Shown here piece by piece: positions 1-64,000 of a stretch of DNA of 64,000 nucleotides (the stretch's first letter is position 1; every line of letters begins with the position of its first letter). Source of the stretch: Parafrankia elaeagni (GTDB lineage: Bacteria > Actinomycetota > Actinomycetes > Frankiales > Frankiaceae). Under the pieces are notes generated by a model. That model was not told the origin of the DNA, did not search any database, and saw nothing but the letters and a program-made list of their open reading frames with translations. The DNA lies in assembly GCF_000374165.1 (NCBI RefSeq), contig NZ_KB893724.1, forward strand, positions 32,321-96,320, written 5' to 3'. A program made the position numbers and the translations under genes.

Positions 1-2
1 CC

Positions 3-473
3 TGGGCCACCAGCCGGATGAACGGCGCCGCGGCCGCTTTCACCGCGGCCGGGCTGGCTGTGCCGACCGTTTTCGAGTTCCCGCACTACGCCGCTTCCGC
101 ACCCGACTACGCGGCGGCCCGGGCGAAGTTCCCGCGCCGGTATGACCGTGGGCTGTACTTCCGCAACCAGCTGGCCGGCGGGACCGTCGACCACACGAAG
201 TACGGAGGTCAGTTCTTCCCCTACCCGGTCACCGACGTCCACGGGTCGTTCGTGATTCCGGAGAACATCGGGAATGTGGAGCCGGCGGCGTTTAACAACC
301 ACCCGGCGCGGCTGCCCGCGGATCTGATCGACGCGGCACGGCGCAATCTCGTCGTCCGGGACGGGTACGCCAGCATGTTCTACCACCCGTATCTTGGCGT
401 CGACTACCTGCGGCAGACCGTCGAGGGTGTCAGGGCGCTCGGGTACTCCTTCATCGCCGCCTCGGCGGTCTGA
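3..473 (+). CDS. DUF2334 family protein, C-terminal part (5' end outside window)
   Basis: The reading frame is open from the left edge of the window, so this is the C-terminal ~156 residues of a longer protein. The stretch VPTVFEFPHYAAS followed by a DRGLYF segment, a VIPENIG segment and a closing FYHPYLGVDYLRQTVEGV helix match the end of DUF2334 proteins, which share the polysaccharide-deacetylase (NodB-like) barrel. The first methionine, at position 18, falls inside this conserved region and is probably not the true start. Substrate is unknown; members are usually extracytoplasmic or membrane-anchored. The catalytic metal site would lie upstream of the window and cannot be checked. Family assignment is by recognition of the C-terminal pattern only. 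Confidence 0.7.
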   Translation, partial: WATSRMNGAAAAFTAAGLAVPTVFEFPHYAASAPDYAAARAKFPRRYDRGLYFRNQLAGGTVDHTKYGGQFFPYPVTDVHGSFVIPENIGNVEPAAFNNHPARLPADLIDAARRNLVVRDGYASMFYHPYLGVDYLRQTVEGVRALGYSFIAASAV

Positions 474-562
474 GCGCAGGGACCCGCCGGCGGGGAGGGC
501 GTGGGAACCGGAGTTCCCGTGCCCTCCCCGCCCGCCCCCGCCCTCACACCGGCCGATGCGAG

Positions 563-1312
563 TCAGGCCGGGGGCTGCCGGTCAGCGCCCGCCCGCCCGG
601 TGGCCGTGACCGTGACGCGCGCGTCGACACCGGTCAGGTAGAGCGGACTGGTCTCGGTGAAACCGGGGCCGTCCTCCTCCCCGATGTAGAGATCGAGCCG
701 ACGCTCGCCCCCGAACCCCGGGGTGAACTCGTCGCGCACCTCCCAGGTCGTGCGCCGCAGCGCCTCGCAGGCGGCCGGGTCGATCGCGGACCCGTCCTCC
801 TCATGGCCGCAGTCGTCGATCACGAAGGCCGTCCCGGCGGGAAGGGTCGACGGATCCGCCGCGGCGCTGCGGAAGGGAACCAGGGCCCGGCCGGCGGTGT
901 CGCTGGGAATGTGGTCGAGCCAGAAACCGGTGTCGAAGGACCAGTTGAGCATCGACCCCGATCGCGGCCCACTGGTGATACGCCCCGTCCCCTCATCGCG
1001 TACCGCGTCGACGAAACCGGCGGGAAAGGCCCCGAGAAGCTCGTCACCGAAGGCGCAGTCACGCTGCGGGCAGCCGCGCACCGTCGTCAACGGCGTATTC
1101 GTGTGAAAACCTTCCACCGCGGTGTAGTAGACGGTGAGATGCCAGCCTTCACCCGTTCCGCCCGTAACCTGGCCGCCAGCAGGCTCCGTGCAGGAGACGG
1201 TGCCCACAGCCGATGTCAGCAGCACCGCCCCGGCCAGGATCCGCCGGCGCAATCCCCGCGGGAATCTCACAGACGACGCCCGGATGTTTTCCGCAGTTTT
1301 CACAGCCACCAC
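563..1312 (-). CDS. Putative secreted lipoprotein, unknown function
   Basis: 249 residues. The N-terminus has an Arg-rich n-region (FPRGLRRR), a hydrophobic core (ILAGAVLLTSAVGTV) and a cysteine in an SC context at about residue 41, giving a loose lipobox (TVSC; position -3 is Thr rather than Leu). The mature part is acidic, with four further Cys (CPQRDC and two more spaced widely), compatible with disulfides outside the membrane. I recognise no domain. It is convergent with the DUF2334 gene (89 bp between stops) and stands alone. The start is a GTG; a second in-frame GTG lies three codons in and neither has a strong ribosome site. Real coding is supported by the signal sequence and by balanced amino-acid composition compared with the Arg/Pro-rich overlapping frames. 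Confidence 0.7.
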   Translation of the reverse strand: MVAVKTAENIRASSVRFPRGLRRRILAGAVLLTSAVGTVSCTEPAGGQVTGGTGEGWHLTVYYTAVEGFHTNTPLTTVRGCPQRDCAFGDELLGAFPAGFVDAVRDEGTGRITSGPRSGSMLNWSFDTGFWLDHIPSDTAGRALVPFRSAAADPSTLPAGTAFVIDDCGHEEDGSAIDPAACEALRRTTWEVRDEFTPGFGGERRLDLYIGEEDGPGFTETSPLYLTGVDARVTVTATGRAGADRQPPA

Positions 1313-1487
1313 TCTGCGGGCACCCCCCGGACGCCGGCAATGCTCCGGTTCAACCGGGTCACCACAACGCCAGGAAGGCCACAGCCGCCGACTTCGGCCC
1401 CATCATCCCGCGATGGGACGGGAATCAGATACCAGAAGCGACGAAGTGCCGGGATGAAACGCGGCCGATCCTGCCGGTGCGGGCCGA

Positions 1488-2930
1488 TCAGACCATTGCG
1501 GCAGATTTCGGCGGGCCCTGTGCCAGCGGGAGGCACCGGCAGTGCGCGGGCAGCGGCAGCGGGCCCGGCGGACCCAGGAAGTCGCCCTGGCCCTGGTCCA
1601 CACCGGCCGTGGTCAGCACCCGCATCGCGCCGGTCGTCTCGATACCGGCAGCGACCAGGGTCGCCCCGATCTGCCGGGAGAAGTGCACCAGTGCCTCGAC
1701 CAGCGCACGGCGGGCCGTGTCCGCGCCGACCTCGGCGGAGAGCCAGCGGTCCATCTTCACGACGTCCGGCAGGATCTGCACGAGCCGGCGCAGGCTGGCA
1801 TAGGCCACGCCCACATTGTCGACCGCGACGCGGACGCCCAGATCCCGCAGCTCCTGCAGCCGGCCGAGCGTGCCGGGCAGGTCGTGGATGCCCTCCCGCT
1901 CGGTGATCTCGACGACCACCTGGTCGGCGGCCGGCCCGCTGAGCAGCTCGGTGAGACGTCCGGAGGCGATGGTCGCCGGTGCGGCGTTGACCGCGACGGA
2001 CAGGCCACGCGGGAACCGGGGCAGCACCGCGAGCGCCGCCCGGATCGCCGCGAGCTCGAGATCGATGCCCATGCCGACCGACGTCGCGTAGGCGAACCAC
2101 CGCTGGGGGGCCAGGCCGCCGTACTCCGGCCGGCGAGCCCCGTTCCCGGTCCCGATCTCGGCCCCGGCCCCGCTCCCGGCCCCGATCTCGGCCCCGGCCC
2201 CGGCCCCACCACCGTCACCCTCCTGGCCGCCCGGCGGCGGGAAGGAGGGGAAGCGCGCCAGTGCCTCCGCCCCGACGATCCCGTGGGTCGGCAGATCGAA
2301 CACCGGTTGGAAGACCATCTCCGGACCACCGCGGTCGATGATCCTCCCGATCACCGACCGGAGGTGGTCGTCGTCCGCGCCGCTTCGGTGCAGTGCCGAC
2401 ACCGTCTCGGTCAGGGCCTCGGCCAGCAGCCGCAGGAAGTGACCGTCCCTGTCGCTCAGCTCCGGGTCCGGGTCGGTGCCCAGCGCGCACAGCATGCCGT
2501 AGAGGTCACCGGAGTCCAGATAGACCGGCGCTCCGACGTAGGAGCCGATCCCCAGCTCCCGGGTGACTGCCAGGCCGGCGGTGCGGCTGTCGGCCCGCGC
2601 GTCGGGAATCACCGCCGGCAGCCGCCCGTCCAGCACCCGGGCACAGTACGTGTGCTCCTGGTCGACCTGACGCCCGACCAGGCTCTCGACCAGGGCGCCG
2701 TCGCCGGCGACCAGGTCGATGACCTGGTTCTGCCCGCTGAAGCGGGACAGCCAGGCGACGTCGGTGCGCAGGTGGCGGCGGGCCAGATCGAGCACCCGCG
2801 CCATCTCGTCGGTGTGCTCCCGCGCCGCCCGGCCCCGGTCGCGCCCGCCGTGCCGGTCGCTGTCCGCACCGCCAGGATTCGCCTGCCCGCGCACGGCCTC
2901 CCGTCTGCCGTTGGCCACACGCTCACTCAC
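1488..2930 (-). CDS. GAF-EAL domain protein, EAL active site degenerate
   Basis: 480 residues from a GTG with a good Shine-Dalgarno (GGGAGG, 7 nt upstream); an upstream in-frame start at 3032 would add 34 low-complexity residues and has no ribosome site. Residues ~45-175 are a GAF sensor domain (TYCARVLDG, GIGSYVGAPVYL). Residues ~205-460 are an EAL domain of the c-di-GMP phosphodiesterase type: the EAL motif is intact (GAEALAR, ~222-224), as are N315 (AVNAAP), E341 (VEITERE), the first Asp of the DDFG loop (D371) and the Lys of VKMD (K392). The second Asp is Asn (DNVG, 372), and the general-base Glu of AEGVET is Ala (AAGIET, ~428). Such changes normally abolish hydrolysis, so this is probably a c-di-GMP-binding or protein-binding effector. 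There is no GGDEF. A duplicated 30-nt unit encodes a Gly/Ala/Glu linker in the EAL domain. Confidence 0.85.
   Translation of the reverse strand: MSERVANGRREAVRGQANPGGADSDRHGGRDRGRAAREHTDEMARVLDLARRHLRTDVAWLSRFSGQNQVIDLVAGDGALVESLVGRQVDQEHTYCARVLDGRLPAVIPDARADSRTAGLAVTRELGIGSYVGAPVYLDSGDLYGMLCALGTDPDPELSDRDGHFLRLLAEALTETVSALHRSGADDDHLRSVIGRIIDRGGPEMVFQPVFDLPTHGIVGAEALARFPSFPPPGGQEGDGGGAGAGAEIGAGSGAGAEIGTGNGARRPEYGGLAPQRWFAYATSVGMGIDLELAAIRAALAVLPRFPRGLSVAVNAAPATIASGRLTELLSGPAADQVVVEITEREGIHDLPGTLGRLQELRDLGVRVAVDNVGVAYASLRRLVQILPDVVKMDRWLSAEVGADTARRALVEALVHFSRQIGATLVAAGIETTGAMRVLTTAGVDQGQGDFLGPPGPLPLPAHCRCLPLAQGPPKSAAMV
2141..2200. repeat. 30-nt tandem repeat (2 copies) inside the GAF-EAL gene
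   Basis: Two adjacent 30-nt units, 2141-2170 and 2171-2200, differ at two positions only. They are in frame and encode a repeated Gly-Ala-Glu-Ile-Gly linker that is inserted after the EAL motif. Confidence 0.85.
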
Positions 2931-3110
2931 GGGTGCACCTCCCGCTCCCCGGCCGCCGGCGCCGACCGGCGGTCCTGCCCCGTCGGTGGCGCTTCGTGCC
3001 GTCGCTGCTCCCCTGGCCGCTCCTCTGTTCATGGTGCGCCGGCCCGCGTGCCTGCGCAGCTCCGCCGGCCCGCAGGCCTCCGCGGCTCCGCGGAGCCCGG
3101 CCGGGGGAGC

Positions 3111-4196
3111 TCAGCCGGCCGTGAGGGCCTGCCGGCGACGGCGGGCGATCTCCGCCAGTGCGACGCCGGCCGCGACACCGGCGTTCAGCGACTCCGTGGC
3201 TCCCGCCATCGGAATCCGGACCCTGAGGTCACAGCATTCACCGACCAGCCGGGAGAGCCCGCGGCCCTCCGACCCGACAACGACGACCAGCGGGTCGGTG
3301 GCGACCTCCAGGTCGTCGAGGCTGACCTCGCCGTCCGCCGCCAGACCCGCGACGAACAGGCCCGCTTCGGCGTACGACCGCAGCGTGCGGGTCAGATTCA
3401 CGGCGCGCGCGACCGGCAGCCGCGCCGCCGCGCCCGCGGACGTCTTCCAGGCCGCCGCGGTCATGCCGGCGGCGCGCCGCTCCGGCACCACCACCCCGGT
3501 CGCGCCGAAGGCGGCTGCCGAGCGGACGACCGCCCCGAGGTTGCGCGGGTCGGTGACGCCGTCGAGTGCGACGACGAGGCCGGGCTGCGCGCCGCGGGTG
3601 GCCGCGGCCAACAGGTCGTCCGGGTGGGCATAGCTGTACGGCGGGACCGTCAGCGCCAGCCCCTGGTGCGGGGCGTTCGGGCAGAGCCGGTCGAGCTCGA
3701 TCCGCCCGATGTCGACGACGCTCAGCCCGGCCCGGCCGGCGAGACGGCGGGCGTCGGCGACCCGCTCGTCGAAGTCGAGACCGCCGGCGATCAGCAGCGT
3801 GGTCGCCGGCACGCCGGCACGCAGCGCCTCGACCACAGCGTTGCGGCCGACCACGTACTCGTCGGACTCGCCGCCGCGCCGTGCGGCGTACGCCGCCGAG
3901 CCGCCAGCCGGGCCCGCCGCCCCCGCGCCGGCGCCGCCGCCGGCGGCACGCTCCGCCCCGGGACGCCCACGCGCCCCCCGGGTGGCCGCGTTCGCCGCCG
4001 CGGCTGCCCGGCGCTGGGCCGGATGGCCCGGCCGCATCTGCGCCGGCGGTGTCGCGCCCTTGCCCTCCAGCGCCTTGCGGCGCTGCCCGCCGCTGCCGAG
4101 CGCCGCGCCCTTACGGTGGGAGCCCGCCTTCCCGGCCCGGCCCCCCTGCCCACCGCGGGCGATGCCGCCACCGCCCCGGCCCTGGCCACCGGCCAT
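3111..4196 (-). CDS. rlmB: 23S rRNA (guanosine-2'-O-)-methyltransferase, TrmH/SpoU family
   Basis: 361 residues. The start is ATG at 4194-4196 with GAGGTGG 6 nt upstream; the longer GTG at 4214 lacks a site. RlmB methylates the ribose of a conserved G in the 23S rRNA peptidyl-transferase region with SAM. Residues ~1-110 are a basic, Gly-rich tail typical of actinobacterial members. Then comes the SpoU substrate-binding domain ([15 protein letters not shown]) and the SPOUT knot with motif 1 NLGAVVRSA, motif 2 GSEGRGL and motif 3 [13 protein letters not shown], all intact. In most actinobacteria rlmB directly follows cysS; here 5.4 kb of plus-strand signalling genes separate them, so rlmB must have its own promoter in the divergent region 4197-4549. 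Confidence 0.93.
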
Positions 4197-4549
4197 CACA
4201 GACCACCTCGTCACTCACGCGTCGGGCCGTCGACCCGTCTGCGAGCCAACGATCATCAGACCGCACCCGGGTGCCGGCGCAGGCCGGCGGGGTGTTGTCG
4301 TCCATCAACGGTATCCGCCGACATCACGCCACGCGGCGGACACCGTCACCGGCGCCCCTCGGCACCTCCACGCCCCGCCGGGCGCCGGAACCACGGCCCC
4401 GATCGGCCCAGACGGGCCCAGGCCGGCCCGCGGCCGCGCCGACCGGCCGCGCCGACCGGCCGCGCCGACCGGCCGCGACTGACCCGGTCGGGGCACCAGT
4501 TGGCCAGGACGTACGCCGGAGCGGCGCCTTGCTACCTATCCTCAGGGTG

Positions 4550-5824
4550 ATGCGCGGACCGACATCTGGAGGGCAGGTGGCAGGCTTCTCCGGAGCGGGA
4601 GCGACGGATTCCGACCCGTCCGGCGCTCGCCCTCCCACCCGGTCCCACACCCATGCCCGCGCCACCGCTGCCGGCGCCTGGCGACGGGCACACCCCGCCG
4701 TCTCCTGCCCGGTCTGCGCCAGCCCACTGGGCCGCGCCGCCGGCCGCGGCGCCGGCCGGGCCGGCGCCGGTGGGCACCTGCGGGAGAGCGGCTTCTGCCC
4801 GCGCTGCCGGACGCCCTACTCCTTCGCACCGCCGCTGCGCGCCGGGGACGTCGCCGGCGGCTACGAGATCGTCGACTGCCTGGGCGCCGGAGGCCCGGGG
4901 CCAGGCGGCTGGGTCTTCCTCGCCGTCGCGCCCGGCGGCCCGGTGGGCGCCGGGCGGCGGGTGGTACTCAAGAGCCTGCGGCGAGCGGGGGCACGCCCGG
5001 CCCCGCTGAGCACGCGGTTCTCCCGACGCCCGCTGCCGGATCCCCCACTGCGGCATCCGGCGATCGTGGAGACCCTCGGCGAGGTGCGGCACGGCAACAT
5101 CGTCTACACGGTGATGGACTTCGTGCCCGGCCCGTCGCTGGCGGAGCTGCTGCGGTCCAGGCGGCTCACCCGCGGCGCGGCGGGCGCACCGCTGCCTGTC
5201 CCGGACGGGATCGCCGGCGCCCTGCGGCTGCTCTCCGCCCTGCGGTACGTGCACGAACGCGGCTACGTCCACGGCGACCTCGCGCCGGGCAACGTGGTCT
5301 GGAACGGCGACCAGGTGACGCTGATCGATCTCCAGTCGGTGCGCCAGCTCGGCCGGCGCTGCGGGGCCTTCCACGTCACGGCTGGATTCGACGCCCCCGA
5401 GCTCGCCATGAGGCCCCCGTCGGTGGGTTCTGACCTCTACGCTCTCGGCAGGCTCTTGGCAACCGCGGTGCTCGATTTTCCACACCGTGCGTCAACATAT
5501 CGCTACGCTCTTCCGGCGGAGGAGGTCCACCAGGTGCTGGCCCGGAACGAATCCCTGCACCGGTTCCTCCTTCGTGCCACCGCGACCGATCCCGCGCGGA
5601 GGTTCGGCACCGCCGGTGACATGACCGCGGCGCTCGCCGCGGTGGCGGCGAACGCTGCGCCGCAGCGCCCCGCCGACGCCGAGCCTCGCCCGGCCGGAGC
5701 CCAGCAGAGGCCGCTGACCAGGCAAAAGGCCTGGGGGGCAGCGGAGGTTCCGGAGCACGCGCGGGCGGCGGGCGTACTGCAGGGGAGAACTTCCGGCATT
5801 CCACGCAGGACGGGCGGACGTTGA
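4550..5824 (+). CDS. PknG-like Ser/Thr protein kinase with N-terminal zinc ribbon, no TPR domain
   Basis: About 424 residues. A four-Cys zinc ribbon (CPVC at 53-56, CPRC at 83-86) precedes a kinase domain most like mycobacterial PknG: glycine loop GAGGPGPGGWVF (112-123), VVLK (K141), HPAIV, YTVMDFVPG hinge, catalytic HGDLAPGN (D243, N248), metal-binding LIDLQ (D260) and a GFDAPEL activation segment. PknG also has a Cys-rich N-terminus and DL rather than DFG. The alphaC glutamate that should pair with K141 is not evident (segment PLPDPPLRHPAIV), and the C-terminal TPR domain of PknG is missing. Start uncertain: ATG 4550 has no ribosome site but a TATCCT element at 4537-4542 fits a leaderless transcript; GTG 4577 has GGAGGG only 3 nt upstream. 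First gene of the kinase/PP2C/FHA cassette. Confidence 0.8.
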   Translation: MRGPTSGGQVAGFSGAGATDSDPSGARPPTRSHTHARATAAGAWRRAHPAVSCPVCASPLGRAAGRGAGRAGAGGHLRESGFCPRCRTPYSFAPPLRAGDVAGGYEIVDCLGAGGPGPGGWVFLAVAPGGPVGAGRRVVLKSLRRAGARPAPLSTRFSRRPLPDPPLRHPAIVETLGEVRHGNIVYTVMDFVPGPSLAELLRSRRLTRGAAGAPLPVPDGIAGALRLLSALRYVHERGYVHGDLAPGNVVWNGDQVTLIDLQSVRQLGRRCGAFHVTAGFDAPELAMRPPSVGSDLYALGRLLATAVLDFPHRASTYRYALPAEEVHQVLARNESLHRFLLRATATDPARRFGTAGDMTAALAAVAANAAPQRPADAEPRPAGAQQRPLTRQKAWGAAEVPEHARAAGVLQGRTSGIPRRTGGR

Positions 5825-6044
5825 CACCGAGGCAGACACCGAGATCACCGGCGTCGACGCACCTGGCGGACCATGCCACTATTCATCTCGGCGTCCTTGG
5901 ATCTGAGCAGGTCGACGTGATATATCCGGTCCCCACAGGACGGGCAGGAGGCACTTACCACATGGCTCCGCGCCAGACGGCTCCGCGCATACCGCCCAGA
6001 CTCGCTGTCACTGGCGGGCCGCTGCCGCGGCCGGTGGCCTGACT

Positions 6045-7613
6045 GTGGACCTCAACCCCCGCCCGGGGCAGAGCTATCCCGGGCACGGCTACCCGCCGGA
6101 GAGCCCGGGTGCCCCCCGCCCCGGTGACGGCTACCCCGACGAGTCGGGCCAGCAGGGCCGGTACCAGGGTGGCGATCTGCCGCCGGAGGGCTACCCGACG
6201 GAGGAGTTCCGTCCGGAGCACCGCGGGGAGGCCTACGCCGCGGGCCACTTCCAGGACGCGCCCTATTCCGGGAACGGCTACCCCGAGAACAGCTACGGCG
6301 AGGGCGGCTACCCGGAGAACGCCGGCTACCCGGAGAGCGGCTATCCGGGCGGCGCGGCCTATCCCGGTGCCGGCTACCAGGCAGAATCGGGCACCTATCG
6401 GGACAGCGAGTACCGGGATGGTTACACGGAGCGCGGTTACGAGGCTGGGACCTACCCGCCCGGCGGTTATTCGGACGGTGACTACTCCGGCGGCGGATTC
6501 ACCGACGACGGGTACAGCCCCGACTCCGATCCCGCCACGATGCTCCTGGGCCACCGCGCCTCGCCGGTGAGCGAGTCCGCTGCCGGTGAGGAGGTCGTCC
6601 GCTGCCCGGTGTGCGCGGCGCCCAACTACAGCGACGCGCGGTACTGCGAGGCGTGCGGCTTCGCCTTCACCGGCGCGCCGGTGGGTGGCGGCGACGCGGA
6701 CCACCGCGAGATCGACCTGGGCCCGCTGGCCGGGGTGTGCGACCGCGGGGTCCGGCACACGACGAACGAGGACTCGATGGGCGTGGCGATCGTCCACGGA
6801 ACGCTCATCGCCGTGGTCTGTGACGGCGTCTCGACGACCCCGGGTTCCGGCGAGGCGTCCGCGGCAGCCACCTCGACCGCGACGGCGATCCTCGCGGACG
6901 CGGTGCGCGCCCACGGGCCCGGCGAGACCGTCCCGTACGAGGAGCGCACCGAAAGCTCCGCGAACGATGTTCTGGACGTCCTGGAGGAGTACACCGAGTA
7001 CGACGAGCCGCGTACCGCGCCGCGCCGGATCTCCGGAGGTTTCGGCCCGGACGAGGCCGACGCCGCCCTGCACGCCGCGGTCGAGGCTGCCCAGGCCACC
7101 ATCGCCCAGCTCAGCGCGGCCGAGGGCCGGATGGCTCCGTCCTGCACCATCGCCGCGGCGATCATCACCCCACCCTCGGTGGACGGCCCGGGCATGGTCA
7201 CCGTCGGCTGGGTCGGCGACAGCCGGGTCTACCTGCTCGGTCCGCGCTGGTGCGAGCGGCTGACCGCGGACGACACCTGGGCGGCCGAGGCGGCCCGCGC
7301 CGGGCTGATCCCCGCCTCGGAGGCCGAGACGCACCGGCGTGCCCACACCCTGACCCGCTGGCTGGGTGGCGACGCCGAGGACGTCACCCCGCATACGGCC
7401 GCCTTCCCGATCGAGACGCCGGCCACGGTGCTCGTCTGCAGCGACGGGCTGTGGAACTACTCCTCCCGGCCGGACGTGCTCGCCGCGCTGGTGAACCAGC
7501 TCGACCCCGGCGCCGCCGCGCTGGACGTCGCCCGCCACCTCACCGACTTCGCGATCGACCAGGGCGGCCATGACAACATCACCGTGGTCGCGGCCAGGGT
7601 GACCAGTCAGTGA
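6045..7613 (+). CDS. PP2C-type Ser/Thr protein phosphatase with zinc ribbon and Gly-Tyr-Pro-rich N-terminus
   Basis: 522 residues from a GTG without a clear ribosome site. Residues 1-165 are low complexity, rich in GYP, GGY and acidic residues. A four-Cys zinc ribbon follows (C187, C190, then CEAC), then a PPM/PP2C phosphatase domain (~222-520) with the metal-site motifs RHTTNEDS, CDGVSTT, GWVGDSRVY, CSDGLW and HDNITVV, so catalysis is expected. It should dephosphorylate Ser/Thr in partners of the adjacent kinase, with the FHA protein as the natural phospho-Thr reader. Gap to the kinase gene is 220 nt; the downstream gap to the FHA gene holds a coding remnant. Disordered Tyr/Gly-rich tails like this can drive self-association, but that is inference. 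Confidence 0.88.
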   Translation: MDLNPRPGQSYPGHGYPPESPGAPRPGDGYPDESGQQGRYQGGDLPPEGYPTEEFRPEHRGEAYAAGHFQDAPYSGNGYPENSYGEGGYPENAGYPESGYPGGAAYPGAGYQAESGTYRDSEYRDGYTERGYEAGTYPPGGYSDGDYSGGGFTDDGYSPDSDPATMLLGHRASPVSESAAGEEVVRCPVCAAPNYSDARYCEACGFAFTGAPVGGGDADHREIDLGPLAGVCDRGVRHTTNEDSMGVAIVHGTLIAVVCDGVSTTPGSGEASAAATSTATAILADAVRAHGPGETVPYEERTESSANDVLDVLEEYTEYDEPRTAPRRISGGFGPDEADAALHAAVEAAQATIAQLSAAEGRMAPSCTIAAAIITPPSVDGPGMVTVGWVGDSRVYLLGPRWCERLTADDTWAAEAARAGLIPASEAETHRRAHTLTRWLGGDAEDVTPHTAAFPIETPATVLVCSDGLWNYSSRPDVLAALVNQLDPGAAALDVARHLTDFAIDQGGHDNITVVAARVTSQ

Positions 7614-7693
7614 CCTTCCACGGCCGGCCGGAAACGGCCCGGGGCGGGGATGCCCGGCCGTCGACCGCGGCGACACGGCTGCCAGACCGGTGA

Positions 7694-7879
7694 TCCGGCC
7701 AGGCGATTCGGGAGGCCCTCACCTGGGGCAACGACGCAACCCACCGCCTCCTACAGGAGGCGGTTCACATCGACATTCCAACAACGGGTACGGTTCGTCT
7801 GAAGAAATACGTCGAGAAGATGGACGAGATGGTCCGCGACTCGTCGATGTCGGCCAGGACCGTTCGGGTGAACAGGTGA
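7694..7879 (+). pseudogene. Probable remnant of a lost gene (VWA-like C-terminal tail)
   Basis: Between the PP2C and FHA genes the frame 7694-7879 is open for 61 codons, has no ATG/GTG start before residue ~43, and is preceded by an in-frame TGA at 7691. Its translation reads like a real protein tail rather than a shadow: LLQEAVHIDIPTTGTVRLKK, then KMDEMVRD and RTVRVNR before the stop, with balanced Lys/Glu/Asp content. Relatives of this cassette commonly carry a von Willebrand factor A gene here, and I recall similar TVRL...DEM...TVR endings in that family, so I infer that the body of a VWA gene was deleted and the tail kept. The stop lies 4 nt before the FHA start, as expected of a former operon partner. 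Confidence 0.45.
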
Positions 7880-7883
7880 TCAG

Positions 7884-9473
7884 GTGAGCGCACGCTGCCC
7901 GGAGGGGCACCTGTCCCACGATCCTGACTACTGCGATCAGTGCGGGCTACGGATCGTGGGCGGTCAGGATCGTTATGGTTTCCGCCAGGACGATGGCGGC
8001 CGTGATCCCGCGTACCCGGCGGGCGCACCCGCCGGCCGGGCGGCGGACCCGTACGCGCGACGGGCACCGGAGCGGGACCCGTCGGTTCCGCCGGGTCCCG
8101 ACGGCGCCCAGGGCGGCTACGACCCGCTCGGGATCCGGCGCGCGCCGGCCGACGCCCCCGGGGTGGCGGACCCGCCCCGCGGCGCGGGCCGCGGCGGTGA
8201 CCCGTACGGCGGCTACGGCCGCGAGGGCTACGCCGAGGAACCGCGCTCCGCTCGCGGTGGCTACCCGGCGGACCCGTACGCCCGCGAGGGCTACGGGCGG
8301 CCGGAGGAGCGCGGGCGTCCCGACGCCCGCGGTGAGCGGCACGACCCGTACGGGCGTGAGCCCGACGAGCGCGGCGCCGGCTTCGGCGGCCGTGACGACC
8401 GGACACCACCCGGGTACGGCCGCGAGAGCCGGGACGGGCGGGACGGGCGGGGCGGCTACCCCGTCGGGCGCGCCGAGCCCGACGGCGGGTTTCCCCGCGG
8501 CCGTGACGACCGCGGCGGCTACGGCGGGCCTGAGGGCCGGCCCGACGGCCGCGGCGGGTACGGCGCGGGCGAGCCGGCCCGGGTTGCCCCGGACGCCGAC
8601 CCCCGGCGCGGCTACCGCGACGGCGGGTCGTTCGGTGCACCGCCCGGCGGCGGCTACGGCGCCGACCCACTGGGCGCGGCGGGCGCCGGCTCCACGCCGG
8701 TGCCGGCGGGGCCTGCCGGGCCGGGTGTCCGGGACCGTGCTGCCGACCGCTACGCGCCCTGCCCCAACTGCCGGTCGCTGAACGACCCGTCCGCACGCTT
8801 CTGCGAGAACTGCGGGCTCGACTTCAGCACCGGCCAGCTGCCCGCCCCGGCGGGCGCCGCCGGGCTCGACGACGCGGGTGTCACCTCGCGGCAGCCCGGG
8901 CCGCGGCGCGGCCAGGAGGCCCGCCACGCCACCGATCCGAGGATGGCCGACCCACGCCTCGGTGACCCCCGGCTGGCCGACCCGCGACTGGCCGACCCGC
9001 GGATCGGCGAGCAGCGCCGCGACGACCCCAGGATGGGCGACCCGCGCGCGGGGAGCCGGGGCCACGACTGGGACGCGCCGCAGGCCGGCACCTGGGAGGC
9101 TGTCGTCGAGGCCGAGCGGGAGTACTACGACAGCGGCGACGACCACCGCGTCCCGTTCCCGGCCTTCTACCCGCGCCGAGTCTTCGCGCTGACCGAGTCG
9201 CAGATGCTCATCGGGCGGCGCAGCGAGTCCCGGGGCATCAACCCGGAGATCGACCTGTCGGGCGCGCCGGAGGACCCGGGGATCTCCCGGGCCCACGCGA
9301 CGCTGGAGCGGATGCCCGACGGAACGTACGCCGTCCGGGACCCGGGGTCGACCAACGGAACCCGGCTGAACGACGAGCCCGACCCGATCGAGCCCGGCCG
9401 CCCGATCCCGCTGCGCGACGGCGATCGCGTCTATGTCGGCGCCTGGACGAGGATCACCGTCCGCGCGCAGTGA
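7884..9473 (+). CDS. FHA domain protein with two zinc-ribbon motifs
   Basis: 529 residues from a GTG; the start is fixed by the N-terminal Zn motif (C5, H9, C17, C20), which is usual at the very N-terminus of this family. A second ribbon (CPNC at 293-296, CENC at ~308-311) follows ~270 residues of Arg/Asp/Gly-rich disordered sequence. A run of ADPRLGDPR-like repeats (8934-9050) leads to the C-terminal FHA domain (~425-529) with the phospho-Thr-binding signature: GRRSESRG, SRAHATLE and STNGTRLN. FHA domains bind pThr peptides; next to a kinase and a PP2C phosphatase it is the likely reader or scaffold of the cassette. It ends 127 nt before the convergent cysS stop, with a bidirectional terminator between. 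Confidence 0.88.
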   Translation: MSARCPEGHLSHDPDYCDQCGLRIVGGQDRYGFRQDDGGRDPAYPAGAPAGRAADPYARRAPERDPSVPPGPDGAQGGYDPLGIRRAPADAPGVADPPRGAGRGGDPYGGYGREGYAEEPRSARGGYPADPYAREGYGRPEERGRPDARGERHDPYGREPDERGAGFGGRDDRTPPGYGRESRDGRDGRGGYPVGRAEPDGGFPRGRDDRGGYGGPEGRPDGRGGYGAGEPARVAPDADPRRGYRDGGSFGAPPGGGYGADPLGAAGAGSTPVPAGPAGPGVRDRAADRYAPCPNCRSLNDPSARFCENCGLDFSTGQLPAPAGAAGLDDAGVTSRQPGPRRGQEARHATDPRMADPRLGDPRLADPRLADPRIGEQRRDDPRMGDPRAGSRGHDWDAPQAGTWEAVVEAEREYYDSGDDHRVPFPAFYPRRVFALTESQMLIGRRSESRGINPEIDLSGAPEDPGISRAHATLERMPDGTYAVRDPGSTNGTRLNDEPDPIEPGRPIPLRDGDRVYVGAWTRITVRAQ

Positions 9474-9510
9474 GAACCGCCGTCCAGGCTGTGGCCTGAA
9501 GCCTCGGCAC

Positions 9511-9555
9511 GGCCCCGGCCCGCGCCGCTGTCACCAGCGGGCGCGGGCCGGGGCC
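9511..9555. terminator. Bidirectional terminator-like hairpin between FHA gene and cysS
   Basis: The left arm 9511-9530 pairs with 9535-9555 over 20 bp with one bulged G and a 4-nt loop (TCAC). It sits between two convergent stop codons. It is GC-only and followed by GTTTCC rather than a T-run, as is common in actinobacteria. Confidence 0.7.
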
Positions 9556-9600
9556 GTTTCCGGGCGGGGGCCGTGTTTCCGGGCCGGGGCCGGGGCCGTT

Positions 9601-11124
9601 TCAGGCGAGGTGCCAGCGCTGGCCTTCGGGCGCGTCCTCGATGACGACGCCGGCGGCGGCGAGCCGCGAGCGGATCGAGTCCGCCTCGGAGTAGTCCCGC
9701 CGGGCCCTCGCCGCCGAACGCAGATCGAGCAGGACGTCCATGACGCCGTCGAGCGCCGGGCGCAGCTCGGCGCCGGCTGTCGGCCACTGCTCCACCGGGT
9801 CGAGCCCGAGCACGGTGAGCATCCGGCGGGTGACGTCGACCCAGCCGGCCAGTTCCCGGCTGTGCGTCTTGGAAAGCACCTGGTTGCCGCGGCCGACCAC
9901 GCCGAACAGCGCCGCCAGCGCACGGCCGACCGAGAGATCGTCGTCCAGCGCCGCCGCGAACTCGGCCCAGGCCTGACGGGGCGTCAGGTCATCGCCTGCG
10001 GGCGCGGCCGCAGCCGCCAGCCTCCCGGGCGGCAGGCCCCGCTGCGCCGGCCCCGCGGGACCGCCTCCCGGATCCGTGCCGTCGCGGTCGGTCTCCGCGG
10101 CGAGCGCGGCGGCCTCGTCCGGCCCGCCCAGGATGTCGAGGGCGTTGCGGACGAACGTCTCCACCCGGTCGTGCGCCGCGCCGGACTCGTCGAGCGTCTG
10201 CGCGCTGTACTCCAGCGAGGAGCGGTAGTGCGCCGAGAGAAGGTGGTAGCGCAGCACCTGCGGGCGGACCGCGGCGAGCGCGTCCGTCACGAAGAACGAG
10301 TTGCCCAGCGACTTGGACATCTTGGTGCCGCCGGTGGTCAGCAGACCCACGTGCAGCCAGTAGTTGGCCATCTCGGCGGTGTCTGGACCACCAGCCGAGC
10401 AGACGGTCTGGGCACGCTCGTTCTCGTGGTGTGGGAAGACCAGATCGAGCCCACCGCCGTGGATGTCGAAGACGTCACCGAGGTACTTGCCCGCCATCGC
10501 CGAGCACTCCAGGTGCCAGCCGGGACGGCCAGGCCCCCAGGGCGACGACCAGGAGGGCTCACCGGGCCGCGCCGCCTTCCACAGGGCGAAGTCCCGGGGA
10601 TCGGACTTGCCCGGCTCGGCCTCCGGAGACGGGTGCATCGACGCGGGCCGCTGGTGGGACAGGGCACCGTAGTCCGCGTAGGAGCCGACCCGGAACCACA
10701 CCGAGCCCGCGCCCGGGTAGGCCAGCCCCCGCTCCACCAGGACCGAGACCATCTCCAGCATCTCCGGGATGTGCCCGGTGGCACGCGGGGAGATCGTCGG
10801 TGGCAGGACGCCGACAGCCCGGTAGGCCTCGTCGAACGCCCTGGTCTGCCGGGTGGCGAGCTCCCAGACGGTGGTGCCCGCGAGGTCCGCGTTGACGATG
10901 ATCTTGTCGTCGATGTCGGTGACGTTCTGCACGAAGGTCACCGCGAGCCCGCCCTGCGTCATCCACCGCCGCAGCAGGTCGAACGCCAGCGCGGTGCGGA
11001 TATGGCCCACATGCGGCGGTGACTGGACGGTGGGCCCACACACGTACACGCCCACATGACCGGGGCGCAGCGGCACGAACGGCCGCACGCGCCGGGTGCG
11101 CGTGTCATAGAGGCGAAGACCCAT
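9601..11124 (-). CDS. cysS: Cysteinyl-tRNA synthetase
   Basis: 507 residues, class I synthetase charging tRNA-Cys. Visible: zinc ligand C29 in YVCGPTV, the HIGH motif as HVGH (38-41), the zinc/anticodon-proximal signatures [12 protein letters not shown] and [15 protein letters not shown], and KMSKSLGN (268-275). A low-complexity Gly/Pro/Ala insertion of ~35 residues lies between the catalytic core and the DALR-like helical domain ([14 protein letters not shown]). ATG start at 11122-11124; no ribosome site, but TACCCT ends 6 nt upstream and would suit a leaderless transcript. In related genomes cysS is followed directly by rlmB; here the signalling cassette intervenes. It could also be the mycothiol ligase MshC, but length, the KMSKSLGN context and the isp neighbours favour cysS. 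Confidence 0.94.
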
Positions 11125-11267
11125 CTGTCAAGGGTACGGCCCCCGGCGGTCACCACGCCGAAGGGAGGTACTGGAATGGGGTCGCGCCGGGGTGACAGGG
11201 CGCCGCATCGCGGAACCGACCCCCCTACGACGGGAGCCGCGGGCGGTGCCAGCCCGTGGTGAGAAGG

Positions 11268-11660
11268 TCAGCCCGTGGTGAGGACGCGCTCCGCGATGAC
11301 GCGGATCACCAGCCTGACCTCGTCCGGCCCGTCCCAGCCGTACGGAGAGCCGGTGTACTTCGTGGACAGCAGGTCGATGAGCTCCTTGCCGCCCTCCTCG
11401 GAGAGCGAGGCCACACCGCGGATCTCGACGTAGGCGTACGGGTCGCGCTGGTCGAGAAACATCAGGCCGACCCGAGGGTCCCGGGCGATGTCCCGCTCCT
11501 TGGCCCGGCCGCGCACCGTCGACAACAACAGGTCGTCACCGTCCCGCGCGATCCAGAGCACGGTGAGGCGCGGCGCGCCGTCCGGACGGATCGTCGCCAG
11601 CGTCACGTAGGTCGGAGCATCCGCGAGTGCCCTGACCGCCTCCGGGAGCCGCGCCGCCAT
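11268..11660 (-). CDS. PPOX-class (pyridoxamine oxidase-like split-barrel) flavin/F420 protein
   Basis: 130 residues from ATG 11658-11660, chosen because GGAGG lies 6 nt upstream; the ORF could extend 11 codons. The pattern YVTLATIRPDGAPRLTVLW, then RAKERDIARDPRVGLMFLD and YAYVEIRGVASL, is that of small actinobacterial PPOX proteins that bind F420 or FMN. F420-dependent reduction or heme/biliverdin binding are known activities in the family; the substrate here cannot be told. It lies between cysS and ispF, where many actinobacteria have nothing, on the same strand but with 143-152 nt gaps, so it may not be co-transcribed. Confidence 0.85.
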   Translation of the reverse strand: MAARLPEAVRALADAPTYVTLATIRPDGAPRLTVLWIARDGDDLLLSTVRGRAKERDIARDPRVGLMFLDQRDPYAYVEIRGVASLSEEGGKELIDLLSTKYTGSPYGWDGPDEVRLVIRVIAERVLTTG

Positions 11661-11812
11661 CACACTCCTCCGAGACTCGCTCACCGGGCACACCTTCTCA
11701 CTCCCCCAGCATCAAACTACGTCCGATGCCAGTCAGGCATGCCAACAATCCGGCAACCGCGCCTGCCACCCGGGAGCGCGAACGCCGCCGGCCGAGGCCG
11801 GCGGGAGTGGAC

Positions 11813-12295
11813 TCAGAGGCGAGCGACCAGGGCCGTCGCCACCGCGGCCAGCCCCTCACCCCGCCCGGTCAGGCCGAGGCCGTCCGTGGTCGTCGCGGAC
11901 AGGTTGACCGGGGCGCCCAGAGCCGACGACATCGCCTCCTGCGCCTCGAGCCGCCTGGCGGCCATCCGGGGGCGGTTGCCCACCACCTGGACAGCGACGT
12001 TGCCGATCAGCCAGCCGCCCTCCGCGAGCAGCCGGGCCGTCTCGCCCAGCAGTGCGGCGCCGGAGGCACCGGACCACTCCGGGCGGCCCGTGCCGAACAC
12101 CGCGCCGAGGTCGCCGATGCCGGCGGCGGTGAGCAGCGCGTCGCAGGCCGCGTGTGCGGCCACGTCACCGTCGGAGTGCCCGGCCAGGCCGGTCTCGCCC
12201 GGCCACTGCAGGCAGGCGACCCAGCAGTCGCGCCCTGTCTCGAAGGGGTGGACGTCCACCCCTGTGCCCACACGGGGCAGCCGCGGCGCGGTCAT
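11813..12295 (-). CDS. ispF: 2-C-methyl-D-erythritol 2,4-cyclodiphosphate synthase
   Basis: 160 residues. Converts CDP-ME 2-phosphate to MEcPP in the MEP isoprenoid pathway. Metal ligands are visible in GVDVHPF and [26 protein letters not shown] matches the nucleotide-binding end of the protein. The usual GDIGxHFP segment is altered here to [10 protein letters not shown]. Its ATG overlaps the ispD stop by 4 nt (ATGA), so the two are translationally coupled and trimeric IspF and IspD act in sequence. Confidence 0.94.
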
Positions 12296-12984
12296 CGCTG
12301 GCCGTCCCGGGCCAGCGAGTCGGCCAGCAGCGCCTCCGCGAGGACCAGATCGACCGGCCGGGTCACCTTGAACGCCTCCTCCGCGCCGGGAATCGTCGTC
12401 ACCGGCACCCCGAGCGCCTCGACGAGGCCCGCGTCGTCGGTGACGGGCAGGTCGCGGTTCGCGTAGGCGGTGCGCAGAATGTCCCGCCGGAAGCCCTGCG
12501 GGGTCTGCACCGCGCGCAGCATGTCCCGGCGCGGGGTCCGCACCACCCGGCCGTCCGCGTCGATCTCCTTGACGGTGTCGGTCACGGGCAACACGGGGAT
12601 CACCGCCGGATGACCGGCGAGCACCGCCGTCGCGACCGCGTCCACCAGCGTGGCCGGCGTGAGCGGCCGGGCCGCGTCATGTACGAGGACGACCCCGATG
12701 TCATCGTCCAGGGCGTCCAGCGCGGTACGCACCGAATCCACCCGCTCCCCGCCGCCCGGCACCACGCACACGCCGGGGCCGAGGATCTGCCCGACGACAT
12801 CCACCAGCGTGGGTGGCGCCGCGACAACGACCTGGGTGACGTGCGTGGACGCCAGAAGGGTCTCCACCGCCCGCAGCAGCATCGGACGGCCGGCGAGCGG
12901 CCGCAGTGCCTTGGGCGTGCCGCCACCGAGGCGCTCGCCCCGGCCGGCTGCCGGCACGACCGCCCCCACTCGGGTGCTCACCAC
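12292..12984 (-). CDS. ispD: 2-C-methyl-D-erythritol 4-phosphate cytidylyltransferase
   Basis: 230 residues. Transfers CMP from CTP to MEP. The CTP-binding loop [19 protein letters not shown] is complete, as are VHDAARPL and the C-terminal [19 protein letters not shown]. The gene opens with two consecutive GTG codons; GGAGG is 6 nt before the first. It runs into ispF by a 4-nt overlap and lies 203 nt downstream of carD, the conserved actinobacterial order. Confidence 0.94.
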
Positions 12985-13187
12985 CTACGGCCTCCGCGGC
13001 GTCCGCCTGTCGCGACCCGGTTGATCCGGGCAGGCGAGAGGCCCCCTTTCGGGGGCGCTCCCACAGGTACGGAAATCTGCCGCAACCACGATTCGGTCGG
13101 GAACATCAAGCCTTCCGCTGACGTCGAGCGGCGTGTGCAAAGCCGCCCTGGTGTTGCCGACCGTGCAGGTCCGAGGTGGCGCCGGTA

Positions 13188-13670
13188 TCAGCCGGCGAGG
13201 ACCTCGTCGAGCATCGCTTCGGCCTTGTCCTCATTGGTTCCCTCAGCGAGCGCGAGTTCACTGACAAGAATCTGCCGCGCCTTGCTGAGCATGCGCTTCT
13301 CACCTGCGGAAAGACCGCGCTCGCGATCACGCCGCCAGAGATCGCGAACCACCTCGGCGACCTTGTTCACGTCGCCGGAGGCGAGCTTCTCCAGGTTGGC
13401 CTTGTAACGCCGTGACCAGTTGGTCGGCTCCTCCGTGTGCGGGGCGCGCAGCACCTCGAACACACGCTCCAGGCCGTCCTGGCCGACAACGTCACGCACG
13501 CCCACCATGCCGACGTTGTCGGCTGGAACACGGACAGTGAGATCGCCCTGAGCGACCTTCAGCACGAGATAAAGTTTCTCTTCACCCTTGATGACGCGCG
13601 TTTCAATCGCATCAATCAGAGCAGCACCATGATGCGGGTAAACAACGGTCTCGCCGACTTGGAACGCCAT
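13188..13670 (-). CDS. carD: CarD-family RNA polymerase-binding transcription factor
   Basis: 160 residues. CarD binds the RNA polymerase beta subunit and stabilises open complexes, notably at rRNA promoters; it is essential in mycobacteria. The N-terminal Tudor-like RNAP-interaction domain ([17 protein letters not shown]) and the C-terminal helical DNA-binding domain ([17 protein letters not shown], then [20 protein letters not shown]) are complete. ATG at 13668-13670 has GGAAGGGG about 10 nt upstream. It heads the carD-ispD-ispF-cysS series. Confidence 0.95.
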
Positions 13671-13697
13671 GTGTCACGTGCCCCTTCCGCCTCTACC

Positions 13698-13728
13698 AGC
13701 GTAACACGCACGCATCGCCGCAGGTCAG
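13698..13728 (-). promoter_or_regulatory. Candidate carD promoter
   Basis: On the minus strand CTGACC (13723-13728) and TACGCT (13698-13703) are 19 bp apart and the -10 lies ~27 nt upstream of the carD ATG. The spacing is on the long side; this is a pattern match only. Confidence 0.35.
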
Positions 13729-14837
13729 ACGCGCACTCCCGGCCGGCGGGGGAAGAGCGCCGCCGTCGTGTTCCGGCCACCCTCCGGGACGGACGGCTGC
13801 TGCATGCGACCGGGTCGGTGCGCAGGCCGACCGGATCCGTGCAGGTCGGGGCCTATCAAGAGGCGGATCGACCCGGCTGGCGAAACAGATGGCGATGCGG
13901 CGGAAGTTGTCCGGTTGTTGGTATCAAGGGCGTCGCGACACTACCGCTCCGGCCACGCGTCCCCCCGCCGACCCGCCGGATGTCCCCCCGGCACCGGCCG
14001 CGCCGGCCGGGCGTGTCGCACCGCCGCCCCCAAAGGTCTGGCACCCCACCCGTTGGTTCCGGGCACGGTCCGGCCCCGTCCGACAGGTGCACCGGCGCCC
14101 CGCGCGGACGCCGGCGGACCGCCCGGCCGCCCGCCGATGATCATCGGCCCGAGGTGGCCAACGGCCCGCGATCCCCGTGTACTGCGGCCTTTTCCGGCCG
14201 GACCGGCGGGGACCAGGCGGCCTCCCCCGCGCGTGCCAGGCCCGGGCGGGCCCCCCTTTCCGCGGCTCCACCTTGGCCGGAGCGGACGGGTCCCGAGCGG
14301 CGGCGCACACCGTGGACATCCGCGTCCTGTTGCGCGAGCCAGGGCCGAAACGCCATGCTCTCGATCGCTCGCCCCCGACCCCCGCCGGCACCCTTCCGCC
14401 CGCTCCACCTGCCGGCCGGCTCCAGGGGGGCCTGGTCAGACCGGCACCGGCGGCCGCCACCGGCCCGGGCCCGGCCCGGCCGGACGGCGGCGTTCCTGCC
14501 GCGGCGCCCCGCCCGGGCCCGCGGACGGTTTCGTCTGGGCCGTTCGGGCGGCGCCGAGCCGTCCGAACGGTCCAGATGTCGAGCCCGACACGTACCAGAC
14601 GCACATTGAGGGCCGGGATGGCTAGTGTTAGCCCCGCACCCGCGGCCCGACCTGGGTCTCGCGGGTGACCGGGTGCGCTCCCGGTGTGCCATGGACGATC
14701 CACCGGCTGGACTCTCCACGGCCCGCGGGGGAGCACGCCGGCCGCTGCGGATTCCCGCAACGGCCACCTGACCGGTCACGACCGTTCGGCACCGGCGCCA
14801 GCCGCGCCGGTCCCTGCGCAGGAGGAGCCACCGAGCC
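13729..14837. other. 1.1-kb region without a convincing gene
   Basis: Open frames on both strands are Arg/Pro/Gly-rich shadows with no recognisable domain, no ribosome sites and no codon pattern like the neighbours. A 14-bp palindrome GGCTAGTGTTAGCC sits at 14620-14633, ~205 nt before the lpqE-like start; it contains a TAGTGT that could act as a -10. Otherwise I see nothing. Confidence 0.5.
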
Positions 14838-15623
14838 GTGAGCCGCCGTCTGGGTGCTCGTTCCGCGACGTCCACCACCATGGGGACGCCGCCCGTCGAC
14901 GCCACCGATACCGATGGCCCCAGCCACGCACCGCGAGCCGGGGTCGGCGCACCCGCCGCCCGCCGCAGCGGCACGCGCAGGCGGGCCGCCATCGCCGCGT
15001 CGTCCGTCGCCGCGGCCATTGTCACCGCCACTCTCAGCGGCTGCGCGTCCGGGACGGACGCGGTCACCAACTCCGCCCGCACGACAACCAACTCGGTGAG
15101 CGGATCCGTCGGCTCCGTCACCCTGCGGAACGTCTACGTCGCCGGGCCCGCGGACGAGGGCGGCACCGCCCAGATCATCTCCGCGGTGTTCAACGGGGGC
15201 GCCGAGGAGGACAGTCTCATCACCGTGTCCTCGCCGGCCGCGAGTGGCGGGCAGGCACCGTCACCGTCGATCATTCGTCCCGGCGGCGGCAACATCTACA
15301 TCGCCAACGGCTCGGCCCCGACACTGACCGGCCTCACCGAGGACCTGATGGTCGGCGCCGAGATCCCGGTGACGTTCACCTTCGCCAAGTCCGGCAGCGT
15401 CACGCTCGACGTACCGATCGAGCCGCCCGCTCCCGGCGCCTCGGCGGCCGCGACAGCGAGCACGACCCTGCCCGCCACGGAGCCGGCGACGACGTCACCG
15501 GCCACCGCCGGCGCCCCGCCCGAGGCCGGCGCCGGGACACCTGGAGCCGGTGGGACCGCACCCGCGCCCACGGCACCCGCGGAGACCGCACCCGCGGCCA
15601 CGGCGCCCGTGCCCACCTCCTGA
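14838..15623 (+). CDS. LpqE-like secreted lipoprotein
   Basis: 261 residues. After a long n-region with RRSGTRRR comes a hydrophobic core and a clean lipobox LSGC, then a beta-rich domain (SVTLRNVYVAGP ... VTFTFAKSGSVTLDVPI) and a ~70-residue Ala/Pro/Thr/Glu-rich tail. Position directly upstream of radA-disA matches mycobacterial lpqE, and the domain resembles the copper-chaperone-like fold seen in such lipoproteins, though no Met/His metal cluster is obvious. Start: GTG 14838 is preceded by GGAGG at 12 nt (rather long); ATG 15 codons in is an alternative. Likely anchored to the outer face of the membrane. Confidence 0.75.
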   Translation: MSRRLGARSATSTTMGTPPVDATDTDGPSHAPRAGVGAPAARRSGTRRRAAIAASSVAAAIVTATLSGCASGTDAVTNSARTTTNSVSGSVGSVTLRNVYVAGPADEGGTAQIISAVFNGGAEEDSLITVSSPAASGGQAPSPSIIRPGGGNIYIANGSAPTLTGLTEDLMVGAEIPVTFTFAKSGSVTLDVPIEPPAPGASAAATASTTLPATEPATTSPATAGAPPEAGAGTPGAGGTAPAPTAPAETAPAATAPVPTS

Positions 15624-15743
15624 CCGGGGGCTTCCTGACCCCGCGGCGCCGAGGGCGCAGGCCCGCCTCGCCCGAGCAGGCCGCGGGCCCTGACTGGACG
15701 GCGCGCAGCCGCCGGGCCCGAACTGTCGGACCCGGCGGCTACC

Positions 15744-17237
15744 GTGGCCGTCATGTCCTCTGTTGGCCCTGCGGGGCGGTCGGCCGGTGGCCTGGGGCGG
15801 GCTCCGTCCCGCGGCGCGAGCTCCCGCAACCCCGCCGGAGGCTTCCGCTGCTCCGCCTGTGAGACGGAGACCGTCCGCTGGGCCGGGCGGTGCCCACGCT
15901 GCCAGGCCTGGGGCACGCTCGAGGCACAGGCGCCGTCCACCCGCCGCCCCGGCGCTCTGAGCGGTGGGCTGGGCGGCGGCGGGCTGGGCGGCGGAGCGCG
16001 GCTCGGGGCCGCCGCGCCGGTGACCGCGCCGGCGACTCCCGTCACCGCGGTCGACACCACGGCCACCCGCATGCGTCCCACCGGCATCGGTGAGCTCGAC
16101 CGGGTCCTCGGCGGCGGGCTGGTGCCGGGCGCGGTGATCCTGCTGGCCGGCGAGCCGGGGGTCGGCAAGTCCACACTCCTCCTGGAGGTGGCCGCGCGCA
16201 GCGCCTCCGGCGGCTCCCGGGCCCTCGTCGTGACCGGCGAGGAGTCCGCGGCCCAGGTGCGCCTGCGCGCCGGTCGCATCGGGGCGTTGCACCCCGACCT
16301 CTGGCTGGCCGCCGAGACCGACCTCGGCGCCGTGCTCACGCACGTCGAGGAGGTCCGTCCGGAGCTTCTCGTCGTCGACTCGGTGCAGACGATCTCCTCG
16401 TCGGGCTCCGAGGGCTCCGCCGGCGGCGTCACGCAGGTGCGCGAGGTGACCGGGGCACTGATCCGCACGGCCAAGGCGCTGGGCCTGGCGACCGTGCTGG
16501 TCGGCCATGTCACCAAGGAGGGCACGGTGGCCGGCCCGCGGCTGCTCGAGCACCTCGTGGACGTCGTCCTGCACTTCGAGGGTGAGCGGCACTCCACGCT
16601 GCGGCTGGTGCGCGCGGGCAAGAACCGGTATGGCCCGGCCGACGAGGTGGGCTGCTTCGAGATGCACGACTCGGGCATCCGCGAGGTCGCCGACCCCAGC
16701 GGGCTGTTCCTCTCCCGGTCCGGCGGTGCGGGCCCGGCGACCGTGGCCGGCACCTGTGTGACGGTGACGGTCGAGGGCCGCCGGCCCCTGGTCGCCGAGG
16801 TCCAGGCCCTGGTCGCCGAAGCGTCCGCGCAGGTCCCCCGCCGGGCCGTCTCCGGGCTCGACGCGGCCCGGGTCGCGATGATCCTCGCTGTCGTGGAGCG
16901 GCGGGCCCGGGTCCGCTTCGGCCGGGCCGATGTCTACACCGCGACCGTGGGCGGGGTTCGGCTCGCCGAGCCCGCCGCCGATCTGGCCGTGGCGCTGGCC
17001 ACGGTGAGCGCCGCGCGGGACCATCCCCTCCCCGGCGACCTGGTCGCGATCGGCGAGGTCGGCCTGGCCGGCGAGGTGCGGTCGGTGGGGGCGGTGCGGC
17101 AGCGCCTCGCCGCGGCGGCCCGGCTGGGCTTCCGGCGCGCGCTCGTCCCCACCGGCTCCGGTGAGGCTCCGGAGGGCCTTGTGGTCCAGGAAGTGCCCGA
17201 TCTTATCGCGGCCATTGCGCACATGTACGACGAATGA
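15744..17237 (+). CDS. radA: DNA repair protein RadA (Sms)
   Basis: 497 residues. RadA is a RecA-like, DnaB-type branch-migration helicase acting in recombination intermediates. Visible: N-terminal zinc finger (C36, C39, C50, C53), Walker A GEPGVGKST (K142), the RadA signature KNRYGPADEVG, and a C-terminal Lon-protease-like domain (SGLDAARVAMILAVVE ... GEVGLAGEVRSV) that lacks proteolytic residues in this family. A Gly-rich linker follows the zinc finger. GTG start, with an ATG three codons in. radA-disA coupling is conserved in Firmicutes and Actinobacteria; RadA can restrain DisA activity in Bacillus. Confidence 0.95.
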   Translation: MAVMSSVGPAGRSAGGLGRAPSRGASSRNPAGGFRCSACETETVRWAGRCPRCQAWGTLEAQAPSTRRPGALSGGLGGGGLGGGARLGAAAPVTAPATPVTAVDTTATRMRPTGIGELDRVLGGGLVPGAVILLAGEPGVGKSTLLLEVAARSASGGSRALVVTGEESAAQVRLRAGRIGALHPDLWLAAETDLGAVLTHVEEVRPELLVVDSVQTISSSGSEGSAGGVTQVREVTGALIRTAKALGLATVLVGHVTKEGTVAGPRLLEHLVDVVLHFEGERHSTLRLVRAGKNRYGPADEVGCFEMHDSGIREVADPSGLFLSRSGGAGPATVAGTCVTVTVEGRRPLVAEVQALVAEASAQVPRRAVSGLDAARVAMILAVVERRARVRFGRADVYTATVGGVRLAEPAADLAVALATVSAARDHPLPGDLVAIGEVGLAGEVRSVGAVRQRLAAAARLGFRRALVPTGSGEAPEGLVVQEVPDLIAAIAHMYDE

Positions 17238-17383
17238 ACATGCTTTGGCGATTGCCGGATATGGTGAGATGGCGCTGAGCCTGCGCTCATCCGCACGGGG
17301 CCTACCGATACCATCAGGGCGACAGGCACGACACGACGGGGGCGTTCGACGCACAGGACGTCGGAGAACAACGAGGGAGCCTG

Positions 17384-18463
17384 ATGGCAGGACCACCCGG
17401 GGATGACATCTTCCGGGCGACACTCGCCGCGGTCGCGCCCGGAACTCCGTTCCGTGATGGTCTCGAGCGCATCCTGCGTGGTCACACCGGAGCCCTGATC
17501 GTGCTGGGCCACGACAAGGTCGTGGAAGGTCTGTGCACCGGCGGGTTCGAGTTCGACGTCGAGTTCTCCGCCACCCGCCTGCGCGAGCTGGCGAAGATGG
17601 ACGGCGCGATCGTGCTCTCCTCCGACCTCACCCGCATCGTCCGGGCAGCGGTGCATCTGGTCCCCGATCCGACCGTCCCGACCGAGGAGTCCGGCACCCG
17701 GCACCGCACCGCGGAGCGGGTCGCCAAGCAGACCGGCTTCCCGGTGATCTCCGTCAGCCAGTCGATGCACATCATCGCCCTGTACGTCGCCGGGCGGCGC
17801 TACGTCCTCGACGGGGCGGCGGCCATCCTGTCCCGCGCCAACCAGGCGCTGGCGACGCTCGAACGGTACAAGCTGCGGCTCGACGAGGTCGCCGGCACGC
17901 TGTCCGCGCTGGAGATCGAGGATCTCGTCACCGTCCGCGACGCCATCTCGGTCAGTCAGCGCCTCGAGATGGTCCGGCGGATCGCGGACGAGATCGAGAG
18001 CTACGTGGTCGAGCTGGGCACCGACGGCCGCCTGCTGTCCCTGCAGCTCGAGGAGCTGATGGCCGGGGTCGAGACGGAGCGGGAGCTCACCGTCCGCGAC
18101 TACCTGCCGGTCGGAGCCCGGGCCGGGAACGCCACGCAGGTCCTCACGGAGCTCTCCGCGATGTCCCCGACCGACCTGCTCGACCTCACCGTGATCGCCC
18201 GGGTGATCGGCTTCTCCGGCGGGGCGGACATCCTCGACCGCCAGATCAGCCCGCGGGGCTACCGGATGCTGGCCAAGGTGCCGCGCCTGCCCCGGATGGT
18301 CGTCGACCGCCTCGTCGACCACTTCGGAACGCTGCAGAAGCTGCTCGCGGCCGGTGTCGACGACCTGCAGGCCGTCGAGGGCGTCGGGGAGGGCCGGGCA
18401 CGGGCCGTCCGCGAAGGCCTCTCCCGGCTCGCCGAGTCCAGCATCCTCGAGCGCTACGTCTAG
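17384..18463 (+). CDS. disA: DNA integrity scanning diadenylate cyclase DisA
   Basis: 359 residues, the usual DisA length. Makes c-di-AMP from two ATP and scans DNA for branched structures. The DAC domain has both active-site signatures: DGA (73-75, in KMDGAIVL) and GTRHR (104-108). The central helical spine and the C-terminal helix-hairpin-helix DNA-binding region ([21 protein letters not shown]) are present. 146 nt after radA, so it may have its own promoter. No c-di-AMP riboswitch was noticed in the window. Confidence 0.96.
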
Positions 18464-18643
18464 CGTCTGGCGGCGGTCACCGCGCCAGTGCCGTACGGCA
18501 GGTTTCGGGTTCGCCCGGCGCCGATACCGGGCGCGCCGGGAAAGATATCAGCACCAATAACGGCACCATTGTTCTTCGAACGGGAGAATGCCTTTCTGCT
18601 CCGCGGCATTTCCGGTCCGCCGGGAATACGTCCTCGCCGCGAT

Positions 18644-18682
18644 GCCGAACCGGGCTGCCGAACCCGGGCTGCCGAACCGGGT
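18644..18682. repeat. Short tandem repeat between disA and mutY
   Basis: Three units of GCCGAACCGGGCT (13, 14 and 12 nt) in tandem in the 269-nt disA-mutY intergenic region, which otherwise shows no gene. Confidence 0.7.
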
Positions 18683-18732
18683 ACCGAACGACAAACGGAC
18701 CAGCGACCTGATCCGGGCACCCGGATGGCACG

Positions 18733-19662
18733 ATGGAGCCGATGACATCGACGACGACATCCGGGATCGAACCGGCCGGAACGGCCGACCCGACGCCGGC
18801 ACTCGCGGAGCGCGTACTGGGCTGGTTCGGGGCCCACGCCCGGGAGCTGCCGTGGCGGCGGCCGGAGACCGGCCCGTGGGGCGTTCTCGTCAGCGAGTTC
18901 ATGCTCCAGCAGACCCCGGTGAACCGGGTCCTGCCGGTCTGGGAGCTCTGGCTGCGCCGCTGGCCCACCCCTGCGGATCTCGCCGCCGAGCCGTCCGGTG
19001 AGGCGGTACGGCAGTGGGGGCGGCTCGGCTACCCACGCCGGGCGCTGCGCCTGCACCAGGCCGCCGTCGCCATCGTGGAACGGCACCGCGGGGCCGTTCC
19101 GGACGACCTGGACGACCTGCTGGCACTGCCCGGGGTCGGCAGCTACACCGCCCGGGCCGTCGCCGCGTTCGCCTTCCGCCAGCGCCACCCCGTGATCGAC
19201 GTCAACGTCCGGCGTTTCGTCGCGCGGGCCGTCGAAGGCGTGGCCGAAGGGCCGGCCGCGGTGTCGCGGCGGGATCTGGAGCTCGTCGCCGGCCTGCTGC
19301 CGGCGGACGCGGAGACGGCGGCCCGGGCGAGCGCGGCGTTCATGGAGCTGGGCGCACTGGTCTGTGTGGCGCGCACGCCACGCTGCCCGGCCTGCCCGGT
19401 CAGCGATCTCTGCGGGTGGGCGGCGGCCGGTAGCCCGCCTTCGAACGTCCCGGCCCGGCGCCCGCAGGCGTACGCCGGAACCGACCGTCAGGTCCGCGGG
19501 CGGCTGCTCGGCGTGCTCCGCGACGCCACCGGCCCCGTCGAGCAGGCCGTTCTCGACCAGGTGTGGGACGAACCTGTCCAGCGGGCCCGCGCGCTCGCCG
19601 GGCTCGTCACGGACGGGCTGGTCACCCAGCTGGCACCCGGCGTCTACGCCCTCCCGGGCTGA
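18733..19662 (+). CDS. mutY: A/G-specific adenine DNA glycosylase
   Basis: 309 residues. Removes A mispaired with G or 8-oxoG. The catalytic Glu is in SEFMLQQT (E55), the helix-hairpin-helix is LPGVGSYTARAVAAFAF followed by the catalytic Asp of VIDVNVRR, and the iron-sulfur loop is C-x6-C-x2-C-x5-C (CVARTPRCPACPVSDLC). The C-terminal NUDIX-like 8-oxoG recognition domain is short (~70 residues), as in other actinobacterial MutY. The start codon choice (18733 or a second Met at residue 4) is not decided by a ribosome site. Convergent with the response-regulator gene. Confidence 0.93.
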   Translation: MEPMTSTTTSGIEPAGTADPTPALAERVLGWFGAHARELPWRRPETGPWGVLVSEFMLQQTPVNRVLPVWELWLRRWPTPADLAAEPSGEAVRQWGRLGYPRRALRLHQAAVAIVERHRGAVPDDLDDLLALPGVGSYTARAVAAFAFRQRHPVIDVNVRRFVARAVEGVAEGPAAVSRRDLELVAGLLPADAETAARASAAFMELGALVCVARTPRCPACPVSDLCGWAAAGSPPSNVPARRPQAYAGTDRQVRGRLLGVLRDATGPVEQAVLDQVWDEPVQRARALAGLVTDGLVTQLAPGVYALPG

Positions 19663-19730
19663 GTGGTTCCTCCACCGGACGGGGCGGCTCCCGCGGGCCG
19701 GCCCACCCTCACACCAGAGGCCAGAGGCCG

Positions 19731-19766
19731 GGCTTCCAGGTCAGGCCGGGCCTCCAGGTCAGGCCG
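19731..19766. repeat. 18-nt tandem repeat (2 copies) at the 3' end of the regulator gene
   Basis: Two 18-nt units (GGCTTCCAGGTCAGGCCG and a one-base variant) run across the stop codon of the minus-strand regulator. The 96-nt space between the convergent mutY and regulator stops shows no other structure. Confidence 0.7.
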
Positions 19767-20742
19767 GGTGCGGTGAGGGCGGTCGGAAGCGGTATCCGAC
19801 GCCCCTGATGCTCTCGATGAAAGGCGGGCGGGTGGGAAGGAGTACCCGTGCCGTCACGATCGCCTTCGAAGAGCCAGGAGCCTGGGGCACCAGGGCGGCG
19901 GCTGCGCCGCCCGTGGGCGGGGCGGTCCCGGGCTCCTCCCCCATGGTGGTGGAGATCGAGTCGCCGAGGCGGCGCCGGAGGCGACGCACGTGTACCGCCA
20001 GCGTGTTCGGGTCGGTGTCCGGAGATCCCCAGACCTCGGTGAGCAGGGTCTCCCGGGTGACGACCCGGCCGGCGTTGCCGAGCAGCAGGTGGAGCAGCCG
20101 GAACTCCCGCGGCGGCATGTGCACGGCCCGACCGGAGACTGTGACCTCGTGCGCGTCGACGTCGAGCACGACCGGACCCACCCGCAGCACCGCCGGCCCG
20201 GGTCTGGGTCTGACCAGTCCGGGCCCGGTGACTCCGGCCGGTTCGCCCTGCCCGCCCGGGGCACCGGCCATGGTCGCGCTCGCCCCGCCGGCGGCACCTG
20301 CGGCGCCGACCATGGCCAGCACCTCGTGCACGCGGTAGGGCTTGCCGACGCAGGCGCTGGCCCCCGCCTCCAGGGCGGCCGAGGCCTGCTCCCGGTCGTC
20401 CGCGCCGACCGCGAACAGGATCGGGGTACCGGTCCGCTCCGCCACCGAGCGGACGGTGCGGATCAGGGTGACCCCGTCCACGATCGGCAGCCGTGCGCTG
20501 ATCAGGATCACCGACGGATCGAGACGCCCGATCTCCAGGAGCGCCAGCGCCCCGTCCGTGACGACGCTGACCTCCATTCCCTGGTCCCGCAGCGCGGGCA
20601 GCAGCTCGTCGTCCGCCTCGTCGTCCGCGATGAGCAGCGGCCGCTGCCGACGGCCGCCACCCGCCGACGCGACCAGGTCGTCGCCCTGGTCACCGTCTGC
20701 TTCCCACCTCTCGGAACCGATCAACCGAACCGCCTTAGACAT
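19759..20742 (-). CDS. OmpR/PhoB-type response regulator with non-canonical receiver
   Basis: 327 residues from ATG 20740-20742 (longer frame to 20934 is Arg-rich and unlikely). Receiver ~33-145: the acidic pair D40/D41 (LLIADDE) and K134 (VGKPY) are present, but the phospho-acceptor position is Ser (S82 in VILISARLP) and the beta4 Thr is also missing, so phosphorylation in the usual way is not expected. The C-terminal winged helix is clear (PREFRLLHLLLGNAGRVVTR, TLAVHVRRLRRRLGD, ESIRGVGYRF), but ~45 residues are inserted between recognition helix and wing. It follows pstB by 213 nt on the same strand, so phosphate-linked regulation is a reasonable guess; no sensor kinase lies in the window. 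Confidence 0.87.
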   Translation of the reverse strand: MSKAVRLIGSERWEADGDQGDDLVASAGGGRRQRPLLIADDEADDELLPALRDQGMEVSVVTDGALALLEIGRLDPSVILISARLPIVDGVTLIRTVRSVAERTGTPILFAVGADDREQASAALEAGASACVGKPYRVHEVLAMVGAAGAAGGASATMAGAPGGQGEPAGVTGPGLVRPRPGPAVLRVGPVVLDVDAHEVTVSGRAVHMPPREFRLLHLLLGNAGRVVTRETLLTEVWGSPDTDPNTLAVHVRRLRRRLGDSISTTMGEEPGTAPPTGGAAAALVPQAPGSSKAIVTARVLLPTRPPFIESIRGVGYRFRPPSPHPA

Positions 20743-20955
20743 AGTCCGACCGACCAGGTGGAAAGCCTGGCCTCTCGGGCTGCTCAACGGCACAGCGTCC
20801 CCGATCCGCTGAACCCTGCTGCTGACAGCACGCTGGAAGGCAGACGCGCCGCAGGTAGAACGCGCCGGCCGATCCGACCTTCTCCGCACCGGCGGCCGGC
20901 GCAGGACATCCGGCACAGGACTTCCATCCGGCACAGGCCCTCCGGGCAGGTCCGC

Positions 20956-21735
20956 TCAGCCGAAACGGCCGGTGACGTAGTCGTTGGTGGCCGGCACCTT
21001 CGGGTTACTGAAGATGATGCTGGTCTCGTCGATTTCGATCAGCTTTCCGGGCTTTCCGGTGCCGGCGATGTTGAAGAAACCGGTGCGGTCGCTGACCCGG
21101 GACGCCTGCTGCATGTTGTGGGTGACGATGACGATGGTGAACTCGGCCTTGAGCTTCTGCATCAGATCCTCGATGGCGAGGGTGGAGATCGGGTCCAGCG
21201 CCGAGCAGGGCTCGTCCATCAGCAGCACGGCGGGCTTGACCGCGATCGCCCGGGCGATACAGAGCCGCTGCTGCTGACCACCGGAGAGGCTGGAGCCGGG
21301 CCGGTTGAGCCGGTCCTTGACCTCCTCCCACAGGTTGGCACCCCGCAGCGTCTCCTCGACCAGGCTGTCGAGGGCCGCCTTGCGCATGCGGCCACCGTTG
21401 AGCTTCACCCCGGCCACCACGTTGTCGTAGATGGACATGGTGGGGAACGGGTTGGGACGCTGGAACACCATGCCGACCTGCCGGCGCACGGCGACCGGGT
21501 CGACCCCGGTGCCGTAGAGGTCCTCCCCGTCGATGAGGACCTTGCCTGACACCCGCCCGCCGGGCACGACCTCGTGCATCCGGTTGAGCGAGCGGAGGAA
21601 GGTCGACTTGCCGCAGCCGGACGGGCCGATCAGCGCCGTCACGGTTCGTGGCTCGATTTCCATGTTGACCTGCTCTACGGCTTTGAAATCGCCGTAGAAG
21701 ATGTCGAGGTCGGAGACCTGGATGCGCTTTGACAC
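20956..21735 (-). CDS. pstB: Phosphate ABC transporter ATP-binding protein
   Basis: 259 residues from GTG 21733-21735 with GGAAAGGG 8 nt upstream; the frame runs 45 codons further upstream into pstA but that extension is not PstB-like. Walker [10 protein letters not shown], the PstB hallmark [17 protein letters not shown], signature LSGGQQQRL and Walker [14 protein letters not shown] are complete, with the switch His in [13 protein letters not shown]. It energises phosphate import through PstC/PstA. Gap to pstA is 38 nt, consistent with one operon. Confidence 0.96.
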
Positions 21736-21773
21736 CGCGGCGCCCTTTCCGTGTTCCGTGTGCAGCGGCTGGT

Positions 21774-22838
21774 TCAGCGGCTGTTCGGCAGCGAGAAGAT
21801 CCGGGAGATGAAGCGAGCGATCAGGTTCAGCAGCATCACGATGATGAACAGGGTGAGCGCCGCCGCCCACGCGCGATCCACGCCGAACTCCGGACGTGCC
21901 CCGGGAATGCTGTAGGAGCTGTAGGTGAAGACGGGGAGCGACGCCATTCTGCCGTCGAAGAGGTCGTAGTTCACCCTGGTCGTGGCGCCGACGATGATGA
22001 GCAGCGGCGCCGTCTCACCGATGACCCGGGAGATGGAGAGGGTCACACCGGTCGCGATACCCGCGGCGGCGGTACGCAGGACTACCCTGATGATTGTGAG
22101 CCACTTTGGCACGCCGAGCGCGTAGGAGGCCTCCCGCAACTCGTTCGGCACCAGCTTGAGCATCTCCTCGACCGAGCGGATCACGATCGGCACCATCAGC
22201 ACCGAGAGCGCGACGGCGCCGCCGATACCGAACCGGACACTCGGCCCGAAGAAGATCGAGAAAAAGGCGAAGGCGAACAGGCCGGCGACGATCGACGGGA
22301 TGCCGGTCATCACGTCCACCAGGACGGTGACCGCCCGGGCCAGCCGGCCTTTGCCGTACTCCACGAGGTAGACGGCGCACATGATGCCGACCGGCACGGA
22401 GATCACCGCCGCCGCCGCGGTGATCAGGAGGGTGCCGATGATGGCGTGCAGCGCCCCGCCGCCCTCACCGACCACGCCCACCATGTCGGAGCTGAGGAAG
22501 GTCCCGTCGAACCGCGCGGAACCGTTCTCGACGACGGTGACCAGCAGCGACAGCAGCGGAAGCATGGCCAGCGCGAAGGCGAGCGTGACCGTGACGGTGG
22601 CGAGCCTGTCCCTGGCCCGGCGAGTCCCTTCGACCTGCCAGGAGACGACCGGCAGGATGATCAGGTTCAGCACTCCGGCGACCATGAACATCGCCAGCGG
22701 GGTGAAGCCGAGCAGGAGACCGAGGAGCAGGGCGACCGCCAGGCACCCGCCCACCACGGCCCAGGGTGCCCAGCGGGGAAGCGATCCCCGGGTCAGCTGT
22801 GACAGGGTGACCGGCCCGGGCGGAACGGCGGTGGTCAT
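21774..22838 (-). CDS. pstA: Phosphate ABC transporter permease PstA
   Basis: 354 residues, longer than E. coli PstA because of an N-terminal pair of hydrophobic helices ([20 protein letters not shown], then a second) typical of actinobacteria. The permease core has at least five further segments and the EAA loop ([20 protein letters not shown]). ATG overlaps the pstC stop by 4 nt (ATGA), so the two permeases are translationally coupled. Confidence 0.95.
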
Positions 22839-23869
22839 GCGTTCGCTCCCGAGAATTCGCGCCGGCGGGCGATGACGGCCCGGGCGGCGAAGTTGACGAC
22901 GAAGGTCAGCACGAACAGCACCAGACCAGAGGCGATCAACGCGTTCACCGCCAGACCACTGGACTCGGGGAAGTCGAGCGCGATGTTGGCCGCGATGGTG
23001 TTGGAGTTGGTTGTGCCAATCAGGTCGACGGTGACGATGCTGGAGGCGGAGAGGACCATCGCGACCGCGAGGGTCTCGCCGAGCGCGCGGCCGAGGCCGA
23101 GCATGGAACCGCTGATGACCCCGGAACGCCCGAACGGCAGCACCGTCATCCGGATCATCTCCCAGCGGGTGGCGCCGAGCGCCAGGGACGCCTCCTCCTG
23201 CAGCCGCGGTGTCTGCAGGAAGACCTCCCGGTTGACCGCGGTCATGATCGGAAGAACCATCACGGCGAGCACCAGCCCGGCGGTGAGCGTCGTCCGCCCG
23301 GTGGTCGACGCCGGGCCGTCGAAGAACGGGATGAACCCGAGGTTGTCGTCGAGCCAGCGGTACACCGGCACCAGCTCCGGGGCCAGGAAGAAGATGCCCC
23401 ACAGCCCGTACACGACGCTGGGCACCGCGGCGAGCAGATCGACCAGGTAGCCGAGGAACGAGGCGACCCGGCGCGGGGCGAAGTGCGAGATGAACAGCGC
23501 GATGCCGATCGACAGCGGCGCGGCGAACACCAGCGCGATCAGGGCGGCGAACACCGTGCCGAACAGCAGGGGGCCGACGAACGACAGGAAGCCCTCACCG
23601 CCGGGCAGATCCTCGCCGTCCGCGGTGAGGGCGGGGAAGCCCTCCACGATCAGGAAGATGCCGACGGCCGCGAGGGTGAGCAGGATCAGGATGCCGGCGC
23701 CGACCGCGGTGCCGGCGAAGATCCGGTCACCGATCCGACCGCGGGAGCGGTCCAGCCCCAGAGCGGGACCGCCGGAGGTCTCTTCCGATGACTTGCCGCC
23801 CGGCGACGCGCCACCTGAGGGCGGGTCGGCGGAGGGGGTACCGCTTTTCGCGGTGGCGGGTTTCGTCAC
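22835..23869 (-). CDS. pstC: Phosphate ABC transporter permease PstC
   Basis: 344 residues. A ~45-residue Ser/Gly/Pro-rich cytoplasmic tail precedes six or so membrane segments (GILILLTLAAVGIFLIVEGF first); the EAA motif is LQEEASLALGATRWEMIRM and the core has FGTVFAALIALVFAAPLSIG. Located 140 nt after pstS; a strong hairpin lies in that gap. Confidence 0.95.
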   Translation of the reverse strand: MTKPATAKSGTPSADPPSGGASPGGKSSEETSGGPALGLDRSRGRIGDRIFAGTAVGAGILILLTLAAVGIFLIVEGFPALTADGEDLPGGEGFLSFVGPLLFGTVFAALIALVFAAPLSIGIALFISHFAPRRVASFLGYLVDLLAAVPSVVYGLWGIFFLAPELVPVYRWLDDNLGFIPFFDGPASTTGRTTLTAGLVLAVMVLPIMTAVNREVFLQTPRLQEEASLALGATRWEMIRMTVLPFGRSGVISGSMLGLGRALGETLAVAMVLSASSIVTVDLIGTTNSNTIAANIALDFPESSGLAVNALIASGLVLFVLTFVVNFAARAVIARRREFSGANA

Positions 23870-23921
23870 GGATTATGCCTCCTCGGGCCGTGGCGTGACG
23901 GGTGGTGCGGGAGATGACCGC

Positions 23922-23956
23922 GGGTCTGGGCGGCCATCTGGTGACCGCCCAGACCC
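23922..23956 (-). terminator. Intercistronic hairpin between pstS and pstC
   Basis: Perfect 12-bp inverted repeat (23922-23933 with 23945-23956), 11-nt loop, no T-run. Placed directly after the pstS stop it could act as an attenuator or 3'-end stabiliser, letting the binding protein be made in excess over the membrane subunits. Confidence 0.65.
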
Positions 23957-24009
23957 TGGATCAGGAACCTGGGAAAAGGTTCAGAGCCTGGAAACCGAGT
24001 GTGTCGAGC

Positions 24010-25113
24010 TCAGGAGGCGGTGATCGCGTCGATCGCGCCCTGGGCCCTGCCGCGCAGCTCGTCGGAGATCGGGGCGGAGCCCGCGTTCTCCGCAGCGGCC
24101 TGCTGCCCCTCCTCGCTGATCACGTAGCCGAGGAAGGCCTTGACCAGGTCGGCCTGCTCCTGGCTGTCGTAGTTGGCACAGGCGAGCTGGTAGGAGACCA
24201 GCACGACCGGGTAGACGCCGGCCTCGGTGGTGTCCCGGGGCAGATCGACGGCGAAGCTGTACTCCGAACGCCCGGGCACGACCTCGGCGGCATCCACGAC
24301 GGCAGCGGCGGCCTCGGGCGAGTACTCGACGAACTCGTCACCCACCTGGACGGCGGCGACGCCCAGGTCACCGGCCTGCGATGCGTCGAGGTAGCCGATG
24401 GTGCCCTCGCCGCCGCGCAGCGCGGCGGCCACACCCTGGGTCTGCGCGGCGGCCTCGCCACCCTGCACCGGCCAGTCACCGGAGACCTCGTGCGGCCAGT
24501 CCGCCGGGGCGGCCTTGGAGAGGTAGTCGACGAAGTTCTCGGTGGTGCCGGACTCGTCCGAGCGGTGCACCGGCGTGATGTTGGTGGACGGCAGGTCGAT
24601 GCCGTCGTTGAGCTCGACGAGCGCCGGGTCGTTCCACATGGTGATCTTGCCGTCGAAGATCCGGGCCATCACCGACGGGGTGAGCTTCAGGCCCTCGACA
24701 CCCGGCAGGTTGTAGGCCACGGCGATCGGGCTGATGTACCCCGGGAACTCGATGAAGCCGTTCGGGCCGCAGGTCTCCTCGGCGGCGGCGATCTCCTCGT
24801 CGTCGAGGTAGGCGTCCGAGCCGGCGAACTGGACACCACCGCTGGTGAACTGCTCGCGGCCGCCACCGGAACCAATCGGGTCGTAGGTGACCGACGCGTC
24901 CGGAGCGACCTCCGCGAACCCTGCGATCCACGCCTCCATCGCCGATCCCTGGGCGGAGGAGCCGGCGCCGGCGAGGTCACCGCTGACAGAGGTGGTCTCG
25001 GTGCCGTCAGCACTGTCGGTGCTGCTGTCGTCGTCATCACCGCACGCGGCCACGGTGAGGGCGAGCATGACGGCGACCGGCAGGCCGGCCAGCCGGAGGA
25101 GCTTACGGTTCAC
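24010..25113 (-). CDS. pstS: Phosphate ABC transporter substrate-binding lipoprotein
   Basis: 367 residues from GTG 25111-25113 (GAGAGG ~10 nt upstream; a GTG 12 codons earlier lacks a site). Signal peptide with lipobox VAAC, then an acidic Ser/Asp/Thr linker, then the PstS fold with the phosphate-binding signatures GAGSSAQ, DPIGSGGGREQF, GSDAYL and RSDESGTTENF. Captures phosphate at the outer face of the membrane and delivers it to PstC/PstA. First gene of the operon; expression by the PhoP system is expected but the operator is not certain. Confidence 0.95.
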   Translation of the reverse strand: MNRKLLRLAGLPVAVMLALTVAACGDDDDSSTDSADGTETTSVSGDLAGAGSSAQGSAMEAWIAGFAEVAPDASVTYDPIGSGGGREQFTSGGVQFAGSDAYLDDEEIAAAEETCGPNGFIEFPGYISPIAVAYNLPGVEGLKLTPSVMARIFDGKITMWNDPALVELNDGIDLPSTNITPVHRSDESGTTENFVDYLSKAAPADWPHEVSGDWPVQGGEAAAQTQGVAAALRGGEGTIGYLDASQAGDLGVAAVQVGDEFVEYSPEAAAAVVDAAEVVPGRSEYSFAVDLPRDTTEAGVYPVVLVSYQLACANYDSQEQADLVKAFLGYVISEEGQQAAAENAGSAPISDELRGRAQGAIDAITAS

Positions 25114-25425
25114 GACGAGTTGCCTCTCTGAGGTCGGGTGGCGGTTCACCGCCCGCAGGTGGGGCGAATTACCGTCTCAAACGCCGAGCAAGTTATGAGC
25201 TGCGCCTGAACTACCAGCCGGAGCACGCGGAACGCAAGATGAACGAAACATGTCCTTTGCCCCACCCTGAATCACTTCATGGTCACGACCCGAAGGTCAA
25301 CACCACGCCAGACTCCCACCAGGACCCCGGGCTCCAGAGCCCGGAGCCACCCGGTCTACCCATAGGGCCCCTTAAGTAGTATCTTGGAAGTTTTGCCATA
25401 GAACTGGCATCGACCTTCAGTCCGC

Positions 25426-25545
25426 GTGATCCGTCGCGTGGCACGGAATGACCTCACGAACGAGCGATGGGCCGCGCCGGAGCCGCTGCCGCCCCGCCGT
25501 CGCGGGCGAGCGCCCCGAAGGCCCGACCGTCGGCGACGATCGCCC
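25426..25545 (+). pseudogene. Remnant of an IS5-like transposase N-terminus
   Basis: The frame encodes RNDLTNERWAAPEPLPPRRR then GRAPRRPDRR, which lines up with the N-terminus of IS5-family (DDE) transposases (pattern: DLTdxxWaxLePLLPp...GRppr..RR). Beyond ~40 residues similarity stops and the frame ends at 25725 without catalytic motifs. No terminal inverted repeats were found. A short decayed fragment, if real. Confidence 0.4.
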
Positions 25546-25717
25546 CGTTGCAGCGAGACCACCGTCAGACACGAGAGCGACCACGCCGAGCGCGATAACT
25601 CGCCAAGGCGTCATATCGGGCGTCTAGTTACCCAGACGGACGAAAGATTCGCTCTGCGTGACGAGACGTCCACTCTGCCCCGAGATCACCACCCACCTTC
25701 CCTCTCGCCACCTCACT

Positions 25718-25726
25718 TGCTATAAA
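25718..25726 (+). promoter_or_regulatory. Extended -10-like element
   Basis: TGCTATAAA in an AT-richer patch matches an extended -10 (TGnTATAAT). No good -35, and the next gene on this strand starts ~480 nt on, so its role is unclear. An AGGAGG at 25772-25777 has no start codon at usable distance. Confidence 0.25.
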
Positions 25727-25918
25727 GCAAATCAGCGGTAGCTGACAGCATTAGCCCGTACCCACAGAGTCAGGAGGCGCCCGAGGTTCGATCCGCTCGC
25801 ACGCCACGGCGAAACGACGCCAGTCCAGTCCGCGCCAGGCTCTCCGGGTACCTCACGGACCCCTCGGACGCCCCGTCACGCCTCCGCACCGGTGCCCAGC
25901 GATCACGCCGTCCCACCG

Positions 25919-25955
25919 TCACCGTTCAGTCACCGTTCAGTCGATGATGGTTCAC
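25919..25955. promoter_or_regulatory. 11-bp direct repeat with GTTCA core, PHO-box-like
   Basis: TCACCGTTCAG occurs twice in exact tandem (25919-25929, 25930-25940), and GGTTCAC follows at 25949-25955. PhoP boxes of Streptomyces are 11-bp direct repeats with GTTCA cores, so this is a candidate operator. It lies 264 nt upstream of the small plus-strand gene and ~805 nt upstream of pstS. Confidence 0.4.
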
Positions 25956-26204
25956 GTCAGGTTTGGTGACGGGCCGCCCGGCCCCACCAGGCGACGCGAA
26001 CGCCCTCCCGCCCCACCGAGCCAGGCACGGCTGTTCCAGCCATCCCCGGCGGCACCCCCAGACCCGCCGGTGAGCCCCCTTCCCCGAGCACGGAGCCAGG
26101 CCACGGTGGCGAACCTGCGCGCTGAACGCGTCGGTCTGACGTCTCCGCCCACGCCCATGCCACCGGTCTCGGTGACCGCCAGCAACAGGAAGGCAGCGCG
26201 CACG

Positions 26205-26483
26205 ATGAACACCGTCGACACCGGCGAACTCATGCCGGAGCCCAGACCCGTATCCGGTGGTCCGCCGCCGTCGCTGGCGGAGGTCGTCACCGTGCGGGCG
26301 GGATTACTGGTCGAGCACGAGCTGGTGCTGTCCCCCGGCGCCACCGCCGCCGACCTGACCAGCGCGATGATCCTGGTCCCGCCGACCGCCGCCCTCGTCA
26401 GCCACCATGGCGACGTGGACCTTTCGCTGGTGTTCCGCGAGGTGCCCCGCCCGGCACCGGAGGCTTCCTCCGAGCCTCGCTGA
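26205..26483 (+). CDS. Small hypothetical protein
   Basis: 92 residues from ATG 26205 with AGGAAGG 9 nt upstream; a longer frame from 25944 has a Pro/Arg-rich start unlike a protein. Composition is balanced (LAEVVTVRAGLLVEHELVLS, SAMILVPPTAALVSHHGDVD) and rich in Val/Leu/Glu, suggesting a small folded cytoplasmic domain. No family recognised; no signal or membrane segment. It ends 71 nt before proS and may be co-transcribed with it. Confidence 0.6.
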   Translation: MNTVDTGELMPEPRPVSGGPPPSLAEVVTVRAGLLVEHELVLSPGATAADLTSAMILVPPTAALVSHHGDVDLSLVFREVPRPAPEASSEPR

Positions 26484-26554
26484 CACCGCGAGCGGAGCGG
26501 CCCGTCCACGGGGGGCGGGCCGGCTCCGCCGTACTCCCGCTCCGAACCAATATC

Positions 26555-27970
26555 GTGGACGACGTGGCTGTTATCACCCCCCGCTCCACCGACTTCCCAC
26601 GCTGGTACCAGGACGTGCTCGAGAAGGCCGAGCTCGCCGACAACGGGCCGGTCCGCGGCTCGATGGTCATCAGGCCGTACGGCTACGCGCTGTGGGAACG
26701 GATGCAGGCCGACGTCGACGCCCGGATCAAGGCCGCGGGCGCGGTGAACGCCTACTTCCCCCTGTTCATCCCGGAGAGCTACCTGCACCGGGAGGCCGAG
26801 CACGTCGAGGGGTTCAGCCCGGAGCTCGCCGTCGTCACCCACGGCGGCGGCAAGGAACTGGCCGAGCCGGTCGTGGTCCGCCCCACCAGTGAGACGGTCA
26901 TCGGCGAGTACATGGCCAAGTGGACGCAGAGCTACCGCGACCTGCCGCTGCTGCTGAACCAGTGGGCGAACGTCGTCCGCTGGGAGCTGCGCCCGCGGCT
27001 GTTCCTGCGGACCAGCGAGTTCCTCTGGCAGGAGGGCCACACCGCGCACGCCGATGAGGCCGACGCCGCCGCGTACGCCCGCCGGATCGCGCTGGAGGTC
27101 TACCGGGACTTCCTGACCTCGGTGCTCGCGCTGCCCGTCTTCGTCGGCGCCAAGACCCGCAAGGAGCGCTTCGCCGGCGCCACCAACACGATGACCTGCG
27201 AAGCGATGATGGGGGACGGCAAGGCCCTGCAGATGGCGACCAGCCACGAGCTCGGCCAGAACTTCGCCCGTGCCTTCGAGATCGACTTCCTCGGCGCCGA
27301 CGGCGGCCGCCACCTGGCGTGGACGACGTCCTGGGGCTGCTCGACCCGCATGGTCGGTGGGCTGATCATGGCCCACGGGGACGACAACGGCCTGCGGGTC
27401 CCGCCGACGCTGGCGCCGACCCAGGTGATCGTGCTGCCCGTCCGCGATGACGAGGCCGTGGTCGCGAAGGCCCGTGAGATCACCGAGGCGCTCACCGCGG
27501 CCGGCGTCCGGGTGCGTCTCGACGCCCGGCCGGGCCTGTCGTTCGGCCGCCGCGTCACCGACGCCGAGCTCAAGGGCATCCCCGTCCGGATCGAGATCGG
27601 GCCGCGCGACCTCGCCGCCGGAAACGTCACCGTGGCCCGGCGGGACACCGCGGAGAAGTTCCCCGCGCCGCTCGCCGAGGTCGTCGCGCGGGTGCCGGCG
27701 CTGCTCGACGAGGTGCAGGCCGATCTCCACGCCCAGGCGCTGGCCCACCGGGACGCCCGCACGGCGGATGTCACCTCGCTCGCCGAGGCGGTCGAGGCCG
27801 CCGCGACCGGCTTCGCCCGGCTGCCGTGGCGCCTGGTCGGCGAGGACGGCGAGGCGCGACTCGCCGAGGACTCGGTCACCGTCCGGTGCCTGCAGACGGC
27901 CGACGGCGAGCTGCCGGCCGCGGGCACTCCGGAGGACGATCTCGTCTGCCTGGTGGCTCGCTCCTACTGA
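26555..27970 (+). CDS. proS: Prolyl-tRNA synthetase, archaeal/eukaryotic (short) type
   Basis: 471 residues, class II synthetase. The length and the ITPRSTDFPRWYQDVLEKAE start identify the archaeal/eukaryotic-like group rather than the long bacterial form with an INS editing domain. Motif 2 is RWELRPRLFLRTSEFLWQEG; motif 3 is WTTSWGCSTRMVGGLIMAHG; the C-terminal anticodon-binding domain (VIVLPVRDDEAVVAKAREI ... RIEIGPRDLAAGNVTVARRD) and the ARSY-type Tyr terminus typical of this group are present. Two GTG starts (26555, 26564) are possible. A tRNA-Pro gene lies 4.4 kb downstream. Confidence 0.95.
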   Translation: MDDVAVITPRSTDFPRWYQDVLEKAELADNGPVRGSMVIRPYGYALWERMQADVDARIKAAGAVNAYFPLFIPESYLHREAEHVEGFSPELAVVTHGGGKELAEPVVVRPTSETVIGEYMAKWTQSYRDLPLLLNQWANVVRWELRPRLFLRTSEFLWQEGHTAHADEADAAAYARRIALEVYRDFLTSVLALPVFVGAKTRKERFAGATNTMTCEAMMGDGKALQMATSHELGQNFARAFEIDFLGADGGRHLAWTTSWGCSTRMVGGLIMAHGDDNGLRVPPTLAPTQVIVLPVRDDEAVVAKAREITEALTAAGVRVRLDARPGLSFGRRVTDAELKGIPVRIEIGPRDLAAGNVTVARRDTAEKFPAPLAEVVARVPALLDEVQADLHAQALAHRDARTADVTSLAEAVEAAATGFARLPWRLVGEDGEARLAEDSVTVRCLQTADGELPAAGTPEDDLVCLVARSY

Positions 27971-28583
27971 GCACCGTGGCGCCGGCCGGCCCGCCCTGCG
28001 GCGGAACCCGGCCGGCGCACCACGGCACGAGATGCTATACGCTCGGTCAACAGCATCGACGGCGCGCATCGGTGGTCTTTTTCGGCAGCCCGTAAAAGTC
28101 GGCCGTGCAGATCGTGGTACAGGTCCGCAATAGACCTCCGGTGCGATCTTCGAATGTCGGGTGAGAGCGGTGGCGGCTCACCTGCCTCCCCGACTCACCG
28201 CCCGGAATTGTGCCGGCCGGGGCCGCGAATCCGCAGCCGGAGAATGCGTGACGGATTCGTGCGCGGCCGGTTTCGGGTGGTGCGTCGCCGGCGACGGAGG
28301 GCGACTCCGGAGTTCGGATGCACCATCCCCGGCACGGACAGGGCACGGTCAGCCCGGGGCCCGCCCACGCTTCCGTGGGCCGGCTGCCCTGCAGGTGACG
28401 AGGTGACTGCCGGCCTCGGGACCCGGTGTCGTGCGCCGTGCCGTCGATCAGGCCGGTTGCTCCGGTCGCCGGCCGGCCTCTTGGTCCGGTCGCTGAGCAG
28501 TCTCTCGATCCGGTTGTTGGACCGGGTTGTCGGGCGGCTTGTTGATCCCAGCCGCGGGCGTGGGCCACCGCCAGAGCAATCGG
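27971..28583. other. Intergenic region, no gene recognised
   Basis: Open frames on both strands (for example 28047-28604 minus, 28154-28717 plus) are rich in Arg, Pro, Cys and His, with no domain or ribosome site. A CTTTTTCGG at 28076-28084 follows weakly paired sequence after proS but I cannot define a terminator. Confidence 0.5.
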
Positions 28584-28611
28584 TTGACTCCGAATTCGGC
28601 GCAAGTAGAAT
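28584..28611 (+). promoter_or_regulatory. Strong sigma70-like promoter with palindromic spacer, upstream of aldehyde dehydrogenase
   Basis: TTGACT (28584-28589), 16-bp spacer, TAGAAT (28606-28611). The spacer starts with a perfect 10-bp palindrome CCGAATTCGG (28590-28599), a possible operator. The dehydrogenase starts ~109 nt after the expected transcription start. Confidence 0.65.
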
Positions 28612-28624
28612 TACGACACGAATG

Positions 28625-28646
28625 CGACGTGACGGCGACGTGACGG
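28625..28646. repeat. 11-bp exact tandem repeat in the leader of the aldehyde dehydrogenase gene
   Basis: CGACGTGACGG is repeated exactly (28625-28635, 28636-28646), 7-14 nt downstream of the expected transcription start. Confidence 0.75.
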
Positions 28647-28726
28647 CACCGTCTCACCGTGGCTCCGGTCGGGTCGTCGACTCCGGGCGGGTCATCATGG
28701 ACTACCGACATCAATGAGGAGCGGCT

Positions 28727-30169
<1,443 letters not shown>

Positions 30170-30300
30170 TACGGCCCCGTCCGCCGGGTCCGCCTGGTGA
30201 CGGCTGGTTCGCCTGGTGCGGCCCGCCGGTGGCCGGACGGCTCCCTGACTCCGGGAGCTCGTCCGGCCACCGGCGGCCGGTCACGCCGGGCGGATCGCGG

Positions 30301-31131
30301 TCACGCCGGCCCCGCGCCGTCGCGGACGGCCGCGACCACACCGCCGTCGACCAGGACGTCGATCCCGGTGACGAACCGCGCCTGGGCCGACAGCAGGAAC
30401 GCGACCACGTCGGCGACGTCCGCCGACTCCCCACGCCGGCCCAGCGGCGTCCGGTCGACCAGCATCTGCATGCTGCCGTGTTGCTCCGCCTCCTGGCGGC
30501 CCTGTGGGGTGTCGATGACCCCCGGGGAGACCGAGCACACCCGGCCGCCGAGCGGGCCGACGCGCACCGCCTCCTGCCGGGCGAAGCGGTGCACCCCCCG
30601 CTTGGCCCAGGAGTAGGCCCAGCCCGGATCCTCCACCTGGGTGCCGAGCACATCGTGGAGCCGGTCGAGGAAGTCGTCCGCGAGCGGATCGGCCAGGACG
30701 GCGTCCGCCTCCGGATGCGGCTCGCTGAAGGCGAGCAGCGGCGCCATCGAGGCGAAGTACACCGACGCCGTGCCGGCGACGGTGAGCGGGCGCAGTGCCC
30801 GCGCCAGCAGCGCCGTGCCGATCAGGTCAACCTGGAAGATCCGGCGCCAGTCGGCCATCGTCGGGGAGATCCCCGCGGCGTGCGCGACGGCGCGGAGCTC
30901 CCCGAGCTCACCGACCCGCTTCGCCAGCCGGTCGATCCCCTCCGCATCGGTGACGTCGAGGACGAAGCCCTCGACGCGCGCCGGGGTGCGGCCGCCGAGC
31001 TCGTCGGCCACCGCACCGACCGATTCGTCCCGGTCCACCAGCAGCAGGACGTCGACCATCTCCGCCAGCCGTTCGGCGCAGACGAACCCCATCCCCCGCC
31101 CGGCGCCGGTCGCGATGCCCACGGTCGTCAC
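30301..31131 (-). CDS. Short-chain dehydrogenase/reductase
   Basis: 276 residues. Classical SDR: cofactor loop TGAGRGMG (8-15), acidic D33 after beta2 favouring NAD, S128, Y173 and K177 (YSWAK) as catalytic triad, and LVDGG near the C-terminus. The usual NNAG is replaced by AHAAG. A ~30-residue stretch between S128 and Y173 is longer than average, as in SDRs acting on cyclic alcohols. Its GTG overlaps the stop of the upstream alcohol dehydrogenase by 4 nt, so the two are co-translated. Confidence 0.88.
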   Translation of the reverse strand: MTTVGIATGAGRGMGFVCAERLAEMVDVLLLVDRDESVGAVADELGGRTPARVEGFVLDVTDAEGIDRLAKRVGELGELRAVAHAAGISPTMADWRRIFQVDLIGTALLARALRPLTVAGTASVYFASMAPLLAFSEPHPEADAVLADPLADDFLDRLHDVLGTQVEDPGWAYSWAKRGVHRFARQEAVRVGPLGGRVCSVSPGVIDTPQGRQEAEQHGSMQMLVDRTPLGRRGESADVADVVAFLLSAQARFVTGIDVLVDGGVVAAVRDGAGPA

Positions 31132-32063
31132 GGCTCCACCACCACCCGCAGCGCGCCGGCCGCACGGTCGGCCGCGACTCGGAAGGCCTCCGCGGCGTCC
31201 TCAAGGGGAAAGCGGTGCGTGATCAAAGTCCGGGCAATCTCCGGCTCGGCGGCCAGCATCGCGGCGGCACTCTCCATCTCACGCCTGTCGTCATGGACTC
31301 CGTAGCCCATGGAGGGGATAAGTCGTGCCTCCCGGTGGAACAGCGTCCCCCAGTCGACCTCCACCCGGCCCAGCCGGACACCGATGCAGACCACGGTGCC
31401 GCCCGGCGCCACCAGGCTGATCGCGCGGTCCAGCCCGCTCTCTGATCCGGCGGCCTCGACCACCACGTCGTACAGCCCCGTCGGGCCGACGGTGGCGCCC
31501 AGCCGCTCGGCGGCTTCGGCCTGGTGGGGATGGCGAGCCTCCACAGCCACCTCCGGCGCGCCCTGGGCACGCGCTCCGGCCGCCGCCATCAGGCCCAGCG
31601 CGCCGGTGCCGACCACGGCGACCCGGGTGGCCGGGCCGGTCCCGGCGATCCGGACGGCGTGCCAGGCGACCGAGGCCGGCTCGACCAGCGCGGCGTCACG
31701 GACATCGAGCCCCTCGGGGAGCGCCACGAGGTGCTCGGCAGGCACCCGGAACTGCTCGGCCATGCCGCCGTCCGCCGTCGAGCCCAGGGCCCGCTGGCGG
31801 TGGACCGAGCAGAGGTTGTACCGGCCGGACCGGCACAGCTCGCACTCCATACAGCCCATGATCGCCTCGACGACGACGGCGGTGCCGTCGGCGCGGACGC
31901 CGGCCAGCTCATGGCCGACGACCCGCTCGCAGCCGAGGCGGATGTACAGCAGGTCCGAGCTGCAGATGCTCGCCGAGCTGATGGTGAGTAACTCCCCGGT
32001 GCCGGGCGGTTCGTCGACGTCGACGACGCCCACGGCCCCGGCCCTGGAACGCACAGCCTTCAC
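31128..32063 (-). CDS. Zinc-dependent medium-chain alcohol dehydrogenase
   Basis: 311 residues, somewhat short for the family. Catalytic zinc ligands C34 and H51-E52 (GHE), structural zinc Cys at 71, 74, 77 and 85, and the Rossmann motif [12 protein letters not shown] are visible. Oxidises an alcohol or polyol with NAD(P). ATG start has GAGGGAG 6 nt upstream. First gene of a two-gene operon with the SDR, in opposite orientation to the aldehyde dehydrogenase. Confidence 0.88.
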
Positions 32064-32339
32064 GAAAACTCCCTCGCGGTGGTACGAAGCCCGGCGACGC
32101 GACTGCCCTGCGGTTACCCGGAGGGCAGAACGCAGTTCCTGTTATTGAGAAGGTTCTTCCGCCGGACGGGAATCGTAACCCGCTTCGCCTGCCATGGGAT
32201 ACCCGCGCGGCGGGCCGTCATCGGCGGGTCGACCGCCCGAAACCGGACCCGGCTCCGGGTGCGGGTGCGGGCGCGGGCGCCACGGGCGAACGACGAGGCG
32301 CTCCGGCCGGCAGCCGCCGCCCAGCGCTCATCACCGGGC
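32064..32339. other. Upstream region of the alcohol dehydrogenase operon
   Basis: No gene. A 7-bp hairpin (32102-32108 with 32121-32127, loop 12) lies 39-64 nt before the dehydrogenase start and would fall in its leader. The region also receives the tRNA terminator from the right. Confidence 0.45.
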
Positions 32340-32379
32340 AAAAAAACAGGGGCATGACCCAGAAATGGATCATGCCCCT
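32340..32379 (-). terminator. Intrinsic terminator of the tRNA-Pro gene
   Basis: Perfect 10-bp stem (32348-32357 with 32370-32379), 12-nt loop, followed on the minus strand by a run of seven T (32340-32346). One of the few canonical rho-independent terminators in this GC-rich window. Confidence 0.92.
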
Positions 32380-32383
32380 GCGT

Positions 32384-32460
<77 letters not shown>

Positions 32461-32555
32461 CGACCGTGGCTCAGTGTACTAGAAAGCCCGGAGCATGGGA
32501 CGAGACGGGCCCCCCGAAACCGAACGCCGGCGCCACGACCCCACCGCGCCGGCGG

Positions 32556-33521
32556 TCACTGCGGGCCGGACAGGGCGAGCAACGTCGCCTCCGGGCGGCA
32601 GTTGAGCCGGAACGGCGCGAACGGCGAGGTCCCGAGCCCGGCGGAGACGTGAAGCCAGGAACGGCGTCCCGCGGCCTCGTGCCGGGACAGGCCCCAGGCC
32701 CGCCCGCGGTCGATGCCGCAGTTCGTGACCAGCGCTCCGACCCCCGGCAGCCGGATCTGCCCGCCGTGCGTGTGCCCGGAGAGGATCAGGCCCACCCCGT
32801 CGGCGGTGAAGGCGTCGAGGACGCGCGGCTCGGGGGTGTGGGTCAGGCCTAGCGCCAGCTCGGTGCCGGGCTCCGGCGGGCCTGCCACCAGCGCGGTCCG
32901 GTCACGGCGCAGCCGGGCGTCGTCGACGCCGCGCAGGTCGATCCCGCGCCCCCCGATCTCCAGGCGCGCCCGGATGTTCGTCAGTTCCCGCCACCCGCTC
33001 GCCGCGGCCAGCTCGCGGGCGAACCCGGGCCAGTCGAGCGGCGTGCCGCGGCGCGTGGGCTGGTTGTTCCGCTTCAGGTAGTGGTGCGGACTGCGCAGTG
33101 TGGGTGCGTAGTAGTCGTTGTTGCCCGGGACGAAGAGGCCGGGGAAGGCGAAGAGGGGCTCGAGGGCGGCGAGCAACGGCTGCCGGGCCCGCGGGTCGGA
33201 AAGGACGTCCCCGGTGAGCACGACGAGGTCGGGGACGAGCCGGGCCAGATCCGACAGCCAGGCGAACTTGCCGTGCTGGTTCGGGGTGACGTGCAGGTCC
33301 GAGAGGTGCAGCACGCGCAGGGGCACGCTTCCGGGCGCCAGCACGGGCACCTCGCGCCGACGCAGGGTGTAGGCCGTGCGCTCGTGGACGCCCCCGTAGA
33401 GCGCGGTCCCCACCCCCGCGGCGACCAGCCCCGTCGCCGCCCGCACCGCCACCGCGCGCCGCCGCACCGGCGGGCGGCGCTGAACGTGAACGGGTGCACG
33501 GGTTCCACGTCTCGATCGCAT
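32556..33521 (-). CDS. Membrane-anchored metallophosphoesterase
   Basis: 321 residues from ATG 33519-33521; the frame runs 24 codons further but without similarity. A basic N-terminus and one hydrophobic segment (AVRAATGLVAAGVGTALYGG) are followed by a calcineurin-type phosphoesterase with all metal-site blocks: HLSDLHV (D75, H77), LTGDVL, GNND and SGHTHGGQIRLP. Probably acts at the membrane; family members cleave diverse phosphoesters and the substrate is unknown. Divergent from the YqeY-like gene, an arrangement next to ponA seen in other actinobacteria. Confidence 0.9.
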   Translation of the reverse strand: MRSRRGTRAPVHVQRRPPVRRRAVAVRAATGLVAAGVGTALYGGVHERTAYTLRRREVPVLAPGSVPLRVLHLSDLHVTPNQHGKFAWLSDLARLVPDLVVLTGDVLSDPRARQPLLAALEPLFAFPGLFVPGNNDYYAPTLRSPHHYLKRNNQPTRRGTPLDWPGFARELAAASGWRELTNIRARLEIGGRGIDLRGVDDARLRRDRTALVAGPPEPGTELALGLTHTPEPRVLDAFTADGVGLILSGHTHGGQIRLPGVGALVTNCGIDRGRAWGLSRHEAAGRRSWLHVSAGLGTSPFAPFRLNCRPEATLLALSGPQ

Positions 33522-33578
33522 CACTCCAGTCTCACCCAGCCGTGCGACACCGCCGTCTCCCGCCCCGGAACGCTCCCC

Positions 33579-33664
33579 CGTGTCTCCCGCCAACCCGGTG
33601 TCTCCCGGTGTCTCCCGCTGTCCCCCGCCGGCCCCCGCCGGCCCGGTGTCTCCCGCCGGCCCGG
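33579..33664. repeat. GGTGTCTCCCG-type repeats in a divergent promoter region
   Basis: Several imperfect copies of a (G/C)GTGTCTCCCG unit, with CCCCCGCCGGC interspersed, fill the space between the phosphoesterase and YqeY-like starts. No clear promoter elements noticed. Confidence 0.55.
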
Positions 33665-33742
33665 GCCGCCGCCCGCCACTCCCCGCGTGGGCGGCGGAAA
33701 TGGCGTGGCCCCCCGTCCGGACGGGCCGTAGGCTCGATCACC

Positions 33743-34204
33743 ATGAGCACACTCAAGGAGCGGCTGCGCAGCGATCTCACCAGCGCCCTGCGCGCACGTG
33801 ACGAGCTGCGGCTGTCCACGCTGCGCCTTGCCGTCGCCGCGGTGAAGGACGCCGAGGTCGCCGGAGACGCGGCCCGCGAGCTCGACGACGCGGAGGTCGA
33901 GAAGATCCTGGCCCGGGAGGTCCGCAAGCGCCGGGAGGCGGCCGAGGCGTTCGCCGGGGCCGGGCGCGCCGAGCAGGCGAGCCGGGAGCACGCCGAGGGC
34001 GACGTGCTCGCCGGCTATCTGCCGAGTCAGCTCGGTGACGAGGAGCTCGCCGCCATCGTCGACAGCGTGCTCGCCGAGCTCGGCCTCTCCGGCCCGAAGG
34101 CCATGGGGCCGGTGATGAAGGCGACCCAGGCACGGGTCGCCGGGCGGGCGGACGGCCGCCGGGTGTCCGACCTCGTCCGCGCCCGCCTCACCAGCGGCGG
34201 CTGA
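33743..34204 (+). CDS. GatB/YqeY family protein
   Basis: 153 residues from ATG 33743. LKERLRSDLTSALRARDELR, the AREVRKRREAAEAF helix and YLPSQLGDEEL followed by GPVMKATQARVAGRADGRRV are the YqeY pattern. Such proteins resemble the tail domain of the GatB amidotransferase subunit that contacts tRNA; their own role is not established. Convergent with the penicillin-binding protein gene (24 nt between stops), as in many actinobacteria. Confidence 0.92.
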   Translation: MSTLKERLRSDLTSALRARDELRLSTLRLAVAAVKDAEVAGDAARELDDAEVEKILAREVRKRREAAEAFAGAGRAEQASREHAEGDVLAGYLPSQLGDEELAAIVDSVLAELGLSGPKAMGPVMKATQARVAGRADGRRVSDLVRARLTSGG

Positions 34205-34228
34205 ATCCGCCAGCGGCGCAACCGCGGA

Positions 34229-36748
34229 TCAGCCGTTGAGCTGGTCCCGCAGGTCCGGCGGCCGGCCCGGCCGCAGGCGGTCGTTCACCGCGGGCGGCCA
34301 GACGGGCTGACCGGGGCGCGGGGCGATCCCGTTGGGCAGCAGCGTCGCCCCGGTGAGGCCGCCGGACACCTGCAGGACGATCTCGGTGTCCACCGAGACC
34401 TCCCCCGGGCCGGGCGCCATGCCCACGACGGTGCCGGGCGGCGCGATGTGCGGCACGATCTCGGACCTGACCCGGAAGCCCTGCGCGCGCAGCGCGGCCT
34501 CGGCCGCCTGCTGGGCCTGGCCGCGGACGTCCGGCAGCGGCTTCTTCGGCACCACCGGCTGCGTGTTGTCCGGCGCGGGCAGCGGCGCGACGGGCAGCTG
34601 GAGGCCGTCGATCGTGCGGGTCATGGTGCGGGCCCAGATCTGGGCGGGGAAGCCACCACCGAAGACCTGGCGGCTGCCCAGGACGTTTCGCAGCTGATGG
34701 GTCGTCGGCCCGCGCGGGTCGGCCAGCGTCACGGCGGTCGCGAGCTGCGGGATGAAGCCGGCGAACGACGCCGTGCTGAATCCTTCCGCGGTTCCGGTCT
34801 TACCTGCCGCCGGACGTCCGATCCGGGCGTTGCCCGAGGCTGTTCCGTGGTTGATGACCCCCTGCAGAACCGCGGCGACGCTGTCGGCGATGCCCGGGTC
34901 GAGAACCTGCTCGCAGGGCTTTCCGGCGTTGAACGCCAGCGGCCGGTCCGCGGATCCGACGCGCTGCGTGATCGACTGGACCACCCGCGGGTCACACCGG
35001 TTCCCGCGCGCGGCCAGGGTGGCATAGGCGGTCGCGAGGTCGAGAGTGCTGATCTCGTTGGAGCCGAGAATCGCCGACCCGTCGACAGCGCTGATGCCGT
35101 TCACACCCTCGCATTCGGGGTCGTTCTCACCGGCGGGCCGGATGCGGCAGGAGCTGACGCCGAGCCGGCGGGCCATCTCGGCGGTCTTCATGACACCGAG
35201 CCGTTCGGCGAGCTGGATGTAGTAGGTGTTGACCGAGCTCCAGGTGGCCGTGGTGAGCGAGTAGAAGCCGTCCTCGCTCGGGTCCGCGTTGCTGTAGCAG
35301 TTCTTCCCGCCCGGATCCGGATTGGGGAACTTGCCCGACCGGTAGCAGAGGGGTGAGTCGAAGGTGGTCGACAGCGGGATGTTGTTCTCCAGTGCGGCCG
35401 CCAGTGTGAAGACCTTGAAGGTGGAGCCAGGTGAGAACGAGTCGGTGTCGACCGGGTAGATCTCCTTCGTGTGCACGAAGTCGCTGGTGAGCGCTGGCGC
35501 GAGATTGTCCGCCGGTGTCCCGTACTCCCGGTTGACGGCGAGCGCGAGCACGTTGCCGGTGCCCGGCTGCACCATCGCGACCCCGGCGGCGACCCGGTCC
35601 CCGATCGGGATCACCTCCGACGCGGAGGTCTGTGCCGCCGCCTGCGCGACCGGATCGAGGGTGGTCCGGATCGTCAGCCCGCCCTCGAACAGCAGGCGGC
35701 GGGCGTCCTCGGACGTCGCCGCGAACGTCCGGTCGGCGAGCAGGAGCTGCCGGACGTAGGAGCAGAAGAACGGCGCGGACGAGTCCCCGCAGGCGTCGGC
35801 CGAGCGGGCCGGCCGGTCCAGGACGACCTCCTCACCACGGGCGGCCTGCCAGACACCGGTCTCGACGTGTCCCAGTTCGTGCATCCGGCCGAGAACGGTG
35901 TTGCGGCGTTCGCGGGCGGCCTGCGGGTGCAGGACCGGGTTGTAGGCGGTGGGGTTCTTCACCAGACCGGCGAGCAGCGCCGACTGGGTGAGCGTGAGCT
36001 TGCTGACGTCGATGTTGAAGTAGTGGTGCGAGGCCGCCTGGATGCCATACGCGCCGTCGCCGAAGTAGGCGATGTTGAGGTATCGCTCGAGGATCTCGTC
36101 CTTGCTCAGGTGGTCTTCCAGGTAGAGCGCGTAGCGGGCCTCGCGGAGCTTGCGGTCGACCGTCTGCTCGGTCGCCTGCTCCTTCTCCTCCGCCGTCCGG
36201 GCCTGGGCCAGCAGGACGTTCTTCACATACTGCTGGGTCAGCGTCGAACCGCCCTGCGTGACCTCGCCGGACTCCTGGTTCGCCAGGTAGGCACGGATCA
36301 TTCCGCGGTAGTCGACGCCGGTGTGGTCGTAGAAGCGGGCGTCCTCGATGTCGATTATCGCCTGGCGCATGTACTGGGGAACCTGGGCGAGCGCGACGAG
36401 CTCGCGGTCCTGTTCGCCGCGGAGCACCGCGATCTCGTTTCCGGCGGCGTCCAGAATGCGCGACGGCTGCGCCAGCGGAGGTACCGTCAGATTCGCCGGC
36501 AAGGACAGGAAATGGTTCGCACTGCTCTTCGCGGTGACGCCGGCCAGCCCGATGACGGGCAGCGCCAGCATGCTGACCAGAACGCCCGCGGCGACGCTGG
36601 CGGCAAGCACACCGAGAAGTCGCTTCGGGGTGGCGCGGCGCCAACCCGCCGACGATGGCCTGGTTCCGCCCACGGGGGCCGCCCTGTCCGGGGCCGGACG
36701 GCCGTCAGGGCCCCGCCGCGTCACCGCATCCGTGCCTGGGAGCTTCAC
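34229..36748 (-). CDS. Class A penicillin-binding protein with PASTA domain (PonA2-like)
   Basis: 839 residues from GTG 36746-36748 (GAGGAG 5-6 nt upstream). Cytoplasmic basic tail, one membrane anchor (LLGVLAASVAAGVLVSMLAL), GT51 glycosyltransferase (EDARFYDHTGVDYRGM, GGSTLTQQYVKN) and transpeptidase with S442 in STFK, SSVN and KTGTA motifs intact, then a PASTA domain (LPDVRGQAQQAAEAALRAQG) and a Pro-rich end. Makes and cross-links peptidoglycan at the outer face of the membrane; PASTA domains bind muropeptides or beta-lactams. Divergent from whiB4-like, the same pairing as ponA2/whiB4 in mycobacteria. Confidence 0.95.
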   Translation of the reverse strand: MKLPGTDAVTRRGPDGRPAPDRAAPVGGTRPSSAGWRRATPKRLLGVLAASVAAGVLVSMLALPVIGLAGVTAKSSANHFLSLPANLTVPPLAQPSRILDAAGNEIAVLRGEQDRELVALAQVPQYMRQAIIDIEDARFYDHTGVDYRGMIRAYLANQESGEVTQGGSTLTQQYVKNVLLAQARTAEEKEQATEQTVDRKLREARYALYLEDHLSKDEILERYLNIAYFGDGAYGIQAASHHYFNIDVSKLTLTQSALLAGLVKNPTAYNPVLHPQAARERRNTVLGRMHELGHVETGVWQAARGEEVVLDRPARSADACGDSSAPFFCSYVRQLLLADRTFAATSEDARRLLFEGGLTIRTTLDPVAQAAAQTSASEVIPIGDRVAAGVAMVQPGTGNVLALAVNREYGTPADNLAPALTSDFVHTKEIYPVDTDSFSPGSTFKVFTLAAALENNIPLSTTFDSPLCYRSGKFPNPDPGGKNCYSNADPSEDGFYSLTTATWSSVNTYYIQLAERLGVMKTAEMARRLGVSSCRIRPAGENDPECEGVNGISAVDGSAILGSNEISTLDLATAYATLAARGNRCDPRVVQSITQRVGSADRPLAFNAGKPCEQVLDPGIADSVAAVLQGVINHGTASGNARIGRPAAGKTGTAEGFSTASFAGFIPQLATAVTLADPRGPTTHQLRNVLGSRQVFGGGFPAQIWARTMTRTIDGLQLPVAPLPAPDNTQPVVPKKPLPDVRGQAQQAAEAALRAQGFRVRSEIVPHIAPPGTVVGMAPGPGEVSVDTEIVLQVSGGLTGATLLPNGIAPRPGQPVWPPAVNDRLRPGRPPDLRDQLNG

Positions 36749-37284
36749 GGGCACTCCTCGCGTACGCCGCGGGGCGCCGCAACCGCGCCCGTCCGATATG
36801 TCGGGGCCGGCCACTCTGGCAGCTGCCAGGTCTCAACGCGGGCCCACCTGCCCGGAACCGACGCCCGACCGATGGTTCGGCCTGGTATGAACACTGAGCC
36901 CGGGACCCTCCGCTCGAGTCCACCGCCGCCGTCGACGATGTCGGCTTTCGGCGGGCACCCGCACCGCCCGTGGCCGAGGCGTTGATCCAGTACTGCGTTG
37001 ATCCACACCCTGTGATCCAACAGATGACTTGGCTGATGCGCCACTTCATCGAACTAAGACTACGACGCCACAGCAGAGTCACGGTCGCGTCACCGAGGCG
37101 ACACATGGCTGTCACAGACCGCACTACTGCGGCGATCGGGATCAATGGCCCGGACTAGTCATTTGGACAACCACCCGTGTGGGGTCTGTGCCGTGGCCAC
37201 GCCACTCCGTACGGTTTCGGTTCAACGCCACGTCACCACCCGCACGGGCCCCCTGACCCGGACTCGAGAAGAAAGGCAGGTGGC
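36749..37284. other. Divergent regulatory region between PBP and whiB4-like genes
   Basis: 536 nt without a credible gene. It holds TTGATCCA-type repeats at 36980-37019 and an AT-richer patch at ~37015-37150 where promoters would be expected. Confidence 0.5.
36980..37019. promoter_or_regulatory. Direct repeats CGTTGATCCA in the PBP/whiB4 divergent region
   Basis: CGTTGATCCA occurs at 36980-36989 and 36996-37005 (16-nt period), with TGATCCA again at 37013-37019. Spacing near one and a half helical turns and location between divergent genes suggest an operator. Confidence 0.45.
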
Positions 37285-50111: not shown

Positions 50112-51293
50112 GTGAACCTTCTCGACCTCGTCCTCATCGCTCTGGTCGTGATGTTCGCGATCTCCGGGTACCGGCAGGGGTTCGCCGTCGGTGCCCTGTC
50201 GTTCGTGGGCTTCCTCGGCGGCGGTGTCCTCGGCGCCAAGATCGCGCGCCCGTTCGCCGAGCTCATCGGGCGTGAGGACGACGGTGCGGTGGTCGGCCTC
50301 ATCGTGGTCGTCGGCCTGGCGCTGATGGGGCAGATCCTCGGCACCGCCCTGGGCGCGATCCTGCGCGGCCGGCTGACCTGGCGGCCCGGGCAGCGGCTCG
50401 ACTCCGTCGCCGGCGCCGTGCTGTCCGGGTTCTCGGTACTGCTGGTCGCCTGGCTCATCGCCACCGCGGTGGACCGCTCCCCGTTCCAGACCCTCGCCCG
50501 CGCCGCCCGCGGCTCGGAGATCCTCGGCGCCGTCGACACCGAGATGCCCGACGACGTCCGGCACACCTTCGCCGACCTGCGGCGCCTGATGGACGACCAG
50601 GGCTTCCCCGAGGTCTTCGCCGGCCTCGACGGCGAGCGCATCGTCGCCACCGACGTGCCCGACCCGGCGGTTGTCGGCACGGCCGGGATCCAGAACGCCG
50701 CCGCGAGCATCCTGAAGATCCGCGGGCAGGCACCGTCGTGCGGCAAGCAGGTCGAAGGCACCGGGTTCGTCTTCTCGCCGCAGCACATCATGACGAACGC
50801 CCACGTCGTGGCCGGGGTCAGCGAGGCCGTCGTCGAGCTGGACTCCGGCTCGCTGCCGGCCGAGGTGGTGCTCTTCGACCCCGGCCGGGACGTGGCGGTG
50901 CTGCACGTCCCCGGCCTGGTCCGCCCGCCGCTGCGGTTCCACTCCTCGCCCCCGGCCGAGCCGGGTGACTCCGCCGTCGTCGCCGGCTATCCCCAGGACG
51001 GGCCGTACACGACCGAACCCGCGCGGATCCGCAACCAGCAGAACGCGAGCGCGCCGGACATCTACTCGCGCGGCACGGTCCGCCGGGACATCTTCGCGAT
51101 CCGCGGGCAGGTGCTGCCCGGCAACTCCGGCGGCCCGCTGCTGTCCGAGTCCGGCACCGTGCTGGGAGTCGTCTTCGCCGCGGCGACGGACGACGACGAC
51201 ACCGGCTACGTGCTGACCGCTCAGGAGGTCTCCGTCCCGGCGCAGCGCGGCGCGCAGGCGACCATCCCGGTGAGCACGCAGAGCTGCGACTGA
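50112..51293 (+). CDS. marP: Membrane serine protease MarP (CvpA-like membrane domain + trypsin-like domain)
   Basis: 393 residues, GTG start. Four hydrophobic segments in the first ~115 residues form a CvpA/colicin-V-production-like domain; the extracytoplasmic protease has the catalytic triad H231 (TNAHVV), D260 (RDVAVLHV) and S339 (GNSGGPL). Two Cys (SCGKQ and SCD terminus) could form the regulatory disulfide described for Rv3671c, which protects mycobacteria from acid and oxidative stress. Last gene of the nth-nudix-cupredoxin run (19-nt gap). Confidence 0.93.
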   Translation: MNLLDLVLIALVVMFAISGYRQGFAVGALSFVGFLGGGVLGAKIARPFAELIGREDDGAVVGLIVVVGLALMGQILGTALGAILRGRLTWRPGQRLDSVAGAVLSGFSVLLVAWLIATAVDRSPFQTLARAARGSEILGAVDTEMPDDVRHTFADLRRLMDDQGFPEVFAGLDGERIVATDVPDPAVVGTAGIQNAAASILKIRGQAPSCGKQVEGTGFVFSPQHIMTNAHVVAGVSEAVVELDSGSLPAEVVLFDPGRDVAVLHVPGLVRPPLRFHSSPPAEPGDSAVVAGYPQDGPYTTEPARIRNQQNASAPDIYSRGTVRRDIFAIRGQVLPGNSGGPLLSESGTVLGVVFAAATDDDDTGYVLTAQEVSVPAQRGAQATIPVSTQSCD

Positions 51294-51323
51294 CGGCGGG
51301 TCGCCGGCCGGTCGGCGCGCGGC

Positions 51324-51384
51324 GGGTCAGCCGGCCGGGTCAGCCGGCCGGGTCAGCACGCGGCGGATCGGCCGGCCGGGTCAG
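51324..51384. repeat. 13-nt tandem repeat between convergent marP and epoxide-hydrolase genes
   Basis: GGGTCAGCCGGCC at 51324-51336 and 51337-51349, with a partial third copy and GGGTCAG again at 51378, spanning to the stop of the minus-strand hydrolase. CCGGCCGG palindromes inside could fold as a terminator. Confidence 0.75.
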
Positions 51385-52349
51385 CGGGTCGGGGAGTCCT
51401 GGGCCGTCTGCGCCAGCCAGGCGACAAGATCACGGGTGATCGTGTCGGGATCCTCCTCGTGGGGGAAGTGCCCCAGCCCCTCGTAGGACCGCCAGGTGTA
51501 GGGCGCGGCGACATGGCGGTCCGACCCGAGTGCTGTCGAAAGCAGGAGGCAGCGGTCGAGGCAGCCGTGCAGCTGCAGGGTGGGGACCCGCACCGGCGTC
51601 CGCAGGAGCTCGGCGAACCGCGCGCCGTCCGGGCGGAACAGGGATCGCACCGCCCACCGGTGGTACTCCAGCGCGCTGTGGGCGACACCGGGGATCCGCA
51701 TGGCGCCGCGGTACCGCGCCTCCGTGTCCGGAGCCGGGTAGCCCGGCCCGCCCCAGGCCCGCAGCAGCTCGGCGACGTGGGCCGCGCCGTCCGCGACGAG
51801 CCGGCGCTCGGGCAGCCACGGCAGCTGGAACGCCCCCAGATAGCGGCTGGCCAGGCCCTGCCCACCCGGGTCGGCGGCGACCTGGCGCCGGATCCGCAGC
51901 GGGTGTGGCATACCGATGACGGCGAGGCCGCGCACCACCCGGGGCCGGCGCACCGCCGTCGTCCAGCCGAGAAGGCCGCCCCAGTCATGGCCGACGATCA
52001 CCGCGTCGCGCTCACCGAGGGCCCGTACCAGACCGGCGACGTCGTCCGCCAGGGTGAGAGCGTCGTAGCCCCGGGGCGGCTTGTCGCTGGCACCGTACCC
52101 GCGCAGGTCCGCGGCGACGACGCGGTAGCCGGCACGCGGGAGGTCGCGCAGCTGCGAGCGCCACGTCCACCAGAACTGCGGGAAGCCGTGCAGCAGGAGG
52201 ACGAGCGGCCCCTCGCCGGCCTCGGCGACATGCAGGCGGGTCCCGTTGGTCGAGACGTCCCGGTGCCGCCATGGCCCGTCAACGAGGACGGTGGCGGGCT
52301 CGGGGGGGGCATCCTCCATCGCCTGCAAGGATGGCAGACCGGCGGACAC
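51381..52349 (-). CDS. Alpha/beta hydrolase, epoxide hydrolase-like (EphE position)
   Basis: 322 residues (start 52349 GTG, or ATG 52319 ten codons in). Alpha/beta hydrolase: oxyanion HGFPQFWW, nucleophile Asp in VGHDWGGLLGW, acid in HGCLDRC and His in LGHFPHEEDP, an epoxide hydrolase/dehalogenase-type Asp nucleophile. The HGFP and GHDWGG motifs and the neighbours favour EphE (Rv3670). Catalyses epoxide opening on an unknown, probably lipophilic, substrate. Confidence 0.88.
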   Translation of the reverse strand: MSAGLPSLQAMEDAPPEPATVLVDGPWRHRDVSTNGTRLHVAEAGEGPLVLLLHGFPQFWWTWRSQLRDLPRAGYRVVAADLRGYGASDKPPRGYDALTLADDVAGLVRALGERDAVIVGHDWGGLLGWTTAVRRPRVVRGLAVIGMPHPLRIRRQVAADPGGQGLASRYLGAFQLPWLPERRLVADGAAHVAELLRAWGGPGYPAPDTEARYRGAMRIPGVAHSALEYHRWAVRSLFRPDGARFAELLRTPVRVPTLQLHGCLDRCLLLSTALGSDRHVAAPYTWRSYEGLGHFPHEEDPDTITRDLVAWLAQTAQDSPTR

Positions 52350-52390
52350 CGCCGGGGAGGTGGTGCTCGGGCCCGGGACAGCCGCGCCGC

Positions 52391-52846
52391 TCAGCCGGCG
52401 TGCCCGCCGCCCTCGCCCTGCCTCGCCCGTGCCCTGCCAGCCGGGCTGCGCAGCAGGGTGACATCGTCACGCAGGGTCTGGATGGTCCGTTCGGGCGGTG
52501 ACAGCTTCTTCAGGCGGGTCACCGCGAAGATCGACAACAGCCCCGCCAACGCCAGATAGAGCAGGGCCGTGAGCAGGTAGGCCCAGAAGCGCTCGACACC
52601 GGCCCAGGTGAACAGCTCACCGATGAAGATGGTTCCGGCGATGAGCGCGCCGAGCCCCAGGCCGGCCGCCGCCACGAGGAAACCGATCCCGAGCCCGGCG
52701 GACACCGCCTGACGGGCGAGCTCGGCCTTCGCGAGCTCGATCTCCTGGCGGACCAGCAGGGACATGTCACGGGTCGCCAGGGCGACCAGCTCCCCCAGCG
52801 TCGGCTGCTCGCGCTCCGCCCCCGAGCTGTCCGTCCTCATCGGCAC
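52391..52846 (-). CDS. Actinobacterial holin-like membrane protein (phage holin superfamily III type)
   Basis: 151 residues from GTG 52844-52846 (GAGGGAGG 6 nt upstream). N-terminal TLGELVALATRDMSLLVRQE and IELAKAELARQ are the marks of this family, followed by two membrane segments (~48-72 and ~85-110) and a charged tail. Homologue of Rv3669. Despite the Pfam holin name these are chromosomal housekeeping membrane proteins of unknown role; no phage genes are nearby. 41 nt upstream of the epoxide-hydrolase gene, same strand. Confidence 0.88.
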   Translation of the reverse strand: MPMRTDSSGAEREQPTLGELVALATRDMSLLVRQEIELAKAELARQAVSAGLGIGFLVAAAGLGLGALIAGTIFIGELFTWAGVERFWAYLLTALLYLALAGLLSIFAVTRLKKLSPPERTIQTLRDDVTLLRSPAGRARARQGEGGGHAG

Positions 52847-53120
52847 ACCGGCCCTCCCTCGTGAAACCGGCCCGCGACCCGCCGATCAGATCCGGTACCG
52901 GCGGCGCCCTTCAGCCGGGTGCGCGGGCATCGCCGCGCGGCCCCCGCCCACGCGGACGGCCCCGTCCTGATTCCCTGTGCACAGTGTGGCCCGCGACGAG
53001 GGGACAGGTGCGGCAACACCGCGATCGAAAGGTGTGATCCGAAGGACGATGCGCCCTGGCACTGGTCGTGGTCCCGGCGAGGCCAGCCCCGGCAAACCCG
53101 GGCGGGGTAGCGTCTGCGAG

Positions 53121-54191
53121 GTGACAGCACGTTCGGCAGTACCTGTCGCCGCGGCGGACCCACTGAGCCAGGTCGCGGCGATTCCCGGCGTCGGCGACGC
53201 CGCGACGGCCGCCCGCGCCTCCGTGGACACCCTCCTGCGGCACCGCATCCTGCGCCGCCGCAGCGCGGAGGTGACCGCGGAGGCCTCACTGCGCGCCGCC
53301 CGCGCCTCCGCCGCGCTCGAAGGCCACGACGTGCCGCTGGACGTCCTGAGAGCCCACCTCAGCGATCAGCTGCCCGCTGGTGAGGTGGCCGGCGAGGCTG
53401 CCGTGGGGCCCACCGGCTCCGGAGGTCCCACCGGCTCCGGAGGCCCCGCCGCCGGTACCGACGCGGAGAACCTCGGCGTGACGTTGGGAACGGTCCGGCT
53501 CTACGCGGAGCTGGGCACGCTGGCGCCCGCGTGGGAACGCGCGCCGCGGCAGGCGCTGGCCCGGATGCATCTCCTCGCCGGGCGGGGCCTGCTGCCCGAC
53601 ACCGTGCTCGGGCGGCCCCGCACCGCCGGCAGCGATGCCGTCGCGGGAGGCCGTGCCGCGGCCGCGGCGGGCGGCAGTGCCGCGGCAGGCGGCAGTGCCG
53701 CGGCGAGAGGCGGTGCCGCGGCGAGAGGCGGTGAGCCGGTGTTCGCCGGCGGGCTGAGCCTGCCGACGGTTTCCGCCCTGGAGATGTCGGCGCGCCTCGA
53801 CGGGCTCACCGCGGTCCTCACCGCTCCGACGGCAGCCCCCGCGATCGTGGTCGCCGCAGTGGTCCACGGCGAGCTCCTCGCGATCCGTCCGTTCGGGGCC
53901 CTGGACGGGATCATTGCCCGGGCGGCCGCACGGCTCGTCCTGATCAGCCGCGGCCTGGACCCGAAGGCCCTGGTCGCCACCGATGTCGGGCACCTCGAGC
54001 TGGACCGGCCGGCCGGCGGCACGGGGGACGACGGTGGCGACGAGCAGGCAGGGGCGTACAGCACGGCGCTGGCCGCCTACCTGGCCGGCGGGCCGGACGG
54101 TGTGGGCACCTGGGTACGACACTGCGCAACCGCTGTCGGGCTGGCTGCCCGGGAGTCGCTCGCGGTCTGCGAGGCGCTGTCCCGCGGCTGA
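53121..54191 (+). CDS. Degenerate Fic-domain protein
   Basis: 356 residues from GTG 53121, with TAGCGT 7 nt upstream suggesting a leaderless mRNA. The N-terminal helix carries the Fic inhibitory motif (S/T)xxxE(G/N) as SAALEG (63-68), but the active-site loop HPFxDGNGRxxR reads RPFGALDGIIAR (256-267): catalytic His, Asn and first Arg are lost. AMP-transfer is therefore not expected; a binding or regulatory role is more likely. Two low-complexity inserts (GPTGSGG, and Ala/Gly repeats at 53641-53740) interrupt it. Located just upstream of ssd-tad, a placement I recall in Streptomyces-type genomes. Confidence 0.75.
   Translation: MTARSAVPVAAADPLSQVAAIPGVGDAATAARASVDTLLRHRILRRRSAEVTAEASLRAARASAALEGHDVPLDVLRAHLSDQLPAGEVAGEAAVGPTGSGGPTGSGGPAAGTDAENLGVTLGTVRLYAELGTLAPAWERAPRQALARMHLLAGRGLLPDTVLGRPRTAGSDAVAGGRAAAAAGGSAAAGGSAAARGGAAARGGEPVFAGGLSLPTVSALEMSARLDGLTAVLTAPTAAPAIVVAAVVHGELLAIRPFGALDGIIARAAARLVLISRGLDPKALVATDVGHLELDRPAGGTGDDGGDEQAGAYSTALAAYLAGGPDGVGTWVRHCATAVGLAARESLAVCEALSRG
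53641..53740. repeat. 15-18-nt imperfect tandem repeats in Fic-like gene
   Basis: Repeats of the form GGCGGCAGTGCCGCGGC and GCGAGAGGCGGTGCCGCG encode Ala-Ala-Gly-Gly-Ser/Arg stretches in the middle of the Fic-like protein. Confidence 0.8.
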
Positions 54192-54310
54192 CCGCCACGA
54201 GAACCGATTTTTATAGCACGGTCCCGCCCGCATCGAAGATCCACACCTGCCAGGGGCCCTGGCGCATGGTGGCCGCACACAGCCACCCGCGCCGAAGGGA
54301 CGGGCCCGCC

Positions 54311-55819
54311 ATGACCCCAGCGAAGCCCCTCACACCCGCGGACGACGCACCGCGCGGACGTCCGCTCATCGTCACCGACTCGCCGGACCTGCTCGACGAC
54401 CTCCTCCGGCTCGCCGCCGCCGCCGGCGCCGCCGTCACAGTGGTACCGACCGCCCGGGCAGCGGGCCGGTACTGGGCGAACGCGCCCCTCGTCGTGGTCG
54501 GCGCCGACCGGGCCGCGGCCTGCGTCGCCGCGGATCTGCCGGCTCGTTCCGACACCGTTCTGGTCGGCACCGACGTCGACGACCGTCGGACCTGGAGCCT
54601 GGCGCTCCTGCTCAACGCCGAGCACGTCATCTTCCTGCCCGAAGCTGAGACCTGGCTGGTCAACCTGCTCTCCCGCGCGACGGACGCGGCCCGGAGCCGG
54701 TCCCGGACCGTGGGCGTGCTCGGTGGCCGCGGCGGTGTGGGCGCCACCACCCTGGCCGCGGCGCTGGCGCGGGCGGGGCTGCGGCACCGGGTCCGCTCGG
54801 TCCTGCTGGAGATGGACCCGTTCGGCGGCCTCGCCATCGGCCCGGACGGTTCTCCGGGCAGCGACAGCACGCCGGCGGGCGGTGCACCCGGCGCCGGCGG
54901 CAGGCGTGGTGTGCATGGCGTCCACAGCCTGGACGATGCCCGGGCCGGGCAACCCCGGCCCAGGGCGGCTTCCGATCCGGCCGCCGGGTCCGGATCGGAG
55001 CTCGGGTCCGGATCGGAGCTCGGGTCCGGGCCGGGCTCCAGGTCCAGGCCGGGGTCCAGGTCCAGGCCGGCGCCAGGGCCGCTCGACGGTGACGACGACC
55101 TCCTCGACCACTTTCTCGCCGGGCCGCCCATGCTTGGCGGTGACCTGCCGGTGTTGTCCTGGGACCGCGACCAGATCCCGGTCCTGTCCCCGCCGGCCGT
55201 CAGCGCACTGTTCGCCACCGCGCGCGGCAGCGCGGATCTGATCGTCGTCGACCTTCCCCGCTCGGCCGATGCCGCGGCCGACGTCGGCCTGTTCCTGTGC
55301 GAGACGGTCCTGATCGTCGTGACCGCCGATCCGCCCGCCTGCGCGGCGGCCACCCGGATCGCGGCGCACGCGACGCGTACCTGCTCGGACGTCCGGCTGG
55401 TCGTACGACTGCCCGAGCCGGGCCCGACGCGGCACGCCACCACCGGCCTCGCCTCCCGTGCCCGGCCCGGTGAGCCCGCCGGTGCGGCACTGGCCCGCGC
55501 GGTCGCAGCCGAGGTCGGCCTCCCGCTCGGCGGAATGATCCGGCATGAGCCGGCCGCGACTCCCACGGCGATGGCCGCTCCGGGCCGGCGGGCGACGACC
55601 GGATTCGAGGGAAACCGTCCGACCACACGCCGACCCCCGGGCGATTCCGGCTCAGATCCCACAGACGGGACCACAGGACGTCCCAGCAGGAACGCGGTCG
55701 CCGGGGCGGAACCGGCCGAGCCGACCGAGCCGACCGAGCCGACCGTCGGAGAGTCGATCATTCAGTTCAGCGACCGTTTCCTGGCGGATCTCGGTCTCAG
55801 CCGTGGCGAGCACCCGTGA
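54311..55819 (+). CDS. ssd: Septum-site determining/CpaE-like protein Ssd
   Basis: 502 residues from ATG 54311. N-terminal receiver-like half (LIVTDSPDLLDDLLRLAAAA ... VVVGADRAAA) and C-terminal MinD/CpaE-type ATPase half (TVGVLGGRGGVGATTLAAAL ... IVVDLPRS). The Walker A lysine is Ala (A145), which is usual in this subfamily and implies weak or no ATP hydrolysis. Ssd (Rv3660c) affects septum formation in mycobacteria; CpaE localises Flp pilus assembly. Overlaps tadA by 4 nt, heading the tad operon. In-frame repeats 54986-55070 separate the ATPase motifs. Confidence 0.9.
   Translation: MTPAKPLTPADDAPRGRPLIVTDSPDLLDDLLRLAAAAGAAVTVVPTARAAGRYWANAPLVVVGADRAAACVAADLPARSDTVLVGTDVDDRRTWSLALLLNAEHVIFLPEAETWLVNLLSRATDAARSRSRTVGVLGGRGGVGATTLAAALARAGLRHRVRSVLLEMDPFGGLAIGPDGSPGSDSTPAGGAPGAGGRRGVHGVHSLDDARAGQPRPRAASDPAAGSGSELGSGSELGSGPGSRSRPGSRSRPAPGPLDGDDDLLDHFLAGPPMLGGDLPVLSWDRDQIPVLSPPAVSALFATARGSADLIVVDLPRSADAAADVGLFLCETVLIVVTADPPACAAATRIAAHATRTCSDVRLVVRLPEPGPTRHATTGLASRARPGEPAGAALARAVAAEVGLPLGGMIRHEPAATPTAMAAPGRRATTGFEGNRPTTRRPPGDSGSDPTDGTTGRPSRNAVAGAEPAEPTEPTEPTVGESIIQFSDRFLADLGLSRGEHP
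54986..55070. repeat. Two adjacent 18-nt tandem repeat arrays in ssd
   Basis: GGGTCCGGATCGGAGCTC x2 (54986-55021, third copy partial) followed by GGTCCAGGTCCAGGCCGG-type x2 (55035-55070). In frame; encode Gly-Ser-Glu-Leu and Ser-Arg-Pro-Gly repeats. Confidence 0.9.
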
Positions 55820-57210
55820 GGACCAGCCGTTCGCTCGCCGGCCCACGGCAGCGGCCGGATCCCGGCCCGCCACTCGTGCCCGCCCCACCCGAGCCATCCC
55901 CCGCCGGCCCACACCGGCCATCCACCCCGGCCCCGCCGCCCGCTCCGCTGCCCACCATGACGCGGACCGCCGCGCGGCAGACGTACAGTCCGCTCTCCGC
56001 GGCGGGCGGCATGCCCCTGGCCGCCGGAACCGTGCTCTCGGAGCATCTGGAGCGGCTGGGGCCGCTGGCAGCCCTCCTCCGTGACCCGGAGGTGACCGAC
56101 GTCCTGGTCAACAGCCCGGACAAGGTCTGGATCGAACGGGCCGGCCGGCTCCGCCTCACCGGTGTTCGGTTTCCCGACGACGGCGCCGTCCGTGCCCTCG
56201 CCGTGCGACTCGCCGCTGGCGGCGGGCGCCGGCTCGACACCGCGATGCCGTTCGCCGACGTCCGGCTGCCCGGCGGAATCCGGCTGCACGCGATGCTCTC
56301 CCCGCCGGCCCTCAGCGGCACCTGCCTGTCCCTGCGCAGGCCGCGCCCCCGCCCGTTCACGCTGGCCGACCTCGCGGCGGCGGGCACGGTGGGGCCCGAC
56401 GCGGCGGCGGTCCTGCGGGCTGTCCTCGACGCCAGGCTGACCGCACTGATCAGCGGCGGAACCGGGACGGGGAAAAGCACCCTGCTCGCCGCACTCCTGG
56501 ACGCCGTACCTGCCACGGAACGGATCGTGCTGGTGGAGGACACCGCCGAACTGGTCCTGTCCCGGGTCAACGTCGTCCGGATGGAGGCCCGGCCCGCCAA
56601 CATCGAGGGCGCCGGGGAGATCACGCAGCGGGACCTCGTCCGGCAGTCGCTGCGCATGCGGCCCGACCGCCTCGTCGTCGGCGAGGTGCGCGGGCCGGAG
56701 GTCCTCGACCTGCTGATGGCGATGAACACTGGTCACGAGGGCGGTATGGGGACGGTGCACGCCAATGCCGCCGAGACCCTCCCGGCGCGGCTGGAGGCGC
56801 TCGGCACGCTGGCCGGGCTGCAGCGCGCCGCCCTGCACAGCCATCTCGCCGCGGCTGTCCAGGTGGCCATCCACCTCGGGCGTGACGGCGCCGGCGCCCG
56901 CCGCGTGGTCAGTATCGGTGTGCTCGGCCGTGGTGCCGACGGACTCGTCCAGGTCGTCCCGGCGCTTGTCGCGAGCAGTGGGAACACCGCGTCACACAGC
57001 CGTCGGCGGGACGAGCGCAGCCCCGGCCGACCCATGGCAGCCGAAGGTCTCCCGGTGCTCCTGCGCCTCCTCGAGGATCGCGGCGTGCGCCTCCCGCCCA
57101 CCAGGCTCACCGCACCGTCCACACCGACCGCACCGACCGCACCGGCGACACCGGCGACACCGGCCGCACCGGCGACACCGGCGACACCGGGCCTGCGCGG
57201 TGCGCGGTGA
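55816..57210 (+). CDS. tadA: Tad/Flp pilus assembly ATPase
   Basis: 464 residues from a GTG overlapping the ssd stop. CpaF/TadA secretion ATPase: Walker A GGTGTGKST (K220), Asp box VLVEDTAEL, Walker B RPDRLVVGEVRG, His box with MNTGHEGGMGTVHANAA. A ~50-residue Pro-rich N-terminus and a ~35-residue Thr/Pro/Ala repeat tail are additions. Powers pilin extrusion or secretion at the inner face of the membrane. Overlaps the next gene by 4 nt. Confidence 0.94.
   Translation: MRTSRSLAGPRQRPDPGPPLVPAPPEPSPAGPHRPSTPAPPPAPLPTMTRTAARQTYSPLSAAGGMPLAAGTVLSEHLERLGPLAALLRDPEVTDVLVNSPDKVWIERAGRLRLTGVRFPDDGAVRALAVRLAAGGGRRLDTAMPFADVRLPGGIRLHAMLSPPALSGTCLSLRRPRPRPFTLADLAAAGTVGPDAAAVLRAVLDARLTALISGGTGTGKSTLLAALLDAVPATERIVLVEDTAELVLSRVNVVRMEARPANIEGAGEITQRDLVRQSLRMRPDRLVVGEVRGPEVLDLLMAMNTGHEGGMGTVHANAAETLPARLEALGTLAGLQRAALHSHLAAAVQVAIHLGRDGAGARRVVSIGVLGRGADGLVQVVPALVASSGNTASHSRRRDERSPGRPMAAEGLPVLLRLLEDRGVRLPPTRLTAPSTPTAPTAPATPATPAAPATPATPGLRGAR
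57112..57191. repeat. 9-nt repeats encoding the TadA C-terminal tail
   Basis: ACCGGCGAC/ACCGACCGC-type 9-nt units in tandem encode (Ala/Thr)-Pro-(Ala/Thr) repeats up to five codons before the tadA stop. Confidence 0.85.
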
Positions 57211-58739
57211 TCTCCGGTGTCGGGCTCGCCCGCCGTGCCGCGCAGGCCGGTGCGAGCCTCACGGCGGCGGCTCTCGGCGGGCCGTTGGCGGGGCTCGCGG
57301 TCGTGCTGGTCTGCTCCGGGTACCGCGCGGTACGCCGGTGGGCACTCGCCCGCTACGAAACGCAGCTGCGGGGGGCGGCGGAGGACGTGCTCAGCGCGCT
57401 CGCCACCGAGCTGGACGCCGGCGCGGCTCCGGGCGACGCGTTACGGACGGCGTTGGCCTCGGTCGGCGACCTGCCGGCGCACCCTGCCGGCGAACGACAC
57501 GGCCCCCGCCCCGGGCCGGTGCCCGTACCGCCCCGGGGCGGGAACAGCCCGGCGGAGCACGGACTTCTCCGGGCCCGACGGACCTCGCGCGCGGCACGCA
57601 GGCCACCGGGCGGCTGGCTCGACCTGCCACGGCTACAGGAGCTGCTGGTCAGCGCTGACGATCCGGCCAGGTTGCTCGCCCGGTGCGACGCGGCCGCGCT
57701 CCGGCAGCTCGCGACCGCCTACCGGGTCTGTCAGCTCGCTGGCGTGCGGCTCGCACCGGTCGCGACAATGCTCGCCGACGCCGCCCGGTCGGACGCGGCC
57801 CGGGCGGACGAGCTCGCGTCCGCGCTTGCCGGCCCACGCTCGTCCGGCCGTCTTGTGGCCGGGCTACCCGTGCTCGGCGTGCTCCTCGGCGTGCTCCTCG
57901 GCGCCTCGCCTCTGGTGGTCCTGGTGACGCCGCCGGTCGGGACGGCGTGTCTGGCCACCGGGGTGCTGCTCGACCTCACCGGGCTGCGCTGGCTGCGCCG
58001 GATCGCGGACGGCGTCCAGGCCCGGGTGCCTCCGGTGTGTGCCGGACCAGTCGAGCCCAGGCGAGGCCGGTCTTCACGGAACCGGTCTCGTCCAGGCAGG
58101 TCGACGTCCCGCGAGTACCGGCGCCGGCTGCTCGCCGACCTGCCACTCGCGCTCGACCTCGTCGCCGCGTGCCTGCGCGCGGGGGCCACCACGCAGCACG
58201 CGCTGGAAGTGGTCGGGGCGGCGACGGGCGGCCCCGCCGGGGCACAGCTACGGGCGACCGGCCACGCCCTGCGGCGCGGCCTGCCCGCGGACGAGGCCTG
58301 CCAACGACTGCTGGACACGGTCGGCGCGCGGCGCCCGGCGAAATCCTCGAGGGGGCGCCGGACCGGTGGTCGGCGACATCCCCGGCCGCACCGTGTCGCC
58401 TCCCGACCTGCGCGGGCAGTGTGGACGGGCCCGCTCCCGGGCAGATCCAGGCCGGCGCGGGGGCACGAGACGCGGGCCGTGCTGGCCGCGGTCGCAGCCA
58501 TCGGTCGGACCGAATCCTCTGGTGCCAAGCTCGCGACGACGCTCACCAGGATCAGCGCCCGGGCCCGGCAGGATGCCCACGCCGCGGTCATCACCGCGGC
58601 GCGGCGGGCGGGTGTGATGGCTGTCGCTCCCCTCGGGTTGTGTTTCCTACCCGCCTTCCTGCTGCTGGGGGTCGTGCCGGTCGTCGTCGGTTCCGCCCCG
58701 GACCTCGGTCCCGGTCTGACGTTCCCCGGCCGTGGCTGA
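57207..58739 (+). CDS. Fused TadB-TadC type II secretion F-domain protein
   Basis: 510 residues from a GTG overlapping the tadA stop by 4 nt. The first half (~1-290) is TadB-like: short membrane start, helical T2SSF part (EDVLSALATELDAGAAPGDA ... MLADAARSDAARADELASAL) and a pair of membrane helices (GLPVLGVLLGVLLGASPLVV). The second half (~315-505) is TadC-like: EYRRRLLADLPLALDLVAAC, GLPADEACQRLL, then ARQDAHAAVITAARRAG and a closing membrane hairpin. Mycobacteria encode these as two proteins (Rv3658c, Rv3657c). The two F-domain halves form the membrane platform for pilus assembly. An Arg-rich linker lies inside the TadC half. Confidence 0.88.
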   Translation: MISGVGLARRAAQAGASLTAAALGGPLAGLAVVLVCSGYRAVRRWALARYETQLRGAAEDVLSALATELDAGAAPGDALRTALASVGDLPAHPAGERHGPRPGPVPVPPRGGNSPAEHGLLRARRTSRAARRPPGGWLDLPRLQELLVSADDPARLLARCDAAALRQLATAYRVCQLAGVRLAPVATMLADAARSDAARADELASALAGPRSSGRLVAGLPVLGVLLGVLLGASPLVVLVTPPVGTACLATGVLLDLTGLRWLRRIADGVQARVPPVCAGPVEPRRGRSSRNRSRPGRSTSREYRRRLLADLPLALDLVAACLRAGATTQHALEVVGAATGGPAGAQLRATGHALRRGLPADEACQRLLDTVGARRPAKSSRGRRTGGRRHPRPHRVASRPARAVWTGPLPGRSRPARGHETRAVLAAVAAIGRTESSGAKLATTLTRISARARQDAHAAVITAARRAGVMAVAPLGLCFLPAFLLLGVVPVVVGSAPDLGPGLTFPGRG

Positions 58740-58829
58740 GGCCCGCCGCCGCCGTCCCCGCGCCGGCCGTCCCCGCCCTGCGTTGGCCAGCACGCGCCCC
58801 GAGCCGGGCGGGGTCGGGCGGGCGCAGGG

Positions 58830-58856
58830 CTGTGGACGAGATCGGGCTGTCCACAG
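58830..58856. promoter_or_regulatory. Perfect 8-bp inverted repeat before the pilin-like gene
   Basis: CTGTGGAC (58830-58837) and GTCCACAG (58849-58856) with an 11-nt loop, in the 208-nt gap between tadBC and the pilin-like gene. It may be an attenuating or processing hairpin that sets a different level for the pilin; each arm also resembles a DnaA box. Confidence 0.5.
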
Positions 58857-58947
58857 GGACCGTGTTTCCGGCCTGACCGAGGCGTCCGCGGATGACGATC
58901 AGTGGGCACAACCACTCGATCGTCCGATCCTGACCCGGAGGCCAACG

Positions 58948-59304
58948 ATGCGGCTCCTGCTACCTCTGTCTGTCCTGGCGGCGTTCCTCGCCGTCTCGCA
59001 GCCGCCCCGTTGCCGGCTGCCGCTCGACCCGAGGCTGCCGACTCGTCCAGGGCTCACCTTCGGCTCGTGGCTGCCGTCCCGTCCATGGCGGCCCGCCCGC
59101 GTGGAGGGGCCGCGGCGGCGTCCACCCAGGCTCTCAGGCATCCGCTCTGGTTCTGCCGACGCGGGGATGTCGACAGCCGAGTACGCCGTCGGCACGCTCG
59201 CCGCCGTCGCCTTCGCGGGGGTGTTGTACGCGGTGGTGTCGAGCTCGGCGACCCGGTCCCTGATCGCCTCGGTGGTACAGCGCGCGCTGACGGTCTCGTT
59301 CTGA
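58948..59304 (+). CDS. DUF4244 Flp-pilin-like protein with unusually long leader
   Basis: 118 residues from ATG 58948, fixed by GGAGG 6 nt upstream. The C-terminal 46 residues are DUF4244/Flp-like: AGMSTAEYAVGTLAAVAFAG is a type IVb pilin start with a prepilin-peptidase site after G73 and Glu at +5 (E78), followed by the hydrophobic helix. The 73 residues before it include another hydrophobic segment (LLLPLSVLAAFLAV) and a Pro/Arg-rich stretch; typical leaders are 10-30 residues. Probably the major subunit of the tad apparatus. No prepilin peptidase is seen in the window. Confidence 0.82.
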   Translation: MRLLLPLSVLAAFLAVSQPPRCRLPLDPRLPTRPGLTFGSWLPSRPWRPARVEGPRRRPPRLSGIRSGSADAGMSTAEYAVGTLAAVAFAGVLYAVVSSSATRSLIASVVQRALTVSF

Positions 59305-59308
59305 GGCC

Positions 59309-59710
59309 ATGTCGATGAAACCGGCCAGGCTGGCGACCAGCCGCGACGACAGGGACCAGGGCCAGGTGACAGCCGAGCTCGCCATGGGCCTGCCGAGCCT
59401 GGTGGCCGTGGTGTTCCTGCTCCTGTGGATGATCAGCGCGGTGTCGGCGCAGACGCGGTGCGCCGAGGCTGCCCGGCTGGCGGCCCGGGCCGCCGCCCGC
59501 GGCGAGACGCCGGCGGCGACCCGCGCCTGGGCACTGCGGGCCGCCCCGCCCGACGCGGTGATCGACATCGAGGAGGTCGAGGGAGGAGTCCGTGTCCGTG
59601 TCACCGCCACCGTGGGGGCGGGTGGAGCGGGTGCGATCGCACCGGCGGTCACGGTCTCCGCGTTCGCGGTCGCCGCCGTCGAGGCCACGGCCCGGGACCA
59701 TGAACAGTGA
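59309..59710 (+). CDS. TadE-like pilus/pseudopilin protein
   Basis: 133 residues from ATG 59309, 4 nt after the pilin-like stop. The N-terminus QGQVTAELAMGLPSLVAVVF is TadE-type (pilin-like Glu in TAELA, single membrane helix LVAVVFLLLWMISAV), then a small extracytoplasmic beta domain (IEEVEGGVRVRVTATV). Counterpart of Rv3655c. Overlaps the next gene by 4 nt (ATGA). Minor pseudopilin of the tad machine. Confidence 0.88.
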   Translation: MSMKPARLATSRDDRDQGQVTAELAMGLPSLVAVVFLLLWMISAVSAQTRCAEAARLAARAAARGETPAATRAWALRAAPPDAVIDIEEVEGGVRVRVTATVGAGGAGAIAPAVTVSAFAVAAVEATARDHEQ

Positions 59711-61068
59711 CATCGACCTTCCCTGGCGCATCGCCGCCGGCCGCCGACCAGGGCTCCGCCACCATCTGGCTGCTCGGCGGGCTGATGGTGCTGATCCTGG
59801 CGGGGTCGACGGCGCTGAGCCTTCTCCAGGTCGACTCGGCCCGCCAGCGGGCGGCGACCGCCGCGGATCTCGCCGCGCTCGCCGCCGCGGCGGACCGCTC
59901 GGCCGCAGCCGACCTCGCCTGTCAGCGGGCCCGGGACACCGCCCACGCGAACATCGCGCGGATGACGTCGTGCGAGATCGACGACACCGGCGTCACCGTG
60001 GCCGTCGAGGCGGATCTGCCCGGTCCACTGCACGCGTTCGGCCCGGCGCGGGCCAGAGCCCGCGCCGGGCCGTGGGAAGGGGCACCGAACGCCTACACGG
60101 CGGCCACGCCGACGCGAGTCGGCGCCGGCCAGCCGGAGGGTCAGCTCGTTCGGGCGCCGGTGGTGGACGCGGAGGTGCCGGCGGGCTCGCCACTCCCCGG
60201 CGTGTCACCACCAGCCGCCCCGTCGGCGGGACGCGACTCGTGCTTCTTCCGGCGCAGGTCGGCGACCCGTGCGACGACGCGGTCAGCACGCGGTGTCGGA
60301 GGCTTCGGCTCAGCCGGCCGTGGGGAGGCGCCCCCCGCCCGGCCGGCGGACGGCACGGACTGGGCGGCGGGGACGACGGCGCCCGGCGCCGTCGCCGCGA
60401 CAGCGGGGCCGGCCTGCTGCGCGGGCGAACTGGTCACGGCAGCCGCGGGCCGGGCGTCCCGCGGGCTGGCCGACCCGGTTGCCCGGGGCCTCGTCGCCTC
60501 CGGCGCGTCGGGGCCAGGGCGGCCCATCGACAGCGGTTCGGTGGGCACGGTCACGGAGCCGGCCGCCCGACCAGCCGGGGCCGGGGGCGGGGCGGTGACG
60601 CGGGGCGCAGTGCCGGGAACGGGCATGCCGGCAGGCACATCCGCGGTTCGGGCCCGGCTCGGCGCCGGCCCCGGGCGGGGGTTCGTGCCCGCCTGTCCCG
60701 TACGGGCGGGAGCGGCACCCATGGAGGCCGGCACCGGGGTCGGGGCCGTCCGCGCGGGCACTGGCTGCGGCGCCGGCACCGCGCGGGTCATCGCCGCCAG
60801 GTCCCGGGCACGCTGGCGCTCTTCTCTGCGCCGCTGCCGGTCCCGTGCGAAACCCTGCAGCCCGATCTGCACGCCGGCAACCACCAGGACGCCGGTGGCC
60901 AGGCCCAGCACGAACAGGCCCCAGATGTCGAAGGACAGCGACTGCCCCATGATCATGACTTCGGTCTGGCCGGAGTTCTCCAGCACGATGTCGGCGGTGA
61001 GAACACCCGCCAGTAGCAACAGGACCACGCCGACGGTGACCACCGGGACCTCCAGATTCCTGCCGTGA
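59707..61068 (+). CDS. TadE-like (Rv3654c-type) protein with anomalous C-terminal extension
   Basis: The conserved part is residues ~1-120 (to about 60066): QGSATIWLLGGLMVLILAGS, QRAATAADLAALAAAADRSA and LACQRARDTA with the paired Cys, ending LPGPLHAFGPARARARAGP, where relatives normally stop. No stop occurs in this frame until 61066-61068, so the predicted protein is 453 residues. The extra ~330 residues are Ala/Gly/Arg/Pro-rich and lie antisense to the whole minus-strand membrane gene 60141-61043, so most of the extension is probably not meaningful protein. Either the true stop was lost or a frameshift lies near 60090. GTG/ATG overlap with the previous gene supports translation of the N-terminal part. 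Confidence 0.7.
   Translation: MTSTFPGASPPAADQGSATIWLLGGLMVLILAGSTALSLLQVDSARQRAATAADLAALAAAADRSAAADLACQRARDTAHANIARMTSCEIDDTGVTVAVEADLPGPLHAFGPARARARAGPWEGAPNAYTAATPTRVGAGQPEGQLVRAPVVDAEVPAGSPLPGVSPPAAPSAGRDSCFFRRRSATRATTRSARGVGGFGSAGRGEAPPARPADGTDWAAGTTAPGAVAATAGPACCAGELVTAAAGRASRGLADPVARGLVASGASGPGRPIDSGSVGTVTEPAARPAGAGGGAVTRGAVPGTGMPAGTSAVRARLGAGPGRGFVPACPVRAGAAPMEAGTGVGAVRAGTGCGAGTARVIAARSRARWRSSLRRCRSRAKPCSPICTPATTRTPVARPSTNRPQMSKDSDCPMIMTSVWPEFSSTMSAVRTPASSNRTTPTVTTGTSRFLP
60141..61043 (-). CDS. Membrane protein with two N-terminal helices and long Pro/Ala tail (LapA-like topology)
   Basis: 300 residues from GTG 61041-61043 with GGAGG 5 nt upstream. Two membrane helices (TVGVVLLLLAGVLTADIVLE and WGLFVLGLATGVLVVAGVQI) joined by a short loop (MIMGQSLSF) recall LapA/DUF1049 proteins; a basic helix RDRQRRREERQRARDL follows, then ~190 residues of Ala/Pro/Thr-rich sequence ending in a basic patch (RVADLRRKKH). 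Its gene is wholly overlapped on the other strand by the TadE-like frame. Function unknown; the cytoplasmic tail suggests interaction rather than catalysis. Confidence 0.75.
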   Translation of the reverse strand: MVTVGVVLLLLAGVLTADIVLENSGQTEVMIMGQSLSFDIWGLFVLGLATGVLVVAGVQIGLQGFARDRQRRREERQRARDLAAMTRAVPAPQPVPARTAPTPVPASMGAAPARTGQAGTNPRPGPAPSRARTADVPAGMPVPGTAPRVTAPPPAPAGRAAGSVTVPTEPLSMGRPGPDAPEATRPRATGSASPRDARPAAAVTSSPAQQAGPAVAATAPGAVVPAAQSVPSAGRAGGASPRPAEPKPPTPRADRVVARVADLRRKKHESRPADGAAGGDTPGSGEPAGTSASTTGARTS

Positions 61069-61155
61069 TTACGGGATACCAGACCGCTTCGCGTATCCGA
61101 CAGAGGGCGGTCTACCCCCGATACGGTCGTCTGCACCCCCAGCCCACGAAGGTGT

Positions 61156-63687
61156 CTATTCCTGTCGGGACCCCAGCGCTTTCTGCCGGCCGCCGTCCAC
61201 CGCGGCGAGCAGAGCATCCAGCAGCCGCACGGCCGCCGCCTTGGCGAGAGGCTCGTTCCCGTTTCCGCACTTCGGCGACTGCACACAGGACGGGCACCCG
61301 GCGGGGCACTCACACGCGGCCACGGCGTCCCGGGTCGCCCCCAGCCACTCCGCCACCCGTTCGAAGCCCCGCTCGGCGAACCCGGCGCCACCCGCATGGC
61401 CGTCGTAGACGAAAACGCTGGTCAGGCCAGTGTCCGGATGCAGAGCAGTCGACACTCCGCCGATATCCCACCGGTCACAGGTCGCGAACAGCGGAAGCAG
61501 GCCTATCGCCGCGTGCTCGGCGGCGTGCACCGCGCCGGGCACGTCGGCGGGCTCGATTCCAGCCGCCGCCAGCAGCTCGTCGGTCACGGTGTACCAGACG
61601 GCCCTGGTCCGCAGATGGCGTGGCGGCAGGTCGAGCGGCTCCCGCCCGAACACCTCGCCGGTGGCGAGCCGGCGTCGCTGAAAACCGGTCACCTGATGGG
61701 TGACCTCCACCGTGCCAAAGTGGATCTCCACAGCGCCGAACCGGGCAGCACGGGTGGATTCGACGACCCGGATGTCGGTGTGCTCTCGCGCGACGGTCGT
61801 CCAGTCCGGCGCCGCCACCTCGACGAACGCGACCGCGTCCTCGAGGTCCAGCTCGGCGACGATGAAGGTAGCGCCCTGGTGCACGTAGACCGCCCCCTGG
61901 TGCACCGTCGAATGCGCGGTCGCGTTGTCCTCGGTGCCGAGCAGGCGGCCGGTTCCCGCCTCGACGATCCGGACCGGAGGCCCGCCGGCCCCCCGGATGT
62001 CGACATCCGGTCGGTGGCGCTGGGTCCAGAACCAGCCGGTGGGTCGGCGCCGGAGCTGGCCGCGGCGGACGAGGTCGTCGACGGCCGCGCGGGCGCCGGG
62101 GCCGAAAAGCGCGAGATCGTCCTCGGCCAGCGGCAGCTCGCTGGCGGCGCACTCCAGATGCGGCATGAGCACATACAGGTTGTCCGGATCGAACACGCTC
62201 GCCTCGACCGGCCGGCCGAAAACGGCCTCCGGGTGGTGCACGAGGTAGGTGTCCAGCGGGTCGTCCCGGGCGACGAGGACAGCGAGTGCGCCCTGCCCGG
62301 CCCGTCCGGCACGGCCGGCCTGCTGCCACAGCGACGCGAGCGTCCCAGGAAAACCGGCGATGACGGTGGCGTCGAGCCCGCTGATGTCGACGCCGAGCTC
62401 CAGCGCCGGCGTGGCGGCCACGCCGAGAAGCTCGCCGGTCCGCAGCCGGCTTTCCAGATCTCGGCGTTCCTCGGCGAGATAGCCGGCACGGTAGGCGGCG
62501 ACCCGGGTGGCCAGATCCGGGGACACCTCACCCAGCCCGCGCCGGGCCGCCGCGGCGACGACCTCCGCGGCCCGCCGCGACCGGACGAACACCAGCGTCC
62601 GCGTGCCGTCCGCGACGAGATCGGCCAGCAGGTCCGCCGACTCGGCGGTCGCGGCCCGCCGGACCGGCGCGTCGTTCTCCCCGCGCGGGATCGGGAGGTC
62701 CTGCGCGATCTCGCCGGAGCCGCCGGCTCCGGAGCCGGCGGCGGTGAAGCCGGCAGCGGGTGGAGCCGGCTGGCGGGAGCCCGCTCCGAGCAGCGGAGGC
62801 TCGTAGAGAGCGAAGTCCATAGGCCCGCGAGGCGAGGCGTCGATGTCGACCACCTCCACGTCCACGCCTGTCAGCCGGGATGCCGACACCCCCGGGTCGG
62901 CGACGGTCGCCGACGCGAGGACGAAGACCGGCCTGGATCCGTACCGGGCGCAGACCCGCCGCAGCCGGCGCATGATCAGCGCCACGTGGGCGCCGAACAC
63001 ACCCCGGTAGCCGTGACACTCGTCGATGATCACGTATCGCAGACCGCGGAGGAACGGTGCCCACCGACGGTGGCCCGGCAGGATCCCCCGGTGCAGCATG
63101 TCGGGGTTCGTCAGGACGAACGTGGCGTGCGCCCGCACCCATTCACGCTCTGAACCTGGCGTGTCACCGTCGTAAGTCGAGGCGCGGACGCCGGTCAGCC
63201 GCAGTGACCGCACCGAGCGGAGCTGGTCGTGGGCCAGTGCCTTGGTCGGCGCCAGGTAGATCGCGCGGGCCCCCGGCTCCGCCAGCAGGCGGGACAGCAC
63301 CGGCAACAGATAGCCCACCGACTTGCCGGAGGCGGTGCCTGTCGCAAGCACGACATCACGGCCCTCGTGGGCCGCCTGGGCGGCTTCGGCCTGGTGTGCC
63401 CACGGCTGCTCGACACCCGCGGCGCGCAGCCGGCCGACCAGAACCGGGTCCGCCCACTCCGGCCACGGCGCGGTCTGGCCCCGGCGGGCCGGCACGTGCT
63501 CGACATGGGTGATGTTGCCTGCCCGGCGGCTGTCCCGGGCGAGTCGGGACAGCACGCTGCCGGCGCGGGAGAAGTCCTGCGCAGCGGCTGCCGACGAACC
63601 CACGCCCGCCACGATAGGCCGTCCCGGACAACCCACGTGTCCCACCACCGCCGGGGTACGGCGGCCACGGCGGACCTTGACGGTCAC
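61156..63687 (-). CDS. DEAD/DEAH-box helicase with DUF1998 (MrfA/YprA type)
   Basis: Up to 843 residues (GTG 63687; GTG 63612, 25 codons in, is an alternative). Superfamily 2: Q-like EQPWAHQAEAA, motif I ATGTASGKS, TNPDML, motif II DECH (IIDECHGYRG), SAT (LASATVADP), motif VI QQAGRAGRAG. The C-terminal DUF1998 has a four-Cys zinc motif (CECPAGCPSCVQSPKCG). Homologue of Rv3649 and of Bacillus MrfA, which acts in repair of mitomycin-type DNA damage. A Gly/Ala/Ser insertion (~62700-62770) interrupts the helicase core. End of the block syntenic with mycobacteria. Confidence 0.93.
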   Translation of the reverse strand: MTVKVRRGRRTPAVVGHVGCPGRPIVAGVGSSAAAAQDFSRAGSVLSRLARDSRRAGNITHVEHVPARRGQTAPWPEWADPVLVGRLRAAGVEQPWAHQAEAAQAAHEGRDVVLATGTASGKSVGYLLPVLSRLLAEPGARAIYLAPTKALAHDQLRSVRSLRLTGVRASTYDGDTPGSEREWVRAHATFVLTNPDMLHRGILPGHRRWAPFLRGLRYVIIDECHGYRGVFGAHVALIMRRLRRVCARYGSRPVFVLASATVADPGVSASRLTGVDVEVVDIDASPRGPMDFALYEPPLLGAGSRQPAPPAAGFTAAGSGAGGSGEIAQDLPIPRGENDAPVRRAATAESADLLADLVADGTRTLVFVRSRRAAEVVAAAARRGLGEVSPDLATRVAAYRAGYLAEERRDLESRLRTGELLGVAATPALELGVDISGLDATVIAGFPGTLASLWQQAGRAGRAGQGALAVLVARDDPLDTYLVHHPEAVFGRPVEASVFDPDNLYVLMPHLECAASELPLAEDDLALFGPGARAAVDDLVRRGQLRRRPTGWFWTQRHRPDVDIRGAGGPPVRIVEAGTGRLLGTEDNATAHSTVHQGAVYVHQGATFIVAELDLEDAVAFVEVAAPDWTTVAREHTDIRVVESTRAARFGAVEIHFGTVEVTHQVTGFQRRRLATGEVFGREPLDLPPRHLRTRAVWYTVTDELLAAAGIEPADVPGAVHAAEHAAIGLLPLFATCDRWDIGGVSTALHPDTGLTSVFVYDGHAGGAGFAERGFERVAEWLGATRDAVAACECPAGCPSCVQSPKCGNGNEPLAKAAAVRLLDALLAAVDGGRQKALGSRQE

Positions 63688-63967
63688 GGCCCTAGATCGG
63701 CGATAGCATCATCCGAGGTGCACCGCCCCCAGGGCTGCGCAGAGATCGCACCAGGTTGTGATCAGTGACGTTCCGTAGCCACGTTGTGGGGCGCCTCAAG
63801 GTGCCTTGCGCGGAGCGGAGCGAGTTGGATGCGATCCCGCCACGCTCGCCCGGGATGGGCCGCACAAATCAAGGCCACGCACACCCGGATCAAATTCCGA
63901 GGAAACGACGCAGAGCTTCACCGGAGAAACTCCGGCAGCCGAATTACCGAAAACGTGGCCAGCCGTA
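63688..63967. other. Intergenic region, divergent promoters expected
   Basis: No complete gene. Contains the palindrome CCGGAGAAACTCCGG (63921-63935; 6-bp arms, 3-nt centre) and lower GC towards the right edge, so a promoter for a gene beyond 64000 is likely. In mycobacteria cspA lies next to this helicase. Confidence 0.45.
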
Positions 63968-64000
63968 GTGACGGAAGTGGCCTTCCAGTCGGATGATGAA
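63968..64000 (+). CDS. Possible start of a gene running off the window
   Basis: GTG at 63968 opens a frame that stays open to the window edge (VTEVAFQSDDE, 11 codons), with acidic, non-shadow composition. No ribosome site is obvious. Too short to identify. Confidence 0.3.
   Translation, partial: MTEVAFQSDDE

Follow-up and report, generated by a model that had tools for sequence, protein, structure and literature searches.

In Type VI secretion, a kinase, a PP2C phosphatase and an FHA protein are encoded together as the PpkA-PppA-Fha set. For the kinase PknG, the available portion of PMC6069109 describes the Actinomycetales homologues as always bearing a TPR domain, and reports that this domain is required for PknG function in M. 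smegmatis, while corynebacterial PknG lacks the rubredoxin-type ribbon (PMC8546545, available portion). The available parts of the PknG literature examined do not mention PP2C, vWA or FHA-module partners of PknG. Neither a PknG-PP2C-vWA-FHA module nor a PknG pseudokinase was found in the literature searched, a weak absence given that few subscription papers were covered; the nearest descriptions are in the available portions of PMC7159879 and PMC12599244, and a PknG-derived pseudokinase family was not met among the families in that portion of the latter. Here we describe a kinase, PP2C and FHA gene row which, at a probability of roughly 0.55, we read as a reduced descendant of the PknG-PP2C-vWA-FHA module, located between rlmB and cysS since early Frankiaceae, with the kinase turned into a non-catalytic partner.

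Organization of the locus

Within the window (the whole stretch of 64,000 nucleotides that was analysed, from a Parafrankia-type soil bacterium), ORF calls and Pfam matches bear out the first-pass annotation in placing kinase, PP2C and FHA genes, all three on the plus strand, between rlmB and cysS on the minus strand:

3111..4214, minus strand: rlmB, left flank; assigned by sequence to the 23S rRNA methyltransferase family; an ORF, on the same side in relatives
4550..5824, plus strand: PknG-derived kinase-like gene, TPR domain absent; start at GTG 4577 (favoured) or ATG 4550
4706..4807, plus strand: kinase ribbon, PknG-rubredoxin-like, Cys 53/56/83/86 (numbered from 4550)
4976..5071, plus strand: segment of the expected kinase alphaC helix, Pro-rich, helix absent in the model
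5962..6042, plus strand: short ORF upstream of PP2C, with AGGAGG; its stop lies 2 nt before the PP2C start
6045..7613, plus strand: PP2C-type Ser/Thr phosphatase with an N-terminal low-complexity region and a ribbon
6603..6656, plus strand: PP2C zinc ribbon, Cys 187/190/201/204
7697..7879, plus strand: vWA gene remnant, untranslated; last 60 residues matched, 72% identity
7884..9473, plus strand: FHA protein; two ribbons, long linker of low complexity
7896..7943, plus strand: N-terminal ribbon of the FHA protein, CxxGH...CxxCG, Cys5/His9/Cys17/Cys20
8760..8813, plus strand: second ribbon of the FHA protein, Cys 293/296/307/310
9207..9440, plus strand: FHA domain, phosphothreonine-binding GR, SxxH and NG residues present
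9601..11124, minus strand: cysS, right flank

The arrangement of short ORF and AGGAGG upstream of PP2C was seen in 13 of the 21 genomes tried. At the start of the kinase gene, GGAGGG followed by GTG or TTG (GTG 4577 in the window) is kept in five of the seven genus members, and the nearest of them has ACG in place of ATG 4550; three others have an ATG near that position, and two (G018 and G020) differ in sequence in this region. GTG 4577 is tentatively preferred over ATG 4550 as the kinase start. Initial queries gave no vWA match in the window, and the remnant emerged when the vWA of the genus itself was used as query: it reads in frame to the stop and has no start codon. The vWA gene is whole in two of the seven genus members, and an untranslated end piece lies between PP2C and FHA in all five that lack it. 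Further along, an extra small gene, tentatively labelled oxidase-like, lies between ispF and cysS (11268-11693).

A kinase without TPR domain and parts of its active site

The kinase domain is closest to PknG, which provides its best PDB and fold matches, the fold-match listing containing PknG and other kinases. PF16918 (TPR) has no match in the window kinase, nor at the window locus in the genome search, and 57 residues follow the kinase domain. The corresponding stretch measures 29-84 residues in all eight TPR-less kinases, namely those of the seven genus genomes and of the HOG45C MAG (G035), and 324-386 residues in all 63 TPR-bearing homologues. A TPR remnant between kinase and PP2C was not found at any of the eight TPR-less loci (best of 31 matches, E 0.013). 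A frameshift or assembly artefact is unlikely to be the cause, since the short form recurs in 7/7 genus genomes and in the HOG45C MAG. Judged by their sequences, these TPR-less kinases are exceptions to the description of PknG as always TPR-bearing.

Under closer inspection, the losses extend into the active site. The alphaC Glu is present in 63/63 TPR-bearing homologues and in none of the eight TPR-less kinases; the catalytic-loop Lys and the DLG Gly are each found in 62/63 of the former and 1/8 of the latter, and all three residues are absent along with the TPR in 7/7 genus kinases. The G-loop of the genus kinases carries a 3-residue insertion that is absent from the 17 other kinases of the same table, and the HOG45C kinase is less degenerate than those of the genus. 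In the AlphaFold model of the window kinase (mean pLDDT 84), the alphaC helix is missing and certainty is lowest precisely there (residues 96-109 below 50), whereas a full-length control relative from the same 21-row alignment has a helix at 86-100. Taken together, the kinase lacks its sensor-docking end and parts of the active site, and its ordinary function is probably lost. The notion of a PknG-like kinase without TPR, part of a trimmed PknG-type module, is supported and extended; that of a complete writer-eraser-reader set finds no support, because several catalytic elements are gone from the kinase, leaving a writer predicted to be impaired. Some kinase activity is nonetheless possible, since the beta3 Lys, catalytic Asp, Asn, metal Asp and APE Glu are retained in 8/8 TPR-less kinases.

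PP2C, FHA protein and zinc ribbons

The phosphatase scores 35.1 bits against PF13672, above the cut-off of 24, and its NED, DG, DG and DN motifs, which we take to be the metal-binding Asp motifs, are invariant in a 10-row alignment. The FHA protein scores 46.1 bits against PF00498, above the cut-off of 20.7, and the GR, SxxH and NG residues, named as the phosphothreonine-binding FHA motif in the available portion of PMC1262709, are present in all five alignment rows. Both proteins look intact: they retain their predicted functional residues and are strongly conserved.

A four-ligand zinc-ribbon-like motif does occur in each of the three proteins, twice in the FHA protein. Every Pfam ribbon match is under the curated cut-off, and the ribbon cysteines are conserved across the aligned relatives. 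For the kinase, PF16919 (rubredoxin-type ribbon) reaches 21 bits against a cut-off of 28.5; the four cysteines align with PknG rows, show little or no variation in the 21-row alignment and follow a PknG-rubredoxin-like spacing, C-x2-C-x26-C-x2-C. The ribbon of PP2C and the second one of the FHA protein are instead short (C-x2-C-x10-C-x2-C), a difference in type that speaks against a single shared ribbon acting as a docking unit, as had been suggested. Since most products of the parent PknG(TPR)-PP2C-vWA-FHA module carry ribbons, those seen here are inherited and, all being common in that module, mark nothing special at this locus.

Parent module and age of the position

The parent is a widespread PknG(TPR)-PP2C-vWA-FHA module: among the best 80 loci listed, 52 lie outside Frankiaceae, and 50 of these have a TPR-bearing kinase ahead of PP2C. 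In none of the 52 does rlmB or cysS lie beside the module, so that it may have entered the rlmB-cysS spot at the base of Frankiaceae. Within the family, PP2C lies between rlmB and cysS, nearly always with FHA, in 15 of the 21 other-genus genomes with a fetched cysS region (rlmB presence being read in the fetched loci), and it is clearly absent only in G014. In the PP2C tree, support for the group formed by the rlmB-cysS copies is 99, and 97 once the g4 copy is counted in. The first-pass annotation had the cassette inserted into, and splitting, a conserved minus-strand series, a claim at odds with the conservation of PP2C-FHA at that place in most family genomes seen; an ancestral position in all relatives, the finding it had named as contrary to its claim, nearly holds, with G014 as the one clear exception. 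A recent insertion of a foreign cassette would agree with its strand, opposite to that of the flanking genes, and with the adjacency of rlmB and cysS in G014, but the GC content of the cassette falls inside the range of its surroundings, and PP2C sits at the corresponding position in four further genera, forming one PP2C group. Common position and PP2C tree lead us to reject such an insertion, which we regard as extremely improbable.

The kinase at this junction comes in graded states: full in two g6 genomes, shortened but with less degeneration in HOG45C, both short and degenerate in all seven genus members, and not found in seven g2 and five g7 genomes; between the flanks, 14 of the 15 other-genus loci having both gave no kinase match. 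In G025, a full PknG with TPR stands at the junction together with GlnX-like and GlnH-like genes, and in G023, a PknG with TPR adjoins the PP2C-vWA-FHA-cysS genes. A search of 296 genomes sampled from the class gave no close kinase relative outside the genus at a threshold of E 1e-63, which also excludes the HOG45C kinase (1.1e-60); it covered five of the seven genus genomes and, where the table shows this, scored six candidates per genome. The kinase tree puts the genus on a long branch and rejects neither its grouping with HOG45C (AU 0.649) nor that with two canonical PknGs (AU 0.084); because it leaves the branch unsettled, the case for descent from a junction PknG depends mainly on where the gene lies and on its partner genes.

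Elsewhere in the same genome, contigs 68 and 116 encode two TPR-bearing PknGs, beside which PP2C was not found on either contig (contig 116 ends at 13 kb). The GlnX/GlnH-like proteins of contig 68 have no match in the window or at six other genus loci (the G021 contig starts at the kinase), and a coiled-coil gene was not found at the window locus. PknG phosphorylates FHA proteins of the GarA/OdhI type, and a GarA/OdhI-like gene lies elsewhere in the genome (193 bits, below the cut-off of 200). Contig 36 carries PP2C-vWA-FHA without any kinase, so the kinase remnant may be dispensable.

Selection and the role of the kinase

Pairwise dN/dS is 0.02-0.11 for the PP2C catalytic domain, 0.01-0.27 for the C-terminal part of the FHA protein and 0.20-0.46 for the kinase C-lobe (seven pairs); the kinase N-lobe (0.39-0.57) and tail (0.15-1.55) are relaxed. 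On the kinase C-lobe, purifying selection persists but is less strong than on PP2C or FHA, and the relaxed N-lobe and tail fit slow loss as well.

Slow loss is at the heart of one alternative, namely that the kinase is a functionless gene decaying toward loss and that PP2C and FHA alone matter. The lack of a kinase match at most other-genus loci, the absence of vWA from the same gene row, the less degenerate state of the HOG45C kinase and a selection weakest among the domains of the three proteins would all agree with it. However, the frame is open in 7/7 genus members, ribbon and C-lobe motifs are conserved, and the C-lobe dN/dS stayed within 0.20-0.46 across the seven pairs; we consider decay unlikely. 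We deem it just as unlikely that the shortened kinase works as an unregulated, constitutively active writer on the FHA protein or on others, with PP2C reversing its action, to make a self-contained switch in keeping with the complete set of the first-pass annotation. The ATP- and metal-binding residues kept in all TPR-less kinases, a gene order equal to that of the parent module and the purifying selection on the C-lobe argue for such activity, and some kinases do function although they lack the usual contact of the alphaC Glu, or the catalytic-loop Lys. Here, though, the genus members have lost alphaC Glu, catalytic-loop Lys and DLG Gly together, the modelled helix is missing where the control has it, the G-loop carries its insertion, and the N-lobe is relaxed.

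We return to the reading of a reduced module with a non-catalytic kinase. The window kinase would be unresponsive to GlnX/GlnH amino-acid sensing, and its phosphotransfer would be lost or weak. The sites erased by PP2C and read by FHA would, going by gene content alone, be written in trans by a full-length PknG (contig 68 or 116) or by another kinase. The kinase remnant, with ATP and metal ligands and ribbon kept, may then be a partner of PP2C and FHA that holds or tunes them without catalysis of its own. It is tempting to speculate, as a tentative and rather doubtful extension, that a PknG-line kinase once engaged in nutrient sensing became a dedicated nucleotide-binding pseudokinase subunit, docking its old operon partners and controlling PP2C and FHA, in a phosphatase-centred module cross-wired to full PknGs elsewhere.

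Comparison with known systems

The joint loss of the TPR, sensor genes and catalytic residues, with graded states at one place, amounts to a natural experiment on which components of the PknG module belong together, and the order PknG-PP2C-vWA-FHA, ribbons included, marks the phosphatase, the vWA protein and the reader as likely partners of PknG. With the PknG and GlnX/GlnH system of Mycobacterium and Corynebacterium, the window kinase has the kinase domain in common, together with a rubredoxin-like ribbon motif that scores below the Pfam cut-off; unlike PknG, it lacks the TPR, the alphaC Glu and other catalytic residues, and GlnX/GlnH were not found at the locus. From the PpkA-PppA-Fha set of Type VI secretion, the cassette differs in being flanked by rlmB and cysS, a comparison made by flanking genes alone. 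The GAP1-N2 systems of Actinobacteria, in the available portion of PMC7159879, also have a zinc-ribbon kinase adjoining PP2C and vWA genes, but they are linked to GTPase/GAP1 genes and their kinase is called active. Bacterial pseudokinase families (PMC12599244, available portion) have, like the window kinase, lost catalytic elements within a conserved kinase fold; the DYD pseudokinases among them also lack the alphaC Glu, whereas the ATP-binding Lys that is replaced in them is kept here. Finally, the PknG-PP2C-vWA-FHA module of actinobacteria and cyanobacteria matches the window in gene order and in the ribbons of most products, the differences being that in the window vWA is reduced to an untranslated piece and the kinase is shortened and degenerate.

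Gene content and place of the cassette

The stretch between rlmB and cysS is occupied by three genes, which run opposite to both flanks:

3111-4214, minus strand: rlmB, left flank
ending at 5824, plus strand: kinase-like gene, first of the three cassette genes
6045-7613, plus strand: PP2C gene, second cassette gene
7884-9473, plus strand: FHA gene, third cassette gene
9601-11124, minus strand: cysS, right flank

The kinase, PP2C_2 and FHA domains of the three proteins all score above the Pfam cut-offs; every ribbon match falls below its cut-off, and the ribbon cysteines are kept across the aligned relatives despite these scores. The kinase may start at either of two candidate codons, GTG at 4577 and ATG at 4550. 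The former follows GGAGGG and is kept in five of the seven genus members (as TTG in one); the latter reads ACG in the closest genome, with an ATG nearby in three others, and two genus members (G018 and G020) carry different sequence in this region. A short ORF with AGGAGG (5962-6042) ends 2 nt upstream of the PP2C start and, because an ORF of the same type precedes PP2C in 13 of 21 genomes tried (6/7 in the genus and 7/7 in g2, another genus of the family), it may encode a leader peptide coupled to PP2C translation. DPR-x units are repeated within the low-complexity region of the FHA protein (8934-9050), and their copy number varies between genomes.

Across the family, some kinase match at E 0.001 was found in 36/36 genomes, as expected for a kinase, and matches at E 1e-99 or better were confined to the seven genus genomes (64-100% identity over the main stretch). 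The cassette lies between both flanks in six of these seven, and G021 shows the cysS side only. For the other genera, the cysS region was fetched for 21 of 29 genomes, and in 15 of them PP2C sits inside the rlmB-cysS interval, both flanks being visible (seven from g2, five from g7, two from g6 and one from g4, where PP2C comes without an FHA match). Only the cysS side is visible in G023 and G024; in the HOG45C MAG (G035) the FHA end adjoins cysS and the kinase, PP2C and FHA start lie on a separate contig; in G007 and G016 the cysS region runs into a contig edge; and G014 has rlmB and cysS with the cassette absent. In the PP2C tree, the junction copies form a single group (support 99, falling to 97 when the g4 copy is included) that is separate from the second-module copies.

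A fuller parent module

At the junction of the family genome G025, we found genes for GlnX-like, GlnH-like and coiled-coil-like proteins, PknG with rubredoxin and TPR, PP2C, vWA and FHA; the PknG of G023 likewise has both rubredoxin and TPR. Kinase, PP2C and FHA are present in all seven genus loci, and a whole vWA plus a coiled-coil match in two (G018, G020). A kinase-less module on G000:C36 (L012 7030-11709) comprises a coiled-coil-like gene, PP2C, vWA and FHA, and a module of similar make-up in G020 and G018 (L171, L172) includes a full-length PknG together with genes for GlnX- and GlnH-like proteins. The coiled-coil-like protein of L012 (10033-11709), labelled from its sequence, has no Pfam match, and its relatives lie near PknG or PP2C in several modules.

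A PP2C profile scan gave 227 relatives, the best 80 of which correspond to 78 loci; 52 of these carry labels other than Frankiaceae (L110-L162 without L147). Judged by BLAST coverage, with several contigs short, a kinase with matches into the TPR part precedes PP2C in 50/52 of these loci from the best 80 (exceptions L129 and L161), vWA follows it in 43/52 and an FHA match in 42/52, and rlmB or cysS was found within the fetched DNA of 0/52. Carriers among these 52 include Streptomyces, Kitasatospora, Nocardiopsis, Promicromonospora, Sphaerisporangium, cyanobacteria and one Bryobacterales MAG. Since a loose pattern search in open frames of these loci detected ribbon patterns in 52/52 PP2Cs, 44/50 kinases and 40/42 FHA proteins, the ribbons are features of the parent module; their spacing, long in the kinase and short in PP2C and FHA, suggests two ribbon types.

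Losses from the module

In the five vWA-less genus members, window included, the PP2C-FHA gap still encodes the last ~60 residues of the genus vWA, a footprint of the missing gene. The window piece (7697-7876; 72% identity, E 4e-23 in a small search) runs to a stop at 7879, and its frame holds no start codon in the window or G017. In G022, G021 and G019 the stretch lies inside an open frame with an ATG just after PP2C and could yield a short protein. The vWA end piece has diverged too little to allow a firm test of selection (pN/pS 0.31-1.75 in pairs with synonymous changes).

The kinase has lost more than a domain. Eight kinases (the seven genus members and HOG45C) lack the TPR, with 29-84 residues after the kinase domain vs 324-386 in 63 TPR-bearing ones, and a search for a TPR remnant comparable to the vWA piece found none. 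The alphaC glutamate is present in 63/63 TPR-bearing but 0/8 TPR-less kinases, and the catalytic-loop lysine and the DLG glycine each in 62/63 but 1/8 (HOG45C). The beta3 lysine, catalytic Asp, Asn, metal Asp and APE Glu are kept in 71/71. A three-residue G-loop insertion occurs in 7/7 genus members and 0/17 other kinases tabulated. For the window kinase, AlphaFold gives a model without an alphaC helix (pLDDT 84 on average, under 50 at residues 96-109), and with the same 21 rows as input the G025 kinase (L107) has a helix at 86-100. The TPR-less HOG45C kinase (L093), with catalytic-loop Lys and DLG kept and alphaC Glu gone, possibly represents an intermediate state; the kinase tree is compatible with more than one placement of the genus branch.

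Pairwise dN/dS was computed for seven pairs (six usable for rlmB), which share genomes and are not independent. Values were 0.20-0.46 for the kinase C-lobe, 0.39-0.57 for the N-lobe, 0-0.60 for the ribbon and 0.15-1.55 for the tail; 0.02-0.11 for the PP2C ribbon and catalytic part and 0.28-0.93 for its N-terminal part; 0.01-0.27 for the FHA C-terminal part and 0.15-0.29 for its linker; and 0.12-0.16 for cysS and 0.04-0.17 for rlmB. Of the three domains, the kinase is under the weakest constraint by these ratios, yet its C-lobe is still kept.

Relation to known PknG systems

The losses, the position and the selection are matters of observation, and from the sequence we infer that kinase activity has been lost. 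The absence of the TPR coincides with that of GlnX and GlnH at the window locus, consistent with a kinase that no longer receives the GlnX/GlnH amino-acid signal. Because catalytic elements have gone as well, phosphosites would be written in trans, and the kinase remnant, if functional, would partner PP2C and FHA. Partial literature coverage yielded no prior description of a PknG-PP2C-vWA-FHA module or a PknG pseudokinase. For mycobacteria, passages of PMC6069109 propose that GlnH and GlnX relay amino-acid signals to PknG, report that PknG without the TPR gave no better growth on glutamate, and state that Actinomycetales PknGs always have the TPR. For Corynebacterium, an excerpt of PMC8546545 proposes the TPR as a GlnX scaffold, and actinobacterial zinc-ribbon kinases adjoining PP2C and vWA genes appear, in another setting, in part of PMC7159879.
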